From NCBI RefSeq assembly GCF_001999725.1, contig NZ_MDDP01000010.1:372001-436000 (forward strand): a DNA stretch of 64,000 nt. Reading direction: 5' to 3'. The stretch is from Cellulophaga omnivescoria (GTDB lineage Bacteria > Bacteroidota > Bacteroidia > Flavobacteriales > Flavobacteriaceae). Position numbers and translations under genes: made by a program. How positions within the stretch are numbered: the stretch's first letter is position 1; every line of letters begins with the position of its first letter. Shown here one piece after another: positions 1 through 64,000 of this stretch. The notes beneath the pieces are model-generated. The model worked only from the letters and a program-made list of their open reading frames with translations, was not told the origin of the DNA and did not search any database.

Positions 1-158
1 TTACCTCCACCAATTACTATTGCTACTTGAATACCTTTGTCTGTTACTTGTTTTATTTCTGTTGCATATTCTGCAAGTCTTACAGGGTCTATGCCGTATT
101 GTCTAGAGCCCATTAAGGCTTCTCCGCTTAATTTTAAAAGTATTCTTTTGTATTGCAT
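1..158 (-). CDS. pyrH: UMP kinase, N-terminal part (cut by window edge)
   Basis: UMP kinase phosphorylates UMP to UDP in pyrimidine nucleotide synthesis in the cytoplasm. Only the first 52 codons are inside the window. The start is the ATG whose complement lies at 156-158. The translation begins [17 protein letters not shown] and continues to VAIVIGGGN, which is the family's N-terminal nucleotide-binding segment (KLSGEAL and the glycine-rich IGGGN). It follows rpsB-tsf in the same direction, the order seen in many bacteria, but a strong terminator separates it from tsf and a -7 box precedes it, so it probably has its own promoter. The rest of the gene lies outside the window. The identification is confident despite truncation. 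Confidence 0.93.
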
Positions 159-179
159 TTTGGTGTTGTTTATGGTTAG

Positions 180-187
180 CAAAAATA
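180..187 (-). promoter_or_regulatory. -7 promoter box for pyrH
   Basis: On the minus strand this reads TATTTTTG, a match to the Bacteroidota -7 consensus TAnnTTTG, about 21 nt before the pyrH ATG. I see no convincing TTTG at the usual upstream distance, so this rests on one box. Confidence 0.45.
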
Positions 188-264
188 ATGAAAAAAACGA
201 ACGGTTAAGAATGTGTTATATTTAATTCTATTATTTTGTTTTGAATTTGTTATTGATTAATGAT

Positions 265-300
265 AAAAAAAAGCCGTTTTCTAAAAATAGAAAACGGCTT
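265..300 (-). terminator. Intrinsic terminator after tsf
   Basis: A perfect 12-bp stem (AAGCCGTTTTCT at 271-282 with AGAAAACGGCTT at 289-300) has a 6-nt loop and is followed on the minus strand by a run of T. It lies 31 nt past the tsf stop and separates tsf from pyrH. Confidence 0.9.
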
Positions 301-330
301 AAATTATGACTTTAAAAGTTTTGTGTCTTA

Positions 331-1296
331 TTATCCAAGAGCAACTCTTTTAAAAGATGATACAGCAACATCGCCATAAGAAGAAACGTAAGATGCTACG
401 TTTATTTTTTCATCTTTAATAAAGTTTTGGTCTAATAAACATTGCTCTTGGTCTAGAGTAGTGTTATCAGATACAAATCTTTCCATTTTACCTGGTAAAA
501 TTTTATCCCAAATTTGCTCTGGTTTACCTTCTGCTTTTAATTGTTCTTTTGCACTTTCTTCAGCAGCGGCCATAACTTCTGGAGTTAATTGAGCCATAGA
601 AATGTATTGAGGTACGTTTTTAAGAGTTTTTCCTAAACGCTCTAACTCAATATTATCTTTTTCTATAACAGCAATTCTAGCTTCAGTTTCAGAGGCTATG
701 TAAGCTGGGTCAAAATCTTTGTAAGATAATGTAGTAGCTCCCATAGATGCAATTTGCATTGCAACGTCTTTAGCTAAAGTTTCTACATTGTCTACTTTGG
801 CAGTAAAACCAACAACAGCAGCAATTTTATTAATGTGAACGTAAGATCCAACGTAAGGAGCCTCTACGGTCTCAAAAGCGTTTATTTCTAATTTCTCTCC
901 AATTACACCAGTTTGCTCAACTAATTTCTCTGCAACTGTCATTCCGCCAAAATCAGCTGCTAAAAACTCATCTTTAGAGTTGTAGTTAAGTGCTAATTCT
1001 CCTAATTGGTTAGCAAGTGCTAAAAAGTTTTCGTTTTTACCAACAAAATCAGTTTCACAACCTAATACAATTGCAACACCTTTGTTAGCATCTGCGTTTA
1101 CTTTAGCAACAGCAGCACCTTCGCTAGAGTCACGATCAGCTCTTTTTTCTGCTACTTTCTGACCTTTTTTACGTAATACGTCAATTGCTTTGTCAAAATC
1201 ACCTTCAGCTTCAACTAGAGCTTTTTTGCAGTCCATCATTCCTGCGCCAGTAGCTTTTCTTAGTTTATTTACTTCTGCAGCTGTAATTTTTGCCAT
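331..1296 (-). CDS. tsf: Translation elongation factor Ts
   Basis: EF-Ts is the guanine nucleotide exchange factor that regenerates EF-Tu-GTP in the cytoplasm. The 321-residue product starts MAKITAAEVNKLRKATGAGMMDCKKAL, the UBA-like N-terminal module that contacts EF-Tu. The conserved TDFVGKNENF core motif lies near residue 82, with the dimerisation region following. It lies 99 nt downstream of rpsB in the same direction, the classic rpsB-tsf pair, and ends at a strong terminator. There is no sign of damage. Identification is firm from motif and context. Confidence 0.97.
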   Translation of the reverse strand: MAKITAAEVNKLRKATGAGMMDCKKALVEAEGDFDKAIDVLRKKGQKVAEKRADRDSSEGAAVAKVNADANKGVAIVLGCETDFVGKNENFLALANQLGELALNYNSKDEFLAADFGGMTVAEKLVEQTGVIGEKLEINAFETVEAPYVGSYVHINKIAAVVGFTAKVDNVETLAKDVAMQIASMGATTLSYKDFDPAYIASETEARIAVIEKDNIELERLGKTLKNVPQYISMAQLTPEVMAAAEESAKEQLKAEGKPEQIWDKILPGKMERFVSDNTTLDQEQCLLDQNFIKDEKINVASYVSSYGDVAVSSFKRVALG

Positions 1297-1395
1297 CTTA
1301 TTTTAAGTTTTAATATTGCTCTAAATAAATATTATTTTTTTAGAACGATGTTAAATTAATATTTTGTTTTATTTATATAAAAGGTTGTGTTTAGA

Positions 1396-2418
1396 TTATT
1401 CTATACCACCTTTAGTGTTGTCTTGCCAAACTTTTAACTCATCCCATTTGCCATCAGCAGCCATTTTAGCTTGTTTTGGCCAAGAACCAGGGTTTTTAGA
1501 TGCAAAACTAGAACCAGCAGCAGTTAATATAGCGCTTAAATCTTCAACAGATTTAGCAGCTAAGTCTGCGTAAGTTTTAATGCCTTCGTTTTGGAAAATC
1601 TCAGCAATTTTAGGTCCAATTCCTTCAACTTTTGTTAAATCATCAGCAGCAGTTTTAGCTTCTGCTTTAGGAGCTGCTTTTGCTTTAGGAGTAGAATCTT
1701 TTCCTTCTTTTTCTGCTTGTTTATCAGACTTACGGTCTGCTAAACCTTCAATAATAGCCTCAGAAACGTGAGATAGTACGGCTTCAATAGATTTAGAAGC
1801 ATCATCGTTAGATGGTATAATGTAGTCTATTGGTCTAGGATCAGAGTTTGTATCTACCATTGCAAAGATTGGAATATTTAATTTTAAAGCTTCCTTAACT
1901 GCAATGTGCTCTCTCATTGTATCTACAATAAACAAAGCTCCTGGTAAACGAGTCATATCAGAGATAGAACCTAAGTTTTTCTCTAATTTAGCTCTTAAAC
2001 GATCTACCTGTAAACGTTCTTTTTTAGATAAAGTTAAAAACGTACCATCTTTTTTCATTCTATCAATAGAAGCCATTTTTTTAACAGCTTTACGAATAGT
2101 AACAAAGTTAGTTAACATACCACCTGGCCATCTTTCTGTGATGTAAGGCATATTTGCTTTTCCTGCTTTGTCTGCAACAATGTCTTTTGCTTGTTTTTTG
2201 GTAGCTACAAAAAGTATTTTTCTACCAGATGCTGCTATCTTTTTTAAAGCTTCGTTAGCTTCTTCAATTTTTGCAGCTGTTTTGTATAAGTTAATAACGT
2301 GTATTCCGTTACGCTCCATATAAATGTATGGTGCCATATTCGGGTTCCACTTTCTTGTAAGGTGACCAAAGTGTACACCTGCTTCTAATAAGTCTTTTAC
2401 TTCAATTTTGTTTGCCAT
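1396..2418 (-). CDS. rpsB: 30S ribosomal protein S2 with C-terminal helix-hairpin-helix-like extension
   Basis: S2 is an essential small-subunit ribosomal protein. Residues 1 to about 225 are standard S2: the start MANKIEVKDLLEAGVHFGH, the WNPNMAPYIY segment, and the TRLPGALFIVDT and NSDPRPIDYIIPSNDD motifs near the end. The protein is 340 residues, about 100 longer than a typical bacterial S2. The extra part has a charged Ala/Lys linker (about 230-255) and then a folded-looking module, VEGIGPKIAEIFQNEGIKTY, ending in a Trp-rich tail. VxGIGPK followed by a second helix is a helix-hairpin-helix signature. The same module ends ActC at 30.4-30.6 kb. The upstream 255 nt is rich in hairpins, and tsf follows. 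Confidence 0.97.
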   Translation of the reverse strand: MANKIEVKDLLEAGVHFGHLTRKWNPNMAPYIYMERNGIHVINLYKTAAKIEEANEALKKIAASGRKILFVATKKQAKDIVADKAGKANMPYITERWPGGMLTNFVTIRKAVKKMASIDRMKKDGTFLTLSKKERLQVDRLRAKLEKNLGSISDMTRLPGALFIVDTMREHIAVKEALKLNIPIFAMVDTNSDPRPIDYIIPSNDDASKSIEAVLSHVSEAIIEGLADRKSDKQAEKEGKDSTPKAKAAPKAEAKTAADDLTKVEGIGPKIAEIFQNEGIKTYADLAAKSVEDLSAILTAAGSSFASKNPGSWPKQAKMAADGKWDELKVWQDNTKGGIE

Positions 2419-2640
2419 TTTTTTTGTAATAGTTTACGTTCCGTTTTACTTAGCAATGCTAAAGTAGTGCGTATGCAGTCTTTAACATTTAGATGCTAAA
2501 CTAGTGTTTTCTGTATGGTAGCAGAAAACAACGACAACTTGTTTTAATTTATGCTTTAGAATTTTTTTCTAAAGACTTCTCAATGAACTTGTTTTTTGTT
2601 GGCAGAACCAACGGGTATAAAAATCAGAAAAATTCTGATG
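2419..2640 (-). promoter_or_regulatory. Hairpin-rich region upstream of rpsB, possible S2 leader
   Basis: Between the rpsI terminator and the rpsB start are several inverted repeats: 2450-2462 (TTAGC/GCTAA), 2488-2500 (TTTAG/CTAAA), 2505-2530 (9-bp perfect stem, 8-nt loop), 2554-2574 (8-bp stem) and 2623-2639 (7-bp stem). No clear TAnnTTTG box is visible; TACTTTAG near 2460-2470 on the minus strand is only a near match. A structured 5' leader that mediates S2 autoregulation is plausible by analogy with E. coli rpsB, but this is inference. Confidence 0.4.
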
Positions 2641-2641
2641 T

Positions 2642-2665
2642 AAAAAAACCGGAACAATGTTCCGG
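2642..2665 (-). terminator. Intrinsic terminator after rpsI
   Basis: CCGGAACA/TGTTCCGG forms an inverted repeat at 2649-2665, followed on the minus strand by a seven-T run. It starts about 10 nt beyond the rpsI stop, at the end of the rplM-rpsI unit. Confidence 0.85.
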
Positions 2666-2674
2666 AATATATTC

Positions 2675-3061
2675 TTAACGCTTAGAGAATTGAAATTTCT
2701 TACGGGCTTTCTTCTGACCGAATTTCTTACGCTCTACCATTCTTGGATCTCTAGTTAAAAGACCTTCTGGCTTTAATATCAATCTGTTTTCTGCATCTAC
2801 TTCGCACATTGCTCTAGAAAGAGCTAGTCTAATAGCTTCTGCCTGTCCAGTAATACCTCCTCCGTAAACATTTACTTTTACGTCAAAGTTTTCTTCATTG
2901 CTAGTTAAAGCAAATGGTTGTTTTACTTTGTACTGTAAAGTAGCAGTAGGGAAATATTCATTTAAATCTTTTTTGTTGATTGTAATGTTACCTTTTCCTT
3001 CAGAAACATATACACGTGCAACAGCAGTTTTACGTCTGCCTATTTTATGAATTACCTCCAT
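2675..3061 (-). CDS. rpsI: 30S ribosomal protein S9
   Basis: S9 is a small-subunit ribosomal protein whose C-terminal tail reaches the P-site tRNA. The 128-residue product has normal length for the family. It starts [19 protein letters not shown] (the family GRRK-AxARV motif) and contains [21 protein letters not shown]. It ends in the strongly basic [14 protein letters not shown] tail with the usual final SKR. Its ATG overlaps the rplM stop codon by one base (TAATG), a translational-coupling arrangement. A terminator follows directly. No anomalies. Confidence 0.98.
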
Positions 3062-3513
3062 TATAAATCCTTTAAGTTTATTGCTTTTGGTTTTTGTGCC
3101 TCTTGGTTGTGCTCAGGACCTACGTAAACTTTTAAATTACGAAAAAGTTCTGCTCCTAATCTGTTTTTAGGCAACATACCTTTTATTGATTTTTCCACTA
3201 CACGTGCTGGGTTTTTCTCCAACATTTCAATAGCTGTCTGAGACCTTTGTCCACCAGGGTAACCTGTGTGTCTTATATAAGTCTTAGTTTGCCATTTGTT
3301 ACCGCTAAGAGTAACTTTCTCTGCATTGATAACAATTACGTTATCCCCACAGTCCACATGTGGTGTAAAATTAGGTTTGTTCTTTCCTCTTAAGATTTTT
3401 GCAACCTTAGAAGCAAGACGACCCAACGTTTCTCCTTCAGCATCAACCAATAACCACTCCTTAGAAACGGTTGCTTTATTGGCTGAAATTGTCTTGTAGC
3501 TTAATGTATCCAC
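3061..3513 (-). CDS. rplM: 50S ribosomal protein L13
   Basis: L13 is an early-assembly large-subunit protein. The 150-residue product contains the family's core segments: [20 protein letters not shown], the [16 protein letters not shown] segment, the [10 protein letters not shown] motif and GMLPKNRLG. The start codon is GTG (complement CAC at 3511-3513); the reading MDTLSYKT is consistent with flavobacterial L13, and I see no better ATG nearby. A well-formed promoter lies 44 nt upstream. It is transcribed with rpsI, whose start overlaps its stop. Identification is firm. Confidence 0.98.
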
Positions 3514-3557
3514 ACTAATATATTTTTATTATTTACTTAATCCCGATAAACGGGGTG

Positions 3558-3588
3558 CAAATGTACAATTATTTACTTGAAATACAAA
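3558..3588 (-). promoter_or_regulatory. Promoter of rplM-rpsI (TTTG-N19-TACATTTG)
   Basis: On the minus strand TTTG (3585-3588) is followed after 19 nt by TACATTTG (3558-3565). Both boxes and the spacing fit the Bacteroidota primary sigma factor consensus (-33 TTTG, -7 TAnnTTTG). The leader to the GTG start would be about 40 nt. Confidence 0.75.
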
Positions 3589-3754
3589 TGCTTATTTCCG
3601 TTTATTTTTATTGTTTTTTTAAAATGCTATTGTTTTCTTGATTTTTAAAGGTTTTATTTTTTCGATTTTAACAAAATTTAGCCTTTTTTACCTCCAAATA
3701 TATAATAGGAGTGCTATTTTTACACCTTGTTTTAAAAAATAACCATTATAACCA

Positions 3755-6379
3755 ATGTTAAAGTTTAGTCTAACAAGTGCTTTAGTATTTTTAACTACAG
3801 CTCTTTTTTCTCAAGAAAGTGCAAATATACAAGTTCCTAAGAGGGTGTACACTACAAATAGTGTAGAAAATAAAAAATCTCCCATTATTGATGGTTATTT
3901 AACAGATAGTGCATGGGATAATGTTGAGTGGCAAGGAGACTTTGTGGAGTGGAGACCGGATGAAAATACATCTCCTACCCAACCTACCAAATTTAAAATA
4001 GTATATGATGATAAGTTTCTTTATGTTGCTTTTAAATGTTATGATGCTGATTTAGATAAAATTGAAAAGCGTTTGTCTAGAAGAGATGGTTTTCAAGGAG
4101 ATTGGGTAGAAATTAATATTGATAGTTATAATGATAAAAGAACAGCTTTTTCTTTTACTTTTACTGTTGCAGGTGTAAAGGGAGATGAATTTATATCTGA
4201 AAATGGTAGTAGCTGGGATAGTAGCTGGAATCCTATTTGGTATGGTAGCTCTAAGTTAGATGATGAAGGTTGGACAGCAGAACTGAAAATACCGTTTAGT
4301 CAACTCAAATTTGGTGATGCTAAAGAGCAGATTTGGGGTTTACAAGTTAAACGTAGAATTTTTAGAGCCGAGGAAAGATCTATTTGGCAGCGTATTCCTT
4401 TAGAGTCATCTGGTTATGTAAGTGAATTTGGTGTGTTACGCGGTTTGTTTGATATTAAGCCTCAAAAACAATTAGAAATTCAACCTTTTGTAGTTAATCA
4501 ATATGATAGTTATCCAAAAGAAGTGGGCAATCCTTATAGGGATGGATCTGATTATAAGCTTAATGGAGGGTTAGATGCCAAAATTGGGATTACAAACGAT
4601 TTGACCTTGGACTTAACTGTTAATCCAGATTTTGGTCAGGTTGAAGCTGATCCTGGCGCTATAGCTTTAGATGGTTTTCAGATATTTTTTAGGGAACAAC
4701 GTCCATTTTTTATAGAAAATAAAAACATTTTTGATTATGAATTTGGTAGTGGTCAAGATAATTTATTTTACAGCAGACGTATTGGGAGAAACCCTCACGG
4801 AAGACCTTCCTTGGGAGATGGTGAGTATGCAGATGTGCCTAAAAATACAACAATTCTTGGGGCGGCTAAATTCTCTGGTAAAACTAAAAGTGGTTGGTCT
4901 TTAGGACTTTTAGAGAGTGTTACGGGTAAGATGTTTGCAGAAATAGATGCTAACGGAGAAAAAAGAGATGAACTTGTAGAGCCGCTTACTAATTATTTAG
5001 TTGCTAGAGCTCAAAAAGATTTTAATAATAGGAATTCTTATGTTGGTGCAATTTTTACATCAACAAATAGAAGATTAGAAGATAATTTAAACTTTTTACG
5101 TAAATCTGCTGTTTCTGCTGGTGTAGATTTTAAGCACAATTGGAAAAATAGAGAATATTATGTAGAGGGTAACTTTGTTGCAAGTTCTGTTCGTGGTTCT
5201 AAAGAGGCTATTACTAATACTCAAAAATCTATTACGCATTTGTTTAATAGGGTAGATGCTAATCATGTTGGGTTAGATACGTCTAGAACATCTTTGTCTG
5301 GTACCGGTGGTAAGTTAGAATTTGGTAAAGCTGGTGGTGGTAATTGGCGTTATGAGGGTGGTGTACTTTGGTATTCTCCAGAATTGGAATTAAATGATAT
5401 TGGTTTTTTGCGTCAGGCAGATAAAATTACTCAGTTTGCAGAGGTGCAACGTTTATTTTTAAAGCCTACAGATTTTTACCGAAATATACGTTTGCAGTTA
5501 GGGCAATATTCTACTTTTGATTTTGATGGAAACTATAATATAATGTCATACCAGTTTAATGGTAATATAAGTTATAAAAATAATTGGTGGACAGAGGTAG
5601 AGGCAACATATAACCCTGTTTTTTATAGTAATGCTCATTTGCGTAGCGGACCACGTTGGCGCTATGCAAAAGAAGGTGGTTTAGCATTATTTGCAGGATC
5701 AGATAATAGAAAAAAGTTTTATGCTACTTTGGGTTTTGTGGGAAATAGAGGGGCAGAAAATACATTTGCCTATAATAGATATGTATTTAGGTTTACATAT
5801 CAGCCAATAGATGCTTTTAGTTTGTCAATGGATAACGAGTTTTCTACAGAAAAAAGTAAAACACAGTACGTTACACAACGTTCAACTAACACTGTAACAA
5901 GGTATATTTTAGGTGAAATAGATCAGAATACATTTAGTAGTTCTATACGTTTAAATTATAATTTAAACCCTAACTTAAGTCTTCAATATTATGGCCAGCC
6001 TTTTATTTCTAGAGGGACTTATTCCAATTTTAACTATGTAGATAATCCTATTGCAGGTACAATTGATGATAGGATTACGCTATATAATCCTGACCAAATA
6101 ACACTAGAAAATGGTGCATATATTATTGATGAGGATTTAGATGCTACTACAGATTATGAGTTTAGAGATCCAGATTTTTCATTTGTGCAGTTTAGATCTA
6201 ATTTAGTATTGCGTTGGGAATACATTCCTGGTTCAGAAATTTTTCTTGTATGGTCTCAAGGTTTAACGGGTAATGCAAGCCCAGATGATTCTCTTGGTAG
6301 AAGTTTAAATAGGCAAATTTTAGATCGTAAGAAAGATAATACTATTTTGCTTAAGGCTACTTATAGGTTTATATTATAA
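3755..6379 (+). CDS. DUF5916 / CBM9-like outer-membrane-associated protein
   Basis: This 874-residue exported protein starts with a signal peptide (MLKFSLTSALVFLTTALFSQ). Residues about 40-220 look like a family 9 carbohydrate-binding (DOMON-like) module: IDGYLTDSAWDNVEW, later KFKIVYDDKFLYVAFKCYD, and WTAELKIPFSQLKF. The rest matches the DUF5916 type: NPDFGQVEADPGAIALDGFQ followed by FFREQRPFFIENKNIF, then many alternating aromatic/polar strands up to a final KATYRFIL. That suggests a C-terminal beta-barrel in the outer membrane. Function is not established for this family; carbohydrate contact is only suggested by the N-terminal module. It is read alone, divergently from rplM, and no SusC/SusD pair lies nearby. 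Family assignment is confident, role unknown. Confidence 0.85.
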   Translation: MLKFSLTSALVFLTTALFSQESANIQVPKRVYTTNSVENKKSPIIDGYLTDSAWDNVEWQGDFVEWRPDENTSPTQPTKFKIVYDDKFLYVAFKCYDADLDKIEKRLSRRDGFQGDWVEINIDSYNDKRTAFSFTFTVAGVKGDEFISENGSSWDSSWNPIWYGSSKLDDEGWTAELKIPFSQLKFGDAKEQIWGLQVKRRIFRAEERSIWQRIPLESSGYVSEFGVLRGLFDIKPQKQLEIQPFVVNQYDSYPKEVGNPYRDGSDYKLNGGLDAKIGITNDLTLDLTVNPDFGQVEADPGAIALDGFQIFFREQRPFFIENKNIFDYEFGSGQDNLFYSRRIGRNPHGRPSLGDGEYADVPKNTTILGAAKFSGKTKSGWSLGLLESVTGKMFAEIDANGEKRDELVEPLTNYLVARAQKDFNNRNSYVGAIFTSTNRRLEDNLNFLRKSAVSAGVDFKHNWKNREYYVEGNFVASSVRGSKEAITNTQKSITHLFNRVDANHVGLDTSRTSLSGTGGKLEFGKAGGGNWRYEGGVLWYSPELELNDIGFLRQADKITQFAEVQRLFLKPTDFYRNIRLQLGQYSTFDFDGNYNIMSYQFNGNISYKNNWWTEVEATYNPVFYSNAHLRSGPRWRYAKEGGLALFAGSDNRKKFYATLGFVGNRGAENTFAYNRYVFRFTYQPIDAFSLSMDNEFSTEKSKTQYVTQRSTNTVTRYILGEIDQNTFSSSIRLNYNLNPNLSLQYYGQPFISRGTYSNFNYVDNPIAGTIDDRITLYNPDQITLENGAYIIDEDLDATTDYEFRDPDFSFVQFRSNLVLRWEYIPGSEIFLVWSQGLTGNASPDDSLGRSLNRQILDRKKDNTILLKATYRFIL

Positions 6380-6448
6380 GGTAAAATTAGTGTTATTATA
6401 CTATATTAAAGTATTTTGCGTTTTTTAAATAAAAAAATCAACTAAAAA

Positions 6449-6934
6449 ATGATGAAAAAAAGCATATTACTAATAGCGTCTATTTGTTTTTTTAATTTTT
6501 CTTGTTCTACCGATAGTGAAAAAGAACTATTTTCTGAAAATAGCTTAGTGGGTACTTGGGTAATTTCTGATGTCACTAGGGAAGAGTCTTCAAATGTGAG
6601 CTTTCCCCAAGAGATTGCAAAAAACCTGATAGATAAAGGATGTAAAATAATTACATATACTTTTAATGCAGACGATACGTTTGTGGGTAAGGATAAGTTA
6701 AATTATTTTGAAGTTGAATCTAATGGATCTGGTATAGAAGTAGATTGTCCGGATGAAACGGATACTTTAGTTGGTACTTGGGATTTAAATGGAGACCAGT
6801 TAACTATTACGGACCCTACAGGAGGGGAGACTGTTATTAAGGTTGACTTAAACGGTAATACATTAATTATTGCAGGTGAAGATATAGATGCTGATAATTA
6901 TGAAGATTTAGATGTTGTTTTTACAAAAAATTAA
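6449..6934 (+). CDS. Lipocalin-like lipoprotein
   Basis: This 161-residue protein has a lipoprotein signal: basic start, hydrophobic core, and the lipobox FNFSC with the modified Cys near residue 19, followed by STDSEKE. The mature part has two LVGTW segments (LVGTWVISD near residue 33 and LVGTWDLNG near 105). These are typical of the small lipocalin-like lipoproteins of Flavobacteriia, whose barrels begin with the GTW motif. The ligand is unknown. It lies 69 nt after the DUF5916 gene and ends at a strong bidirectional terminator, so the two may share a transcript. Family call is moderate to good; function is unknown. Confidence 0.75.
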   Translation: MMKKSILLIASICFFNFSCSTDSEKELFSENSLVGTWVISDVTREESSNVSFPQEIAKNLIDKGCKIITYTFNADDTFVGKDKLNYFEVESNGSGIEVDCPDETDTLVGTWDLNGDQLTITDPTGGETVIKVDLNGNTLIIAGEDIDADNYEDLDVVFTKN

Positions 6935-6956
6935 AATCTTTAGAAGTGAAAACATT

Positions 6957-6998
6957 AAAAAAGGGACATTAGAAAAATCTAGTGTCCCTTTTTTTTAA
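6957..6998. terminator. Bidirectional terminator between lipocalin-like gene and polA
   Basis: A 13-bp stem (6961-6973 with 6978-6990, one wobble pair) has an A run on the left and an eight-T run on the right, so it can end transcription from both convergent genes. Confidence 0.92.
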
Positions 6999-7010
6999 TC
7001 TTATTATTTT

Positions 7011-9851
7011 TTAATGTGCCTCTAGCCAATTATCTCCTGTTCCTATCTCTACGTCTAAAGGAACTGCAAGTGTGTATGCATCTTCCATTTCTGTTTTAAT
7101 AAGTGCTCTTACTTCTTCTAGTTCTGTTTTATGTGCGTCAAAAACAAGTTCATCATGTACTTGTAAAAGCATTTTTGTTTTAAAATTGCCTTCAGTAAGT
7201 TTTTTGTGAATGTTTATCATTGCAATTTTTATAATATCTGCAGCGCTACCTTGTATTGGAGCGTTAACGGCATTACGTTCTGCTGCGCTACGTACTACGG
7301 CATTTCTAGAATTAATATCTTTTAAATACCTACGTCTTCCTAAAACTGTTTGCACGTAACCGTTGTCTCTTGCAAAATCTACCAACTCACCCATATATTT
7401 TTTAAGTTTAGGGTAGGTTTCATAATAAGCATCTATAAGCTCTTTAGATTCTCCTCTGCTTAAATCTGTTTGGTTGCTTAGTCCAAAAGCAGAAACACCG
7501 TAAATAATTCCAAAGTTTACTGTCTTTGCGTTGCTACGTTGCTCTCTTGTAACTTGGTCTAAAGGAACGTTAAATACTTTTGAAGCTGTAGAAGCATGAA
7601 TGTCTTCTCCGTTTTTAAAAGCTTCTATCATTGTTGTTTCTTCACTTAAAGCTGCAATAATACGCAGTTCTATTTGTGAGTAATCTGCAGCAAGTAGTGT
7701 GTAGTTTTCATCTCTAGGAACAAACGCTTTACGTACTTGCCTCCCGCGTTCTGTACGTATAGGTATATTTTGTAAGTTGGGGTTGTTGCTGCTTAGTCTT
7801 CCTGTTGCTGCAACTGTTTGCATATAGTCTGTATGTACACGCCCAGTACTTTCTTCTACTTGGTCTGGTAATGCGTCAATGTATGTGCTTTTAAGCTTAG
7901 CAAGTCCTCTGTATTCTAAAATGTTTTTAATTACCTCGTGGTCTTGTGCAAGGTATGATAGTACATCTTCTGCGGTGGAATACTGACCTGTTTTTGTTTT
8001 TTTAGGTTTGTCTACAAGTTTTAGTTTCCCAAAAAGTATTTCTCCTAATTGTTTTGGTGATGCAATGTTGAACTCTTCCCCAGCGGCTTCATAAATACTA
8101 GTTTCTAGATTTTTAATATCTGTATTTAGTTCCTCGGATAATGAGTTTAAAAAATTAACATCTAGGTTTATTCCTTCTAGCTCCATATCGGCTAAAACGC
8201 TTAGTAGCGGAATTTCTATGTTGTTAAATAAGTCTTCCGTTTTAGCGTCTTTAAGTTCTGGTCTAAAGTGACTTGCTAATTGGTAAGTAATATCTGCATC
8301 TTCTACTGCGTATTCTGTCTGTTTTTCTACAGGTACCTGTCGCATAGATAATTGGTTTTTACCTTTTTTGCCAATTAATTCTGTAATAGAAATAGGTGTG
8401 TAGTTTAAGTATGTTTCAGCTAATACATCCATATTATGTCTCATATCAGGATTTATTAGGTAATGAGCCAGCATAGTGTCAAAATATGCTCCTTTAATAA
8501 TAAGGTTGTATTTGCGTAATACTTTTATATCGTATTTTAAATTCTGACCTATTTTTTCAATGTTCTCATCTTCAAAAAACGGACGTAATTGCTCTATTAA
8601 TTCTTGGGCTTGGGCTTGGTCTTCTGGGAAAGGGATGTAAAAACCTTTACTTGCTTCCCATGAAAAAGCAATTCCTACTAATTCTGCTGTTAGCGGATTT
8701 AATCCTGTTGTTTCTGTGTCAAAACAAACAGATGTTTGTTTCATTAAACCTTGTAAAAACAATTTCATAGCCATTCCTGGAGCAACACTTTGGTATATGT
8801 GCGGAATGTCTTTACTTGTTTTTCTGCTGGACAACTCTTGTTGTACTTGTGTTGCAGATGCGCTGTTCCCACCTCCAAATAAAGAAAATTGGCCTGCTCC
8901 TGCGGTACTTGTTTTTGTGTTTTTCTTAGAAGGTTTGTCGGTGTTGTCTTCAGATTTGGTTGTTGTTTCTGTAGCAAAAGTTTTTATAAGATTGTCTGCT
9001 AGTCTTCTAAATTCTAGTTCTTCAAAAATTTCAGTAACTTTTGGTAAATCTGGTTGGTCTAGTTCATATTCTTTCTCGTTAAAATCTACAGGGACATCTA
9101 ACATTATACGAGCTAATTTTTTAGATAGTAAGCCAAGTTCCTTATTTGCTTCTATCTTTTCTTTCATTTTTCCTTTTAGCTCATGGGTATTGTCTAGTAA
9201 GTTTTCCATACTGCCATAGGCTGCTAAAAACTTTTTGGCTGTTTTTTCACCAACACCCGGTAATCCTGGTATGTTGTCTACAGAGTCTCCCATCATCCCC
9301 AAGTAGTCTATAACTTGTTCAGGTCTTTCAATTTCAAACTTTTTTAGTACTTCGGGTATTCCCCAAGTTTCATATCCGCCACCAAACATTGGTCTATACA
9401 TAAAAATGTTTTCCGAGACTAGCTGTGCAAAGTCTTTGTCTGGCGTAACCATAAAAACTTTGTAGTTTTCTTTCTCTGCTTTTTTGGCAAGTGTTCCAAT
9501 AATATCATCTGCTTCATACCCTTCTTTTACAACAACAGGTATGTGCATTGCTTTTAAAATATCTTCTATATAAGGAATGGCAAGTTTTATGGCTTCTGGT
9601 GTGGCATCTCGGTTGGCTTTGTAGGCTTCAAACATTTCTACACGGTCTACACTGCCCCCGCGGTCAAAACATACAGCTAAATGGTCTGGTCTTTCTCTTT
9701 TAATAACATCTAGTAAGGAGTTGGTAAAACCTAATATTGCTGATGTGTCTAATCCTTTAGAGTTAATTCTTGGGTTTTTTATAAACGCATAATATCCTCT
9801 AAAAATAAGTGCATATGCATCTAGTAAAAAAAGTCTTTTTTGATCTGCCAT
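7011..9851 (-). CDS. polA: DNA polymerase I
   Basis: This enzyme performs Okazaki-fragment processing and repair synthesis. The 946-residue protein has all three domains. The N-terminal 5'-3' nuclease (about 1-290) has LFLLDAYALIFRGYYAF and GEKTAKKFL. The 3'-5' proofreading exonuclease (about 350-540) has DTETTGLNP near residue 376, GQNLKYDIKVL and YAVEDADITYQL, so the acidic metal ligands appear intact. The polymerase domain has DYSQIELRI near 720, RSNAKTVNFGIIYG, and QVHDELVFDA near 897. It lies 29 nt downstream of the glycosylasparaginase gene, same strand, and may be co-transcribed with it. Confidence 0.98.
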   Translation of the reverse strand: MADQKRLFLLDAYALIFRGYYAFIKNPRINSKGLDTSAILGFTNSLLDVIKRERPDHLAVCFDRGGSVDRVEMFEAYKANRDATPEAIKLAIPYIEDILKAMHIPVVVKEGYEADDIIGTLAKKAEKENYKVFMVTPDKDFAQLVSENIFMYRPMFGGGYETWGIPEVLKKFEIERPEQVIDYLGMMGDSVDNIPGLPGVGEKTAKKFLAAYGSMENLLDNTHELKGKMKEKIEANKELGLLSKKLARIMLDVPVDFNEKEYELDQPDLPKVTEIFEELEFRRLADNLIKTFATETTTKSEDNTDKPSKKNTKTSTAGAGQFSLFGGGNSASATQVQQELSSRKTSKDIPHIYQSVAPGMAMKLFLQGLMKQTSVCFDTETTGLNPLTAELVGIAFSWEASKGFYIPFPEDQAQAQELIEQLRPFFEDENIEKIGQNLKYDIKVLRKYNLIIKGAYFDTMLAHYLINPDMRHNMDVLAETYLNYTPISITELIGKKGKNQLSMRQVPVEKQTEYAVEDADITYQLASHFRPELKDAKTEDLFNNIEIPLLSVLADMELEGINLDVNFLNSLSEELNTDIKNLETSIYEAAGEEFNIASPKQLGEILFGKLKLVDKPKKTKTGQYSTAEDVLSYLAQDHEVIKNILEYRGLAKLKSTYIDALPDQVEESTGRVHTDYMQTVAATGRLSSNNPNLQNIPIRTERGRQVRKAFVPRDENYTLLAADYSQIELRIIAALSEETTMIEAFKNGEDIHASTASKVFNVPLDQVTREQRSNAKTVNFGIIYGVSAFGLSNQTDLSRGESKELIDAYYETYPKLKKYMGELVDFARDNGYVQTVLGRRRYLKDINSRNAVVRSAAERNAVNAPIQGSAADIIKIAMINIHKKLTEGNFKTKMLLQVHDELVFDAHKTELEEVRALIKTEMEDAYTLAVPLDVEIGTGDNWLEAH

Positions 9852-9880
9852 TTTATAATCTTAATTAAGTGTCAAAACTA

Positions 9881-10891
9881 CTAATTGTTGTTTTGTATTT
9901 CGTCTTTCTTGTAAAAAGAATTTACTTGTTCATTAGTATTGCTATCTTTTGTTGCTTTGCGATATGTAAAACCTGGATGTACACAGTAACCACCTGTTTC
10001 TCCTTTTTTGTTCATAGCTAAAAAGCCAATCTGAAAATCTTCACGGTTTTTATTTTTAGCCATTATTCTTTTTACACCTTCTTCGCAAGCTTCTTGTGGT
10101 GATTTTCCTTGTCGCATTAATTCTACTATTAAAAAACTACCTACTGTTTTTATAACCTCTTCACCTACACCAGTGGCGGTTGCTCCACCAACTTCATTAT
10201 CTACAAACAAACCTGCTCCAATTATTGGGGAGTCGCCAACACGTCCAGCAACTTTGTATGCCATACCGCTAGTGGTACAAGCGCCAGAGATGTCGCCATT
10301 TTTATCCATAGCTAGCATACCAATAGTATCGTGGTTTTCTATGTTAATTATGGTTTTGTATTTAGAGGTTTTTCTCCATTCTAGCCAATCTTGTTTGGAT
10401 TTTTCGGTAAGTAAGTTTTCTTTTTTAAATCCTTGTTCGTAAGCAAATTGCTCAGCTCCCTTGCCTGCTAAAACTATGTGCGGTGTTTTTTCCATAACCT
10501 TGCGTGCTACAGATACTGGGTGTACAATGTTTTGTAAATAAATTACAGATCCGCAGTTGCCATCTTTGTCCATAATGCAAGCGTCTAATGTAACGTTCCC
10601 GTCACGGTCTGGTCTTCCTCCTAAGCCTACTGTATTATTGTTTGCGTCTGCTTCTTCAACCATTACTCCTTGTTCTACAGCATCTAAAGAGTTCCCACCT
10701 TTAGAAAGTATTTCCCAGGCCTTGTTGTTTGCGTTTTTAAAATTCCATGTGCAAATAACAATAGGTTTTATGGTTTTATCTTCATTAGTTGGCTTTTTTA
10801 TTTTTTTGTTCTCACCAGATGCAAATAGTGGAGCGGATAAAAAAACAGCTGTACTTAAAGATGAATTTTTTAAAAACTTTCTTCGTTTCAT
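9881..10891 (-). CDS. N4-(beta-N-acetylglucosaminyl)-L-asparaginase (glycosylasparaginase)
   Basis: This Ntn hydrolase cleaves the GlcNAc-Asn bond left after glycoprotein breakdown. The 336-residue protein begins with a twin-arginine-like signal (KRRKFLKNSSLSTAVFLSAP), so export is likely. The conserved core shows WEILSKGGNSLDAVEQG near residue 60, GLGGRPDRDGNVTLDACIM near 90-106, and NHDTIGMLAMD, where Thr189 is the expected autocleavage site and nucleophile. RVGDSPIIGAGLFVDN and ATGVGEEVIK of the beta subunit follow. It is divergent from cutC across only 35 bp and sits just upstream of polA. Identification is good. Confidence 0.92.
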   Translation of the reverse strand: MKRRKFLKNSSLSTAVFLSAPLFASGENKKIKKPTNEDKTIKPIVICTWNFKNANNKAWEILSKGGNSLDAVEQGVMVEEADANNNTVGLGGRPDRDGNVTLDACIMDKDGNCGSVIYLQNIVHPVSVARKVMEKTPHIVLAGKGAEQFAYEQGFKKENLLTEKSKQDWLEWRKTSKYKTIINIENHDTIGMLAMDKNGDISGACTTSGMAYKVAGRVGDSPIIGAGLFVDNEVGGATATGVGEEVIKTVGSFLIVELMRQGKSPQEACEEGVKRIMAKNKNREDFQIGFLAMNKKGETGGYCVHPGFTYRKATKDSNTNEQVNSFYKKDEIQNNN

Positions 10892-10926
10892 TATAGTAGG
10901 TTAACTAATTTTAGGCTTTAAATATA

Positions 10927-11661
10927 ATGAATATGATTTTAGAAGTGTGCGCAAATTCATTGGAATCTGCTATAAACGCAGAAAAAGCAGGTGCTACAAG
11001 AATAGAGTTGTGTGCAGAACTTGGTGTTGGTGGGGTAACACCTTCTTATGGTTTATTAAAACAGGTGTTAAAAGCAGTAAATATTCCTGTACATGTGCTA
11101 ATTAGACCAAGAAGTGGGGATTTTACGTATTCTAAATCTGAGTTTGAGGTTATGAAGCAAGATATTGCTTTGTGTGTAGAACTTGGTTGTGCAGGTATAG
11201 TAACAGGAGTTTTGTGTTCTAATTTTACAGTTGATATAGAGAGAACAAAACTGTTAATTGATGCGTCAAATAATTTGCAATTTACTTTTCATAGAGCTTT
11301 TGATTGGGTTGTTAATCCTGAGTTGGATTTTTTAAACTTGCAGGAAATTGGAGTTAATTATTTGTTGTCTTCTGGGCAAAAAACTTCTGCAGTATTCGGT
11401 ATTTCATTACTCTCTAAATTAAATAAAATAGCATCTAGTTGTGTGGTAATGCCCGGGGGCGGCTTAAGAGTAGATAATGTTGTGAATTTTAAAAATGAAG
11501 GGTTTAAAGCATTACATATGTCTGGTGTAGCTCTGGTAAAAACTTTAAATTCAGATGTACCTTTATCTATGATTTCTAATTCTTTTTTAGAGGAAAATAA
11601 AATTGCGGTATCTAGTGTAGAGACCATACAGCAGGTTGTAGCTTTGTTAAATAAGTCTTAA
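10927..11661 (+). CDS. cutC: CutC family protein
   Basis: The 244-residue product is a TIM-barrel protein of the CutC family, historically linked to copper homeostasis, although the biochemical role remains unsettled. It shows the family's N-terminal MILEVCANSLESA and AGATRIELCAELGVGGVTPS, the HVLIRPRSGDFTYS loop, the FHRAFDW motif and a LLSSGQ segment. An in-frame ATG two codons after the first is also possible (10933). No signal peptide is visible, so it is cytosolic. It is divergent from the glycosylasparaginase gene with only 35 bp between starts; the pairing suggests a functional link, but this is inference. Confidence 0.93.
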   Translation: MNMILEVCANSLESAINAEKAGATRIELCAELGVGGVTPSYGLLKQVLKAVNIPVHVLIRPRSGDFTYSKSEFEVMKQDIALCVELGCAGIVTGVLCSNFTVDIERTKLLIDASNNLQFTFHRAFDWVVNPELDFLNLQEIGVNYLLSSGQKTSAVFGISLLSKLNKIASSCVVMPGGGLRVDNVVNFKNEGFKALHMSGVALVKTLNSDVPLSMISNSFLEENKIAVSSVETIQQVVALLNKS

Positions 11662-11687
11662 AAAGGTGTTTCTCTTTAACAAACAAA

Positions 11688-11695
11688 TACCTTTG
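11688..11695 (+). promoter_or_regulatory. -7 promoter box for metallophosphoesterase gene
   Basis: TACCTTTG matches TAnnTTTG and ends 14 nt before the ATG. No good -33 TTTG is seen at the normal distance. Confidence 0.5.
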
Positions 11696-11709
11696 CAAAA
11701 AAATAAATT

Positions 11710-12936
11710 ATGCTTCGTTGGATTATTTTTGCATTTATTTACTCTGTTTTAGGGTTTTATGCCTTTCAGGCACTAAAAACAGCAACTAAAATTAATTGGT
11801 TACATTATTTGTATGTAGCTGTTACTGTTTTAGTTGTGGTCAATTTTATTTATCAATTTAGTATTGGTAATGAAGGTAGAGTAATTAGTGTGCCTATGAG
11901 TTATGCTTTTGGTTTTTTATTAAGTGTAATGGCATTTAATTTGGTGCTTATTGTATTTCTTTTTTCCGAGGATATTATTCGTTTTATTGCGGGGCTTTAC
12001 ACAAAGTTTTTTGGTGATTCTAAAGAATTTGTAATGCCTAGTAGAAGACGTTTTTTGAGTTTAATAGGTTTAGGTTTGGCATCATTACCATTTGGGGCTT
12101 TGCTTTATGGTATGGCAAAGGGTAAGTATAACTTTAAAGTATTAAAATATGAATTAGCTTTTGATGATTTGCCTGATGCTTTTAACGGGTATCAAATTAC
12201 TCAAATATCAGATATACACAGTGGTAGTTTTGATGATGAAGAAAAAATTAAGTATGCTATTAACTTAATTAATGAGCAAAAAAGTGATGTTTTGTTGTTT
12301 ACTGGCGATATGGTAAATAATACAGCAGATGAAATGGAGCCTTGGAAAGATATTTTTTCTAAACTTACAGCTAAAGATGGTAAGTATTCTGTATTGGGTA
12401 ATCATGATTATGGTGATTATGTTAGCTGGGATTCTGATGAGCTAAAAGAAGCTAATTTAAATAAGTTGAAAGAGATACAGAAAGAGATTGGCTTTGATTT
12501 ACTTTTAAATGATAGCAGATTTCTGCAAAAAGGTAGTGATAAAATAGCATTAGTTGGAGTAGAAAACTGGGGTGTTGGTGGATTTAAAAAAGCGGGAGAT
12601 TTAAAAAAGGCTACTGCAAACGTAAGTAAGGATGATTTTAAAATATTGATGAGTCATGATCCTTCTCATTGGGAGCATGAGGTTATTAATGATGATTACC
12701 ATTATCACTTAACCTTAAGTGGACATACACACGGTATGCAATTTGGAATTGAAATTCCAGGATGGATAAAATGGAGTCCTATTAAATGGAGGTACCGCTA
12801 TTGGGCTGGTATTTACAAAGAAATGGGACAGTATATAAATGTTAATCGTGGTTTTGGCTTTTTAGGTTATCCTGGTAGGGTAGGTATATGGCCAGAAATT
12901 ACGGTAATTACACTTAAAAAGAAAGAGTTGGCTTAG
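11710..12936 (+). CDS. Membrane-anchored metallophosphoesterase
   Basis: This is a 408-residue protein with about four N-terminal membrane segments (roughly 1-18, 31-50, 62-95 and 112-134) and a calcineurin-like phosphoesterase domain. The metal-binding motifs are all visible: DIHSGS near residue 168, GDMVNN near 200, GNHDYGDY near 232, SHDPSHW near 317 and SGHTHGMQF near 337. A positively charged SRRRFLSLIGLG stretch precedes the last membrane segment and resembles a Tat motif, but it sits internally. This is the YaeI-like type, which includes a lipid A precursor-like pyrophosphatase, but the substrate cannot be told from sequence. It is monocistronic or followed by the thioredoxin-like gene. 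Confidence 0.88.
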   Translation: MLRWIIFAFIYSVLGFYAFQALKTATKINWLHYLYVAVTVLVVVNFIYQFSIGNEGRVISVPMSYAFGFLLSVMAFNLVLIVFLFSEDIIRFIAGLYTKFFGDSKEFVMPSRRRFLSLIGLGLASLPFGALLYGMAKGKYNFKVLKYELAFDDLPDAFNGYQITQISDIHSGSFDDEEKIKYAINLINEQKSDVLLFTGDMVNNTADEMEPWKDIFSKLTAKDGKYSVLGNHDYGDYVSWDSDELKEANLNKLKEIQKEIGFDLLLNDSRFLQKGSDKIALVGVENWGVGGFKKAGDLKKATANVSKDDFKILMSHDPSHWEHEVINDDYHYHLTLSGHTHGMQFGIEIPGWIKWSPIKWRYRYWAGIYKEMGQYINVNRGFGFLGYPGRVGIWPEITVITLKKKELA

Positions 12937-12996
12937 TTTTAAAACTGTAAAAGTGGTAAAAATATCGGTTAAACTTTATAATTTAACAATTTTTCT

Positions 12997-13004
12997 TACT
13001 TTTG
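12997..13004 (+). promoter_or_regulatory. -7 promoter box for thioredoxin-like gene
   Basis: TACTTTTG matches TAnnTTTG, 23 nt before the ATG at 13028. No clear -33 partner. Confidence 0.5.
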
Positions 13005-13027
13005 ATTAACAACCCAAATATTTATTT

Positions 13028-13324
13028 ATGTCTAAATTTGGAGAACTAATAGATTTACAAGTACCGGTATTGCTAGATTTCTATGCAGAATGGAATGAGC
13101 AATCATCACAAATGCACCCTGTTTTAAGGGATGTGGCTGCGGCTTTAGGTGATAAAGGTAAAATTATTAAAATTGATGTAGATAAAAATAAAGAGCTTGC
13201 GCAAGCTTTGCGCGTAAAAGGCTTGCCTACATTAATGATCTACAAAAATGGCGAAATGGTTTGGCGCCAAAGCGGAGAGCAAGATGCAAATACACTTATT
13301 GCATTGCTTAAAGAATACCTATAA
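13028..13324 (+). CDS. Thioredoxin-fold protein lacking the CxxC active site
   Basis: This 98-residue protein aligns end to end with thioredoxin: PVLLDFYAEW (usual LVDFWAEWCGPC), KIDVDKNKELAQALRVKGLPTLMIYKNGE including the cis-Pro (GLPT), and a C-terminal helix. In place of WCGPC it has WNEQS, and there is no cysteine anywhere in the protein, so it cannot carry out dithiol exchange. There is no signal peptide, so it is cytosolic. It may act as a binding or chaperone-type module. The neighbouring genes (metallophosphoesterase, DUF2723) do not suggest a partner. Fold call is strong; function unknown. Confidence 0.88.
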   Translation: MSKFGELIDLQVPVLLDFYAEWNEQSSQMHPVLRDVAAALGDKGKIIKIDVDKNKELAQALRVKGLPTLMIYKNGEMVWRQSGEQDANTLIALLKEYL

Positions 13325-13352
13325 AAAATAGTGATAGTATTATATTATACTG

Positions 13353-13385
13353 TAAACTAACACAAGTTGTTCTTGTGTTAGTTTA
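13353..13385. terminator. Hairpin between convergent thioredoxin-like and DUF2723 genes
   Basis: A perfect 14-bp stem (13353-13366 with 13372-13385) has a TTGTT loop. It overlaps the DUF2723 stop codon (13378-13380) and neither side has a T run. It may be a weak terminator or mRNA 3' end stabiliser for both convergent genes. Confidence 0.5.
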
Positions 13386-16300
13386 TGCTATCTTGTAGTA
13401 CAGTAGCGCTTGTGTCTACTGTACTAGAGTCTGGCAAATCAGGATCTGACATTGGTAGTTCTTCAGGAGTGTCATCCTCTAAAAGTCTTCTGGATCTGTT
13501 AAAATGAGAAAATTTATTTAAAAACTCTGTGGCAATTAATTCTTCTTGCTCGGCTAACTTGGTCTCATTATTAGATTTAAGTATATCTACAAGTCTAAAA
13601 TAGCTTTCAAGATCTCCTAATATATCATTTTCTCTAATGTATTGTTGACTTAGATCTAGTGTGTTGTAATAACTTAAGTTTTCTTGGTATTTGGTTTTTA
13701 GTTGAGCAAACAAATCTTTTGCTTTTTGGGTTTCACCAACTTTAAAATAACCGTCTACAAAAGGCTCTACAAAGGCGTAGTATCCAAAATAGTCTACAGG
13801 CATATTAGTAACAGCAATGTCTATAATATCTTTTGCCTTTTCTATTTTCTTTTCTTCTATAAGTTGTTCTGCAAGTCTTGCAAGGTTGCCTCTAAAGCTA
13901 ATAGATTGTGACCTTGTTTGCGGGTCGTGGTAAATATCTGAACTGCCAGAGTTGCCCCATTTCCACTTTTTAACTATACTGTACATTAAATCACTATCTA
14001 TGCGCCCCATATCGTATGGACTAGCGTTTCTAGTTTTAATAGGTACTAATTTGTATGCTAAGCCATCTAGCTGTAAGTATTCTTTCATCCAAATATACTC
14101 GCCACTGTCAAAGCTACCTCCAGAGAAATATATTGGTCGCTTCCAGTCATTGTTAGCTAATAAATCTAGCATTAGCAAACGATTTTTGCTTAATGATCCT
14201 GGTAAGTCAATATCTATATAATCTACAATTAAATCTGCGTCTTCTGGTTTTACTAACCCGCTTTCTAAAACATTTTTCTTGTTCACAGGAACACGTATTT
14301 TGTTTGTAGGGTAGTAAATTAGGTCTAATATGTTATCTGGATATTGACTAAGGTCTGCCCCTTGTCTTTGGTAAAGGTATCTTAGTTTGTTTTGTGGTTT
14401 GTCACTAGCAACCCAGTTCATGAAATCTTTAATATCTAGCCTTTTGTCTTTAAATTGTTCTAAAGGGTTTCCGTATACAACATCTCTAGAGCCAAATCTA
14501 TACTTTTCATGTGTCAATTGTGATGGTATAGGGTCGCTTGTGTAAGCTTTCTTTTTCATTTGGTCTATGTACCAATCTGTAGCAAATAAACTAGTGTTAA
14601 TAATACGTACGTCTGTGCGGTAGCCTTCAATTTCTTGTAGGTACCAAAGCGGAAAAGTATCATTGTCTCCAATGGTGAATAAAATTGCTCCGGCATCTTC
14701 TTGTGTGGAGTCTAAATAAGATCTGGCAGTACTGTTAGCGGTAAATCTGTTAGATCTATCATGGTCATCCCAATTTTGAAAAGCCATAAGTGTAGGTACG
14801 GCAAGTAGACAAATAACAGTAATTACTGGAGCTATAATTTTTGCAGAGGTAATTTTTTTTAGTTCGTCATACAAACCAGCAACTCCTATGCCAATCCAAA
14901 GAGCAAAAACATAAAAAGAACCTACTAATGAGTAGTCTCTTTCTCTTGGTTGAAAAATAGTTGGATTGGTGTAAAACTGTATGGCTAAGCCAGTAAATAA
15001 AAAGAATACCAATAATGCCCAAAATTGTTTAGGGTCTTTTTTAATCTGAAAGAGAATACCTATAATACCTAGTATAAGAGGTAAAAAGTAATATACATTT
15101 CTTCCTTTGTTATTAGCAACGTCACTTGGTAGGTTATCTTGGCTTCCAACCAGTTGATTGTCTATAAAATTTATTCCGCTAATCCAGTTGCCATGGTTGT
15201 TGTATCTTCCTTGTATATCATCTTGTTTACCTACAAAATTCCACATAAAATAGCGCCAATACATATAGCCAAACTGAAAATCCATCATATATTTAATGTT
15301 GTCCCAAATGCTTGGTGGTATAACATCTATATAGCCTTCACTGTTGGCTTCTCTTAAAAAGCCAATGTACTGTTCTGTTCCTATTTCACCTCTGGCATGA
15401 CCTTCTTTAAGTTGGTTAGATATGTTTCTTAAATCTTGATTGCTTAAGTATTTTGGTTTAATTTTAAAATCTAAAGCACCATAATACTTCATATAGTTTT
15501 CTGCATTTTCTCTAGACCACATTCTAGGTAAAAAACCTGTGTGGTTTTTGTCTGCACCTTGGTCAGCGTCTTTATAATTGTTTACAATTATGTACTTTCC
15601 TAGTTTTAGATCTTTTTCGTATTTTGGTTTACCATCTTTAGGTTCTCCTCCAGAAGAAAAAGCATCAGAATAATATGCGCCATATATTGGGCTATCTACA
15701 CCAGGGTACTGCTCTCTGTTGTAGTATGCTAGTAATGATCTTGCGTCAGATGGATCATTTTCATTAATAACTACGTTAGCGTTTGCTCTAATTGGTAACA
15801 TTAACCAAGTAGAAAAACCTAAAAACAGAAACATTAAACATAGTACAATTGTGTTGGCAGTTTTAAAATTATTTTTTCTGGTGTAGTTTAATCCAAAAGC
15901 AAAAGCGCATATAAAAAGTATACCCATAATTATGGATCCAGAATTAAAAGGTAATCCTATGCTATTAATAAAAAAGACTTCACTCCATCCAAATAGTTTT
16001 AAAACGTATGTTAATGAAAATTTATATACTAGCATTAAAACTGCAATTACAGCTACGTTTGCAATTAAAAAGTTTTTAACTGTTGTTTCTTTGTATTTTT
16101 TAAAGTAGAATAACAGCCCAACTGTAGGTATTGCTAAAAAGCCCATAAATTGTATACCAAATGTAAGTCCTACAACAAAGGATATCATAATTATCCATCT
16201 GTTACCTCTAGGTTGGTCTAATTCATCAACCCACTTTAATCCAAGCCATAAAAGTAAAGCCATAATAAAACTTGCCATAGCATATACTTCTGTTTCAACA

Positions 16301-16731
16301 GCATTAAACCAAAAACTGTCAGAAAAAGCAAAGGCTAAAGAACCAACAAGTCCGCTGCCTAAAATAGCTATAGCCTTACTATTGGTTAAAACACTGTTTG
16401 CTTCTTTTAAAATAAGTTTTTTGGATAAGTTGGTAATAGACCAAAACATAAACAAAATTGTAAAGGCACTAGATGCTCCTGAAACAAAATTTACCATACT
16501 TGCAATTTGTGTTTTATCTGTGGCAAACATTGCAAAAAAAGCGCCTATCATTTGTAGTAATGGTGCTCCAGGTGGGTGGCCAACTTGTAATTTGGCAGAA
16601 GTGGCTATGTATTCACCAGCATCCCAAAAACTACTTGTAGGCTCTACAGTTATTAAGTAAGTAATAAATGCAATTAAAAAAGCAACCCAGCCAAGGATAG
16701 TATCCCATTTTTTAAAATTGTTAGAGAACAT
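13378..16731 (-). CDS. DUF2723 integral membrane glycosyltransferase-like protein
   Basis: This is a large membrane protein of the DUF2723 family, which belongs to the PMT-like (GT-C) superfamily and is suspected of protein O-glycosylation in Bacteroidota. I place the start at ATG 16731 (MFSNNFKKWDTILGW), giving 1117 residues; the longest frame starts at 16812, but its extra 27 residues look non-coding. About a dozen hydrophobic helices fill residues 10-340 and 560-680. The first loop holds SSFWDAGEYIA, with the acidic residue typical of GT-C enzymes, and GHPPGAPL follows. The C-terminal third is soluble, with helical TPR-like repeats near 950-1070. It is convergent with the thioredoxin-like gene. 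Confidence 0.85.
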   Translation of the reverse strand: MFSNNFKKWDTILGWVAFLIAFITYLITVEPTSSFWDAGEYIATSAKLQVGHPPGAPLLQMIGAFFAMFATDKTQIASMVNFVSGASSAFTILFMFWSITNLSKKLILKEANSVLTNSKAIAILGSGLVGSLAFAFSDSFWFNAVETEVYAMASFIMALLLWLGLKWVDELDQPRGNRWIIMISFVVGLTFGIQFMGFLAIPTVGLLFYFKKYKETTVKNFLIANVAVIAVLMLVYKFSLTYVLKLFGWSEVFFINSIGLPFNSGSIIMGILFICAFAFGLNYTRKNNFKTANTIVLCLMFLFLGFSTWLMLPIRANANVVINENDPSDARSLLAYYNREQYPGVDSPIYGAYYSDAFSSGGEPKDGKPKYEKDLKLGKYIIVNNYKDADQGADKNHTGFLPRMWSRENAENYMKYYGALDFKIKPKYLSNQDLRNISNQLKEGHARGEIGTEQYIGFLREANSEGYIDVIPPSIWDNIKYMMDFQFGYMYWRYFMWNFVGKQDDIQGRYNNHGNWISGINFIDNQLVGSQDNLPSDVANNKGRNVYYFLPLILGIIGILFQIKKDPKQFWALLVFFLFTGLAIQFYTNPTIFQPRERDYSLVGSFYVFALWIGIGVAGLYDELKKITSAKIIAPVITVICLLAVPTLMAFQNWDDHDRSNRFTANSTARSYLDSTQEDAGAILFTIGDNDTFPLWYLQEIEGYRTDVRIINTSLFATDWYIDQMKKKAYTSDPIPSQLTHEKYRFGSRDVVYGNPLEQFKDKRLDIKDFMNWVASDKPQNKLRYLYQRQGADLSQYPDNILDLIYYPTNKIRVPVNKKNVLESGLVKPEDADLIVDYIDIDLPGSLSKNRLLMLDLLANNDWKRPIYFSGGSFDSGEYIWMKEYLQLDGLAYKLVPIKTRNASPYDMGRIDSDLMYSIVKKWKWGNSGSSDIYHDPQTRSQSISFRGNLARLAEQLIEEKKIEKAKDIIDIAVTNMPVDYFGYYAFVEPFVDGYFKVGETQKAKDLFAQLKTKYQENLSYYNTLDLSQQYIRENDILGDLESYFRLVDILKSNNETKLAEQEELIATEFLNKFSHFNRSRRLLEDDTPEELPMSDPDLPDSSTVDTSATVLQDSIN

Positions 16732-16838
16732 ATAGTTTTTTTGTTTATGAATTAAGGCGAATTTAGTAATAAATTGAGATATGAGAGATAAAATTTTATA
16801 AAGGTTTAACAAAGTTTAAAAATTTTTTTAAAAAATGT

Positions 16839-16869
16839 TTTGTGTAAACGAAAGTTTATTATAAATTTG
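16839..16869 (+). promoter_or_regulatory. Promoter of tRNA-Gln (TTTG-N19-TAAATTTG)
   Basis: TTTG (16839-16842), 19 nt, then TAAATTTG (16862-16869), 18 nt before the mature tRNA 5' end. This has the same two boxes and the same spacing as the rplM promoter. Confidence 0.78.
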
Positions 16870-16887
16870 CACCCTCAAAACAAACAT

Positions 16888-16962
16888 TGGCCCATGGTGT
16901 AATTGGCAACACTCCGGTTTTTGGTACCGTCATTCAAGGTTCGAGTCCTTGTGGGCCAACCA
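16888..16962 (+). tRNA. tRNA-Gln (anticodon TTG), CCA encoded
   Basis: The 75-nt cloverleaf has acceptor TGGCCCA/TGGGCCA, D stem GTGT/ACAC, anticodon loop TTTTGGT with anticodon TTG, T arm CAAGG-TTCGAGT-CCTTG, discriminator A and an encoded CCA end. The pair at the top of the anticodon stem (positions 27-43) is a C-T mismatch; the other four pairs are canonical. It is flanked by its own promoter and terminator, a stand-alone unit. Confidence 0.97.
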
Positions 16963-16971
16963 ATGTTAAGT

Positions 16972-17008
16972 AAAGCCCGATATCAATATGGTATCGGGCT
17001 TTTTGTTT
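16972..17008 (+). terminator. Terminator after tRNA-Gln
   Basis: An 11-bp stem (AAAGCCCGATA at 16972-16982 with TATCGGGCTTT at 16992-17002) is followed by TTTGTTTTT. It begins 10 nt past the tRNA and abuts the 3' end of the convergent antiporter gene. Confidence 0.9.
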
Positions 17009-18367
17009 TTAATGGTTTATGTGCTCGTTGTCTTCTGTGTTATCTGTATTATTTTCTTCAAGGTTCTCTAAAGCGGTACTACTGCTTTCGTATTCTTCAT
17101 TGTTTTCATCCGCATTTTCGTCATGAAGTTTGTCTAGTTCGTCTATGTCGTCATCTATTTCATCCAAGATAGTGTTCATTTTGCGTTTGTCTTTAATCAT
17201 AGCAGCTGTCATAATTAAACTTGTGCCAATAATTACAAAAAGTAAAATGCCAGAATCAAAAGTTTCTATTTGTGCTTCTTGTGGTATCGCGTAAAAAAGT
17301 AATACTGTTATTAATCCTCTTGGGGCAATAAATAACTGTGGAAAAATATCGCCACCAACAAAAACACGTAATACAACAAATCTAATGATATATATAGATG
17401 CAATTATTAAAATGCTTGTAATTGCTACGTTTATGCTAAACAAGGATGATATAACTATGGTTATACCAAAAATTACAAAGAAAAATGTACGTACTACAAA
17501 AGCGGTCTCTAATGTTATAATGTGTAGTTCATGATAAATTTGTTCTGCACGCTCTTTGTTTAGGTATTTAGATAAAAACCCACCAAAAAATAAATTCATA
17601 TTAGCAATTATTAATCCAAATATTAAAATAATTATTAACGAGGATAAATGAAATTTTTTACCTAGGGCATATAATAGCAAGAGTACAGCAATTAATAAAA
17701 ACTGTTTTGCTTGTGATTTTATTTGTTGGAAAACCAATATAATGGCGTAGCTAGCAACAATAGATATTGCAATTGTTAGTCCAATGTTTCCGGCAAAACT
17801 TGCAGCTCCATTTCCTGCGTCTTCTGTTGGGTTAAGGTTTCCTGTTAAAAAGTAAAACATCATAATACCCATAATGTCAGAAAATGTGCTTTCGTAAATA
17901 TGGAATTCTTTTTTGTTTTCGGGAAGGCCACTTACACTAGGGATAATAATGGCGCTAGATAAAATAGATAAGGGTGTTGCATATAACCATGCAGATTGCA
18001 TAGTCATGCCTTCTATAAATTGATGTAAAATTAAAGCTGCAACATAGGCGGATGCTATTAAGCCTATAAGGGCAATTGCCATAGATTTTAAAATAGGTAC
18101 TAGTTTTTCTCGCTTTAATTTTAGTTCAAGTGCGGCTTCTAAAACAATCATTATTAGACCAACAATGCCAAGTAGTTCTAGGGACGGAAAAAAGTTAATG
18201 TTGTCTTCTCCTATAAATTCTAAAACATATTTTAGTATAACCCCCAGTACAATGAGCATTAAAACGGAGGGGATGTTGGTTTTTTTAGAAATACCGTTAA
18301 AGAGAAAAGAAATAATAATTATTACTGAAGCGGCTATAATTAGATTGTATGAAGATAATATTTCCAT
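17009..18367 (-). CDS. Cation:proton antiporter (CPA family)
   Basis: The 452-residue protein is an integral membrane antiporter of the Na+/H+ (CPA) type with roughly 11-12 hydrophobic helices over residues 5-385. Family-like features are LEAALELKLKREKLVPI after the third helix, the LYATPLSILSSAIIIPSVSGLP segment in the transport core, and FIAPRGLITVLLFYAIP near the last helices. Residues 386-452 form a strikingly acidic and polar cytoplasmic tail (for example DEIDDDIDELDKLHDE). Ion specificity cannot be judged. It is transcribed away from rimP and converges on tRNA-Gln. The family call is good, the exact subfamily uncertain. Confidence 0.85.
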   Translation of the reverse strand: MEILSSYNLIIAASVIIIISFLFNGISKKTNIPSVLMLIVLGVILKYVLEFIGEDNINFFPSLELLGIVGLIMIVLEAALELKLKREKLVPILKSMAIALIGLIASAYVAALILHQFIEGMTMQSAWLYATPLSILSSAIIIPSVSGLPENKKEFHIYESTFSDIMGIMMFYFLTGNLNPTEDAGNGAASFAGNIGLTIAISIVASYAIILVFQQIKSQAKQFLLIAVLLLLYALGKKFHLSSLIIILIFGLIIANMNLFFGGFLSKYLNKERAEQIYHELHIITLETAFVVRTFFFVIFGITIVISSLFSINVAITSILIIASIYIIRFVVLRVFVGGDIFPQLFIAPRGLITVLLFYAIPQEAQIETFDSGILLFVIIGTSLIMTAAMIKDKRKMNTILDEIDDDIDELDKLHDENADENNEEYESSSTALENLEENNTDNTEDNEHINH

Positions 18368-18458
18368 TTTTGGATGTTAGTTTGTGTTTAGTTTTTAAAA
18401 ATATACATAATTACCTAAACTACAGTTAGGATCACTTTAATTTGTGAAAATTATTATG

Positions 18459-18466
18459 TATCTTTG
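18459..18466 (+). promoter_or_regulatory. -7 promoter box for rimP-nusA-infB
   Basis: TATCTTTG followed by CA is a strong TAnnTTTG match, about 100 nt upstream of rimP. A TTTG at 18441-18444 is only 14 nt away, shorter than normal spacing, so the upstream box is uncertain. Confidence 0.6.
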
Positions 18467-18494
18467 CATCGCTGAAAGAATATAATGTATTCAT

Positions 18495-18520
18495 GAGGGG
18501 ACTTATTAGTCCCCTCTTTT
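18495..18520 (+). terminator. Terminator-like hairpin in the rimP leader (candidate attenuator)
   Basis: A perfect 9-bp stem GAGGGGACT/AGTCCCCTC (18495-18503 and 18508-18516) has a TATT loop and is followed by TTTT. It lies between the -7 box at 18459-18466 and the rimP ATG at 18568, so RNA polymerase would meet it about 20-50 nt into the transcript. The structure is seen directly; its role as attenuator or end of a small RNA is inferred. Confidence 0.65.
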
Positions 18521-18567
18521 ATTAACTATACTTTTTTTGGTTTAATAAAATTTCTGTAAAAAGAGTT

Positions 18568-19032
18568 ATGTTTAAAGAGCAAGTTACATCTTTGTTAGAA
18601 GGGGCTTTAAAAGAAAACCCATCGTTATTCTTAATAGATTTTACAATAACACCAGACTTTAAAATTAATATAGTTTTAGATGGGGATAACGGTGTTACAC
18701 TTAAGGATTGTGTGGCGGTGAGTAGAGCTATAGATCACAACTTAGATAGAGAAGAACAAGATTTTTCTGTAGAGGTTGCTTCGGCAGGAGCATCTTCTCC
18801 TTTAGTTTTGCCAAGGCAATACAAAAAAAATATTGGTAGAAAATTAGAGGTAAAAACAATAGAAGGTCGTAATTTTGAAGGAGAATTAACTGCTGCTACG
18901 GAAGAAACTATTACATTGGAGTGGAAAGCGAGAGAGCAAAAGCCCATTGGTAAAGGAAAAGTGACCGTTCAGAAAAAAGAAGAAATTTTATTTTCTGATA
19001 TTAAGGAGGCAAAAGTTATATTAAAATTTTAA
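18568..19032 (+). CDS. rimP: Ribosome maturation factor RimP
   Basis: RimP assists late assembly of the 30S subunit. The 154-residue product shows the family's arrangement: an N-terminal domain with IDFTITPDFKINIVLDGDNGVTLKDC, the motif CVAVSRAIDHNLDR, VEVASAGASSPL (the usual EVSSPG-like turn), then an SH3-like C-terminal domain beginning GRKLEVKTIEGRNFEGEL. It is the first gene of rimP-nusA-infB, with 13 nt to nusA. Expression may depend on read-through of the hairpin at 18495-18520. Confidence 0.95.
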   Translation: MFKEQVTSLLEGALKENPSLFLIDFTITPDFKINIVLDGDNGVTLKDCVAVSRAIDHNLDREEQDFSVEVASAGASSPLVLPRQYKKNIGRKLEVKTIEGRNFEGELTAATEETITLEWKAREQKPIGKGKVTVQKKEEILFSDIKEAKVILKF

Positions 19033-19045
19033 TAAATAAATCAAT

Positions 19046-20278
19046 ATGGAAAATATTGCGCTAATAGAATCTTTCTCAGAATTTAAGGATGATAAATTCA
19101 TAGATAGGGTAACGTTAATGGCAATTTTGGAAGAAGTATTTCGTAATGCTTTGAAAAAGAAATTTGGTTCTGATGATAACTTTGATATCATTATAAATCC
19201 AGATAAAGGGGATTTAGAAATATGGAGAAACCGTATTGTTGTTGAAGATGGAGAAGTAGAAGAACCTAATGAGGAGATTTCATTAACAGATGCGCGCAAG
19301 ATTGAACCAGATTTTGAAGTAGGAGAAGATGTATCTGAAGAGGTTAAGCTTATAGATTTAGGTAGACGTGCAATTTTAGCTTTGCGTCAAAATTTGATTG
19401 CTAAAATTCACGAGCATGATAATACTACAATTTATAAGCAATTTAAGGATTTAGAAGGAGAAATATATACAGCAGAGGTTCATCATATTAGGCACAGAGC
19501 TGTAATTTTAGTAGATGATGAAGGTAATGAAATAGTGATGCCTAAGGATAGACAGATACCTTCAGATTTCTTTAGAAAGGGTGATAATGTCCGTGGTATT
19601 ATAGAGAGTGTAGAGTTAAAAGGTAATAAGCCTTCTATCATTATGTCTAGAACATCACCTAAATTTTTAGAACAATTGTTTTTTCAAGAGATACCAGAGG
19701 TTTTTGATGGTTTAATTACTATTAAAAAAGCTGTTCGTATCCCGGGAGAAAAAGCAAAAGTAGCTGTAGATTCTTATGATGATCGTATAGATCCTGTAGG
19801 TGCTTGTGTGGGTGTTAAGGGGTCTAGGATACATGGTATTGTTAGAGAATTAGGTAATGAGAATATTGATGTTGTTAACTGGACAAGCAATCCGCAGTTG
19901 CTTGTAACAAGAGCATTAAGTCCTGCAAAGATATCATCTGTTAAATTAAACGAAGAGAAGAAAACGGCTCAAGTTTACTTAAAACCAGACGAGGTTTCAA
20001 GAGCAATTGGTAGGGGTGGTCATAATATTAGATTGGCAGGACAATTAACTGGTTATGAAATTGATGTATTCCGTGAAGGAGTAGAAGAGGATGTTGAGTT
20101 AACAGAGTTCTCTGATGAAATTGATAACTGGATTATAGAAGAATTTAAGAAGATTGGTTTAGATACGGCAAGAAGCGTATTGGAGCAAGATTCTGAAGAT
20201 TTAGCAAAGCGTACAGATTTAGAAGTTGAAACTATTTTAGAAGTTGTACGCATACTTAAAGAAGAATTAGAAGATTAA
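19046..20278 (+). CDS. nusA: Transcription termination/antitermination factor NusA
   Basis: NusA binds RNA polymerase and modulates pausing, termination and antitermination. The 410-residue product has the N-terminal polymerase-binding domain (LIESFSEFKDDKFIDRVTLMAILEE), an S1 domain near residues 130-200, and two KH domains. These include GACVGVKGSRIHGIVRELGNE near 255 and AIGRGGHNIRLAGQLTGYEID near 325, both with the GxxG loop. It lacks the long C-terminal acidic repeats of gammaproteobacterial NusA and ends after a short helical region, as usual outside that group. It lies between rimP and infB, 41 nt before infB. Confidence 0.97.
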   Translation: MENIALIESFSEFKDDKFIDRVTLMAILEEVFRNALKKKFGSDDNFDIIINPDKGDLEIWRNRIVVEDGEVEEPNEEISLTDARKIEPDFEVGEDVSEEVKLIDLGRRAILALRQNLIAKIHEHDNTTIYKQFKDLEGEIYTAEVHHIRHRAVILVDDEGNEIVMPKDRQIPSDFFRKGDNVRGIIESVELKGNKPSIIMSRTSPKFLEQLFFQEIPEVFDGLITIKKAVRIPGEKAKVAVDSYDDRIDPVGACVGVKGSRIHGIVRELGNENIDVVNWTSNPQLLVTRALSPAKISSVKLNEEKKTAQVYLKPDEVSRAIGRGGHNIRLAGQLTGYEIDVFREGVEEDVELTEFSDEIDNWIIEEFKKIGLDTARSVLEQDSEDLAKRTDLEVETILEVVRILKEELED

Positions 20279-20319
20279 GCTATATATTAGCAAAAATTTA
20301 AGAATACGAATACTTGTTT

Positions 20320-23169
20320 ATGGCAGAGAATGCAACAATAAGGCTCAATAAGGTCCTCAGGGAATTAAATATTTCTTTAGATAGGGCTATAGACCACCTT
20401 TCGTCCAAAGGACATGAGGTGGAGGCAAGGCCTACTACTAAGATTTCCAATGAGGTATACCAAGTTCTTTTGGATGAGTTCCAAACAGACATGAGTAAGA
20501 AAGTTGCTTCTAAGGAAGTTGGCGAGGAAAAACGTAAAGAAAAAGAAGCGCTTAGATTGCAATTGGAACAAGAGCAAGAAGAAAAGCGTTTGGCAAGAGA
20601 AAAAAGAGCAGCTGCGCAAGAAGTTGTTAGAGCAAAGGCAGAATTGTCTGGGCCAAAGACTGTTGGTAAAATAGATCTTGATTCCGGTAAAAATAAGCCA
20701 GCTCCTGCAGAAGAAAAACCAGCTCCAAAAGAAGAAAAACCTGTTGAGGTAGAAAAGCCTAAGGTAAAAGAAGAGTCTAAGCCGGTTGAAAAGCCAGTTG
20801 TTAAGGAGTCTTCTACGGTTAAAACAGGTAAGGTAGAGTTGCCTGGTCCTAAAACTGTTGGTAAAATAGATTTAGATGCTGGAAAAAAGAAGCCAGTGGC
20901 TAAAAAACCAGTTCCTGTTAAAAAAGAGGAACCTAAACCAAAGGTAGAGGCAGAGAAAAAGCCAGAGGAGGCAAAGGAGACGGAAGCTAAGGAAAATACT
21001 GTGATAACTACTCAGTATCAGAAGCTATCTGGTCCTAAGCTTACAGGTGCAAAAATTGACTTATCTAAGTTTAATAAGCCTAAAAAGAAAGAAGCTCCTA
21101 AAAACACAGGTGCTGCTGGGGCGGATAAGAAAAAGCGTCGTAAAAGAATTGTTAGTAATAATAAGCCTGGTGGTAATAATAGACCTGGTGGTCAAGGTGG
21201 CAATAGAGGTAAAGGTGGTCAAGGAAAAGGGAGGTTTAATGCTCCTGTTGTAAAGGTTGAGCCTACTGAAGAAGAAGTGCAAAAGCAGGTTAGAGAAACT
21301 TTGGAGAAACTTCAAGGGAAATCTAAAAAAGGTAAAGGTGCTAAGTACAGAAGAGATAAAAGAGATCAACACCGTCAGCAGACAGAGAAAGATTTAGAGA
21401 AACAGGAAGCAGAAAGTAAAATCCTTAAGGTAACAGAGTTTGTTACTGTTGGTGAGGTTGCAACTATGATGGAGGTTTCTAGTACACAAATCATTTCTGC
21501 ATGTATGTCTTTAGGGATTATGGTAACAATGAATCAGCGTTTAGATGCTGAGACATTGTCTATAGTAGCTGAGGAATTTGGTTATGAGGTTGAGTTTATT
21601 GCTGCTGAGATTGAAGAGTCTATTGTAGAAGAAGAAGATGCGCCAGAAGATTTAAAAGAAAGAGCTCCTATTGTTACTGTAATGGGACACGTAGATCATG
21701 GTAAAACATCTTTACTAGATTACATACGTAAAGAAAATGTAATTGCTGGTGAAAGTGGTGGTATTACGCAACACATTGGTGCATATGGTGTGCAGTTAGA
21801 TAATGGACAAAAAATTGCGTTCTTAGATACTCCGGGTCACGAGGCCTTTACGGCTATGCGTGCACGTGGTGCTCAGGTAACGGATATTGCAATTATAGTT
21901 ATTGCGGCAGATGATGATATTATGCCACAAACAAAAGAAGCAATTAGTCATGCTCAAGCTGCAGGTGTTCCTATTGTTTTTGCTATAAATAAGATTGATA
22001 GGCCAACGGCTAACCCAGATAAAATTAAAGAAGGTCTAGCGCAAATGAATTTATTAGTTGAAGATTGGGGAGGTAAAATACAATCTCAAGATATCTCGGC
22101 TAAAAAAGGAACGGGTGTTAAAGAGCTTTTAGAAAAAGTATTGTTAGAGGCAGAGTTGTTAGAGTTAAAAGCTAACCCTAAAAAACTTGCATCTGGTACT
22201 GTTGTTGAGGCTTTCTTGGATAAAGGTAGGGGTTACGTTTCTACAATTTTAGTGCAGGCAGGTACGCTTAAGATAGGAGATTATGTTTTAGCGGGTACTT
22301 GTAGTGGTAAAATTAAGGCAATGCAAGATGAACGAGGTAATAATGTTCAGAAAGTAGGTCCTTCAACACCAATATCTATTTTAGGTTTAGATGGTGCACC
22401 GCAAGCAGGTGATAAGTTTAATGTTTTAGAAGATGAACGTGAGGCTAAGCAAATTGCTTCTAAGCGTTCTCAATTACAAAGAGAGCAATCTGTACGTACT
22501 CAACGTCATATTACACTAGATGAAATTGGTAGACGTATTGCTCTAGGAGACTTTAAGGAGCTTAATATTATACTTAAAGGTGATGTTGATGGTTCTGTTG
22601 AGGCGTTAACGGATTCTTTCCAGAAGCTATCTACAGAGGAGATACAAGTAAATATTATACATAAAGCGGTTGGTCCTATTACAGAGTCTGATGTGTTGTT
22701 AGCTTCGGCTTCTGATGCAATTATTATCGGATTTAATGTTAGGCCAATGGGTAATGCAAGAGCAATTGCAGAAAAAGAAGAAATAGATATTAGAATGTAT
22801 TCTATTATTTATGCAGCAATTAATGATCTTAAGGATGCTATGGAGGGTATGCTTTCTCCAGAGATGAAAGAAGAGATTCTTGGTACTGCAGAGATACGTG
22901 AAACCTTTAAAATATCTAAGGTTGGTACAATTGCTGGTTGTATGGTGTTAACTGGTAAATTGGTTAGGAATGCAGGTATACGTTTAATACGTGATGGTGT
23001 GGTAATATACACAGGTGAGCTTGCTTCTTTAAAACGATTTAAGGACGATGCTAAAGAGGTTGCTAAAGGGTATGATTGTGGTCTTCAGGTTAAGAACTAC
23101 AATGATATTAAGGAAGGTGATATAGTTGAAGCTTTCCAAGAGGTAGCAGTTAAAAAGAAATTGAAATAA
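20320..23169 (+). CDS. infB: Translation initiation factor IF-2
   Basis: IF-2 is the GTPase that places initiator tRNA on the 30S subunit and promotes subunit joining. I start it at ATG 20320 ([16 protein letters not shown], 949 residues); a TTG two codons earlier is less likely. The N-terminal IF2 module (1-60) is followed by a charged helix and a Lys/Pro/Glu-rich linker (about 110-350) holding three copies of a GPK-GKIDL motif and a Gly/Arg stretch. The G domain begins with GHVDHGKTS at 456, then DTPGHEAF (switch II) and NKID. Domains II, III and C2 follow. A strong terminator ends the operon. Confidence 0.97.
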
Positions 23170-23184
23170 TAATTTCTAAATTAT

Positions 23185-23226
23185 AAAACAAAAGAGCGAC
23201 TCAGAAAAGAGTCGCTCTTTTGTTTT
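23185..23226. terminator. Bidirectional terminator between infB and SPOR gene
   Basis: An 18-bp perfect stem (23185-23202 with 23209-23226) has an AGAAAA loop, is GC-rich in the middle and has A/T-rich ends. It ends infB on the plus strand and the SPOR gene on the minus strand. Confidence 0.92.
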
Positions 23227-23241
23227 GTGTTAATCTAGTAT

Positions 23242-23607
23242 TTAATCCTTTTGATTAGATATTAATATTGCTGCTGGATATTTTGTTTTAACTGTCTTTA
23301 GTTTCTGTTGAGCTTCACTTATGTTATTGAAGTTGCCAAGTGTAATGCTGTGTATGTTTTGGTTGCTAGTTAGCTTAGTGCTTATTCCTGGGAAATTCCT
23401 TTTTGCTTCAGATTTTATTTTATTGGCTTCGGCTATGGTTGTGCTTTGGTGTATTTGTATGGCGAAGGGAGGAGCTAGTAATGTGTTTTGGTTAATTGTT
23501 GTTGTTTTGTTATCTCCTTTGTTTAATATTTCGGTTTCTTGAGCAAAAGATAAGCTGCAACAAAATGTTATTAAAAATAGACTGATGTAGATTTTTGTTT
23601 TTTTCAT
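23242..23607 (-). CDS. Exported SPOR-domain protein
   Basis: SPOR domains bind denuded peptidoglycan glycan strands. This 121-residue protein has a signal peptide (to about residue 22, ending LSFAQE), a short Thr/Asn-rich stretch, and a single SPOR-like domain from about 45 on: FAIQIHQSTTIAEANKIKSE, SITLGNFNNISEAQQKLKTV and KYPAAILISNQKD. It is a paralogue of the next gene (23739-24110) in the same direction. The two share the IQIH start, the FN-x-EAQQKL helix and the YPxAxLIxxQK end. A terminator separates them, so they are probably transcribed separately. Role likely periplasmic and cell-wall linked, by inference. Confidence 0.75.
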   Translation of the reverse strand: MKKTKIYISLFLITFCCSLSFAQETEILNKGDNKTTTINQNTLLAPPFAIQIHQSTTIAEANKIKSEAKRNFPGISTKLTSNQNIHSITLGNFNNISEAQQKLKTVKTKYPAAILISNQKD

Positions 23608-23683
23608 TTGTATTGGGTTTTGTTCCTTATAAAATTAGCGTTTTATTTTATGATGTGAAAATTTGTCTAAATGTGTGATGTAA

Positions 23684-23719
23684 AAAAAAGAGCAACTTAT
23701 TTACAAGTTGCTCTTTTTT
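23684..23719. terminator. Terminator between the two SPOR genes
   Basis: A 15-bp stem (23684-23698 with 23705-23719) carries the GAGCAACTT core and a 6-nt loop, with T run on the minus strand. It lies just past the stop of the 23739-24110 gene. Confidence 0.88.
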
Positions 23720-23738
23720 AGGGTGTAATTTTATTTGT

Positions 23739-24110
23739 TTATTCTTCTTTTTGGTCTGCAATTAATAAGGCGTTTGGATATTCTTTTTTAACTTCTATTA
23801 ATTTTTGTTGAGCCTCAAACTTGGTGTTGAATTTTCCAATAGTTACTTTGTAATATTCGTTAATAAAATCTAAAGTTGAAGGCCAATCTGGGAATTCTTT
23901 TGCTGCTTTTTCTTTGGCATTTTGTGCGCCTTGTGATGCTTTGCTAGAGTGTATTTGTATGGTGTAATATCTAGATGTTTTGTTGCTTTCCTTGTAAAGG
24001 TTTAAAAGCTTTTCTAGTCCTTCGTCTTGCTTTAGTGTTACTTGTCCTTCTTGGGCAAGACAAAAAGCGCTAAAACCTAAGCATAGTAAACTAGTATAGA
24101 ATGTTTTCAT
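23739..24110 (-). CDS. Exported SPOR-domain protein, paralogue
   Basis: This 123-residue protein has a signal peptide (MKTFYTSLLCLGFSAFCLAQ), then a short helix (EGLEKLLNLYKESNKTSRYY), then a SPOR-like domain: YTIQIHSSKASQGAQNAKEK, YKVTIGKFNTKFEAQQKLIE and EYPNALLIADQKEE. The close match of domain order and ends with the gene at 23242-23607 points to tandem duplication. Peptidoglycan binding is expected for the family but not proven. It is divergent from actA; 230 bp lie between the starts. Confidence 0.75.
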   Translation of the reverse strand: MKTFYTSLLCLGFSAFCLAQEGQVTLKQDEGLEKLLNLYKESNKTSRYYTIQIHSSKASQGAQNAKEKAAKEFPDWPSTLDFINEYYKVTIGKFNTKFEAQQKLIEVKKEYPNALLIADQKEE

Positions 24111-24226
24111 TAGTAGTGTAAGTTAATATTAATAAGCGTATACAAATGTAAAATATTATAAATCAAACATAAGGCATAATTATTATTTAGAACAATTATA
24201 AATTATAAATTATCAATCCCTTAACA

Positions 24227-24257
24227 TTTCCAAATTTAAGTCTATGTCGTATTTTTG
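24227..24257 (+). promoter_or_regulatory. Promoter of the act-cox operon
   Basis: TATTTTTG at 24250-24257 matches TAnnTTTG, and TTTC (one off TTTG) lies 19 nt upstream at 24227-24230. A leader of about 75 nt follows; it holds the short inverted repeat GGC-GTGT-GCC near 24283-24292. Confidence 0.6.
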
Positions 24258-24340
24258 CCTTCAATTTAAGAAGCGATATAGGGCGTGTGCCTGTTATATA
24301 GTAATTATCGTGCCAGGATTTCGATAGAAATATTTTAAAT

Positions 24341-25669
24341 ATGAAAAAGGTTTTATACCGTAATCAACTTTCTAAATTTTTGGGTGTCAATCTGATAGCT
24401 GCAATGCTATTTTCAGTATCCCTATTTTCTCAATCAGAAAATGCTGATCCTGCAAAGGGGAAACAGATCTTTAATCAGAATTGTGCATCATGTCACGCTC
24501 TTGATAGAAAAGGAACTGGTCCTGCTTTAAGGAATGTGGAGTCTCGTTTAGAGGAAGAAGGTTTGGATCGTGAGTGGATTTATGCGTGGGTTAAAAATAG
24601 TTCAGGTGTTATTAAGTCTGGGGACTCTTATGCGAATAAGATTTTTGCAGAGTATAATAATACTGCAATGACTGCTTTTCCTACATTAAGTAATGGGGAT
24701 ATTGATAATATCTTGGCTTATACTGCTGCAGTAGAAGAGAAGCCTGCTGCTAGTGCTGCTGTTCCTGCTTCAGGTGATGTGTCAGGTGGTTCCTCTAGTG
24801 GGGTTTCTAATGAGGTAATATTGGGGGCTTTGGCTTTAGTGTTTGCTTTGTTGGTTGCAATGTTGTTTATGGTTAATAAAACCTTACGTAATATTGCTAA
24901 AGCTAATGGTATTGATGTAGAGCGCGAAAAGGCTGAAAAAAGAATTCCAATTTGGAAGGCTTTTGTTCAGAATCAATTTTTGGTGTTGGTTTCTGTCATA
25001 TTTTTATTGCTTACAAGTGCTTATTTTGTCTATGGTTACTTTATGCAAGTTGGTGTAGATCAGGGTTATGAGCCTGTTCAGCCAATACATTTTTCTCATA
25101 AAGTGCATGCGGGTGATAATAAGGTTGATTGTAAGTATTGTCATTCTTCAGCTAGGGTTTCTAAAACTTCTGGTATTCCGTCACTAAATGTTTGTATGAA
25201 TTGCCATAAGTCAATTTATGAGTATAAGGGCAATCCAGAAGGTCCTTCTCAGTCTGATATTGAAAATGGTTATACAAATGAATTCTATACAAAAGAGATA
25301 AAGAAACTTTATGCTGCTGTAGGGTGGGATGAGGAAAATCAAAAATATACTGGTGAGTCTAAGCCTGTAGAGTGGGTTAGGATACATAATTTACCAGATT
25401 TTGTTTACTTTAATCACTCGCAACACGTTAGTGTTGCAGGTGTAGAGTGTCAAACTTGTCACGGTCCTATAGAGGAAATGGAAATTGTAAGTCAACATGC
25501 TCCTTTAACTATGGGTTGGTGTATTAATTGCCACAGAGAAACAAATGTGAAAATGGAAGGTAATGCTTATTATGATAAAATTCATGAAGAGCTTTCTAAG
25601 AAATATGGTGTAGAGAAGCTTACGGCTGCTATGCAAGGTGGTTTAGAATGTGGTAAGTGTCACTATTAA
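24341..25669 (+). CDS. actA: Alternative complex III multiheme cytochrome c subunit ActA with N-terminal cytochrome domain
   Basis: ActA is the periplasmic multiheme subunit of alternative complex III, a quinol:cytochrome c oxidoreductase replacing bc1. The 442-residue protein has a signal peptide ending LFSQ. A cytochrome c-like domain follows (CASCH near residue 48, with GTGPALRNVESR), then an Ala/Ser/Gly-rich linker, a membrane helix (about 155-178) and a second one near 210-233. A pentaheme domain completes it, with CKYCH (~263), CMNCH (~285), CQTCH (~369), CINCH (~393) and CGKCH (~436). Six heme sites in total. It is the first gene of the act-cox operon, 35 nt before actB. Confidence 0.92.
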   Translation: MKKVLYRNQLSKFLGVNLIAAMLFSVSLFSQSENADPAKGKQIFNQNCASCHALDRKGTGPALRNVESRLEEEGLDREWIYAWVKNSSGVIKSGDSYANKIFAEYNNTAMTAFPTLSNGDIDNILAYTAAVEEKPAASAAVPASGDVSGGSSSGVSNEVILGALALVFALLVAMLFMVNKTLRNIAKANGIDVEREKAEKRIPIWKAFVQNQFLVLVSVIFLLLTSAYFVYGYFMQVGVDQGYEPVQPIHFSHKVHAGDNKVDCKYCHSSARVSKTSGIPSLNVCMNCHKSIYEYKGNPEGPSQSDIENGYTNEFYTKEIKKLYAAVGWDEENQKYTGESKPVEWVRIHNLPDFVYFNHSQHVSVAGVECQTCHGPIEEMEIVSQHAPLTMGWCINCHRETNVKMEGNAYYDKIHEELSKKYGVEKLTAAMQGGLECGKCHY

Positions 25670-25704
25670 TTGATTGTAAAAGAAGATAATTTCAGATATA
25701 TCGT

Positions 25705-28700
25705 ATGTCATCAAACAAAAAATATTGGAAAAGCGAAGCGGAGTTAAATCCTAACGATTCCATTGTTGAGGCGCTAAAACAGAACGAATTTGTTCAGGAG
25801 ATTCCGGTTGAAGATTTCTTAGGTAATAAGGAAGGTTTGGCTTCTAGTTCTACAAACAGAAGGGATTTCTTAAAGTATGTAGGTTTTAGTACTGCTGCTG
25901 CAACAATGGCTGCTTGTGAGGGGCCTGTTGTAAAATCAATACCTTATGTTGTTCAGCCAGACCAAATTATTCCTGGTGTTGCTAATTATTATGCAACTAC
26001 AATAGCAGATGGTTTTGACTTTGCAAGTGTTTTAGTTAAAACTCGTGAGGGTAGGCCAATAAAGATTGAAAATAATACAGATGCTAAGGTTAACGGGTCT
26101 GCAAATGCTCGTGTGCAAGCTTCTGTTTTGTCATTATATGATAGTAAAAGGCTTCAGGGTCCTTTGGCTAAGGGAGAGGCTGTAGAGTGGTCTGCTTTAG
26201 ATGCTGCGGTAAAATCAAAACTTAGCGCGTTAAAGGGTGCTGATAAGCAAATAGCGTTATTAACGCAAACTTACGCTAGTCCGTCTACGTCTAGGTTGAT
26301 AGCTGAGTTTAAGAGTGTTTACGGAGAAAATGTAAATCATGTTACTTATGATGCTATTTCTGCCGATGCTGCTTTAAATGCTTTTGAGGAAAAGTATGGA
26401 GAGAGAGCTCTTGCTGATTATAACTTTGAAAAAGCGGAGTTAATTGTTTCTTTTGGAGCAGATTTTCTTGGTGATTGGCAAGGTGGTGGATATGATAGTG
26501 GTTATGCTGCTGGTCGTGTTCCTAAAAATGGAAAGATGTCTAGGCATATCCAGTTTGAGGCAAATATGTCGTTAACTGGTGCTAATGCAGATAAAAGGGT
26601 TTTGTTAACTCCTACGCAACAAAAAGTTGCTTTGGCAAAATTTTATGCTAAAGTAATGAATGTGTCTGTAGGTGGTGAATTGCCTGTAAATATTGAGAAA
26701 GCTGTTTTGGCTGCGGCTGAAGAGTTTAAAAAGGCTAAAGGTAAGGCTGTTGTTGTTACGGGGCTAGACGATAAAGATGCGCAAGCAGTTGTTTTAGCAA
26801 TTAATGAGAAGCAAGCAAGTGTTGCTTTTGATGCTAGAGCTCCAAAATATGTAAGACAAGGTAATGCTAAAGCTGTTGCTAAATTATTAGCAGATATGAA
26901 AGCTGGTAAAGTAGGTGCGCTTATTATGGATGGTGTTAACCCTGCTTATACAATGCCAAATGCGGGTGAATTTACAGATGCATTGGCTAAGGTAGATTTG
27001 TCGGTGGTTTTCTCACAGAGTAATAATGAAACTGTAGCTGTAGCTTCATATGCTGCTGCTGCACCTAATTATTTAGAGTCTTGGGGTGATGTTCAAATTA
27101 AAAAAGGACATTACGCTTTAATGCAACCAACAATTAAGGAGATTTTTGATACGCGTCAGTTCCAATCATCGTTATTAGTGTGGATGGGGTCTGATAAAAC
27201 GTATTATGATTATATAAAGGAAACTTGGAGTTCTTCTATATTAGGAGACGGTAAGTGGAATCAAGCATTGCATGATGGTGTTTATAAAGCTCCGTCAACT
27301 ATTATAGATGTCGTAGAAGAAACTGTAGCTTCAGTTGTTTCTGAAGAAGAGTCAATAGTGTCGTCTCTTGTGGACTTATCTATGGCGGCTTCAAAATTGT
27401 CTAAAGCATCTTCGTCTGGTATGGAGTTAGCTTTATACTCTAAAGTGGGTATGGGAGATGGTCAGCAGGCTAATAATCCTTGGTTACAAGAGTTTCCAGA
27501 TCCAATAACAAGAGTTTCTTGGGATAACTACGTTACTATATCTAAAGCTGATGCAGAAAAGCTAGAGCTTGTTAATGATCATGTTGCTAACGGAGGTTTA
27601 GATGGTAGTAAAGTAAATCTTAAAGTAGGAGATGTAGAGTTAAAGGCTGTTCCAGTAATTATTCAGCCTGGTCAGGCTCCTGGTTCTGTAGGTCTTTCTT
27701 TTGGTTATGGAAGAAAAGCTGGCTTACAAGCAGAAATGCAGACTGGTGTTAATGCTTATGCATTATATCAAGGAGGTGTTTCTAATCAATCTGTATCTGT
27801 GTCTAAGGCAGAAGGAATGCATGAGTTTGCTTGTGTGCAGCTTCATAAGACATTAATGGGTAGAGGTGATATAATCAAAGAAACTACATTAGAAATTTTT
27901 AATACTAAAGATCACGCAGAATGGAATCCTGTTCCTAAGGTATCTTTAAATCATAACGAGGTAGACGCTGTTTCAGTAAGTCTTTGGGATGATTTTGATC
28001 GTTCTGTTGGTCATCACTTTAACTTATCAATAGATTTAAATGCATGTACTGGTTGTGGAGCTTGTGTTATAGCTTGTCACGCAGAAAATAACGTGCCTGT
28101 TGTTGGTAAGGATGAAGTGCGTAAGTCTAGAGATATGCACTGGTTGCGTATAGATAGATATTATTCTTCTGAAGATACATTTGAAGGAGATAATGTTAAG
28201 AAAGATGAATTTGATGGTTTAACTGGAGATAAGGGTTCTTTAGGTGGATTTGGTGAGTTGGAAGATCCTTCTGCTAATCCTCAAGTAGCTTTCCAGCCAG
28301 TAATGTGTCAGCACTGTAATCACGCTCCATGTGAAACAGTTTGTCCTGTTGCTGCAACGTCTCACAGTAGACAAGGTCAAAACCATATGGCGTATAACAG
28401 ATGTGTTGGTACAAGATATTGTGCAAATAACTGTCCGTATAAAGTACGTCGTTTTAACTGGTTCTTGTATAATAACAATGACGAGTTTAATTACCATATG
28501 AATAATGATTTAGGTAAAATGGTAATTAACCCAGATGTAAATGTTCGTTCTCGTGGAGTAATGGAGAAATGCTCTATGTGTATTCAAATGACTCAAAAGT
28601 CTATTTTAGATGCTAAGAGAGACGGACGCACAGTAAAAGATAGTGAATTCCAAACAGCTTGTTCTGCTGCATGTAGTAGTGGTGCAATGGTATTTGGAGA

Positions 28701-28830
28701 TGTAAATGATAAGGAGAGTGAAGTTGCTGAGTTAAAAGAAAGCAACCGTATGTATCATTTATTAGAGCACATTGGTACAAAGCCAAATGTTTTCTATCAT
28801 GTTAAAGTGAGAAATACACAAGAATCATAA
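25705..28830 (+). CDS. actB: Alternative complex III iron-sulfur subunit ActB (molybdopterin oxidoreductase-like)
   Basis: ActB is the large periplasmic iron-sulfur subunit of alternative complex III. The 1041-residue protein has a twin-arginine-like motif set in from the N-terminus (NRRDFLKYVGFSTAAA near residue 51) followed by MAACEGP, which resembles a lipobox. Residues about 75-720 resemble molybdopterin oxidoreductases; homologues are known to lack the cofactor. The C-terminal part has ferredoxin-like clusters: CTGCGACVIACHAEN (~781), CQHCNHAPCETVCP (~868), CVGTRYCANNCPYK (~900) and CSMCIQM with CSAACSSGA (~955-985). It lies between actA and actC, 32 nt before actC. Confidence 0.95.
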   Translation: MSSNKKYWKSEAELNPNDSIVEALKQNEFVQEIPVEDFLGNKEGLASSSTNRRDFLKYVGFSTAAATMAACEGPVVKSIPYVVQPDQIIPGVANYYATTIADGFDFASVLVKTREGRPIKIENNTDAKVNGSANARVQASVLSLYDSKRLQGPLAKGEAVEWSALDAAVKSKLSALKGADKQIALLTQTYASPSTSRLIAEFKSVYGENVNHVTYDAISADAALNAFEEKYGERALADYNFEKAELIVSFGADFLGDWQGGGYDSGYAAGRVPKNGKMSRHIQFEANMSLTGANADKRVLLTPTQQKVALAKFYAKVMNVSVGGELPVNIEKAVLAAAEEFKKAKGKAVVVTGLDDKDAQAVVLAINEKQASVAFDARAPKYVRQGNAKAVAKLLADMKAGKVGALIMDGVNPAYTMPNAGEFTDALAKVDLSVVFSQSNNETVAVASYAAAAPNYLESWGDVQIKKGHYALMQPTIKEIFDTRQFQSSLLVWMGSDKTYYDYIKETWSSSILGDGKWNQALHDGVYKAPSTIIDVVEETVASVVSEEESIVSSLVDLSMAASKLSKASSSGMELALYSKVGMGDGQQANNPWLQEFPDPITRVSWDNYVTISKADAEKLELVNDHVANGGLDGSKVNLKVGDVELKAVPVIIQPGQAPGSVGLSFGYGRKAGLQAEMQTGVNAYALYQGGVSNQSVSVSKAEGMHEFACVQLHKTLMGRGDIIKETTLEIFNTKDHAEWNPVPKVSLNHNEVDAVSVSLWDDFDRSVGHHFNLSIDLNACTGCGACVIACHAENNVPVVGKDEVRKSRDMHWLRIDRYYSSEDTFEGDNVKKDEFDGLTGDKGSLGGFGELEDPSANPQVAFQPVMCQHCNHAPCETVCPVAATSHSRQGQNHMAYNRCVGTRYCANNCPYKVRRFNWFLYNNNDEFNYHMNNDLGKMVINPDVNVRSRGVMEKCSMCIQMTQKSILDAKRDGRTVKDSEFQTACSAACSSGAMVFGDVNDKESEVAELKESNRMYHLLEHIGTKPNVFYHVKVRNTQES

Positions 28831-28862
28831 TTAATTAACGGAACGTAACTAGAACATAAATT

Positions 28863-30602
28863 ATGGCGTCGCATTACGAAGCACCTATACGAAAACCCCT
28901 AGTAATTGGAGATAAAGGATACCACGATGTAACTGTGGATATTGCTGCTCCTGTAGAAGGGAAAGCAAATAAGCAGTGGTGGATTGTTTTCTCTATTGCA
29001 CTAATAGCATTCCTTTGGGGAGTTGGTTGTATAATTTACACAGTATCTACAGGTATTGGTACTTGGGGATTAAATAAAACAGTAGGCTGGGCCTGGGATA
29101 TTACCAACTTTGTATGGTGGGTAGGTATTGGGCACGCAGGAACATTAATTTCTGCAGTACTATTGCTTTTTAGACAAAAATGGAGAATGGCAATTAACCG
29201 TTCTGCAGAAGCAATGACAATTTTTTCTGTAGTACAAGCAGGTTTATTTCCAATAATACATATGGGGCGTCCTTGGTTGGCGTACTGGGTATTACCTATT
29301 CCAAACCAATTTGGTTCATTATGGGTAAACTTTAACTCACCTTTATTATGGGATGTATTTGCAATTTCTACGTACTTATCGGTATCATTAGTTTTCTGGT
29401 GGACGGGTCTTTTACCGGATTTTGCAATGTTACGTGATAGAGCAATTAAGCCATTTCAGAAAAAAATATATAGTTTATTAAGTTTTGGTTGGACAGGTAG
29501 AGCTAAAGATTGGCAACGTTTTGAAGAGGTTTCTCTTGTTTTAGCTGGTTTGGCAACTCCACTTGTACTTTCTGTACATACAATTGTATCTTTTGACTTT
29601 GCTACATCTGTAATTCCAGGTTGGCATACAACAATATTCCCTCCTTACTTTGTGGCGGGTGCAATTTTCTCTGGGTTTGCAATGGTAAACACATTGCTTA
29701 TAATTATGAGAAAAGTATGTAGTTTAGAAGCTTATATTACAATTCAGCATATAGAATTAATGAACATTGTAATTATGATTACTGGTTCTATAGTTGGTTG
29801 TGCATACATTACAGAGCTGTTTATGGCTTGGTATTCTGGAGTAGAGTATGAGCAGTATGCATTTTTAAACAGAGCAACAGGTCCTTACGCTTGGGCATAT
29901 TGGGCAATGATGTCTTGTAACGTTTTCTCTCCGCAGTTTATGTGGTCTAAAAAATTACGTACTAGTATTATGTTCTCTTTTGCTATATCTATTGTAGTAA
30001 ACATAGGAATGTGGTTTGAGCGTTTTGTGATTATTGTAACATCATTACATAGAGATTATTTACCATCTTCATGGACAATGTTCTCTCCTACATTTGTAGA
30101 TATAGGCATTTTTATTGGTACAATAGGTTTCTTCTTTGTATTGTTCTTGTTATATTCTAGAACATTCCCTGTAATAGCTCAGGCAGAAGTTAAATCAATT
30201 CTTAAGTCTTCTGGTAGTAAATACAAGAAATTAAGAGATGCTGGGAAACCATTATATACTATGCCAGAAAAAACAATATATACAAATACGGTTGCTGCAA
30301 CAGCAGTTCCTTCAGAAGAGGTAGTTGTTAATAATGATGAAGAAAAGGTTTCAGACTTATTAAGTTCTATAGGTAAGTTTGATGTGGCAACAGATACGCC
30401 AGATGACCTTAAACAGGTTAAAGGTATTGGTCCACAGATGGAACAGACACTAAATCAGATTGGGATATATAGCTTTGCTCAGGTTAGTAAAATGACTCAG
30501 AAAGAGTATGATTTGTTAGATTCTATAACAGGATCTTTCCCAGGAAGAGCACAAAGAGATGATTGGGCTGGACAAGCCAAGAACTTAAATAACAATAAAT
30601 AA
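28863..30602 (+). CDS. actC: Alternative complex III membrane subunit ActC (NrfD-like) with helix-hairpin-helix-like tail
   Basis: ActC is the NrfD-like quinol-binding membrane subunit of alternative complex III. The 579-residue protein has about ten membrane helices over residues 40-445. Typical segments are WWVGIGHAGTLISAVLL, FPIIHMGRPWLAYW and LSVHTIVSFDFATSVIPGWH. After residue 450 the sequence becomes soluble, and from about 513 there is a module DDLKQVKGIGPQMEQTLNQI followed by IYSFAQVSKMT and ending DDWAGQAKNLNNNK. This resembles a helix-hairpin-helix unit and matches the C-terminal extension of ribosomal protein S2 at 1.4-1.65 kb. ActC homologues do not need this part. It lies 2 nt before actD. 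Confidence 0.95.
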   Translation: MASHYEAPIRKPLVIGDKGYHDVTVDIAAPVEGKANKQWWIVFSIALIAFLWGVGCIIYTVSTGIGTWGLNKTVGWAWDITNFVWWVGIGHAGTLISAVLLLFRQKWRMAINRSAEAMTIFSVVQAGLFPIIHMGRPWLAYWVLPIPNQFGSLWVNFNSPLLWDVFAISTYLSVSLVFWWTGLLPDFAMLRDRAIKPFQKKIYSLLSFGWTGRAKDWQRFEEVSLVLAGLATPLVLSVHTIVSFDFATSVIPGWHTTIFPPYFVAGAIFSGFAMVNTLLIIMRKVCSLEAYITIQHIELMNIVIMITGSIVGCAYITELFMAWYSGVEYEQYAFLNRATGPYAWAYWAMMSCNVFSPQFMWSKKLRTSIMFSFAISIVVNIGMWFERFVIIVTSLHRDYLPSSWTMFSPTFVDIGIFIGTIGFFFVLFLLYSRTFPVIAQAEVKSILKSSGSKYKKLRDAGKPLYTMPEKTIYTNTVAATAVPSEEVVVNNDEEKVSDLLSSIGKFDVATDTPDDLKQVKGIGPQMEQTLNQIGIYSFAQVSKMTQKEYDLLDSITGSFPGRAQRDDWAGQAKNLNNNK

Positions 30603-30604
30603 TT

Positions 30605-31126
30605 ATGGCATCTAAAGTTATTCACGCATTTTATAATGATGATGATATATTGATGCTCGCTGTTAAGAAAGTAAAAGCAGCTAAGCATCATATAGAAGAG
30701 GTATATTGTCCTTTTCCAGTTCACGGATTAGACAAAGCTATGGGGCTTGCTCCTACCAAAATAGCCATAACTGCCTTTATTTATGGATGTATAGGTATTA
30801 CAATAGCAACTCTTATGATGAATTACATCATGATAGAAGATTGGCCTCAGGACATAGGTGGTAAACCTAGTTTTAGTTACCTAGAAAATATGCCAGCATT
30901 TGTTCCTATTATGTTTGAACTTACGGTTTTCTTTGCAGCACACTTAATGGTTATTACTTTTTATATGAGAAGTAAATTATGGCCTTTTAAACAAGCTGAG
31001 AATCCAGACGTAAGAACTACTGATGATCTATTTTTAATGGAAATAGAAATTCATGATAATGAAGAAGAGTTAAAATCTTTATTAGCAGATACAGGAGCAG
31101 TAGAAATTAATATTTCAGAAAAATAG
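30605..31126 (+). CDS. actD: Alternative complex III subunit ActD (DUF3341)
   Basis: ActD is a small membrane subunit of alternative complex III (DUF3341). The 173-residue protein has the family's N-terminal soluble stretch (HAFYNDDDILMLAVKKVKA, then VYCPFPVHGLDKAMGL), followed by two membrane helices (about 55-80 and 100-125) around the loop DIGGKPSFSYLENMPAFVPI. The C-terminal soluble part ends in an acidic segment. It starts 2 nt after actC and stops 14 nt before actE, so translational coupling with actC is likely. Length and motifs are normal. Confidence 0.94.
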   Translation: MASKVIHAFYNDDDILMLAVKKVKAAKHHIEEVYCPFPVHGLDKAMGLAPTKIAITAFIYGCIGITIATLMMNYIMIEDWPQDIGGKPSFSYLENMPAFVPIMFELTVFFAAHLMVITFYMRSKLWPFKQAENPDVRTTDDLFLMEIEIHDNEEELKSLLADTGAVEINISEK

Positions 31127-31140
31127 TCTTAATAATAGTT

Positions 31141-31701
31141 ATGAAGATATTTAAAAATATAGGTTTGGTTTTGGGAGTTGCTCTTCTTTTAGCATCTTGT
31201 GCAGATAAGAATAGCCCTAATTACCAGTATATGCCTAATATGTACGAAGCAGTAGGTTATGAAACTTACCAAGAAGTGGATTTTTTACCTACTGGTATGG
31301 AAGCTGGTTTACCTGTAGAAAATACAATTTCTAGAGGTCATATGCCTTATGAGTTTGCGAATGATCTAGAAGGTAAAGAATTAGCTCGTTTGCAGGCTAG
31401 CCCATTAGATTCTTTAAAAGTTGAAGCTAATTTAGCTAATGGAAAAGAATTGTACGCTATCAACTGTGCTATATGTCACGGTAATAAGGGAGATGGTCAG
31501 GGTAATTTAGTGAAAAGAGAAAAAATATTAGGTGTTCCTAGTTATGCAGATGCAGGTAGAAATATTACTGTAGGTAGCACTTACCATACTATTTATTACG
31601 GATTAAACTCAATGGGTTCATACGCTAATCAGCTAAATCATGAAGAGCGTTGGCAAGTTGCTGAATACGTAATGCAATTGAAACAAGACTTAACTAAATA
31701 A
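31141..31701 (+). CDS. actE: Alternative complex III monoheme cytochrome c lipoprotein ActE
   Basis: ActE is the monoheme cytochrome c subunit that carries electrons from ActA towards the oxidase. The 186-residue protein has a lipoprotein signal (hydrophobic stretch then LLASC, Cys near residue 20). A spacer contains PNMYEAVGYETYQ and the PVENTISRGHMPYEF motif common to ActE, then comes a cytochrome c domain with CAICHGNKGDGQG near residue 108. The methionine axial ligand is probably in LNSMGSYANQL near 160. It is 16 nt before actF. Confidence 0.94.
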   Translation: MKIFKNIGLVLGVALLLASCADKNSPNYQYMPNMYEAVGYETYQEVDFLPTGMEAGLPVENTISRGHMPYEFANDLEGKELARLQASPLDSLKVEANLANGKELYAINCAICHGNKGDGQGNLVKREKILGVPSYADAGRNITVGSTYHTIYYGLNSMGSYANQLNHEERWQVAEYVMQLKQDLTK

Positions 31702-31717
31702 TACATAGATTAAGAAT

Positions 31718-33043
31718 ATGTACACTTTTTCAAACAGACTAAAAATAGCTTCTTTTATATTAATGGCTGTTGGTGCTATAGGTATCGCTATAGGTTTTAT
31801 TACAATGCCTAGTACAGTAGAAGACGCTAAAGAAATTGTAGCAAGTCATAGTGATGGTCACGGCGATCACCAAGCTGCTGCAGAAACGCATAACACTAAT
31901 ACTCATGGAGAAACTGCGCACGCAGAAGGACATGATAGCAAACATGATGAGCATTTATTACATCAATTGCAAAATAAGCCTTGGTCTGCATTGTATGTAG
32001 CGGCTTTCTTTTTCTTTATGATAGCATTGGGTGTGTTGGCATTTTATGCAATACAAAGAGCGGCTCAAGCGGGTTGGTCTCCATTGTTATTTAGAGTTAT
32101 GGAAGGTATAACATCTTATATTGTTCCTGGGGGTATAATTGTATTTGTAATTCTTGCAGCTTCTGTTGCGCATATGAACCATTTATTTGTTTGGATGGAT
32201 GCAGATGTTGTAGCTGAAGATAAATTATTACAAGGAAAAGCAGGATATTTAAACGGAACTTTCTTTTTAATTAGAGCTGCTATTTTCTTAGGAGGATGGA
32301 TTGCTTACAGAACTATATCTCGTAAATTATCTTTAGCTCAAGATGAAGCTGATGATAATACAAATTTTGTAAAAAACTTTAGATGGTCTGCTGGCTTCTT
32401 AGTATTCTATCTAGTTTCAGAATCTATGATGTCATGGGATTGGATAATGAGTGTAGATCCACACTGGTTTAGTACTTTGTTTGGTTGGTATGTATTTGCT
32501 AGTATGTTTGTCTCTGGTATAACAGTTATAGCTATGGTAACCATTTACCTGAAGTCTAAAGGCTTGCTGGAGGATGTTAATGATAGCCATATACATGATT
32601 TAGCTAAATTTATGTTTGGTATTAGTATTTTCTGGACATACTTATGGTTTGCACAGTTTATGCTTATCTGGTATGCTAATATTCCGGAAGAGGTTACTTA
32701 TTATGTAACAAGGATACAGGATTATAACTTACCGTTCTTTGGGATGATAGCTATGAACTTCTTGTTTCCATTATTATTGTTAATGAATAGTGATTATAAA
32801 AGAGTTAACTGGTTTGTTGTTATGGCAGGTGTAGTTATACTTGCAGGTCACTACTTAGATATATTTAATATGATTATGCCTGCAACGGTTGGCGATCAAT
32901 GGTCAATAGGATTATCAGAAATATGTTCTGTGTTGTTCTTTGCAGGTTTGTTTATTTTTGTTGTATTTAGAGCTTTAGCTACTGCTCCTTTACAGCCAAA
33001 AAGAAACCCATTTATTGGCGAAAGCAAGCATTTTCATTATTAA
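31718..33043 (+). CDS. actF: Alternative complex III membrane subunit ActF
   Basis: ActF is the second large membrane subunit of alternative complex III, related to ActC. The 441-residue protein has a first membrane helix (about 10-30), then a soluble loop with ten histidines in 39 residues (H44 to H82), then about nine further helices from residue 90 on. Recognisable segments are KPWSALYVAAFFFFMIALGV, SESMMSWDWIMSVDPHWFST and MFGISIFWTYLWFAQFMLIWY. The His-rich loop is unusual in density and could bind metal; this is inferred. It lies 36 nt before coxB. Confidence 0.94.
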   Translation: MYTFSNRLKIASFILMAVGAIGIAIGFITMPSTVEDAKEIVASHSDGHGDHQAAAETHNTNTHGETAHAEGHDSKHDEHLLHQLQNKPWSALYVAAFFFFMIALGVLAFYAIQRAAQAGWSPLLFRVMEGITSYIVPGGIIVFVILAASVAHMNHLFVWMDADVVAEDKLLQGKAGYLNGTFFLIRAAIFLGGWIAYRTISRKLSLAQDEADDNTNFVKNFRWSAGFLVFYLVSESMMSWDWIMSVDPHWFSTLFGWYVFASMFVSGITVIAMVTIYLKSKGLLEDVNDSHIHDLAKFMFGISIFWTYLWFAQFMLIWYANIPEEVTYYVTRIQDYNLPFFGMIAMNFLFPLLLLMNSDYKRVNWFVVMAGVVILAGHYLDIFNMIMPATVGDQWSIGLSEICSVLFFAGLFIFVVFRALATAPLQPKRNPFIGESKHFHY

Positions 33044-33079
33044 TAAGGAAGTTTACAACAGCATAAAATAAATCATACA

Positions 33080-34147
33080 ATGATTACAGTTTTAACTATA
33101 ACGGTTTTAGTCTTAATAGCGATTGCAATTTGGCAAATGACCAAAATTTTTGAATTGTCGCAACTTAGAGCGGCTAAAAATGAAACAGCAACAGATAACG
33201 ATAACAAAGTTAATGGTTACCTGATGTTTGCTTTCTTAGTTTTTATATACGGTATTACTATATTTAGCTTTTATAAGTATACTAAAGTATTACTTCCTGA
33301 GTCTGCCTCTGCACACGGAGCAGAGTATGATAGCTTGATGTTTGTATCAATGCTTATCATTTTCTTTGTTCAGACAATTACTCAGTTTTTACTACACTAT
33401 TTTGCTTATAAATACCGTGGTGAAAAAGGCAAAAAAGCTTTGTTTTACGCAGATAACCATAAATTAGAGTTTATATGGACTATTATTCCGGTTATTGTAT
33501 TGGCAGGTTTAATACTTTGGGGATTATACACTTGGACAAACATTATGGATATTAATGACGAAGATGATCCTTTAGTAGTAGAATTATATGCACAACAATT
33601 TAATTGGACTGCTAGATATGCAGGTGAAGATAATGTTCTTGGTGATGCTAATGTTAGGATGATTGATATTGATAATACAAACATTTTAGGTTTAGATGAG
33701 TCTGATCCTAATGGAGCAGATGATATTATTGTTAAAGAATTACATTTGCCGGTTGGAAGAAAAGTTAATTTTCATATGCGTTCTCAAGATGTATTACACT
33801 CTGCTTATATGCCTCACTTTAGAGCACAAATGAACTGTGTTCCAGGTATGATTACTCAATTTTCTTTTACACCAATTAAGACTACAGCAGAAATGCGTCA
33901 AGATCCGGATGTAATTGATAAGGTAAAAAGAGCAAATAAAATTAGAGCTGCTAAAGCTGCGGCTGGAGAGCCAAATAGCGATCCTTGGGAGTATGATTAT
34001 ATTTTACTTTGTAACAAGATTTGTGGTAAATCTCACTACAATATGCAAATGAAAATAATTGTTGAGACTCAGGAAGAGTATGACAAGTGGATAGCTTCTC
34101 AAAAAACTTTTGGTGGCGAAGCTGCAACAGGAGTAGCTATAAAATAA
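33080..34147 (+). CDS. coxB: Cytochrome c oxidase subunit II
   Basis: Subunit II carries the CuA centre that receives electrons from cytochrome c. The 355-residue protein has an N-terminal helix plus two membrane helices (about 48-70 and 88-115 region) and HKLEFIWTIIPVIVLAGLIL, the typical second-helix motif of subunit II. In the periplasmic cupredoxin domain the CuA ligands are visible: DVLHSAYMPHFR (His near residue 236) and CNKICGKSHYNM (two Cys, His and Met near 312-323). No cytochrome c domain is fused to the C-terminus. It lies 46 nt before coxA and directly after the act genes. Confidence 0.95.
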   Translation: MITVLTITVLVLIAIAIWQMTKIFELSQLRAAKNETATDNDNKVNGYLMFAFLVFIYGITIFSFYKYTKVLLPESASAHGAEYDSLMFVSMLIIFFVQTITQFLLHYFAYKYRGEKGKKALFYADNHKLEFIWTIIPVIVLAGLILWGLYTWTNIMDINDEDDPLVVELYAQQFNWTARYAGEDNVLGDANVRMIDIDNTNILGLDESDPNGADDIIVKELHLPVGRKVNFHMRSQDVLHSAYMPHFRAQMNCVPGMITQFSFTPIKTTAEMRQDPDVIDKVKRANKIRAAKAAAGEPNSDPWEYDYILLCNKICGKSHYNMQMKIIVETQEEYDKWIASQKTFGGEAATGVAIK

Positions 34148-34193
34148 TTGATTTAAGAAACTAAGTTAACTAACAAAAATAGAATATCTGATT

Positions 34194-35999
34194 ATGTCAG
34201 GAACACACGAACACGACGACGATCACGGACATCATCACAAAGAAACCTTCATTACTAAATATATATTTAGTATGGATCACAAGATGATTGCAAAACAGTA
34301 TTTAATTACTGGTTTAATAATGGGTTTCATTGGTATAGCAATGTCATTATTATTTAGAATGCAATTGGCTTGGCCAGGTGAGTCTTTTCCATTATTTGAA
34401 GCAGTATTAGGTAAATGGGCACCTGGTGGTGTTATGGATGCTGATGTATATTTAGCATTAGTAACAATGCACGGTACCATAATGGTATTCTTTGTACTTA
34501 CTGCTGGCCTAAGTGGTACTTTTAGTAACTTGCTTATTCCGTTACAAATTGGAGCTAGAGATATGGCTTCTGGTTTATTAAATATGATATCATACTGGTT
34601 GTTCTTTACTTCTGCAGTTATAATGGTTTGTTCTTTATTTGTGGAGTCTGGACCAGCAGCAGCGGGTTGGACAATCTATCCGCCGCTTTCTGCACTACCA
34701 ATGGCGCAATCTGGTTCTGGTGCAGGTATGACATTATGGTTGGTGTCTATGGCTATATTTATTGCTTCTTCATTATTGGGATCATTAAATTATATAGTTA
34801 CTGTAATTAACTTAAGAACTAAGGGTATGTCTATGACAAGATTACCTTTAACTACTTGGGCTTTATTTGTTACAGCTATAATTGGGGTTGTATCTTTTCC
34901 AGTGCTTTTATCAGCTGCATTGTTGTTAATTATGGATAGAAGTTTTGGAACATCATTCTTCTTGTCTGATATATTTATACAAGGTGAAGTATTACATTAC
35001 CAGGGTGGTTCTCCTGTTTTGTATGAGCACTTATTTTGGTTTTTAGGTCACCCAGAAGTATATATTGTAATATTACCTGCAATGGGTATTGTATCTGATG
35101 TTATGGCAACAAACGCTCGTAAACCAATATTTGGTTACAGAGCAATGATAATGTCAATTATAGCTATTGCATTCTTATCTACTATCGTTTGGGGTCACCA
35201 TATGTTTATATCAGGTATGAATCCTTTCTTGGGATCTGTATTTACATTTACAACATTATTAATTGCAATTCCTTCTGCAGTAAAAGCATTTAACTGGATT
35301 ACTACAATCTGGAAAGGAAACTTACAAATGAATGTTTCAATGCTGTTCTCTATTGGTTTTGTATCTACGTTTATTACTGGTGGTTTAACTGGTATAATTT
35401 TAGGAGATAGTACATTAGATATCAACGTTCATGATACTTATTTTGTTGTAGCTCACTTCCACTTAGTAATGGGTATATCTGCATTATATGGTTTACTTGC
35501 TGGTGTTTATCACTGGTTCCCTAAAATGTTTGGTAGAATGATGAATAAAAACTTAGGTTATGTTCATTTCTGGATAACTGCAATTTGTGCTTATGGAGTT
35601 TTCTTTCCAATGCATTTTGTAGGTATGGCAGGTGTTCCAAGACGTTATTATGAAAACACTGCATTTCCTATGTTTGATGAGCTTACAGATGTTAATATTT
35701 TAATTACTGTTTTTGCTTTAATAGCTGGTGCAACACAATTAGTATTTGTTGGTAATTTCATCTATAGTATTTTCTATGGTAAAAAAGCTGAACAAAACCC
35801 ATGGAATGCTACTACGTTAGAGTGGACAACTCCTGTAGAGCACATTCACGGTAACTGGCCTGGTGCTATACCAGAAGTTCACAGATGGGCATATGATTAT
35901 AGTAAAACTAATGAAAATGGAGAATATGTTTTGCCGGGGCAAGATTTTGTTCCTCAGGTAGTACCTCTTCAAGATGGTGAGGAAGAACTTACGCATTAG
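34194..35999 (+). CDS. coxA: Cytochrome c oxidase subunit I
   Basis: Subunit I holds heme a and the heme a3-CuB oxygen site and pumps protons. The 601-residue protein has about 12 helices. Key motifs are intact: the heme ligand in LVTMHGTIMVFF, the CuB/tyrosine motif FLGHPEVYIVILPAMG with Glu in GHPEVY (the A-type pattern), the CuB His pair WGHHMFISGMNPF, and HDTYFVVAHFHLVMG with both distal heme ligands. The N-terminus carries six histidines in its first 15 residues (MSGTHEHDDDHGHHH). It is the last gene of the act-cox unit, followed by a strong terminator. Confidence 0.97.
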   Translation: MSGTHEHDDDHGHHHKETFITKYIFSMDHKMIAKQYLITGLIMGFIGIAMSLLFRMQLAWPGESFPLFEAVLGKWAPGGVMDADVYLALVTMHGTIMVFFVLTAGLSGTFSNLLIPLQIGARDMASGLLNMISYWLFFTSAVIMVCSLFVESGPAAAGWTIYPPLSALPMAQSGSGAGMTLWLVSMAIFIASSLLGSLNYIVTVINLRTKGMSMTRLPLTTWALFVTAIIGVVSFPVLLSAALLLIMDRSFGTSFFLSDIFIQGEVLHYQGGSPVLYEHLFWFLGHPEVYIVILPAMGIVSDVMATNARKPIFGYRAMIMSIIAIAFLSTIVWGHHMFISGMNPFLGSVFTFTTLLIAIPSAVKAFNWITTIWKGNLQMNVSMLFSIGFVSTFITGGLTGIILGDSTLDINVHDTYFVVAHFHLVMGISALYGLLAGVYHWFPKMFGRMMNKNLGYVHFWITAICAYGVFFPMHFVGMAGVPRRYYENTAFPMFDELTDVNILITVFALIAGATQLVFVGNFIYSIFYGKKAEQNPWNATTLEWTTPVEHIHGNWPGAIPEVHRWAYDYSKTNENGEYVLPGQDFVPQVVPLQDGEEELTH

Positions 36000-36016
36000 A
36001 ATTTTATAAAAATTTT

Positions 36017-36054
36017 AAAAGCCTTTTAAATTTATTTAAAAGGCTTTTTTTTTT
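36017..36054 (+). terminator. Terminator of the act-cox operon
   Basis: A 14-bp perfect stem (36017-36030 with 36035-36048), loop TTTA, is followed by further Ts (a ten-T run from 36045). It starts 18 nt after the coxA stop. Confidence 0.93.
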
Positions 36055-36137
36055 GATTTGAATTACATCTTTATATGAGGTTAAATAGTATTTTAGTATC
36101 TTGTTTACTAACACAAACTAACCATTAAATACAAAAT

Positions 36138-36962
36138 ATGTTTAAGCAATTTATTCTAAGTGTGTTCTTGCTTGCTATTGCAACAAGTTTTGCACAGAAA
36201 AAACCAAAAATTAAGGGCAGTAAAACCGTAATTGAAGTTACAAATGATTTAACTCCTTATAATGGTATTAAGGTAGCAGACAACTTGCGTTTAGAACTAA
36301 AAAAAGCAAGAGAAAATAGTTATACGTTTATTGGGGATGATAACCTTTTAGATGTTCTTAAATTTGAAGTTATTGATAGTGTTTTAGAGATTAGTTCCTT
36401 TTATAGAATTGCTTCTAAAAAAAAGTTGGAACTTATAGTTAATTATGTAAACTTAAATAGTATAACAATGTTAGATGGCCGTATAGATATGAAAGACATT
36501 GTTACTACAGATTATTTAGACATTAACCTTCAAGGGGGATCTAAGTTAAATTTAAACGCTTTGGCTACAAGCATAGGTATAAGTATGTCTGGATCTAGTA
36601 ATGCTGAGTTAAATGTAGATTGTGATGATGTATCGGTTTCTCTCGATCAAAAAAGTAACTTAGGCTTGTATTTAGTCACCAAATCTGCCAAACTTACAAT
36701 GCACGGTAGTGCAGATGCAAAGTTGCAAGGAGCCGTTACAGATTTTAATATAGATCTTTTTGGTAATTCACAGTTAAGGGCAGATGGCTTAAAAAGTACT
36801 AATGTATCTTTAAATTTAGATGAATCTCCAGATGCGAAAATATTTGTATCAGAAAACTTAGAACTTTCTTCTAAAGGTGGTTCTAGAACATATTTGTACG
36901 GTACACCTAAAATTACAATAGTTGACTTCCTAAATGCATCACAATTAATAAAAAAGGAATAA
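36138..36962 (+). CDS. DUF2807 (head GIN domain) exported protein
   Basis: This 274-residue protein has a signal peptide (MFKQFILSVFLLAIATSFAQ) and a DUF2807-type repetitive beta fold: many short strands with alternating Asn/Asp/Ser and hydrophobic residues, for example INLQGGSKLNLNALATSIG, ISMSGSSNAELNVDCDD, LTMHGSADAKLQGAV and LSSKGGSRTYLYG. The repeated xGxSxxxL pattern suggests a beta-helix-like adhesin fold. Function is unknown; such proteins are common in Bacteroidota and are probably on the cell surface or in the periplasm. It stands alone after the act-cox terminator and before ruvB. Confidence 0.8.
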   Translation: MFKQFILSVFLLAIATSFAQKKPKIKGSKTVIEVTNDLTPYNGIKVADNLRLELKKARENSYTFIGDDNLLDVLKFEVIDSVLEISSFYRIASKKKLELIVNYVNLNSITMLDGRIDMKDIVTTDYLDINLQGGSKLNLNALATSIGISMSGSSNAELNVDCDDVSVSLDQKSNLGLYLVTKSAKLTMHGSADAKLQGAVTDFNIDLFGNSQLRADGLKSTNVSLNLDESPDAKIFVSENLELSSKGGSRTYLYGTPKITIVDFLNASQLIKKE

Positions 36963-37012
36963 TAGACTATTTTAGATTGATGTTTTCTATTATGAAAGCC
37001 TATAATTTCTAG

Positions 37013-37020
37013 TATCTTTG
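37013..37020 (+). promoter_or_regulatory. -7 promoter box for ruvB, next to the start codon
   Basis: TATCTTTG matches TAnnTTTG and ends 7 nt before the ruvB ATG at 37028, so the mRNA would have almost no 5' leader. No good -33 partner is visible. Confidence 0.5.
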
Positions 37021-37027
37021 TTAGACT

Positions 37028-38050
37028 ATGAATGAAAACCTAGACCCAACATCTGAAAATTTCTCTTCTGAAGAGTTTGATATAGAAAGAGCACTAAGAC
37101 CCTTAAGTTTTGATGATTTTGCAGGTCAAGATCAAGTTTTGGAAAATCTTAAAGTTTTTGTTGAAGCAGCAAACCAAAGAGGAGAAGCTTTAGATCATAC
37201 TTTGTTTCACGGACCTCCAGGTTTAGGAAAAACTACTTTGGCCCATATTTTAGCTAATGAGTTAGGTGTTGGTATAAAGGTAACATCTGGTCCTGTTTTA
37301 GATAAGCCAGGAGATTTGGCAGGCTTGCTTACCAATTTAGAGGAAAGAGATGTTCTTTTTATTGATGAAATACACAGACTTAGTCCTATTGTAGAAGAAT
37401 ACTTGTATTCTGCTATGGAAGACTATAAAATAGATATAATGATAGAGTCAGGGCCAAATGCACGCTCTGTACAGATAAATTTAAACCCTTTTACCCTAAT
37501 TGGTGCAACAACGCGTTCTGGGCTTTTAACGGCTCCTATGCGTGCTCGTTTTGGTATACAAAGTAGGTTACAATATTATACTACAGAGTTGCTGTCTACT
37601 ATAGCTGAACGTAGTGCAGATATTTTAAATGTGCCTATAGATTTAGAAGCAGCAATAGAAATAGCTGGTAGAAGTAGGGGCACCCCCAGAATTTGTAATG
37701 CACTGTTAAGACGAGTAAGAGATTTTGCACAGATAAAGGGTAATGGTAAAATTGATGTGGAAATATCTAAGTTTGGACTAAATGCCTTAAATGTAGATGC
37801 ACATGGTTTAGACGAAATGGACAATAAAATATTAACCACTATTATAGATAAATTTAAGGGTGGTCCAGTAGGTATTACTACATTGGCAACAGCAGTGTCT
37901 GAAAGTGCAGAAACTATAGAAGAAGTGTACGAGCCTTTTTTAATACAACAAGGTTTTATTATGCGTACACCTCGTGGAAGAGAGGTAACAGAATTAGCAT
38001 ACAAACATTTGGGAAGAATAAAAGGGAGTGTGCAAGGAGGTTTGTTTTAA
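37028..38050 (+). CDS. ruvB: Holliday junction DNA helicase RuvB
   Basis: RuvB is the AAA+ ATPase motor that drives branch migration with RuvA. The 340-residue protein begins with the RuvB-type [22 protein letters not shown], then Walker [12 protein letters not shown], Walker [12 protein letters not shown], sensor/arginine-finger segment [18 protein letters not shown], and the winged-helix C-terminal domain ending in [16 protein letters not shown]. Length is normal. It is unlinked to ruvA (49.9 kb), and ruvC is not in the window. It lies 9 nt before the gene at 38060, possibly one transcript. Confidence 0.98.
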
Positions 38051-38059
38051 AAAAAAATT

Positions 38060-38794
38060 ATGGAAGTAAATACTTATGCTTTTTCTAAATCTGCAGTTAA
38101 AAAACTTGCTTTAAAAAAAGTTTTAGGAATACAACCATTAATTTTGGGAGCCTTAATTGCTGCATTTTTAATTGCAAATAAGATTGAAAATAATGCATTT
38201 ACCAAAGACAAAAACCTTCTTCTTATCTCAATTGGTATTTTTCTTATAATTTATATTGGAGGCCTTTTTTCTGCAAAAAAGTCTGTTAGACAGGTTTTAG
38301 AACAAACTTCAATTAAAATTACAGATGATTCTGTGGAATACTGTATTCCTAATGGAGAAAACACCAGATTAGCTTTTAAAGAAATTAAAAATCAAAGACT
38401 TTCTAAGTATGGTTTAAAGCTTTATGGTAGTAATAAGCAGGTGTTTATATCTAATAGAATAACTGGTTTTAATGAAATTATAGAGGCTATAAAGGCAAAT
38501 ACACAAACAAGATTAATACAATACGCAACAAAATATAAAATAAATCAATTAGTACTTAATAATTTAGTAGGATTGTTTTTTATAACAATGGTTACAAGTC
38601 TATTTATTGTTGACACTAAAAATTTAAAATTAATTTTAGGGATACCTATATTTCTTGTTTTAGTATATTCTGTTATTACAGTTAAAGCTGATAAAAATAT
38701 ACCAAGCGAGTTTAATTTTATTGTAAAAAAAACTGCTTTTTACGGTGTGGTTTTATTAGCGTATTTAATTTATGTATATTTCTTTACGGTATAA
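38060..38794 (+). CDS. Membrane protein of unknown function
   Basis: I do not recognise this 244-residue protein. It has two N-terminal membrane segments (about 26-43 and 53-69) and a soluble central part (about 75-170) whose strand pattern SIKITDDSVEYCIPNGENTR, then LAFKEIKNQRLSKYGLKLYG and QVFISNRITGFNEIIEAI, resembles bacterial PH-like domains. Two or three further membrane segments follow (about 180-200, 205-222 and 228-244). A PH-like membrane protein is therefore the best guess from shape alone. It follows ruvB by 9 nt, and its stop codon abuts the thiH stop on the other strand without any intervening base. Confidence 0.6.
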   Translation: MEVNTYAFSKSAVKKLALKKVLGIQPLILGALIAAFLIANKIENNAFTKDKNLLLISIGIFLIIYIGGLFSAKKSVRQVLEQTSIKITDDSVEYCIPNGENTRLAFKEIKNQRLSKYGLKLYGSNKQVFISNRITGFNEIIEAIKANTQTRLIQYATKYKINQLVLNNLVGLFFITMVTSLFIVDTKNLKLILGIPIFLVLVYSVITVKADKNIPSEFNFIVKKTAFYGVVLLAYLIYVYFFTV

Positions 38795-39904
38795 CTACCA
38801 CGCATTTTCCCAATCTTTCCAAACAACTTCAAAACCTTTACTTTGTAACATCTCTGCAATAGTTTCTGTGCTGCGTTCGTCAGAAATTTCAAATTGTTCT
38901 AAAGACTGTGGTTCTACCACATAACCCCCAGGGTTTGTTTTAGATTCTGCACTTATAGATGTTATTCCTAGGTTAATAATATTATTTCTAAATTTTTCGC
39001 TTTCTCGGGTAGACATAGAGAGCTCTACATCTTCGTCTAGCAAACGGTAAGCACATATAAGCTGCGCTAAATCTGCATCTTCCATAACTACTTTTGGTTC
39101 TAAACCACCTGTGTGTGGTCTTAGTCTAGGAAACGAGATAGAGTATTTAGTTTGCCAATAGGTTTTTTGTAAATACTGTAAGTGTAATGCAGTAAAAAAA
39201 CTATCTGCTCGCCAATCTTCTAATCCAAATAAAGCGCCTACACCAATTTTATGTATACCAGCTTTTCCTAAACGGTCTGGTGTCTCTAATCTATAATCAA
39301 AATTAGATTTTTTACCTTTAGGGTGGTGTTTTTTATACTCGTCTCTGTGGTATGTTTCTTGGTACACTAAAACAGCATACAAGCCATTTTTAACAAGTAA
39401 TTCATACTCATCTTGGTCTAATGGTTGTACTTCTATGGTAATATTAGCAAACTCTTTTTTTAACAGCTTAATAGCATTATTTATATAGTCCACACCAACA
39501 GTTTTGTTTGCTTCACCGGTAACTAATAAAATATGATTGTAGCCTTTACTACGCAAAAAGGCAGCTTCCTTTAAAATTTCAGCATCTGTTAACGTGCGTC
39601 TAGGTATTTTGTTTGTTAAGCTAAAACCACAGTAAGTACATATGTTTTGGCACTCATTACTTAGGTACATTGGTGCATACATTTGCATTGTATTACCAAA
39701 ACGTTTTTTAGTTAATGCACTACTTATTTGTGCCATTTGCTCCAGGTATGGCTTTGCAGCAGGAGAAATTAAGGCTTTAAAATCTTCTAAAGTACGTTTG
39801 TTATTTTGCAATGCAATTTCTACATCTACAGCAGTTTTGCTATAAATATCTGTAACAACGGCATCCCAATTATAATTATTAAAAAGTGATGTAAAATTAC
39901 TCAT
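38795..39904 (-). CDS. thiH: 2-iminoacetate synthase ThiH
   Basis: ThiH is a radical SAM enzyme that splits tyrosine to give dehydroglycine (2-iminoacetate) for the thiazole ring of thiamine. The 369-residue protein has the radical SAM cysteines in [10 protein letters not shown] near residue 85-92 and the ThiH-specific [11 protein letters not shown] just before it. [31 protein letters not shown] and [11 protein letters not shown] follow. Use of ThiH rather than glycine oxidase (ThiO) implies tolerance of the anaerobic-type route. It is the last gene of the thi operon, overlapping thiG by 8 nt. No terminator follows before the convergent gene. Confidence 0.96.
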
Positions 39905-40670
39905 TTAAAAAGGAGGTTAAAGGTGAGCTTGCTTCTGCTGTTTGCTTTATAGGTGCTAATTTTGCATTGTAAGCCATACGACCAGCCTCTACTGCAAGTC
40001 TAAAAGCATTTGCCATTGCAATTGGGTTTTGTGATACTGCAATTGCGGTATTTACCAAAACAGCATCTGCACCAAGTTCCATTGCATAGGCAGCATGTGA
40101 AGGAGCGCCAATGCCAGCGTCTACAATTACAGGAACGTTACTTTGTGCTATAATTATTTCTAAAAAATCTACTGTTTTTAATCCTTTATTGCTACCAATT
40201 GGTGCGCCCAATGGCATTACGCACTGCACGCCAACATCTTCTAAACGCTTACATAAAACAGGGTCTGCGTGTATATATGGCATAACTACAAAACCTTGTT
40301 TTACAAGTTCTTCTGCAGCTTTTAAAGTTTCTATTGGGTCTGGTAATAAATATTTTGGATCTGGATGAATTTCTAATTTAACCCAATTGGTTTCTAATGC
40401 TTCTCTAGATAACTGCGCAGCAAAAACAGCTTCTTTTGCAGTACGCACGCCAGAGGTGTTTGGTAAAAGATTTATTCTAGAATGATTTAAATGTGATAAA
40501 ATATCGTCATCTTGATCTGCTACATCTACGCGTTTTAACGCAACTGTAACTAGTTCACTTTCTGATGCTAGTAACGCATTTTTCATTACGGTTGAAGAAC
40601 TAAATTTTCCTGTTCCGGTAAATAATCTAGATGAAAACTCTTTGTCTGCTAGTATTAAATTATCCTTCAT
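39897..40670 (-). CDS. thiG: Thiazole synthase ThiG
   Basis: ThiG makes the thiazole phosphate ring from 1-deoxy-D-xylulose 5-phosphate, 2-iminoacetate and ThiS-thiocarboxylate. I chose the ATG at 40670 ([23 protein letters not shown], 257 residues), which gives an 11-nt overlap with thiE; an in-frame ATG at 40688 would add six residues. Family features are [18 protein letters not shown]-like [31 protein letters not shown] and the [31 protein letters not shown] phosphate-binding segment. It overlaps both neighbours, so translation is probably coupled. Confidence 0.95.
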
Positions 40671-41322
40671 CGTTTTTGTTTTTATCAAACTTATACACTT
40701 GCTCTTGTGTTGCAGGTGTGTTTAAAATTTTATTTAATGTGGCAATGTTGTTAAAATTGCTTGTAATTTCTGTTGATGCTGCAATACCGTAAATTCCTGT
40801 TTCTAATAACTCAGGAACATCTGCTATAGTAATGCCGCCAATGGCAATTATTGGAGTGTCTGTTTTTAACTCATCTATAATTGCTTGGTAGCCTTGTAAG
40901 CCTAAAGTTGGACTTAAATTTTGTTTTGTTGTGGTAAATTTAAACGGACCTAAACCAATATAGTCTACTTCTTTTTTTAATAAATTTTCGCAATCCTCTA
41001 ATGTGTTTGCTGTGCCGCCAATACTAATCCATTTTCCTAAATGCTCACGTGCTTCTAACGGGCAAGCATCTGTTTTTCCTAAATGCACACCATCTGCATT
41101 TACTTCTTTAGCAATTTTATAATGGTCGTTAATAATTAATCTAGTCTGAAAATGAGAAGTTATTTCTCTTGCCTTTAAAGCGGTTTGTAATAAGGTTTCT
41201 TCGTCTATATTTTTTAGGCGTAATTGTACCCAATCTGCGCCAGAAGAACATGCTTTTTGTATGTTAGCCAAATGCATTTCTGGAGTCTCACCTTGACTTA
41301 TATAATGTAATTTACTAATCAT
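40660..41322 (-). CDS. thiE: Thiamine-phosphate synthase ThiE
   Basis: ThiE joins hydroxymethylpyrimidine diphosphate and thiazole phosphate to form thiamine phosphate. The 220-residue TIM-barrel protein has the family motifs: [55 protein letters not shown], the [16 protein letters not shown] loop with the TxTK-like motif, and [16 protein letters not shown]. All are in the expected order and the catalytic pattern looks intact, unlike the neighbouring paralogue at 41315-41929. It overlaps that gene by 8 nt and thiG by 11 nt. Confidence 0.93.
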
Positions 41323-41929
41323 TATTTCTGTTTTTTAGGCTAGTAATGTAAGCCTCATTTATTTGCTTAAATGCTTCTAAAGGGTTTTTGCTATTCCAAA
41401 CTCCTCCTAAAACGCCAATTCCTTTGTAACCTAATGTGTTAAATTTGCTAAGGTTTTCTGCTGTAACCCCTCCCATACCAACAATTGTTTTGTTTATATG
41501 ATTTACATTAAAGCCACGCCCCTCATAACCTTTTTTTGATATGGAGTTAAAAACAGGACTAAGCAGGTGATAATCAAACTCAAAATAACAACTGTTTAAT
41601 TCTTCTGGATCATGAAATGATGAACTTATGGTTTTGCCAAACATATTTAAGTCTTTAAAATACCGTGTAGGATTGTCTATAGTATCTCTACGTTTTTGTT
41701 CTTGAAAATGAATACCTTTTAAGTTGTAGCTATTTATTAGCTTATGAAAATAATGTACTACTATACGGTTGTGATATTCTGGTTTTATTTGATTTAAGTA
41801 TGCTTTGTGTTCTTGGATATTTTTATGAGGCTTTCTTAAATGATAGTATTGTAAACCAGCATTAAATAACTGATGAAGTATTTCTATTTCATTAGGGATA
41901 TCTTTTTCTGGTGCTATAAGTATTATCAT
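41315..41929 (-). CDS. ThiE paralogue, TenI-like (probable thiazole tautomerase)
   Basis: This 204-residue protein has the ThiE/TenI barrel but has diverged: YYHLRKPHKNIQE in place of VQLRxK, IVVHYFHKLINSYNLKGIHF in place of the INDxxxLA-GVHLG motif, FGKTISSSFHDPEEL, HLLSPVFNSISKKGYEG instead of GPxFxTxTK, and VGMGGVTAENL. Loss of the GPxFxTxTK diphosphate loop argues against synthase activity and for a TenI-like role (thiazole tautomerase). Automatic annotation usually just calls such proteins thiamine phosphate synthase. It lies between thiC and thiE, and overlaps thiE by 8 nt. Confidence 0.8.
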   Translation of the reverse strand: MIILIAPEKDIPNEIEILHQLFNAGLQYYHLRKPHKNIQEHKAYLNQIKPEYHNRIVVHYFHKLINSYNLKGIHFQEQKRRDTIDNPTRYFKDLNMFGKTISSSFHDPEELNSCYFEFDYHLLSPVFNSISKKGYEGRGFNVNHINKTIVGMGGVTAENLSKFNTLGYKGIGVLGGVWNSKNPLEAFKQINEAYITSLKNRNND

Positions 41930-41963
41930 AAGTTGCTTTTAAGTTAGGGATTGTAGTGGCATC

Positions 41964-42032
41964 CTTTTGCTTTTTTTTAGCAAAAGATATAACGGAAAGC
42001 CCGCCTACGCCTTACTTTGTAAAAGGCGTAGG
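41964..42032. repeat. Twin inverted repeats downstream of thiC
   Basis: In the 115-nt gap between thiC and the TenI-like gene are two hairpins: CTTTTGCT/AGCAAAAG (41964-41971 and 41979-41986, seven-T loop) and CCTACGCCTT/AAGGCGTAGG (42004-42013 and 42023-42032). Between them is AACGGAAAGCCCG. Neither ends in a T run on the minus strand, so this does not look like an ordinary terminator. It resembles dispersed intergenic elements of flavobacteria, but only one copy is in the window. Confidence 0.5.
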
Positions 42033-42044
42033 AACTGGCTTATG

Positions 42045-43928
<1,884 letters not shown>

Positions 43929-44132
43929 TTAGCCTCCTTGAGCAGGACGTATTAACAATACATTGTCATGAGGTTGTAAAATAGTAGAACTCCAGTTGTT
44001 TTTTGGTATTACGCCGCCATTAATAGCAATGGCAACACCAAAAATGGTTATTTCTAGAGTTTTTATTAGTTGAGACACATTCGTTTCTCTAGGAATTAAG
44101 TGCTCTTTGTTATTTACGTTTATGGGTATCAT
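43929..44132 (-). CDS. thiS: Sulfur carrier protein ThiS
   Basis: ThiS carries the thiocarboxylate sulfur used for the thiazole ring. The 67-residue protein has the beta-grasp pattern MIPINVNNKEHLIPRETNVS, VAIAINGGVIPKNNWSSTIL, and ends LLIRPAQGG. The terminal Gly-Gly needed for adenylation and thiocarboxylation is present. It is the first gene of the operon behind the TPP riboswitch. The ThiF-type activating enzyme it needs is not found in the window. Confidence 0.95.
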   Translation of the reverse strand: MIPINVNNKEHLIPRETNVSQLIKTLEITIFGVAIAINGGVIPKNNWSSTILQPHDNVLLIRPAQGG

Positions 44133-44256
44133 AACGATACATTTTAAGTGCTAGGTTATAGCGTTAAAAAATCCAACTAAATCGTAAACTGTGTGTGAAA
44201 ATGCATTCTCCAGAAACGGAAAAAACACTAAAAGATAGAAATCATAAAAAGAATTC

Positions 44257-44335
44257 AACTTTTCCCTTCGGCTGTACTAACAGCATCAGGTTCAAAGGGT
44301 ATTTCTCAGTTCTTAAAAAGAACACCCCTAAAGTT
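44257..44335 (-). promoter_or_regulatory. TPP riboswitch aptamer (THI element)
   Basis: On the minus strand the sequence runs AACTTT-AGGGGTG, then CTGAGA, ACCC-TTTGAACCTGAT, CTGTT-AGTACAG and CGAAGGGAAAAGTT. This contains the conserved THI-box features: GGGGTG, CTGAGA, GAACCTGAT and the GAAGGGAA end, with P1 pairing AACTTT (44330-44335) to AAAAGTT (44257-44263). It controls the thi operon; 124 nt separate it from the thiS start. No clear terminator is seen in that space, so control of translation or of an unrecognised structure is possible. Confidence 0.96.
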
Positions 44336-44342
44336 TACTTAA

Positions 44343-44350
44343 CAAATGTA
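44343..44350 (-). promoter_or_regulatory. -7 promoter box for the thi operon
   Basis: TACATTTG on the minus strand ends 7 nt before the 5' side of the TPP aptamer. Transcription would then start right at the aptamer, as expected. No -33 TTTG at 19 nt. Confidence 0.6.
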
Positions 44351-44408
44351 TTAAATATTTTGAGATAAGACCTAATAAAAAACAAAACTATTGTGCTTGC
44401 AATTTTAT

Positions 44409-46427
44409 CTAATTATTTTTAAAATAGTTGTAAGTTTTTAATTGTGAGTGTGTTGCGTTTTTACTATTTGTTACGTACTTATTTTTTTGTTCAGCGTCTA
44501 TAAATCGGGCTTTAACGTTGTCTAACAACTGAATTTGTAAAATATCTTTTACTATTTTAAAATTGTCTTTGTCTAGTATGGGTGTTATAACTTCAATTCT
44601 ATGAGATAGGTTGCGGGTCATCCAATCCGCAGAGCCAATAAAAAGTTTATCGTCTCCATTATTTCCAAAAAGATATACACGTCCGTGTTCTAAATATCGG
44701 TCTAAAATACTTGTTATTGTAATATTTTCACTTTGTCCTTTTATGCCAGGTACTAAACAGCAAATGCCACGTATTATTAGATGAATTTTTACCCCAGCAT
44801 TACTTGCTTTGTATAATAGTTGAATCATTTTTTTATCCTCAAGGCTGTTCATTTTAAGAATAATTAATCCTTCTTTTCCTGTTTTTGCAAACTCAATTTC
44901 TTTTTCTACTAATCTAGAAAAAACGTGTCTGGTTGTAAAAGGAGATACTAGTAATTTTTTTGCTTTAGGAACAATTAAGGCGCCTTGGAGCACTAAGAAA
45001 ACTCGATTTAGTTCTTTGCAGATTTTTTTGTCTGTAGTCATTAAACCAAAATCTGTATACAAGGTAGCTGTTTTTTCATTAAAATTTCCGGTGCCAATAT
45101 AGCTGTAAGTAGTAAGTATGCCCTTGCTTTCTTTTTCTATATAGATAATTTTAGAATGTACTTTTATGCCCGGGTAACTATAGATTACTTTTGCGCCATT
45201 ATCTTTAAAAATTTTACCCCATTTTAAATTATTGTCTTCATCAAACCTAGCTTTAGCTTCTATAAACACCACCACATTTTTACCAGCTTTTGCAGCCTTA
45301 GCAATAGCAGTATTTAATCTAGATGTTTTTGCTAAGCGATACAGTGTTATTTTTAAGGTTTTAACTTCATCATTTGTTGCGGCTTCTTCTAATAGTTTTA
45401 TAACAGGTTCAAAAGATTGATAAGGGTAATGTATTAACTGATCTTTTGCGTCTATTGCGTTAAAAACCGAGTTGTATTGTGTTAGTAAAGGGTGTTGTAA
45501 TGGTTCTAATTTAGAATTGCTTAACTGTTTTTTAGTTGGATTTGGAAAACTAAAAAAATCTTTAAAATTATGATAAATTCCGCCTAAAATAATGTCTGTA
45601 TTATATAGGTTTAGTGTGCTTTTAATTGCATTTAAAAGCGTAGTTGGTGCACTTGCATCTACTAATGCACGTGTTGCTTGACCTGTTTTTCTTTTGGGTA
45701 AAGCATCTATTATTTTTTGCATTAAATTGCCAGAGAATTCATCTTCTATATACAATTCTGCGTCTCTAGAAATTTTTAAAGCATAATAATTGTTATTGTT
45801 TTCTTTATTTAGGTTGTATTTTAAAACATCATCTATAAAAGTAATATAGTGCGTTTGGCTTGTAGAAGGAAATACAATAAAGCGAGGTTTGTTTTCAGGA
45901 ATTTCTACAAGTTCTATTTCTTCATTATTTTTTAATGTTACTAGGTATGATGCTTCATTTTCTGCAAAAAGAGAGTTTTTAGTTGCTGTTTTTTCTGTTT
46001 GTATGTTAAGTGTGTTTTTTAGGTTGGTGTTGTAGTAATCTTCTGCAAACTGCTTTTGTTTTAGGGTAAAGTCTTTATAATTAATTAGATGTATACCCTC
46101 AGATTTTAAATCGGGAATAATTTCATTTAAAAAAATGTCTCCAAACTCTTGCTGCTGTAGGTCTACTTGTTTTTTTATTTCAGCTAATACCTTATTTGGC
46201 TTTGTAATTAGTTTTTTGCGCAAAGGTTTCTCTATACTTTTTATTTGCCTAATATCTGAGACTCGAACTTTAAAAAACTCGTCTAAATTAGATGAGAAAA
46301 TTGCTAGAAATTTTATGCGTTCGTATAGCGGATTTCTTTTGTCTTTTATTTCTTGCAGTACTCTGTGGTTAAAACGTAACCACGATAAATCTCTGTGATA
46401 GTATTTAGAATTGTAAAGCTTGCTCAT
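44409..46427 (-). CDS. ppk1: Polyphosphate kinase 1
   Basis: PPK1 makes polyphosphate from ATP reversibly. I start it at ATG 46427 (MSKLYNSKYYHRDLSWLRFN, 672 residues); the longer frame begins six codons earlier. It shows the family's N-terminal YHRDLSWLRFNHRVLQE, the LAIFSSNLDEFFKVRV segment, DEVKTLKITLYRLAKTS, and the autophosphorylated His in SYPGIKVHSKIIYI (near residue 420). The second catalytic His region HGRVYLFGNNGDDKLFIGSADWMTRN follows. It stands alone, with the thi operon behind it on the same strand and the plus-strand queG gene divergent on its other side. Confidence 0.95.
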   Translation of the reverse strand: MSKLYNSKYYHRDLSWLRFNHRVLQEIKDKRNPLYERIKFLAIFSSNLDEFFKVRVSDIRQIKSIEKPLRKKLITKPNKVLAEIKKQVDLQQQEFGDIFLNEIIPDLKSEGIHLINYKDFTLKQKQFAEDYYNTNLKNTLNIQTEKTATKNSLFAENEASYLVTLKNNEEIELVEIPENKPRFIVFPSTSQTHYITFIDDVLKYNLNKENNNNYYALKISRDAELYIEDEFSGNLMQKIIDALPKRKTGQATRALVDASAPTTLLNAIKSTLNLYNTDIILGGIYHNFKDFFSFPNPTKKQLSNSKLEPLQHPLLTQYNSVFNAIDAKDQLIHYPYQSFEPVIKLLEEAATNDEVKTLKITLYRLAKTSRLNTAIAKAAKAGKNVVVFIEAKARFDEDNNLKWGKIFKDNGAKVIYSYPGIKVHSKIIYIEKESKGILTTYSYIGTGNFNEKTATLYTDFGLMTTDKKICKELNRVFLVLQGALIVPKAKKLLVSPFTTRHVFSRLVEKEIEFAKTGKEGLIILKMNSLEDKKMIQLLYKASNAGVKIHLIIRGICCLVPGIKGQSENITITSILDRYLEHGRVYLFGNNGDDKLFIGSADWMTRNLSHRIEVITPILDKDNFKIVKDILQIQLLDNVKARFIDAEQKNKYVTNSKNATHSQLKTYNYFKNN

Positions 46428-46563
46428 AAATAGTAAAATAAGCAATTTATATGTTTTAAAATAAAGTTATGTAAGTATTTTGTTAAGTTATTGTATGTGC
46501 AGCTTTTAAGTTGTGTTTGTATTTAATACACTTACTAAATAATTTTTATTGCTTGTAAACCAT

Positions 46564-46571
46564 TAAATTTG
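46564..46571 (+). promoter_or_regulatory. -7 promoter box for queG, next to the start codon
   Basis: TAAATTTG matches TAnnTTTG and ends only 4 nt before the GTG start of queG (46576), so the mRNA may be leaderless. No good -33 partner. Confidence 0.5.
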
Positions 46572-46575
46572 TGAT

Positions 46576-47508
46576 GTGAAGTTACCACTAGTAAATAAAG
46601 AAAAAACAACGGCTTTAATTAAAGATGAAGCCAAACGCTTAGGGTTTATGTCTTGCGGTGTCTCTAAAGCTAAGTTTTTAGAGGAAGAAGCACCGCGGTT
46701 AGAAAGTTGGTTAACTAAAAATATGAATGGGCAAATGTCTTATATGGAAAACCATTTTGACAAACGCTTAGATCCAACAAAGCTTGTAGAAGGTTCTAAA
46801 TCTGTAATTTCTTTATTGTTAAATTACTATCCAGAGGAAACGCAGAATACAGATGCTTTAAAGATTTCTAAATACGCTTATGGTCAAGATTATCATCACG
46901 TTATAAAATCTAAATTAAGAGAATTACAAGAGTTTATTACCGACAATATTGGTGAGGTAGAAGGTAGGGCGTTTGTAGATTCAGCACCTGTTTTAGATAA
47001 AGCTTGGGCTGCAAAAAGTGGCTTGGGTTGGATAGGTAAAAACAGTAATCTAATAACACAAAAAGTAGGTTCTTTTTATTTTATTGCAGAGTTAATTGTA
47101 GATATAGAACTGGATTATGATAGTGCTGTAACAGACCATTGTGGTACTTGTACCGCCTGTATAGATGCTTGCCCTACGCAGGCAATTGTAGATCCGTATG
47201 TTGTAGATGGTAGCAAGTGTATATCTTACTTTACCATAGAATTAAAAAATGAAATTCCTGCTGATGTTAGAGGTAAGTTTGATGATTGGATTTTTGGCTG
47301 TGATGTTTGCCAAGATGTATGTCCGTGGAACAGATTTTCTAAACCACACAATGAGCCGCTATTTAATCCGCACCCAGATTTGTTGTCTATGACCAAAAAA
47401 GATTGGGTAGAAATTACTGAAGATGTTTTTAGAAAAGTTTTTAAAAAATCTGCAGTAAAACGTACTAAATTCTCTGGTTTGCAACGTAACATAGATTTTT
47501 TAGATTAA
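46576..47508 (+). CDS. queG: Epoxyqueuosine reductase QueG
   Basis: QueG reduces epoxyqueuosine to queuosine in tRNA, the last step of queuosine synthesis, using cobalamin and two 4Fe-4S clusters. The 310-residue protein has the cobalamin-binding N-terminal part ([30 protein letters not shown]) and [15 protein letters not shown]. It also has [20 protein letters not shown], then cluster motifs [16 protein letters not shown] and [13 protein letters not shown]. The start is GTG at 46576; the frame has no earlier start, and the next in-frame ATG lies after the N-terminal helix. Identification is firm. Confidence 0.96.
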
Positions 47509-47536
47509 TATTATAATTTAATTGGTGCTATACCCT

Positions 47537-47544
47537 TAAATTTG
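47537..47544 (+). promoter_or_regulatory. -7 promoter box for maeB
   Basis: TAAATTTG matches TAnnTTTG, 19 nt before the maeB ATG at 47564. No -33 partner seen. Confidence 0.5.
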
Positions 47545-47563
47545 CACCTTAAAATTAGAAGCA

Positions 47564-49858
47564 ATGAGCAACGAGAAGAATAGAAGAGAAGCTTTAATTT
47601 ACCACGCAAAACCACAGCCTGGTAAAATAAAAATTGTTCCTACTAAGCCTTATGCAACACAAAGAGACTTGGCATTAGCTTATTCTCCTGGCGTAGCAGA
47701 GCCTTGTTTAGAAATAGAAAAAGATAAAGAAAACGTATATAAATATACTTCTAAAGGAAATTTAGTAGCTATAATATCTAATGGTACTGCTGTATTAGGT
47801 TTAGGAGACATTGGCCCTGAGGCATCTAAGCCTGTTATGGAAGGAAAAGCTTTATTGTTTAAGATTTTTTCTGATATTGATGGTGTAGATATAGAGGTTG
47901 ATACTAAAGATGTAGATAAGTTTGTAGAAACTGTAAAAATGATAGCACCTACTTTTGGTGGTATTAATTTAGAAGATATAAGTGCACCTGCTGCTTTTGA
48001 AATTGAGCGCAGATTAAAAGAGGAATTAGATATTCCTGTAATGCATGATGACCAGCACGGTACAGCAATTATTTCTGCAGCGGCATTATTAAATGCATTA
48101 GAAATAGCAGGTAAAAATATTGAAGAAGTACGTATTGTTGTAAGTGGTGCGGGAGCAGCAGCTGTTTCTTGTACAAGATTATACAAAGCTTTTGGAGCTA
48201 AGGATGAAAATATTGTAATGCTAGATAGTAAAGGCGTTATAAGATCAGACAGAGATAACCTATCAAAAGAAAAATTAGAGTTTGCATCAGACAGAAAAAT
48301 AGACACTTTAGATGAGGCTATGAAAGATGCAGATGTTTTTGTAGGTCTTTCTATTGCAGATATTGTTTCTCCAGATATGTTATTGTCTATGGCAAGCAAC
48401 CCAATTGTTTTTGCAATGGCAAATCCTAATCCAGAGATAAATTACGATTTAGCCGTAAAAACAAGAAAAGATATTATAATGGCTACAGGAAGGTCTGACC
48501 ATCCTAACCAGGTAAATAATGTTTTAGGATTTCCTTTTATTTTTAGAGGAGCACTAGATGTAAGGGCTACAGGTATTAATGAAGCAATGAAAATGGCAGC
48601 AGTTAAAGCCATAGCTAAGTTAGCAAAAGAGCCAGTGCCAGAGCAAGTAAATATTGCGTACGGAGAAACAAGATTAACTTTTGGTGAAGACTATATTATA
48701 CCAAAACCTTTTGATCCAAGATTAATTGCAGAAATTCCTTTAGCGGTGGCAAAGGCAGCTATGGATAGTGGTATTGCTAAACAACCTATTGAGGATTGGG
48801 ATAAATATAAAGAAGAGTTAATTAGGCGTTCTGGAAACGATAATAAAGTTGTACGTTTATTACACAACAGAGCAAAAGTAAATCCTAAAAGAATTGTATT
48901 TGCAGAGGCAGACCATTTAGATGTGCTAAAAGCTGCTCAAATTGCTTATGAAGAAGGTATTGCAGAACCAATTTTGTTAGGTAAAAAAGAAACTATTTTA
49001 GAGCTTAAAGCAGAATTAGAGTTTGATGCAGACGTACAAATTATAGATACTAAAGCAACAGAGTCTAAAGGGCAGCGTACATTATACGCTACTAAGTTTT
49101 GGGAAAACAGAAAACGTAAAGGAGTTACGTTTTACTACGCCAAAGCTAAAATGAGAGAGCGTAACTATTTTGGTTCTATGATGGTAGAGGTTGGTGACGC
49201 AGATGGTATGATTTCTGGTTACTCTAGAGCATATCCTACTGTTGTAAAACCTGTTTTTGAAGTTATTGGAAGAGCATCTAATGTGCAAAAAGCAGCAACG
49301 GTAAATATTATGGTGACAGATAAAGGTCCTTTATTTGTAGCGGATACATCAATAAATATTAATCCAAACGCAGAAGAATTGGCAGATATAGCTTTAATGA
49401 CGGCTAACGTAGCTAAAACTTTTGGCTTTGATCCTGTTATGGCTATGACATCTTATGCTAATTTTGGATCTTCTAACGAGCCAAATGCAGTTAAGGTTAG
49501 AAAAGCGGTAGAAATATTGCACACCAAACACCCAGATTTGGTTGTAGATGGAGAAATACAAATGGATTTTGCTTTAAATAAAGAATTATTACAAAGTCAG
49601 TTTCCGTTTTCTAAATTAGCAGGTAAAAAGGTTAATACGTTTATTTTTCCAAACTTAGAGTCGGCTAACATTACCTATAAGTTGCTTAAAGAGTTAAATG
49701 ATGCAGACTCAATTGGTCCAATTATGTTAGGCTTGAGAAAGTCTGTACATATTCTTCAATTAGGAGCAGATGTAGATGAAATGGTAAATATGACAGCAGT
49801 GGCTGTTATAGATGCACAGGAAAGAGAAAAAAGAAAAAAAGCTAAAAACAATCAGTAA
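47564..49858 (+). CDS. maeB: NADP-dependent malic enzyme (malic enzyme-phosphotransacetylase fusion)
   Basis: This enzyme oxidatively decarboxylates malate to pyruvate with NADP. The 764-residue protein has a malic domain at 1-390: KPYATQRDLALAYSPGVAEPC, NGTAVLGLGDIGPEASKPVMEG, VMHDDQHGTAIISAAALLNA and the VVSGAGAAAVSC nucleotide-binding loop. The C-terminal 330 residues (from about 430) resemble phosphotransacetylase: RIVFAEADHLDVLKAAQI, DGMISGYSRAYPTVVKP and QMDFALN. In characterised homologues this domain mainly regulates, for example by acetyl-CoA; that is family knowledge. It is monocistronic or followed by ruvA, 32 nt away. Confidence 0.96.
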   Translation: MSNEKNRREALIYHAKPQPGKIKIVPTKPYATQRDLALAYSPGVAEPCLEIEKDKENVYKYTSKGNLVAIISNGTAVLGLGDIGPEASKPVMEGKALLFKIFSDIDGVDIEVDTKDVDKFVETVKMIAPTFGGINLEDISAPAAFEIERRLKEELDIPVMHDDQHGTAIISAAALLNALEIAGKNIEEVRIVVSGAGAAAVSCTRLYKAFGAKDENIVMLDSKGVIRSDRDNLSKEKLEFASDRKIDTLDEAMKDADVFVGLSIADIVSPDMLLSMASNPIVFAMANPNPEINYDLAVKTRKDIIMATGRSDHPNQVNNVLGFPFIFRGALDVRATGINEAMKMAAVKAIAKLAKEPVPEQVNIAYGETRLTFGEDYIIPKPFDPRLIAEIPLAVAKAAMDSGIAKQPIEDWDKYKEELIRRSGNDNKVVRLLHNRAKVNPKRIVFAEADHLDVLKAAQIAYEEGIAEPILLGKKETILELKAELEFDADVQIIDTKATESKGQRTLYATKFWENRKRKGVTFYYAKAKMRERNYFGSMMVEVGDADGMISGYSRAYPTVVKPVFEVIGRASNVQKAATVNIMVTDKGPLFVADTSININPNAEELADIALMTANVAKTFGFDPVMAMTSYANFGSSNEPNAVKVRKAVEILHTKHPDLVVDGEIQMDFALNKELLQSQFPFSKLAGKKVNTFIFPNLESANITYKLLKELNDADSIGPIMLGLRKSVHILQLGADVDEMVNMTAVAVIDAQEREKRKKAKNNQ

Positions 49859-49890
49859 ATAAATAATACAAACCAACCTATACCATTCAT

Positions 49891-50472
49891 ATGATTACAC
49901 ATTTAAGAGGAAAATTAGTAGAGAAAAATCCAACATTTTTAGTAATTGAGTGTAATGGTGTAGGTTACTTTGTAAACATATCACTGCATACCTTATCTAA
50001 GGTTTCAGACGAAGAAAATATACAGCTGTTTACACATTTACAAGTAAAAGAAGACTCACATACACTGTTTGGTTTTGCAGAAAAATCTGAACGAGAAATT
50101 TTTAGGTTGTTAATTTCTGTGTCGGGTATTGGTCCTAGTATTGCGCGCACAATGTTATCATCATTATCACCTGCTCAGGTAAGAGATGCAATTGCTGGAG
50201 GAGACGTTGCAACTATACAATCTGTAAAAGGTATAGGCGCAAAAACAGCACAGCGTGTTATATTAGATTTAAAGGATAAAGTATTAAAAATATACGATAT
50301 TGATGAAGTTTCTACTTCTTCAAACAATACAAATAAAGAAGAAGCGTTATCTGCTTTAGAGGTTCTTGGTTTTGCACGTAAGCAGGCAGAAAAAACTGTA
50401 GATGCTGTTGTAAGCAAGGATCCAACATTAAGCGTTGAAAACATTATTAAGTTGGCGCTGAAAAATTTGTAA
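49891..50472 (+). CDS. ruvA: Holliday junction branch migration protein RuvA
   Basis: RuvA binds Holliday junctions and loads RuvB. The 193-residue protein has the N-terminal OB fold (MITHLRGKLVEKNPTFLVIE, GVGYFVNIS), two helix-hairpin-helix motifs in VSGIGPSIARTMLSSLSPAQ and VKGIGAKTAQRVILDLKDK, and the flexible linker to the small domain III ending in VENIIKLALKNL. All domains are present and the length is normal. It starts 32 nt after maeB and ends 5 nt before sprA, so read-through into sprA is likely. Confidence 0.97.
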   Translation: MITHLRGKLVEKNPTFLVIECNGVGYFVNISLHTLSKVSDEENIQLFTHLQVKEDSHTLFGFAEKSEREIFRLLISVSGIGPSIARTMLSSLSPAQVRDAIAGGDVATIQSVKGIGAKTAQRVILDLKDKVLKIYDIDEVSTSSNNTNKEEALSALEVLGFARKQAEKTVDAVVSKDPTLSVENIIKLALKNL

Positions 50473-50477
50473 TAAGT

Positions 50478-53400
50478 TTGAAAACAGGGGCAAAAAAAAA
50501 TCTTTCACCATTATATAGGTTACTAATTATATGTGTGCTTTTCATAGGTGCGCCAACTTTTGCATATGCACAAGATGGTGAAGAACAGGAGCAAGAACAA
50601 GATTCTACAAAAACAGGTGTTGCACTTGGTAAAATTAATTTGCCTAATCCTAATAGTATTGTATCTAAATATACCTATGACCCAAATTTAGATAAATATG
50701 TATATTCAGAAAAAGTAGGAGAATTTAATATAAGTTATCCTATTTATTTAACTCCAGATGAATATTTTGAGTTAGCACGTAAAGAAGGAATGAAAAACTA
50801 CTTTAAAGAAAAAGCAGATGCTTTTTCTGGTAAAAAAGCAGGTAGTGAGGAGGCAAGAAAAAACTTATTGCCAAACTTTTATGTAAACAATAATTTCTTT
50901 CAATCTATCTTTGGTGGCAATACAATAGAGGTTATTCCAACAGGTTCTGTTGCTATGGATTTAGGTGTTATTTGGCAAAAAAATGACAATCCATCTTTGT
51001 CTCCTAGGCAACGTACCAATACTAGTTTTGACTTTGATCAGCAGATACAGTTAAGTATGCTGGGTAAAATTGGAGAAAGATTACAAGTTAGTGCAGACTA
51101 CAACACAGAGGCTACTTTTGATTTTCAGAACTTAGTGAAGTTAGATTATACGCCAACAGAGGATGATATTATACAAAAAATAGAAGTTGGTAATATTAGT
51201 ATGCCATTAAATAGCTCTTTAATTACTGGAGCACAAAGTTTATTTGGTGTTAAAACACAGCTTCAGTTTGGTAAAACATTGGTTACAGCAGTGTTATCGG
51301 AACAAAGATCTCAAAATAATACAGTTGTTGCCCAAGGTGGTGGTACAGTAGAAGAGTTCTCTTTCTCTGCTTTAGATTATGATGAGGATAAGCACTTTTT
51401 TTTAGCGCAGTATTTTAGAGATAACTATGATGGTGCTTTAGAAAACTACCCGTATATCCGTAGTCAAGTACAAATTACAAGGTTAGAGGTATGGGTAACA
51501 AACAGAAGGCAAGAAACATTAAATGTTAGAAACGTTGTTGCAATACAAGATTTAGGAGAGTCTAACACAGATCAAACAAGAATTGGTAAAAGTGGCGGAG
51601 CTCCAGCTGGATTTTTTAATGCTAGTGCGGCAGGTAATTTACCTCTAAACAATGCCAATGATTATGATCCTGCTTTAATAGGCAATGGTGGTGCGTTAAC
51701 AAGTCAAGTTAGAGATATAGCAACCGTACAAGCTGGTTTTAATGTGCCAGGTTATACTGTTAATCAAGGCTTTGATTACACAATTTTGGAGAATGCCAGA
51801 AAATTAGATATAGGAAAAGGAGAGTATACTTTTCATCCACAACTAGGGTATATCTCATTAAGTCAGCGTTTAAGTAATGATGAGGTTTTAGCTGTTGCCT
51901 TTCAGTATACTTACCAAGGTAATGTTTACCAAGTAGGTGAGTTTGCAAATGGAGGTTTAGAGGCAACATCGGTTTCAGCAGGTGCTACTCCTGTAGTAGA
52001 AAACAATACTTTGGTGTTAAAGTTACTTAAGAGTAATATTACTGCTGTGCAAGATCCTATTTGGGATTTAATGATGAAAAACATCTACAACACAGGGGCG
52101 TATCAATTAAGTCAAGAAGATTTTAAACTTAATATTTTATATACAGACCCAACGCCAAGAAACTATATAACTCCTGTTGCAGAGGGTGCAGGTTCTGGTT
52201 GGCCTACAACACCAAAGCCATTGCAAGAGCGTATTTTATTAGATGTGTTTAATTTAGATAGGTTAAATGCGTATAATGATGTGCAATCTGGTGGAGATGG
52301 TTTTTTTGATTATGTAGAAGGTTTAACTATAGATTCTCAAAACGGAAATATAATTTTTACAAAAGTAGAACCTTTTGGTGAGTATATTTTTGAAAAGTTA
52401 GGTGGAGGTGTGTATGATGTAGATAATGACCAAGGTTATAATGATAACCAAAAAAAGTATGTGTACCGAAATATGTACTCGCGTACTAAATCTGCCGCTT
52501 TAGAAGATGCAGATAAAAATAAATTCATAATTAAAGGTAAGTATAAATCGCAAGGTATTAATGGTATTCCTATTGGAGCTTTTAATGTTCCAAGAGGTTC
52601 TGTACGTGTAACCGCGGGAGGAAGACAATTACAAGAAGGTATAGATTATACCGTAAACTATTCTGCAGGAACAGTGCAAATTTTAGATCCTAGTTTGGAG
52701 GCTAGTAATACGCCAATAAATATTTCTGTAGAGAATAATGCGGTGTTTGGGCAGCAAACCAGACGTTTTACAGGTGTTAATGTAGAACATCAGTTTAACG
52801 AAAAATTTGTTTTAGGTGGTACTTTCTTAAATTTAAATGAGCGTCCGCTTACTCAAAAATCTTCTTATGGAGTAGAACCCGTAAATAATACCATGTTTGG
52901 TTTAAATGGAAATTTCTCTACAGAAATACCATTTTTAACTAGGTTAGTTAATAAGTTGCCAAATATAGATACAGATGTACCGTCTAATTTATCTGTTCGT
53001 GGTGAGGTTGCTTTTTTAAAGCCAAACTCACCAAAAAATGCAAATTTTGAAGGAGAAACTACAACTTATGTAGATGATTTTGAAGGAGCGCAATCTTTAA
53101 TAGATATTAGGTCTTCATTAGGTTGGTATTTAGCAAGTACGCCTTTAGAGTTTGCAGATCCAAGCGGACAATTGTATGGTAGTTCTCCAGATGATACAGA
53201 AAATCTTAGAAATGGATTTGGAAGAGCTAAAATGGCTTGGTATTCTATAGATCGTCTTTTTTATTCAAACCAAAGACCATCAGGAATTAATGATAACGAT
53301 ATTTCTTTAAACGCAACTAGGAGAATATTTATAGATGAGGTTTTTCCTAAGGTAGAAATTGCACAGGGACAATCTACAACTCAAGGAACTTTAGATTTGG

Positions 53401-56400
53401 CTTATTACCCAAACCTAAAAGGTCCGTATAACAACAATGCAGATTTTAATACTACTAATCCAGAAGACAAATGGGCAGGAATTATGCGTCCAATGAGTAG
53501 TACAAATTTTGAACAAGCAAACGTAGAGTTTGTGCAGTTTTGGGTTTTAGATCCTTATGTAGACGGAGAAACTACAAGTTCTGGAGAATTGGTATTTAAC
53601 ATTGGTAATATATCTGAAGATATTTTAAAAGATGGTAAAAAACAGTATGAAAATGGTTTGCCAGGTATTTCTAGTAACGACTTGGTTTCTGAAACATCAT
53701 GGGGTAAAGTGCCAGCAACACAATCTTTAGTATATGCTTTTGATGCAGAAGAAAACAACAGAACATTACAGGATTTAGGGTATGATGGTTTAAGTGATGC
53801 AGATGAAACATCAATTTTTACAAATAACCCTGCTAATGATCCTGCTTTAGATAATTATGAGTATTACCTAAATAAAGAAGGTAGTATTTTAGAGCGTTAC
53901 ATAAATTACAACAATCCGCAAGGCAATTCTCCTGTACAGGTAACTAATACAAACAGGGGTTCTACTACATTGCCAGATGTAGAAGATATTGATAGAGATT
54001 TAACAATGAATACTGTAAACAGTTACTATGAGTACAGAATTCCTATTAAGCCTAATACAACTATTAATGATAAGTATGTAACAGATATTAAAGAAGGGCA
54101 AACGCCAACTTTACCAAATGGTACGGTTTTAAATAGAAGATGGATACAGTATAAAATTCCGTTAAGTGATTTTACAGATGCCATTGGAGGTATTACAGAT
54201 TTTAGATCTATTAGTTTTATGCGTATGTATTTAACCGGTTTTTCTGATGATGTTGTAATGCGTTTTGCAACTTTAGATTTGGTTAGGGGTGACTGGCGTA
54301 CTTATACAAAATCTTTAGAGCCAGATGTAGATAATAATCCTGATGATGATGGCACTTTTGTAGATGTGGCAACAGTTAATATTGAAGAAAATAATACAAG
54401 ATCTCCAATTATTTATGATTTGCCTCCGGGTTTACGTAGAGAGCAACTAAACAATAACAATACTATTGTACAACAAAACGAACAATCTCTTTCGTTCAAA
54501 ATTGAAAATTTAGAGTCTCAGGATTCCAGGGGTGTATTTAAAAATATAAATATTGATATTAGACAGTATGAGCGTCTTAAAATGTTTATTCACGCAGAAG
54601 AAATTTTAGAATCAGATTTCCCGGATGGCGAAAGACCTTTAGTTGGTTTTTTAAGGATTGGAACAGATTTTAGTGAAAACTTTTACCAAATAGAAGTTCC
54701 TTTGGAGTTTACCGCACACGGAGAAAGTGATAGAGAAAAAATTTGGCCAGAAGATAATGAGATACTTATTGAGTTGTCAGACCTAAATAAAATAAAATCT
54801 TATGGTATTGCGGGGCAAACACTAAACCAAATAAATTATTACGAAATTATAGACGGGGAAGTTGTTCCTGTAGGTGAGTTTGATGCTCGTGAACCTGGTG
54901 TAATGCGTATAGGTTTAAGAGGTAACCCTTCTTTAGGTAGCATACGTAGTATGATGGTGGGTGTAAAAAACACTAGTGATGCTGCTGCACGCGGAGAGGT
55001 TTGGTTTAACGAGTTGCGTTTGGCTGGTTTAGATAGTAATGGCGGATGGGCAGCAATTGGTGCGGTAGATTTAAATCTTGCAGATTTTGCAGATGTATCT
55101 GTTACCGGTAGTAAAAGTACATCTGGTTTTGGGGGTATAGATCAAATGCCAAACGAGCGTGCAAGAGAAGATGCAATGTCTTATGATGCTGTTACAAATA
55201 TTAACCTTGGGCAACTATTACCTAAGAAATTGGGTATACAATTACCGTTTAATTATGGAATTTCTGAACAATTAATTACACCAGAGTTTGACCCTGTTTA
55301 TGACGATTTAAAGTTAGAAGATAGAATAGCAGCAGCCCAAACGCCAGAGGATGCAAAAGCTATAGAGGAGCAAGCAGAAGATTATACAAAAAGAACCAGT
55401 ATAAATTTTATAGGTGTACGTAAAAATAGAGGAGAAGAAGCAGATGCTAATTTTTATGATATAGAAAACTTTACCTTTAATTATTCTTACAATGAGGTTA
55501 ATCATAGAGATTTTGAAATTGCAAAACTAAAAGATCAAAACGTTGTTGCTGGTTTAACATATGCGCATAATTTTGAGCCAGTAGAGGTTGCTCCTTTTGC
55601 TAAAAAAGATTCATTATTTACAGGTAAATATTTAAAATGGTTAAAAGACATCAATTTAAATTTATTGCCAACAAGCATAGCGGTTAACTCAAATATAAAC
55701 CGTCAGTTTAATCAACAACGTTTTAGAGATGTTGTAGAGCCTGGAGTAGATGCATTAGCGTTGCCAGAATTGCAGCAGCGTAATTATATGTTTAACTGGC
55801 AATACAATATAAATTATAATTTAACTAAGTCCTTACGTTTTAATATTTCTGCTTCTAACAATAATATAATTCGTAATTATTATAAAGATGATACAGGAGT
55901 AGATATAGATGATCAATTAAATATATGGGATGGCTTTTTTGACATTGGTGAGCCAAATAGGCACGCACAACAGTTTGAGTTAAATTATGATATTCCATTT
56001 AGTAAAATTCCTGCTTTAGACTTTATAAATGCACAATATGTTTATACTAGTAATTTTGACTGGCAACGTGGTGGTGATGCCCTAAAGGAAGTTGCAGGTG
56101 AAGATATTAATAGAATTCAAAATGCTAGTACACATACAATAGCAGCAAACTTAACAATGCAAAAGTTGTATGATATGATTGGTTTAAAAAAATCTAAAGG
56201 AAAAACTCAGTTAACAACTACACGCCAAGATAAGGCAGGTAACACACCTAAAGCTAAAAAAGGCGGATTTGGTAAGATTGCTACAGACCTGGTAACTATG
56301 GTTAAACGTGTAAACTTTAATTACACAGAAACTAGGGGTAAGCAATTGCCAGGGTATACAAATTCAATTGGTTTTGTTGGTACAACAAAACCTAGCTTAG

Positions 56401-57602
56401 GGTTTGTTTTTGGTAGTCAAGAAGATATACGTTATGATGCGGCAAAAAGAGGTTGGTTAACAACATTTTCAGACTTTAACGAGCAGTTTGTTCAAGAGAC
56501 AAACAGGCAGTTAGATATTACTGCTGTAGCGGAGCCAATAAGAGATTTAACTATAGATATAACGGCAAATAGAAATTTATCTGAGCGTTATCAAGAAAAT
56601 TTCTCAGTAGCTTTTGAAAATGGAGAATATGAATATCAAAACCTATTAGGTAACAACTATGGTAATTTTGGTATATCTACAATAATGATAAAAACAGCCT
56701 TTGCAAAAAGCGATGAGTTTGAGTCAGCAACTTTTGATCAGTTTAAAGAGAACAGGTTAGTTATAGCTAATCGTTTGGCGGGTAATACTGGGGCAAGAGA
56801 TGCAGAAGGTTACCCAGAGCGTTACGGTAAAACTAGTCAGGATGTATTGTTGCCTGCATTTGTAGCTGCATATACAGGTCAAGACGCTTCAAAAGTTAAA
56901 TTAGGAGCATTTAGAAACTTTCCTATTCCTAACTGGAGATTAAAATATACTGGTTTAATGCGTATAAATTGGTTTAAAGAAAAATTTAAGCGTTTCTCTA
57001 TTAGTCACGGTTATAGAGCCTCATATAATATCAATTCTTTTCAAACTAATTTAGAAAGAGAAAACACAACAATAGATCCAGAAACTCAAGATTTCTTACC
57101 AGAGAATATTATGGCAAATGTTGTGTTAACAGACCAGTTTAATCCCTTAGTACGTTTAGATTTTGAAATGAAAAACTCTATGAGTGTTGTTGCAGAATTA
57201 CAAACAATGAGAGCCTTAACAATGAGTTTTGATAATAATTTACTAACAGAATTAAATAGTAATGACTATACAGTTGGTCTAGGTTACAGGTTTAAAGATG
57301 TAAATTTTGTTACCAATATAGGTGGTGATAAAGTGCGTTTTAAAGGAGATTTAAACTTAAAGTTAGATGCTACTTTAAAAGACAATATTACTATAATTAG
57401 AAACCTGGAGTTAAATAACAACCAAATTACATCTGGGCAAAATGTATTTTCATTAAAATTTGGTGCAGATTATGCGTTAAGTAAATCGCTAGAGGTCGCT
57501 TTCTTTTATGATCATTCATTCTCTAAATTTGCGGTTTCAACTGCTTTCCCACAAACAACAATAAATACAGGTTTTACATTTAAGTACAACTTTGGTAACT
57601 AA
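50478..57602 (+). CDS. sprA: SprA, type IX secretion outer-membrane translocon / gliding protein
   Basis: SprA forms the giant outer-membrane pore of the type IX secretion system and is needed for gliding in Flavobacteriia. The 2374-residue product begins at TTG 50478. No in-frame ATG precedes the signal peptide (LLIICVLFIGAPTFAYAQ), so the TTG is needed to keep it. SprA-typical features are the YFxLARKEGMKNYFKEKADAF segment near residue 95, NTEATFDFQNLVKLDYT, the GYISLSQRLSNDEVLAVAF stretch near 460, RGSVRVTAGGRQLQEG near 720, and a long strand-rich barrel. It starts 5 nt after ruvA. Other T9SS genes are not in the window. Confidence 0.95.
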   Translation: MKTGAKKNLSPLYRLLIICVLFIGAPTFAYAQDGEEQEQEQDSTKTGVALGKINLPNPNSIVSKYTYDPNLDKYVYSEKVGEFNISYPIYLTPDEYFELARKEGMKNYFKEKADAFSGKKAGSEEARKNLLPNFYVNNNFFQSIFGGNTIEVIPTGSVAMDLGVIWQKNDNPSLSPRQRTNTSFDFDQQIQLSMLGKIGERLQVSADYNTEATFDFQNLVKLDYTPTEDDIIQKIEVGNISMPLNSSLITGAQSLFGVKTQLQFGKTLVTAVLSEQRSQNNTVVAQGGGTVEEFSFSALDYDEDKHFFLAQYFRDNYDGALENYPYIRSQVQITRLEVWVTNRRQETLNVRNVVAIQDLGESNTDQTRIGKSGGAPAGFFNASAAGNLPLNNANDYDPALIGNGGALTSQVRDIATVQAGFNVPGYTVNQGFDYTILENARKLDIGKGEYTFHPQLGYISLSQRLSNDEVLAVAFQYTYQGNVYQVGEFANGGLEATSVSAGATPVVENNTLVLKLLKSNITAVQDPIWDLMMKNIYNTGAYQLSQEDFKLNILYTDPTPRNYITPVAEGAGSGWPTTPKPLQERILLDVFNLDRLNAYNDVQSGGDGFFDYVEGLTIDSQNGNIIFTKVEPFGEYIFEKLGGGVYDVDNDQGYNDNQKKYVYRNMYSRTKSAALEDADKNKFIIKGKYKSQGINGIPIGAFNVPRGSVRVTAGGRQLQEGIDYTVNYSAGTVQILDPSLEASNTPINISVENNAVFGQQTRRFTGVNVEHQFNEKFVLGGTFLNLNERPLTQKSSYGVEPVNNTMFGLNGNFSTEIPFLTRLVNKLPNIDTDVPSNLSVRGEVAFLKPNSPKNANFEGETTTYVDDFEGAQSLIDIRSSLGWYLASTPLEFADPSGQLYGSSPDDTENLRNGFGRAKMAWYSIDRLFYSNQRPSGINDNDISLNATRRIFIDEVFPKVEIAQGQSTTQGTLDLAYYPNLKGPYNNNADFNTTNPEDKWAGIMRPMSSTNFEQANVEFVQFWVLDPYVDGETTSSGELVFNIGNISEDILKDGKKQYENGLPGISSNDLVSETSWGKVPATQSLVYAFDAEENNRTLQDLGYDGLSDADETSIFTNNPANDPALDNYEYYLNKEGSILERYINYNNPQGNSPVQVTNTNRGSTTLPDVEDIDRDLTMNTVNSYYEYRIPIKPNTTINDKYVTDIKEGQTPTLPNGTVLNRRWIQYKIPLSDFTDAIGGITDFRSISFMRMYLTGFSDDVVMRFATLDLVRGDWRTYTKSLEPDVDNNPDDDGTFVDVATVNIEENNTRSPIIYDLPPGLRREQLNNNNTIVQQNEQSLSFKIENLESQDSRGVFKNINIDIRQYERLKMFIHAEEILESDFPDGERPLVGFLRIGTDFSENFYQIEVPLEFTAHGESDREKIWPEDNEILIELSDLNKIKSYGIAGQTLNQINYYEIIDGEVVPVGEFDAREPGVMRIGLRGNPSLGSIRSMMVGVKNTSDAAARGEVWFNELRLAGLDSNGGWAAIGAVDLNLADFADVSVTGSKSTSGFGGIDQMPNERAREDAMSYDAVTNINLGQLLPKKLGIQLPFNYGISEQLITPEFDPVYDDLKLEDRIAAAQTPEDAKAIEEQAEDYTKRTSINFIGVRKNRGEEADANFYDIENFTFNYSYNEVNHRDFEIAKLKDQNVVAGLTYAHNFEPVEVAPFAKKDSLFTGKYLKWLKDINLNLLPTSIAVNSNINRQFNQQRFRDVVEPGVDALALPELQQRNYMFNWQYNINYNLTKSLRFNISASNNNIIRNYYKDDTGVDIDDQLNIWDGFFDIGEPNRHAQQFELNYDIPFSKIPALDFINAQYVYTSNFDWQRGGDALKEVAGEDINRIQNASTHTIAANLTMQKLYDMIGLKKSKGKTQLTTTRQDKAGNTPKAKKGGFGKIATDLVTMVKRVNFNYTETRGKQLPGYTNSIGFVGTTKPSLGFVFGSQEDIRYDAAKRGWLTTFSDFNEQFVQETNRQLDITAVAEPIRDLTIDITANRNLSERYQENFSVAFENGEYEYQNLLGNNYGNFGISTIMIKTAFAKSDEFESATFDQFKENRLVIANRLAGNTGARDAEGYPERYGKTSQDVLLPAFVAAYTGQDASKVKLGAFRNFPIPNWRLKYTGLMRINWFKEKFKRFSISHGYRASYNINSFQTNLERENTTIDPETQDFLPENIMANVVLTDQFNPLVRLDFEMKNSMSVVAELQTMRALTMSFDNNLLTELNSNDYTVGLGYRFKDVNFVTNIGGDKVRFKGDLNLKLDATLKDNITIIRNLELNNNQITSGQNVFSLKFGADYALSKSLEVAFFYDHSFSKFAVSTAFPQTTINTGFTFKYNFGN

Positions 57603-57715
57603 ATTAACTGTATCACTTAAAACGGTTTAGTTGATAATTACGGTAGACTTGTTTTAAATAATAAGTTTCTTATGATTTTTCAAATTAAATAATTTTCAAA
57701 TCATTATTTATCTGT

Positions 57716-57723
57716 TACATTTG
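57716..57723 (+). promoter_or_regulatory. -7 promoter box for gcvH
   Basis: TACATTTG matches TAnnTTTG, 25 nt before the gcvH ATG at 57749. A TTTT sits at the -33 distance, so the upstream box is weak. Confidence 0.55.
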
Positions 57724-57748
57724 CTGCACTAATTTAAATTATACTAAA

Positions 57749-58129
57749 ATGAACATACCATCAGAATTAAAGTACACTAAGGATCATGAGTGGGTTAAAA
57801 TAGATGGCGACATAGCTACTGTAGGAATTACAGATTTTGCTCAAGGAGAACTAGGAGACATTGTTTATGTTGAGGTAGAAACGCTAGATGAAACCTTAGA
57901 TAAAGATGAGGTTTTTGGTACCGTGGAGGCTGTTAAAACGGTTTCAGATTTATTTTTACCATTATCAGGAGAAATAATAGAGTTTAATGAGTCTTTAGAA
58001 GACGAACCAGAAAAAGTGAATTCAGATCCTTATGGAGATGGTTGGATGATTAAAATTAAAATAAGTGATGCTTCTGAGGCAGAAAACTTAATGTCTGATG
58101 CTGATTATAAAGATTTAATTGGTGGTTAA
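57749..58129 (+). CDS. gcvH: Glycine cleavage system protein H
   Basis: GcvH shuttles the aminomethyl group of glycine on its lipoyl arm. The 126-residue protein begins [19 protein letters not shown] and has [29 protein letters not shown], in which the Lys of EAVKTVSD is the lipoylation site, then [15 protein letters not shown]. Length is typical. Its stop codon region overlaps the start of the VanZ-like gene by 8-11 nt; no other gcv gene is in the window. Confidence 0.97.
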
Positions 58130-58514
58130 AAAGCCAATTTATACCATATTGTTTATAAGCTGGGTAGTGTTCATTACATTACTCAGCTTATTTTCTTTTA
58201 GTAATACAGATTTGCCGTCGGTAAAAATACCATATATAGACAAGTTGGTACATTTTACTTTTTACGGTATAGCAACATTACTTGGTGTGCTGTCTTTAAA
58301 AGAACATTTTACTTTAAAAAAAGTTAAAACGGTAATTGTTTGGTATTTAGTAGTTGTTTTAGTTGGCTATGGCATAATTATTGAGATATTGCAAGATACA
58401 ATCACCGTTACTAGAAGTGCAGAATTTTTAGATTTTGTCGCCAATACAATTGGTGTTTTTATAGGCTTATTTATAGCCAAACAACTTTTTTTAAAAGAAA
58501 GAATATTAAAATGA
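58122..58514 (+). CDS. VanZ-like membrane protein
   Basis: This small membrane protein has about four hydrophobic helices (roughly residues 5-23, 34-52, 65-88 and 100-122). Family-like segments are [24 protein letters not shown] and the [24 protein letters not shown] motif with the DxxxNxxG pattern typical of VanZ-like proteins. Function is unknown in most cases; some relatives affect teicoplanin resistance. I start it at GTG 58122; TTG 58119 is also in frame. Both overlap the gcvH 3' end, so coupled translation is likely. Family call is good, role unknown. Confidence 0.85.
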
Positions 58515-58575
58515 AAAAATTAATTGCTTAATTAGATAATATTTATTTAAATTAGCGAACACTAAATTAAAACCT

Positions 58576-59298
58576 ATGGAACCAAAGAAAAATCCACAAG
58601 CTGACTTAACAAAAAACAGCGGTCTTTATTTTGCAATAGGACTTGCTCTTGTTATGTTTATAGTTTGGCGTGCATTAGAGTACAAAAAATACGATGAAGA
58701 TAATACATATGACATTACTCAGAATGTTGATGATATGTTAGATGAAGAAGTTCCAATGACAGAACAAATTAAAACACCACCACCTCCACCGCCACCACCA
58801 GCAGCGCCAGAAGAAATTGCCGTTGTAGAAGATGATGTTGAGGTTGAGGAATCTGTTATTCAAGATACTGAATCTGATGAGGAAGAAGAGGTAATGGACG
58901 TTGAGGACGTTGTAGAAGAAGAAGTAGAAGTAGATGTAGATGTACCTTTTTCTGTAATTGAAGATGTACCAATTTTTCCAGGATGTGAAAAAGAAAAGAA
59001 AAAAGGAGCAAAAGCTTTAAGAGATTGTTTTAATGAGAAAATGAACAAGCACATTAGAAAGCATTTCCAATATCCAGAAATTGCTCAAGAAATGGGTATT
59101 CAAGGTAGAGTAAGTGTTCGTTTTGTTATTCAGAAAGACGGGTCTATTGGGCAAGTGCAAATGCGTGGTCCAGACAAAAACTTAGAAAAAGAAGCTGCCA
59201 GAATTATTGGTAAACTTCCTAAGATGACTCCTGGTAAGCAAAGAGGTAGAGCTGTACGTGTTCCATTTAGTTTACCTATTACTTTTAGATTGCAATAG
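58576..59298 (+). CDS. Energy transducer TonB (paralogue 1)
   Basis: TonB links the inner-membrane proton motive force to outer-membrane transporters. The 240-residue protein has a membrane helix (about 15-31), the run of eight prolines at residues 68-75, an acidic spacer (about 79-118), and the TonB C-terminal domain preceded by VPIFPGCEKEKKKGA. The core is YPEIAQEMGIQGRVSVRFVI, VQMRGPDKNLEKEAARIIGK and MTPGKQRGRAV, ending VPFSLPITFRLQ. The Cys pair (PGCE and RDCF) is shared with the second paralogue. No exbB/exbD or TonB-dependent receptor lies next to it. It is followed by two stacked terminators. Confidence 0.9.
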   Translation: MEPKKNPQADLTKNSGLYFAIGLALVMFIVWRALEYKKYDEDNTYDITQNVDDMLDEEVPMTEQIKTPPPPPPPPAAPEEIAVVEDDVEVEESVIQDTESDEEEEVMDVEDVVEEEVEVDVDVPFSVIEDVPIFPGCEKEKKKGAKALRDCFNEKMNKHIRKHFQYPEIAQEMGIQGRVSVRFVIQKDGSIGQVQMRGPDKNLEKEAARIIGKLPKMTPGKQRGRAVRVPFSLPITFRLQ

Positions 59299-59321
59299 GC
59301 AGTACAAGCTTTAAATTATAC

Positions 59322-59360
59322 AAAAAAATCCGAACTTAGACTGGTTCGGATTTTTTTATA
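59322..59360 (+). terminator. Terminator after tonB paralogue 1
   Basis: A 14-bp perfect stem (59322-59335 with 59344-59357) with the TCCGAAC core and seven Ts at the end. Confidence 0.92.
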
Positions 59361-59380
59361 CGTGTGAATGTAAAAAATTA

Positions 59381-59408
59381 AACCCCAAGCACTTGCTTGG
59401 GGTTTTTT
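59381..59408 (+). terminator. Second terminator, upstream of tonB paralogue 2
   Basis: A 10-bp stem (59381-59390 with 59395-59404), loop ACTT, followed by a T run. It comes 24 nt after the previous terminator, so two stand in series. Confidence 0.9.
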
Positions 59409-59458
59409 GGTATACTATTTGTGTTTTAACATAATTGTAACAAATAAAAAATAGTATT

Positions 59459-60259
59459 ATGAAAACAAACACAGAAAATTCTGTTGGTTTCCACGGCAAT
59501 GGAAACAACAGAGCGTCTACCAATGCAACTCCAAAAAAGAGTAAGCACGATGCAAATTTACGAAAAAACAGCTTCTTAAACTTTCAAATTGGCTTAGTTG
59601 TGGCAATGGGCTTGGTTTATTTGGCTTTAGAATCTTCTTATGCCTATGTAGAAGACAAAGAGGTTAGGCCAGCAGAGCTAGAAGCAGAGATGGTAGAGTA
59701 CCATCCAGATTTAGATAATTTTAAAGTAGAAGAAAATAAGCCAAAAGAAAAAGTTTTAGCAAAAGCTGTTGTAAACCCCGATAAAATTAAAATTGCTCCA
59801 GATGATGCAATTGAGGATTTTAATGACTTTATAGATGATACGGAGTCAGAACCAGAAGAGCCATTAGCGGTTAGCAGTATTGTAGAGCATAAAATTATTG
59901 AAGATCCAATAATTCCTTTAGATGTTGTGGAAGAGGTTCCAATATTTCCTGGTTGCGAAAAAGTTGCTAAAGAAAAAAGAAAAGAGTGTTTTAATGATAA
60001 AATGCAAAAGCACGTTAAACGATATTTTAGATATCCAAATGCAGCTATAGAATTGCGAGAGCAAGGTAGAGTAAGTGTAATGTTTAAAATTGGTACAGAT
60101 GGTGTGGTAAAAGATGTTCAAATGAAAGGCCCTTCTAAAATATTAGAAAAAGAAGCGCAACGCATTATTTCTAAGTTGCCACAAATGACTCCAGGTAAGC
60201 AAGGTAAAAACAACGTTGTAGTACCTTATTCAATACCAATTAACTTTAAATTAGAATAG
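59459..60259 (+). CDS. TonB-like energy transducer (paralogue 2)
   Basis: This 266-residue protein is a divergent copy of the preceding gene. It has a longer cytoplasmic N-terminus (about 40 residues), a membrane helix (about 41-58), a Lys/Glu-rich spacer without a proline run, and the C-terminal domain with VPIFPGCEKVAKEKRKECF. The core is YPNAAIELREQGRVSVMFKI, VQMKGPSKILEKEAQRIISK and MTPGKQGKNNVVVPYS, ending INFKLE. Loss of the Pro-rich stretch suggests a different periplasmic span or a partner-specific role, but this is inferred. It lies after two terminators, so it is probably transcribed separately. Confidence 0.85.
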   Translation: MKTNTENSVGFHGNGNNRASTNATPKKSKHDANLRKNSFLNFQIGLVVAMGLVYLALESSYAYVEDKEVRPAELEAEMVEYHPDLDNFKVEENKPKEKVLAKAVVNPDKIKIAPDDAIEDFNDFIDDTESEPEEPLAVSSIVEHKIIEDPIIPLDVVEEVPIFPGCEKVAKEKRKECFNDKMQKHVKRYFRYPNAAIELREQGRVSVMFKIGTDGVVKDVQMKGPSKILEKEAQRIISKLPQMTPGKQGKNNVVVPYSIPINFKLE

Positions 60260-60280
60260 TGTTAATTGTCTATCAATATT

Positions 60281-60313
60281 AGGTCTGCTTATGGTAAATA
60301 GGCAGGCCTTTTT
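60281..60313 (+). terminator. Terminator after tonB paralogue 2
   Basis: AGGTCTGCT (60281-60289) pairs with GGCAGGCCT (60301-60309) with two wobble pairs, followed by TTTTT. Confidence 0.75.
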
Positions 60314-60362
60314 ATTTGTTTTGGGTAAAAATTTTAACAAAAATATAAACCTTCATAATTGG

Positions 60363-60393
60363 TTGTAAAGAAATCATTTAGGTTATATCTTTG
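60363..60393 (+). promoter_or_regulatory. Promoter of the heme o synthase gene
   Basis: TATCTTTG (60386-60393), followed by CA, with TTG 20 nt upstream (60363-60365). It lies 19 nt before the ATG at 60413. Confidence 0.65.
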
Positions 60394-60412
60394 CAGTTCA
60401 TAAAAAATAAGA

Positions 60413-61312
60413 ATGAAAACTGCGGTTGGTACAGTAAAAGAAGCTACAGATGTTTCGGCATTTGCAGATTTTAAAGAAATAACAAAGGCAAGGCTAGCTG
60501 TAAGTGTAGTTTTTTCTTCAATAGCTGGTTATTTCTTAGGCGCAGATAAAATAGATTTTACAGTTCTATTACTTTTAGCTTTTGGCGGTTACTGTATGGT
60601 AGGCGCATCAAATGCATTTAATCAAATTATAGAAAAAGATTTAGATGCGTTAATGAACCGTACAAAAAACAGACCAATACCCTCTGGAAGAATGACGGTG
60701 ACTACTGCATCTGTAGTAGCTATAGCTATGACCATTGCTGGTATTGTTTCATTATATTTTGTAAATCCTAAAACGGCAATGTTTGGGGCAATATCTATAT
60801 TTTTATATACCTGCGTTTATACACCATTAAAAACTATTACTCCGTTAGCGGTTTTTGTAGGTGCTTTTCCTGGGGCTATACCTTTTATGCTTGGTTGGGT
60901 TGCAGCGACAAATGAATTTGGAATTGAGCCTGGAACTCTTTTTATGATTCAGTTTTTTTGGCAATTTCCTCATTTTTGGGCCTTGGGTTGGATGTTAGAT
61001 GAAGACTATAAAAAAGGAGGGTTTAAAATGCTTCCTACAGGTAAAAAAGATAAAGGAACAATTATTCAGATAATTATGTATACAGTTTGGATGATGCTAA
61101 TTTCTGTAGTGCCTGCTTTTGGTGTTACAGGAGCATTACAATTATCTGTAGTGGCAGCCGTAATTGTATTTATAATGGGTGGCGTAATGTTGTTTTTTGC
61201 TTTTCGTTTGTTTGATAATAGAGACAATGCATCTGCAAGAAAACTAATGTTAGCAAGTGTTACTTATATTACACTTATGCAAGTGGTATATGTGGTAGAT
61301 AAGTTTGTGTAA
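60413..61312 (+). CDS. cyoE: Protoheme IX farnesyltransferase (heme o synthase)
   Basis: This enzyme farnesylates heme b to give heme o, the precursor of heme a for the oxidase. The 299-residue membrane protein has about seven to eight helices and the prenyltransferase motifs: KARLAVSVVFSSIAGY, NAFNQIIEKDLDALMNRTKN (the metal-binding Asn/Asp motif) followed by RPIPSGRM, YTPLKTITPLAVFVGAFPGA, and QFPHFWALGWMLDEDYKKGGF. No signal peptide. It heads the second oxidase block, with subunit III genes following. A separate heme a synthase is not in the window. Confidence 0.95.
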   Translation: MKTAVGTVKEATDVSAFADFKEITKARLAVSVVFSSIAGYFLGADKIDFTVLLLLAFGGYCMVGASNAFNQIIEKDLDALMNRTKNRPIPSGRMTVTTASVVAIAMTIAGIVSLYFVNPKTAMFGAISIFLYTCVYTPLKTITPLAVFVGAFPGAIPFMLGWVAATNEFGIEPGTLFMIQFFWQFPHFWALGWMLDEDYKKGGFKMLPTGKKDKGTIIQIIMYTVWMMLISVVPAFGVTGALQLSVVAAVIVFIMGGVMLFFAFRLFDNRDNASARKLMLASVTYITLMQVVYVVDKFV

Positions 61313-61368
61313 TAAAATAGTAGTAGGCAACTATAATATTGCCTTATAAAATAAATAAGTTTTACTAA

Positions 61369-61950
61369 ATGGATTTAACTCATAAGTCAGAAAAACAAAA
61401 ATCAGACAATGCAAAAAAAATGATGCTTTGGTTTGGTATTGTTAGTTTAATTATGGCATTTGCAGGCTGGACAAGTGCTTACATTGTTAGTAGCTCTAGA
61501 GAAGATTGGTTAAAAGATTTTGATTTGCCATCTGCTTTTTTCTGGAGTACTTTAATTATTGTAGTAAGTAGTATTACATACTTTTTAGCTGTACAAGCAA
61601 CTAAAAAAGATAAAAAGTCACAAGCAACCATATATTTGTGGACTACTTTAGTGTTGGGTATAGCTTTTATTGTATTACAATTTGTTGGTTTTTCTCAGTT
61701 AATAGGGAATGGTTTTTACTTTACAGGGCCAACAAGTAGCATAACAATGTCTTATATATTTTTAATTGCTGTAGTACACGTTGCTCACGTAGTAGCCGGA
61801 CTTGTATCTTTAATAGTGGTTATTGTAAACCAAATGAGAGGTAAGTACTCATCTACAGAGGTTAATGGTTTAGAAATTGGAGCAACCTTTTGGCATTTCT
61901 TAGATTTGTTATGGGTTTATTTAATCTTGTTTTTCTATTTATATCGATAA
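61369..61950 (+). CDS. Cytochrome c oxidase subunit III (short form)
   Basis: This 193-residue protein has about five membrane helices and subunit III features: a helix with the MLWFGIVSLIMAFAGWTSAYIV segment, the VAHVVAGLVSLIVVIVNQ region, and ATFWHFLDLLWVYLILFFYLY, the typical subunit III end. It lies 57 nt after heme o synthase on the same transcript and 155 nt before the second, longer subunit III gene. Having two tandem subunit III genes in one oxidase locus is common in Bacteroidota. Family call is firm, the role relative to the long form unclear. Confidence 0.92.
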   Translation: MDLTHKSEKQKSDNAKKMMLWFGIVSLIMAFAGWTSAYIVSSSREDWLKDFDLPSAFFWSTLIIVVSSITYFLAVQATKKDKKSQATIYLWTTLVLGIAFIVLQFVGFSQLIGNGFYFTGPTSSITMSYIFLIAVVHVAHVVAGLVSLIVVIVNQMRGKYSSTEVNGLEIGATFWHFLDLLWVYLILFFYLYR

Positions 61951-61988
61951 TAAATAGAAATAAAGTTAATTTCAGTTAAAATTTGGTT

Positions 61989-62017
61989 TTTGTATAGCCG
62001 AAAAAAATGTAAATTTG
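61989..62017 (+). promoter_or_regulatory. Promoter of the long subunit III gene
   Basis: TTTG (61989-61992), 17 nt, TAAATTTG (62010-62017), then about 90 nt to the ATG. The two subunit III genes can thus be transcribed separately. Confidence 0.6.
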
Positions 62018-62110
62018 CGAAACTTAATTATGCTTAAGGTGTATTTAAGTGTTTTTTAAAAATAATAGAGCGTAGTTAAACGTTCTTAGTTTATAAATTT
62101 TAAATTGTAT

Positions 62111-63091
62111 ATGGATACTACGGTAACAACAGGTACAGCAGAAAGTGTTTGGAGCGGAGGAAGTAATAACAAACCTTTAGGCGCTAGCTATGGTAAAATG
62201 ATGATGTGGTTTTTCATCGTTTCAGATGCATTAACTTTTTCGGGCTTTATAGCTGCTTACGGATTTTCTAGATTTAAATTTGCAGATAGCTGGCCAATAG
62301 CGGATGAAGTGTTTACACACGTTCCTTTAGTTCACGGTAATTATCCTATGATTTATGTTGCTATAATGACATTTATTTTAATTATGTCTTCTGTAACTAT
62401 GGTATTAGCTGTAGATGCAGGTCATAAAATGAAAAAGAATAGTGTTATTTGGTATATGTTCTTTACCGTAATTGGAGGTATTATATTTTTAAGTTCACAA
62501 GCTTGGGAATGGGCTACCTTTATTAAAGGAGATTTTGGAGCTATTGAAACTAAAGGTGGTAGAATATTACAGTTTGTTAAAGCAGATACAGGCGAAAGAG
62601 CTGCCATTAGAGATTTTGCTACCCCTTTACATGAAAAAAGAATAGACCATGCAAATAATAAAGGTGTTTGGTTTTACGGAGAAAGTGCTTTGCCATCATA
62701 CTCGGTTAACGAGGTGGTAACTGGTTTTAAAGCAGATCCAAATATATTAGTGAGGGTAGAAAATATTAATGAGGACGGACATAAAATAGTATTGTCAAGA
62801 GAAGAATCTTTAAAAAGATTGGCCGGTTCTAAATACGTAGTAGAAGGAGCAAACCTAATACACAATGAATACGGAAGCAGATTGTTTGCAGATTTCTTTT
62901 TCTTTATTACTGGTTTTCACGGATTCCACGTATTTTCTGGAGTTGTACTAAATATCATTATTTTCTTTAACGTTATCATTGGCACTTATGAGCGTAGAGG
63001 ACATTATGAAATGGTAGAAAAAGTTGGTCTTTATTGGCACTTTGTAGATTTAGTATGGGTATTTGTATTTACTTTTTTCTACTTAGTATAA
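62111..63091 (+). CDS. Cytochrome c oxidase subunit III (long form with soluble insert)
   Basis: I start this gene at ATG 62111 (MDTTVTTGTAES, 326 residues); a TTG two codons earlier also lies in frame. The N-terminal helices include YGKMMMWFFIVSDALTFSGF and FILIMSSVTMVLAV; the C-terminal part has FADFFFFITGFHGFHVFSG and GLYWHFVDLVWVFVFTFFYL, both typical subunit III. Between them residues about 140-250 form a soluble insertion (KGDFGAIETKGGRILQFVKA to GANLIHNEYGSRL) not found in short forms. It is 42 nt before the subunit IV gene. Confidence 0.92.
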   Translation: MDTTVTTGTAESVWSGGSNNKPLGASYGKMMMWFFIVSDALTFSGFIAAYGFSRFKFADSWPIADEVFTHVPLVHGNYPMIYVAIMTFILIMSSVTMVLAVDAGHKMKKNSVIWYMFFTVIGGIIFLSSQAWEWATFIKGDFGAIETKGGRILQFVKADTGERAAIRDFATPLHEKRIDHANNKGVWFYGESALPSYSVNEVVTGFKADPNILVRVENINEDGHKIVLSREESLKRLAGSKYVVEGANLIHNEYGSRLFADFFFFITGFHGFHVFSGVVLNIIIFFNVIIGTYERRGHYEMVEKVGLYWHFVDLVWVFVFTFFYLV

Positions 63092-63133
63092 TATCATTAA
63101 AAAATTACATTACGTATAATAATATAGTATAAA

Positions 63134-63574
63134 ATGGCACACGAACATAAATTAGCGATTTTTAGAGGAAGATTAAAATTTAAAGATAATGTCCAAAAGA
63201 TTTGGGGTGTTTTAATTTTTTTATCTATTGTAACTCTAGTAGAGGTAATATTAGGTATTTATAAACCAGCAATTTTTATGAAACCATTAATATCTGCTTT
63301 TGAGCCAGGTATAATAGGTTCTACACTTAACTTTTTATTGTCTCCGTTTATCTATTTAAAGCCTTTAAACTTAATATTTATTGTACTTACAATAGTTAAG
63401 GCTTATTACATTGCATGGGATTTTATGCACTTGCGTGACGAGAAAAAAGGGTTAAGAAGATCTATAGTTTGGACACCAGTATTTTTAATTAGTTACTTAG
63501 TGTTTATACTACTTACAGAAGGTAGTTATATTTATGATGTGTACCATAGTGGTTTTATTAAGTGGAACTTCTAA
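63134..63574 (+). CDS. Cytochrome c oxidase subunit IV family protein
   Basis: The 146-residue protein has about four helices (29-47, 58-72, 78-96 and 112-131) and matches the small subunit IV-type protein of Bacteroidota oxidases, with VQKIWGVLIFLSIVTLVEVILGIY and YYIAWDFMHLRDEKKGLR. It starts with a His-containing N-terminus, MAHEHKLAIFRGRLK. It lies after the long subunit III and before a terminator. Family call is good, but proteins of this size are hard to identify by eye. Confidence 0.82.
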   Translation: MAHEHKLAIFRGRLKFKDNVQKIWGVLIFLSIVTLVEVILGIYKPAIFMKPLISAFEPGIIGSTLNFLLSPFIYLKPLNLIFIVLTIVKAYYIAWDFMHLRDEKKGLRRSIVWTPVFLISYLVFILLTEGSYIYDVYHSGFIKWNF

Positions 63575-63601
63575 CATTTAGCATCATTTAACAATATATA
63601 A

Positions 63602-63627
63602 AGGCGGTTTTTAGACCGTCTTTTTTT
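63602..63627 (+). terminator. Terminator after the oxidase subunit IV gene
   Basis: AGGCGGT (63602-63608) pairs with ACCGTCT (63615-63621, one G-T), followed by seven Ts. It overlaps the -7 box of the next gene. Confidence 0.8.
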
Positions 63628-63634
63628 ATTTTTG
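63627..63634 (+). promoter_or_regulatory. -7 promoter box for the last gene
   Basis: TATTTTTG ends 7 nt before the ATG at 63642. It begins on the last T of the preceding terminator, so terminator and promoter are fused. No -33 partner. Confidence 0.45.
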
Positions 63635-63641
63635 TACCATT

Positions 63642-64000
63642 ATGAAAAAAACCTTTGTAATGGTAGTTTTATTTATACTGCCAATTGTAGCATACCTTTT
63701 TTTTGCAAGTGGCATACATAATTTTGGGAGGCTACCTGTACTAACCAAAAATGTTAGTGACTTATCTAGTTTTACTACAGACACCCAATTAAAAAACAAG
63801 ATATCTATTGTTGGCTTTTTAGGTAATAATGTAGATCAGAAAAAAGGGACTGCTTTTAATTTAAATCAAAAAATTTATAAACATTTTTTCGAGTTTAAAG
63901 ATTTTCAATTTGTAATGCTTGTTGCCAATGGGCAAGAACAGGAGGTAGAAAAACTAAAAAAAGAATTGTCTGTTTTAGCAGATATTAAAAATTGGAAATT
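63642..64000 (+). CDS. Membrane-anchored thioredoxin-fold-like protein, N-terminal part (cut by window edge)
   Basis: An open frame runs from ATG 63642 to the end of the window (119 residues). It starts with a signal-anchor helix (KKTFVMVVLFILPIVAYLFF), then GRLPVLTKNVSDLSSF. A fold like SCO or thioredoxin follows: ISIVGFLGNNVDQKKGTAF, then FEFKDFQFVMLVANGQEQEV. In SCO proteins the IVxFF strand is followed by a CxxxC copper site; here the corresponding place is GNNVDQKKG and no cysteine is present in the visible part. The location next to oxidase genes fits an assembly role, but the protein is not recognised and is incomplete. Confidence 0.6.
   Translation, partial: MKKTFVMVVLFILPIVAYLFFASGIHNFGRLPVLTKNVSDLSSFTTDTQLKNKISIVGFLGNNVDQKKGTAFNLNQKIYKHFFEFKDFQFVMLVANGQEQEVEKLKKELSVLADIKNWK

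Follow-up and report, generated by a model that had tools for sequence, protein, structure and literature searches.

The 64,000-nt stretch of Cellulophaga omnivescoria DNA analyzed here (the window) carries a rimP-nusA-infB operon, each gene scoring above the cut-off of its curated model (Table 1), in agreement with the operon identity given in an earlier, sequence-only reading of this DNA. infB begins either at the listed TTG (20314) or at the ATG at 20320, and the gene at 17009-18367 on the minus strand is divergent from the operon. The leader harbors a TAnnTTTG box, the motif that the pertinent part of PMC9723704 reports as the sigma-A -7 consensus of Flavobacterium psychrophilum, and we infer that transcription starts a few nt 3' of TATCTTTG. 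Positioned 28 nt past the box is a hairpin that a pattern scan resolved into 9 pairs, 6 of them G-C, with a loop of 4; the predicted energy of the 18493-18525 fold, -17.6 kcal/mol, was not reached by any of 200 shuffles (z -4.81). The sequence-only reading had placed a box, a 28-nt gap, a perfect 9-bp GC-rich hairpin and a TTTT in this leader, and all of these are present where it put them. It was also right in locating the hairpin before rimP but not in the distance of 48 nt, as 47 nt separate the TTTT from the ATG of rimP and 51 nt separate the stem from that ATG (18568). A sigma-70-like site at 18522-18551 was rejected because the region has no more such sites than chance would give (24 vs. 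24.9 expected). The Rfam matches in the window are three, namely a TPP riboswitch (44246-44339, minus strand), a Flavo-1 RNA (41938-42010, plus strand) and a tRNA (16888-16959, plus strand).

Table 1. Features of the rimP-nusA-infB leader and operon, in window coordinates.
Feature	Position	Strand	Basis or detail
-7 promoter box TATCTTTG (TAnnTTTG)	18459-18466	+	sequence
Weak A+U-rich hairpin GAAUAU...GUAUUC, directly 5' of the putative terminator stem	18478-18492	+	fold
Putative terminator stem-loop	18495-18516	+	5' arm GAGGGGACT (18495-18503), loop TATT, 3' arm AGTCCCCTC (18508-18516)
T tract TTTTATT (TTTT = 18517-18520)	18517-18523	+	sequence
rimP, operon gene 1	18568-19032	+	NF002531, 217.8 bits (cut-off 123)
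nusA, proposed feedback target and source	19046-20278	+	TIGR01953, 364.9 bits (cut-off 253.4)
infB (IF2)	20314-23169	+	TIGR00487, 823.2 bits (cut-off 424.4)

Recognizing that the region from 17000 to 24000 is mildly enriched for terminator-like patterns (6 found vs. 2.9 +/- 2.0 expected), one may ask if the hairpin arose by chance or terminates a gene upstream. However, among the 122 TAnnTTTG boxes of the whole window (75 and 47 on the two strands), only the one at 18459-18466 has a hairpin above threshold in the next 70 nt; the hairpin is not the terminator of the gene at 17009-18367 because that gene is divergent; and both readings are contradicted by conservation in the genus, the family and the class, as described below. 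We consider them exceedingly improbable.

The expectation that the hairpin would be conserved in related genomes was borne out. The exact motif occurs once per genome, before rimP, in 18/18 genomes of the genus, which is probably Cellulophaga, as several of these leaders match by eye those of named Cellulophaga loci. The hairpin is found in 110/110 family leader rows (99 unique segments), a collection whose named and unnamed sets share members and in which the closest relatives found account for 80 rows. Its 5' arm reads GAGGGGAC in 108/110 family leaders and GAGGGGGC in the other 2; past the C/T that ends the stem, the first two T are invariant and the next two at least 90% conserved in a 71-row family alignment. 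No both-sided pair change was found within family stems, only one-sided changes to G-U. The exact pattern lies at one place per genome in 50/60 family genomes, and 15 of these 50 sites, compared with RimP matches by eye through their coordinates, all adjoin rimP. As for the 10 genomes devoid of the exact pattern, G003, G004, G022 and G040 have no RimP match either, G020, G045 and G052 carry altered hairpins (L207, L210 and L211), and the leaders of G016, G035 and G058 lay outside the inspection. Exact motif searches of the 18 genus and 50 family genomes revealed no stem signature beyond the single site.

With respect to spacing, the hairpin is nearly fixed to the promoter box but varies in its distance to the start codon, in the family as in the genus. 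The box-to-stem gap is 28 nt in 17/18 genus genomes and 29 nt in 1/18, and 25-30 nt in 109/110 family rows, the 11 nt of the remaining row (L018) possibly reflecting that another TAnnTTTG box had been picked. In contrast, the stem-to-ATG distance in the genus is 17 nt in 11/18 genomes and 50-51 nt in 7/18, the window included, and the hairpin-to-start-codon distance spans 10-127 nt over the 110 family rows, as counted from two T past the stem. In these 7 genomes, ~33 additional nt lie in the spacer from hairpin to ATG (18521-18567 in the window) and are well conserved among them. This geometry bears on the idea that the hairpin works not as a terminator but as a 5' stem-loop, either guarding the message or influencing how translation starts. 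By the same way of counting, the stem ends 10-22 nt from the start codon region in 90/110 family leaders, as would suit such a role; on the other hand, a distance that varies to the start codon and is near-fixed to the box, together with conservation of the T tract right after the stem, argues against it, and we regard this role as unlikely.

Directly before the stem, a weak fold is common in the family: when the 25-nt stretch before the stem was examined at a limit of -1 kcal/mol, 84% of 93 unique family leaders folded at this energy or better vs. 38% of shuffles, and no excess was seen in 61 class-level leaders (52% vs. 51% of shuffles).

Conservation extends well beyond the family. In a far set of 90 leaders, comprising 69 at the order or class level (30 loci plus 20 and 19 regions) and 21 further ones from the family, a terminator-like hairpin exceeded the threshold in 80 (61/69 and 19/21, respectively), vs. 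11 of 1800 dinucleotide shuffles of these leaders. A TAnnTTTG box lies 5-30 nt 5' of the hairpin in 78 of these 80 leaders and a GGG...CCC stem is found in 74 of the 80 detected hairpins, with the exact GGGGAC...GTCCCC in 36/69 order/class leaders and GAGGGGAC in 16/21 of the added family leaders. Among the 10 leaders below threshold, L145, L153, L172, L187, L190, L207 and L211 display weaker, mismatched or wide-loop hairpins by eye; L167 has a GGGGAC hairpin further upstream, outside the tested stretch; and L178 and L182 have no convincing hairpin in the leader, by score or by eye. The top-scoring hairpin is a different one in L131, L144 and L160, of which L144 and L160 also contain the GGGGAC hairpin.

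Since the 77 stems and T tails compared at this level were chosen by the finder, and hence selected for pairing, their pairing rate and T content carry no weight, and the evidence lies in the double changes. Both-sided changes with pairing kept amount to 44 cells in the 77 stems, or 26 with the outermost pair excluded, as exemplified by GAGCGGAC/GTCCGCTC in L210 and GAGGGGAT/ATCCCCTC in L196; these pairs were counted by script, since MAFFT misaligned the class-wide hairpins at their 5' arms. A pairing test free of selection yielded a perfect 6-nt complement in 57/84 leaders but in only 6/31 of those with a non-consensus core; as its rule, judged by eye, often picked the wrong GGG or a loop base, we let it weigh neither for nor against pairing.

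In other classes of the phylum, where 26 new leaders (L233-L258) were gathered and 25 scanned (L234 being left out), 18/25 reach the same hairpin score, as counted without a shuffle control, and L249 falls just below. Nothing was scored in L236, L241, L243, L245, L247 and L255; visual inspection shows a wide-loop stem in at least three of these (L236, L241 and L245). In L244, L250 and L257 the hairpin match is away from the expected place. The stems in these classes are wholly different in sequence, e.g., GAAAGTCCCGC/GCGGGACTTTT, AAAGTGGGG/CCCCACTTT and TCGCCC/GGGCGA. Judging from these comparisons, the shape of a terminator seems to be kept at depth, its letters not.

To see which gene the hairpin stays with, we turn to genomes in which the operon is incomplete. 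nusA was sought in 28 genomes devoid of a RimP match; 20 gave nusA, and in 15 of these the locus extends upstream of nusA and shows no rimP there. They comprise three small-genome Flavobacteriaceae (L214, L215, L216), L217-L219 of group f48, L222 of f29, L223-L228 of f23, and L230 and L232 of f63; RimP was not detected in f23 (6/6 genomes), f48 (3/3), f63 (2/2) and f29 (1/1). Five of the 20 nusA loci were set aside, including L213 (contig end 45 nt upstream), L220 (rimP inferred from its genus) and L231 (masked); L221 and L229 contain a diverged rimP as judged by tblastn and so stand outside the rimP-less count. A box and a hairpin with a T tract are positioned directly before nusA in 15/15 rimP-less loci, these being loci and not independent losses, in genomes where a diverged RimP elsewhere may have escaped detection. 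Eleven were detected by pattern and 4 by eye (L216, and L217-L219 with a GGAGG...CCTCC form), the box of L214 is one letter off (TATATTCG), and infB follows nusA in all 15. In the three small-genome Flavobacteriaceae, the nusA leader is immediately preceded by a tRNA-Gln gene.

The converse arrangement is found in two genomes of one genus (G251 and G285, leaders L259 and L260), where infB is on another contig and not after nusA, 851 nt 3' of nusA being covered in G285. GAGGAGC-loop-GCCCCTC, with a single A-C mismatch, is retained in both leaders together with a T tract and a TATCTTTG box. The place of infB behind rimP-nusA is taken in L259 by a long open frame of 1206 codons whose beginning resembles an SbcC-type ATPase by eye. 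As far as gene order can tell, the common partner of the hairpin is nusA; only a single genus uncouples IF2 from nusA.

These findings have to be weighed against the view that the terminator is real but does not owe its efficiency to NusA, i.e., that it is a fixed level-setter or is read by RimP, IF2 or another RNA-binding protein. A near-invariant GAGGGGAC arm in the family suits a sequence-reading protein, and RimP is also mentioned as a possible regulator by Naville and Gautheret (PMC2965389). Yet the hairpin is retained at every rimP-less locus and in the two genomes with an unlinked infB, and the stem sequences of other classes of the phylum are quite different; we deem control without NusA possible but doubtful.

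What, then, could set the efficiency of such a terminator? Attenuation by a leader peptide would call for the short frame overlapping the stem (18493-18525, MRGLISPLFY), and in the window, as in 70/93 unique family leaders, an ATG does overlap the start of the stem. However, this ATG is absent in the other 23, loop lengths of 4-7 nt put the frame out of register, and the 70 leaders encode 52 different peptides within the first 14 residues; given that no reading frame is conserved across the 93 unique family leaders, we rejected a leader-peptide attenuator as very unlikely. An antiterminator fold was likewise rejected for want of any excess of complement to the 5' arm: within the upstream 25 nt, the longest such complement is 3 or less in 90/93 family leaders, the shuffled mean being 3.46. 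A terminator with neither a competing fold nor a conserved peptide implies an efficiency that is set in trans or not set at all, and for a trans-acting setter NusA would be the natural candidate.

Known systems lend weight to this candidate. The rimP-leader attenuator of Naville and Gautheret (2010, PMC2965389), as far as its description there bears on ours, resembles the present leader in: 1) residing in the 5' UTR of rimP-nusA-infB with a terminator-like hairpin; 2) having a G-rich 5' arm, a C-rich 3' arm and a T stretch (GGGG/CCCC and TTTT in the window); 3) showing no visible antiterminator, either there or here; 4) bearing a signature specific to that leader, matched here by a single site per genome for the exact motif; and 5) placing the terminator 4-130 nt before the gene, as compared with 51 nt in the window and 10-127 nt in the family. 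NusA was proposed there as the regulator. The stem differs, GAGGGGAC/GTCCCCTC here vs. a quoted motif of GGGc(...)gCCC; set against that wording, GGGGAC...GTCCCC of the window has the C-G pair, with an A-U pair between it and the G run. The words 'Bacteroidetes' and 'Flavobacter' are absent from the main text of PMC2965389. We have filed the leader as one of the rimP-leader kind with its own stem sequence.

Rfam family RF01770 (rimP) shares the position and the gene in E. coli, but a search of the window leader with it stayed empty up to an E-value of 5, and no match exceeded the gathering score in 21 genomes, where its weak whole-genome matches look like chance terminators; with no match at the window leader, Rfam families including RF01770 were rejected as its identity. 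For E. coli, the relevant part of PMC6511841 describes two terminators upstream of rimP and names NusA as a regulator of the operon; read by eye, the E. coli leader before rimP contains GGGC-TTTAG-GCCC and a T run. Closer to Cellulophaga, a structured 5' element upstream of rimP was mentioned in 2021 for F. psychrophilum, present also in other Flavobacteriaceae genera and without Rfam hits (PMC9723704). It is very probably the same element as the window hairpin, although in the pertinent part of that paper it is named in one sentence and without a mechanism.

Two further precedents concern function. In B. subtilis, NusA stimulates termination in the leader of its own operon, according to the relevant section of a 2025 review (PMC12288461); the likeness would lie in an intrinsic terminator in a nusA-operon leader with an efficiency set by NusA, the evidence being experimental there vs. 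inferential here. In S. agalactiae, RNA-seq placed termination of gbs0413-gbs0418 (rimP-nusA) 31 nt past the start and NusA feedback was proposed, as set out in the part of PMC4448216 on this operon; a very short RNA ending at a predicted intrinsic terminator before rimP is what the two cases would share. The passages of PMC8060035, PMC7366714 and PMC10994844 that were searched hold nothing on the leader examined here.

Taken together, we favor as the probable explanation that the hairpin is a promoter-proximal intrinsic terminator strengthened by NusA in a negative feedback. Under this scheme, the hairpin and T tract would act as an intrinsic terminator ~45-50 nt past the start of the rimP-nusA-infB message, where a share of RNA polymerases would stop. 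Plentiful NusA would help the hairpin form and lengthen the pause, with fewer polymerases reaching the genes, and scarce NusA would permit more read-through; NusA would thus be under negative feedback, which RimP and IF2, encoded in the same message, would share. We have counted the short and interrupted T tract (TTTTATT) against the terminator reading. With regard to the attenuation claimed in the sequence-only reading, a conserved attenuator-like leader terminator is well supported by comparison, precedent and the staying of the hairpin with nusA without rimP, and termination itself remains a prediction here. The accompanying notion of NusA-dependent read-through probably has the sign reversed, the likely one being more NusA, more termination, because the B. 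subtilis precedent is NusA-stimulated termination. The separate small RNA that it had raised as another option would be unneeded, as the terminated RNA of ~45-50 nt would be a by-product.

A plain NusA-stimulated terminator leaves it unexplained that the 5' arm is near-frozen in the closest relatives when stems of other sequence serve in other classes. The GAGGGGAC arm could be a recognition sequence, or it could reflect shared ancestry with strong constraint. We speculate, with low confidence, that in this class the GGGGAC/GUCCCC stem, beyond acting as a terminator, is a recognition element in the nascent RNA that is read by NusA or by the NusA-RNA polymerase complex. If true, recognition of this kind would explain the near-frozen arm, the staying with nusA after rimP loss and the single motif per genome, and the leader of its own operon would supply NusA with an RNA ligand specific to the lineage.

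What the present analysis adds is the anatomy across the class, the near-fixed distance to the promoter and the link to nusA where rimP has been lost, none of which turned up in searches of the open-licence literature. A NusA feedback at this leader, if it operates as we propose, would extend a known, little-studied switch on a core transcription factor to a large bacterial class in which it has hardly been described, with rimP loss and infB unlinking serving as a natural experiment that points to NusA, and not RimP or IF2, as the beneficiary of the switch.
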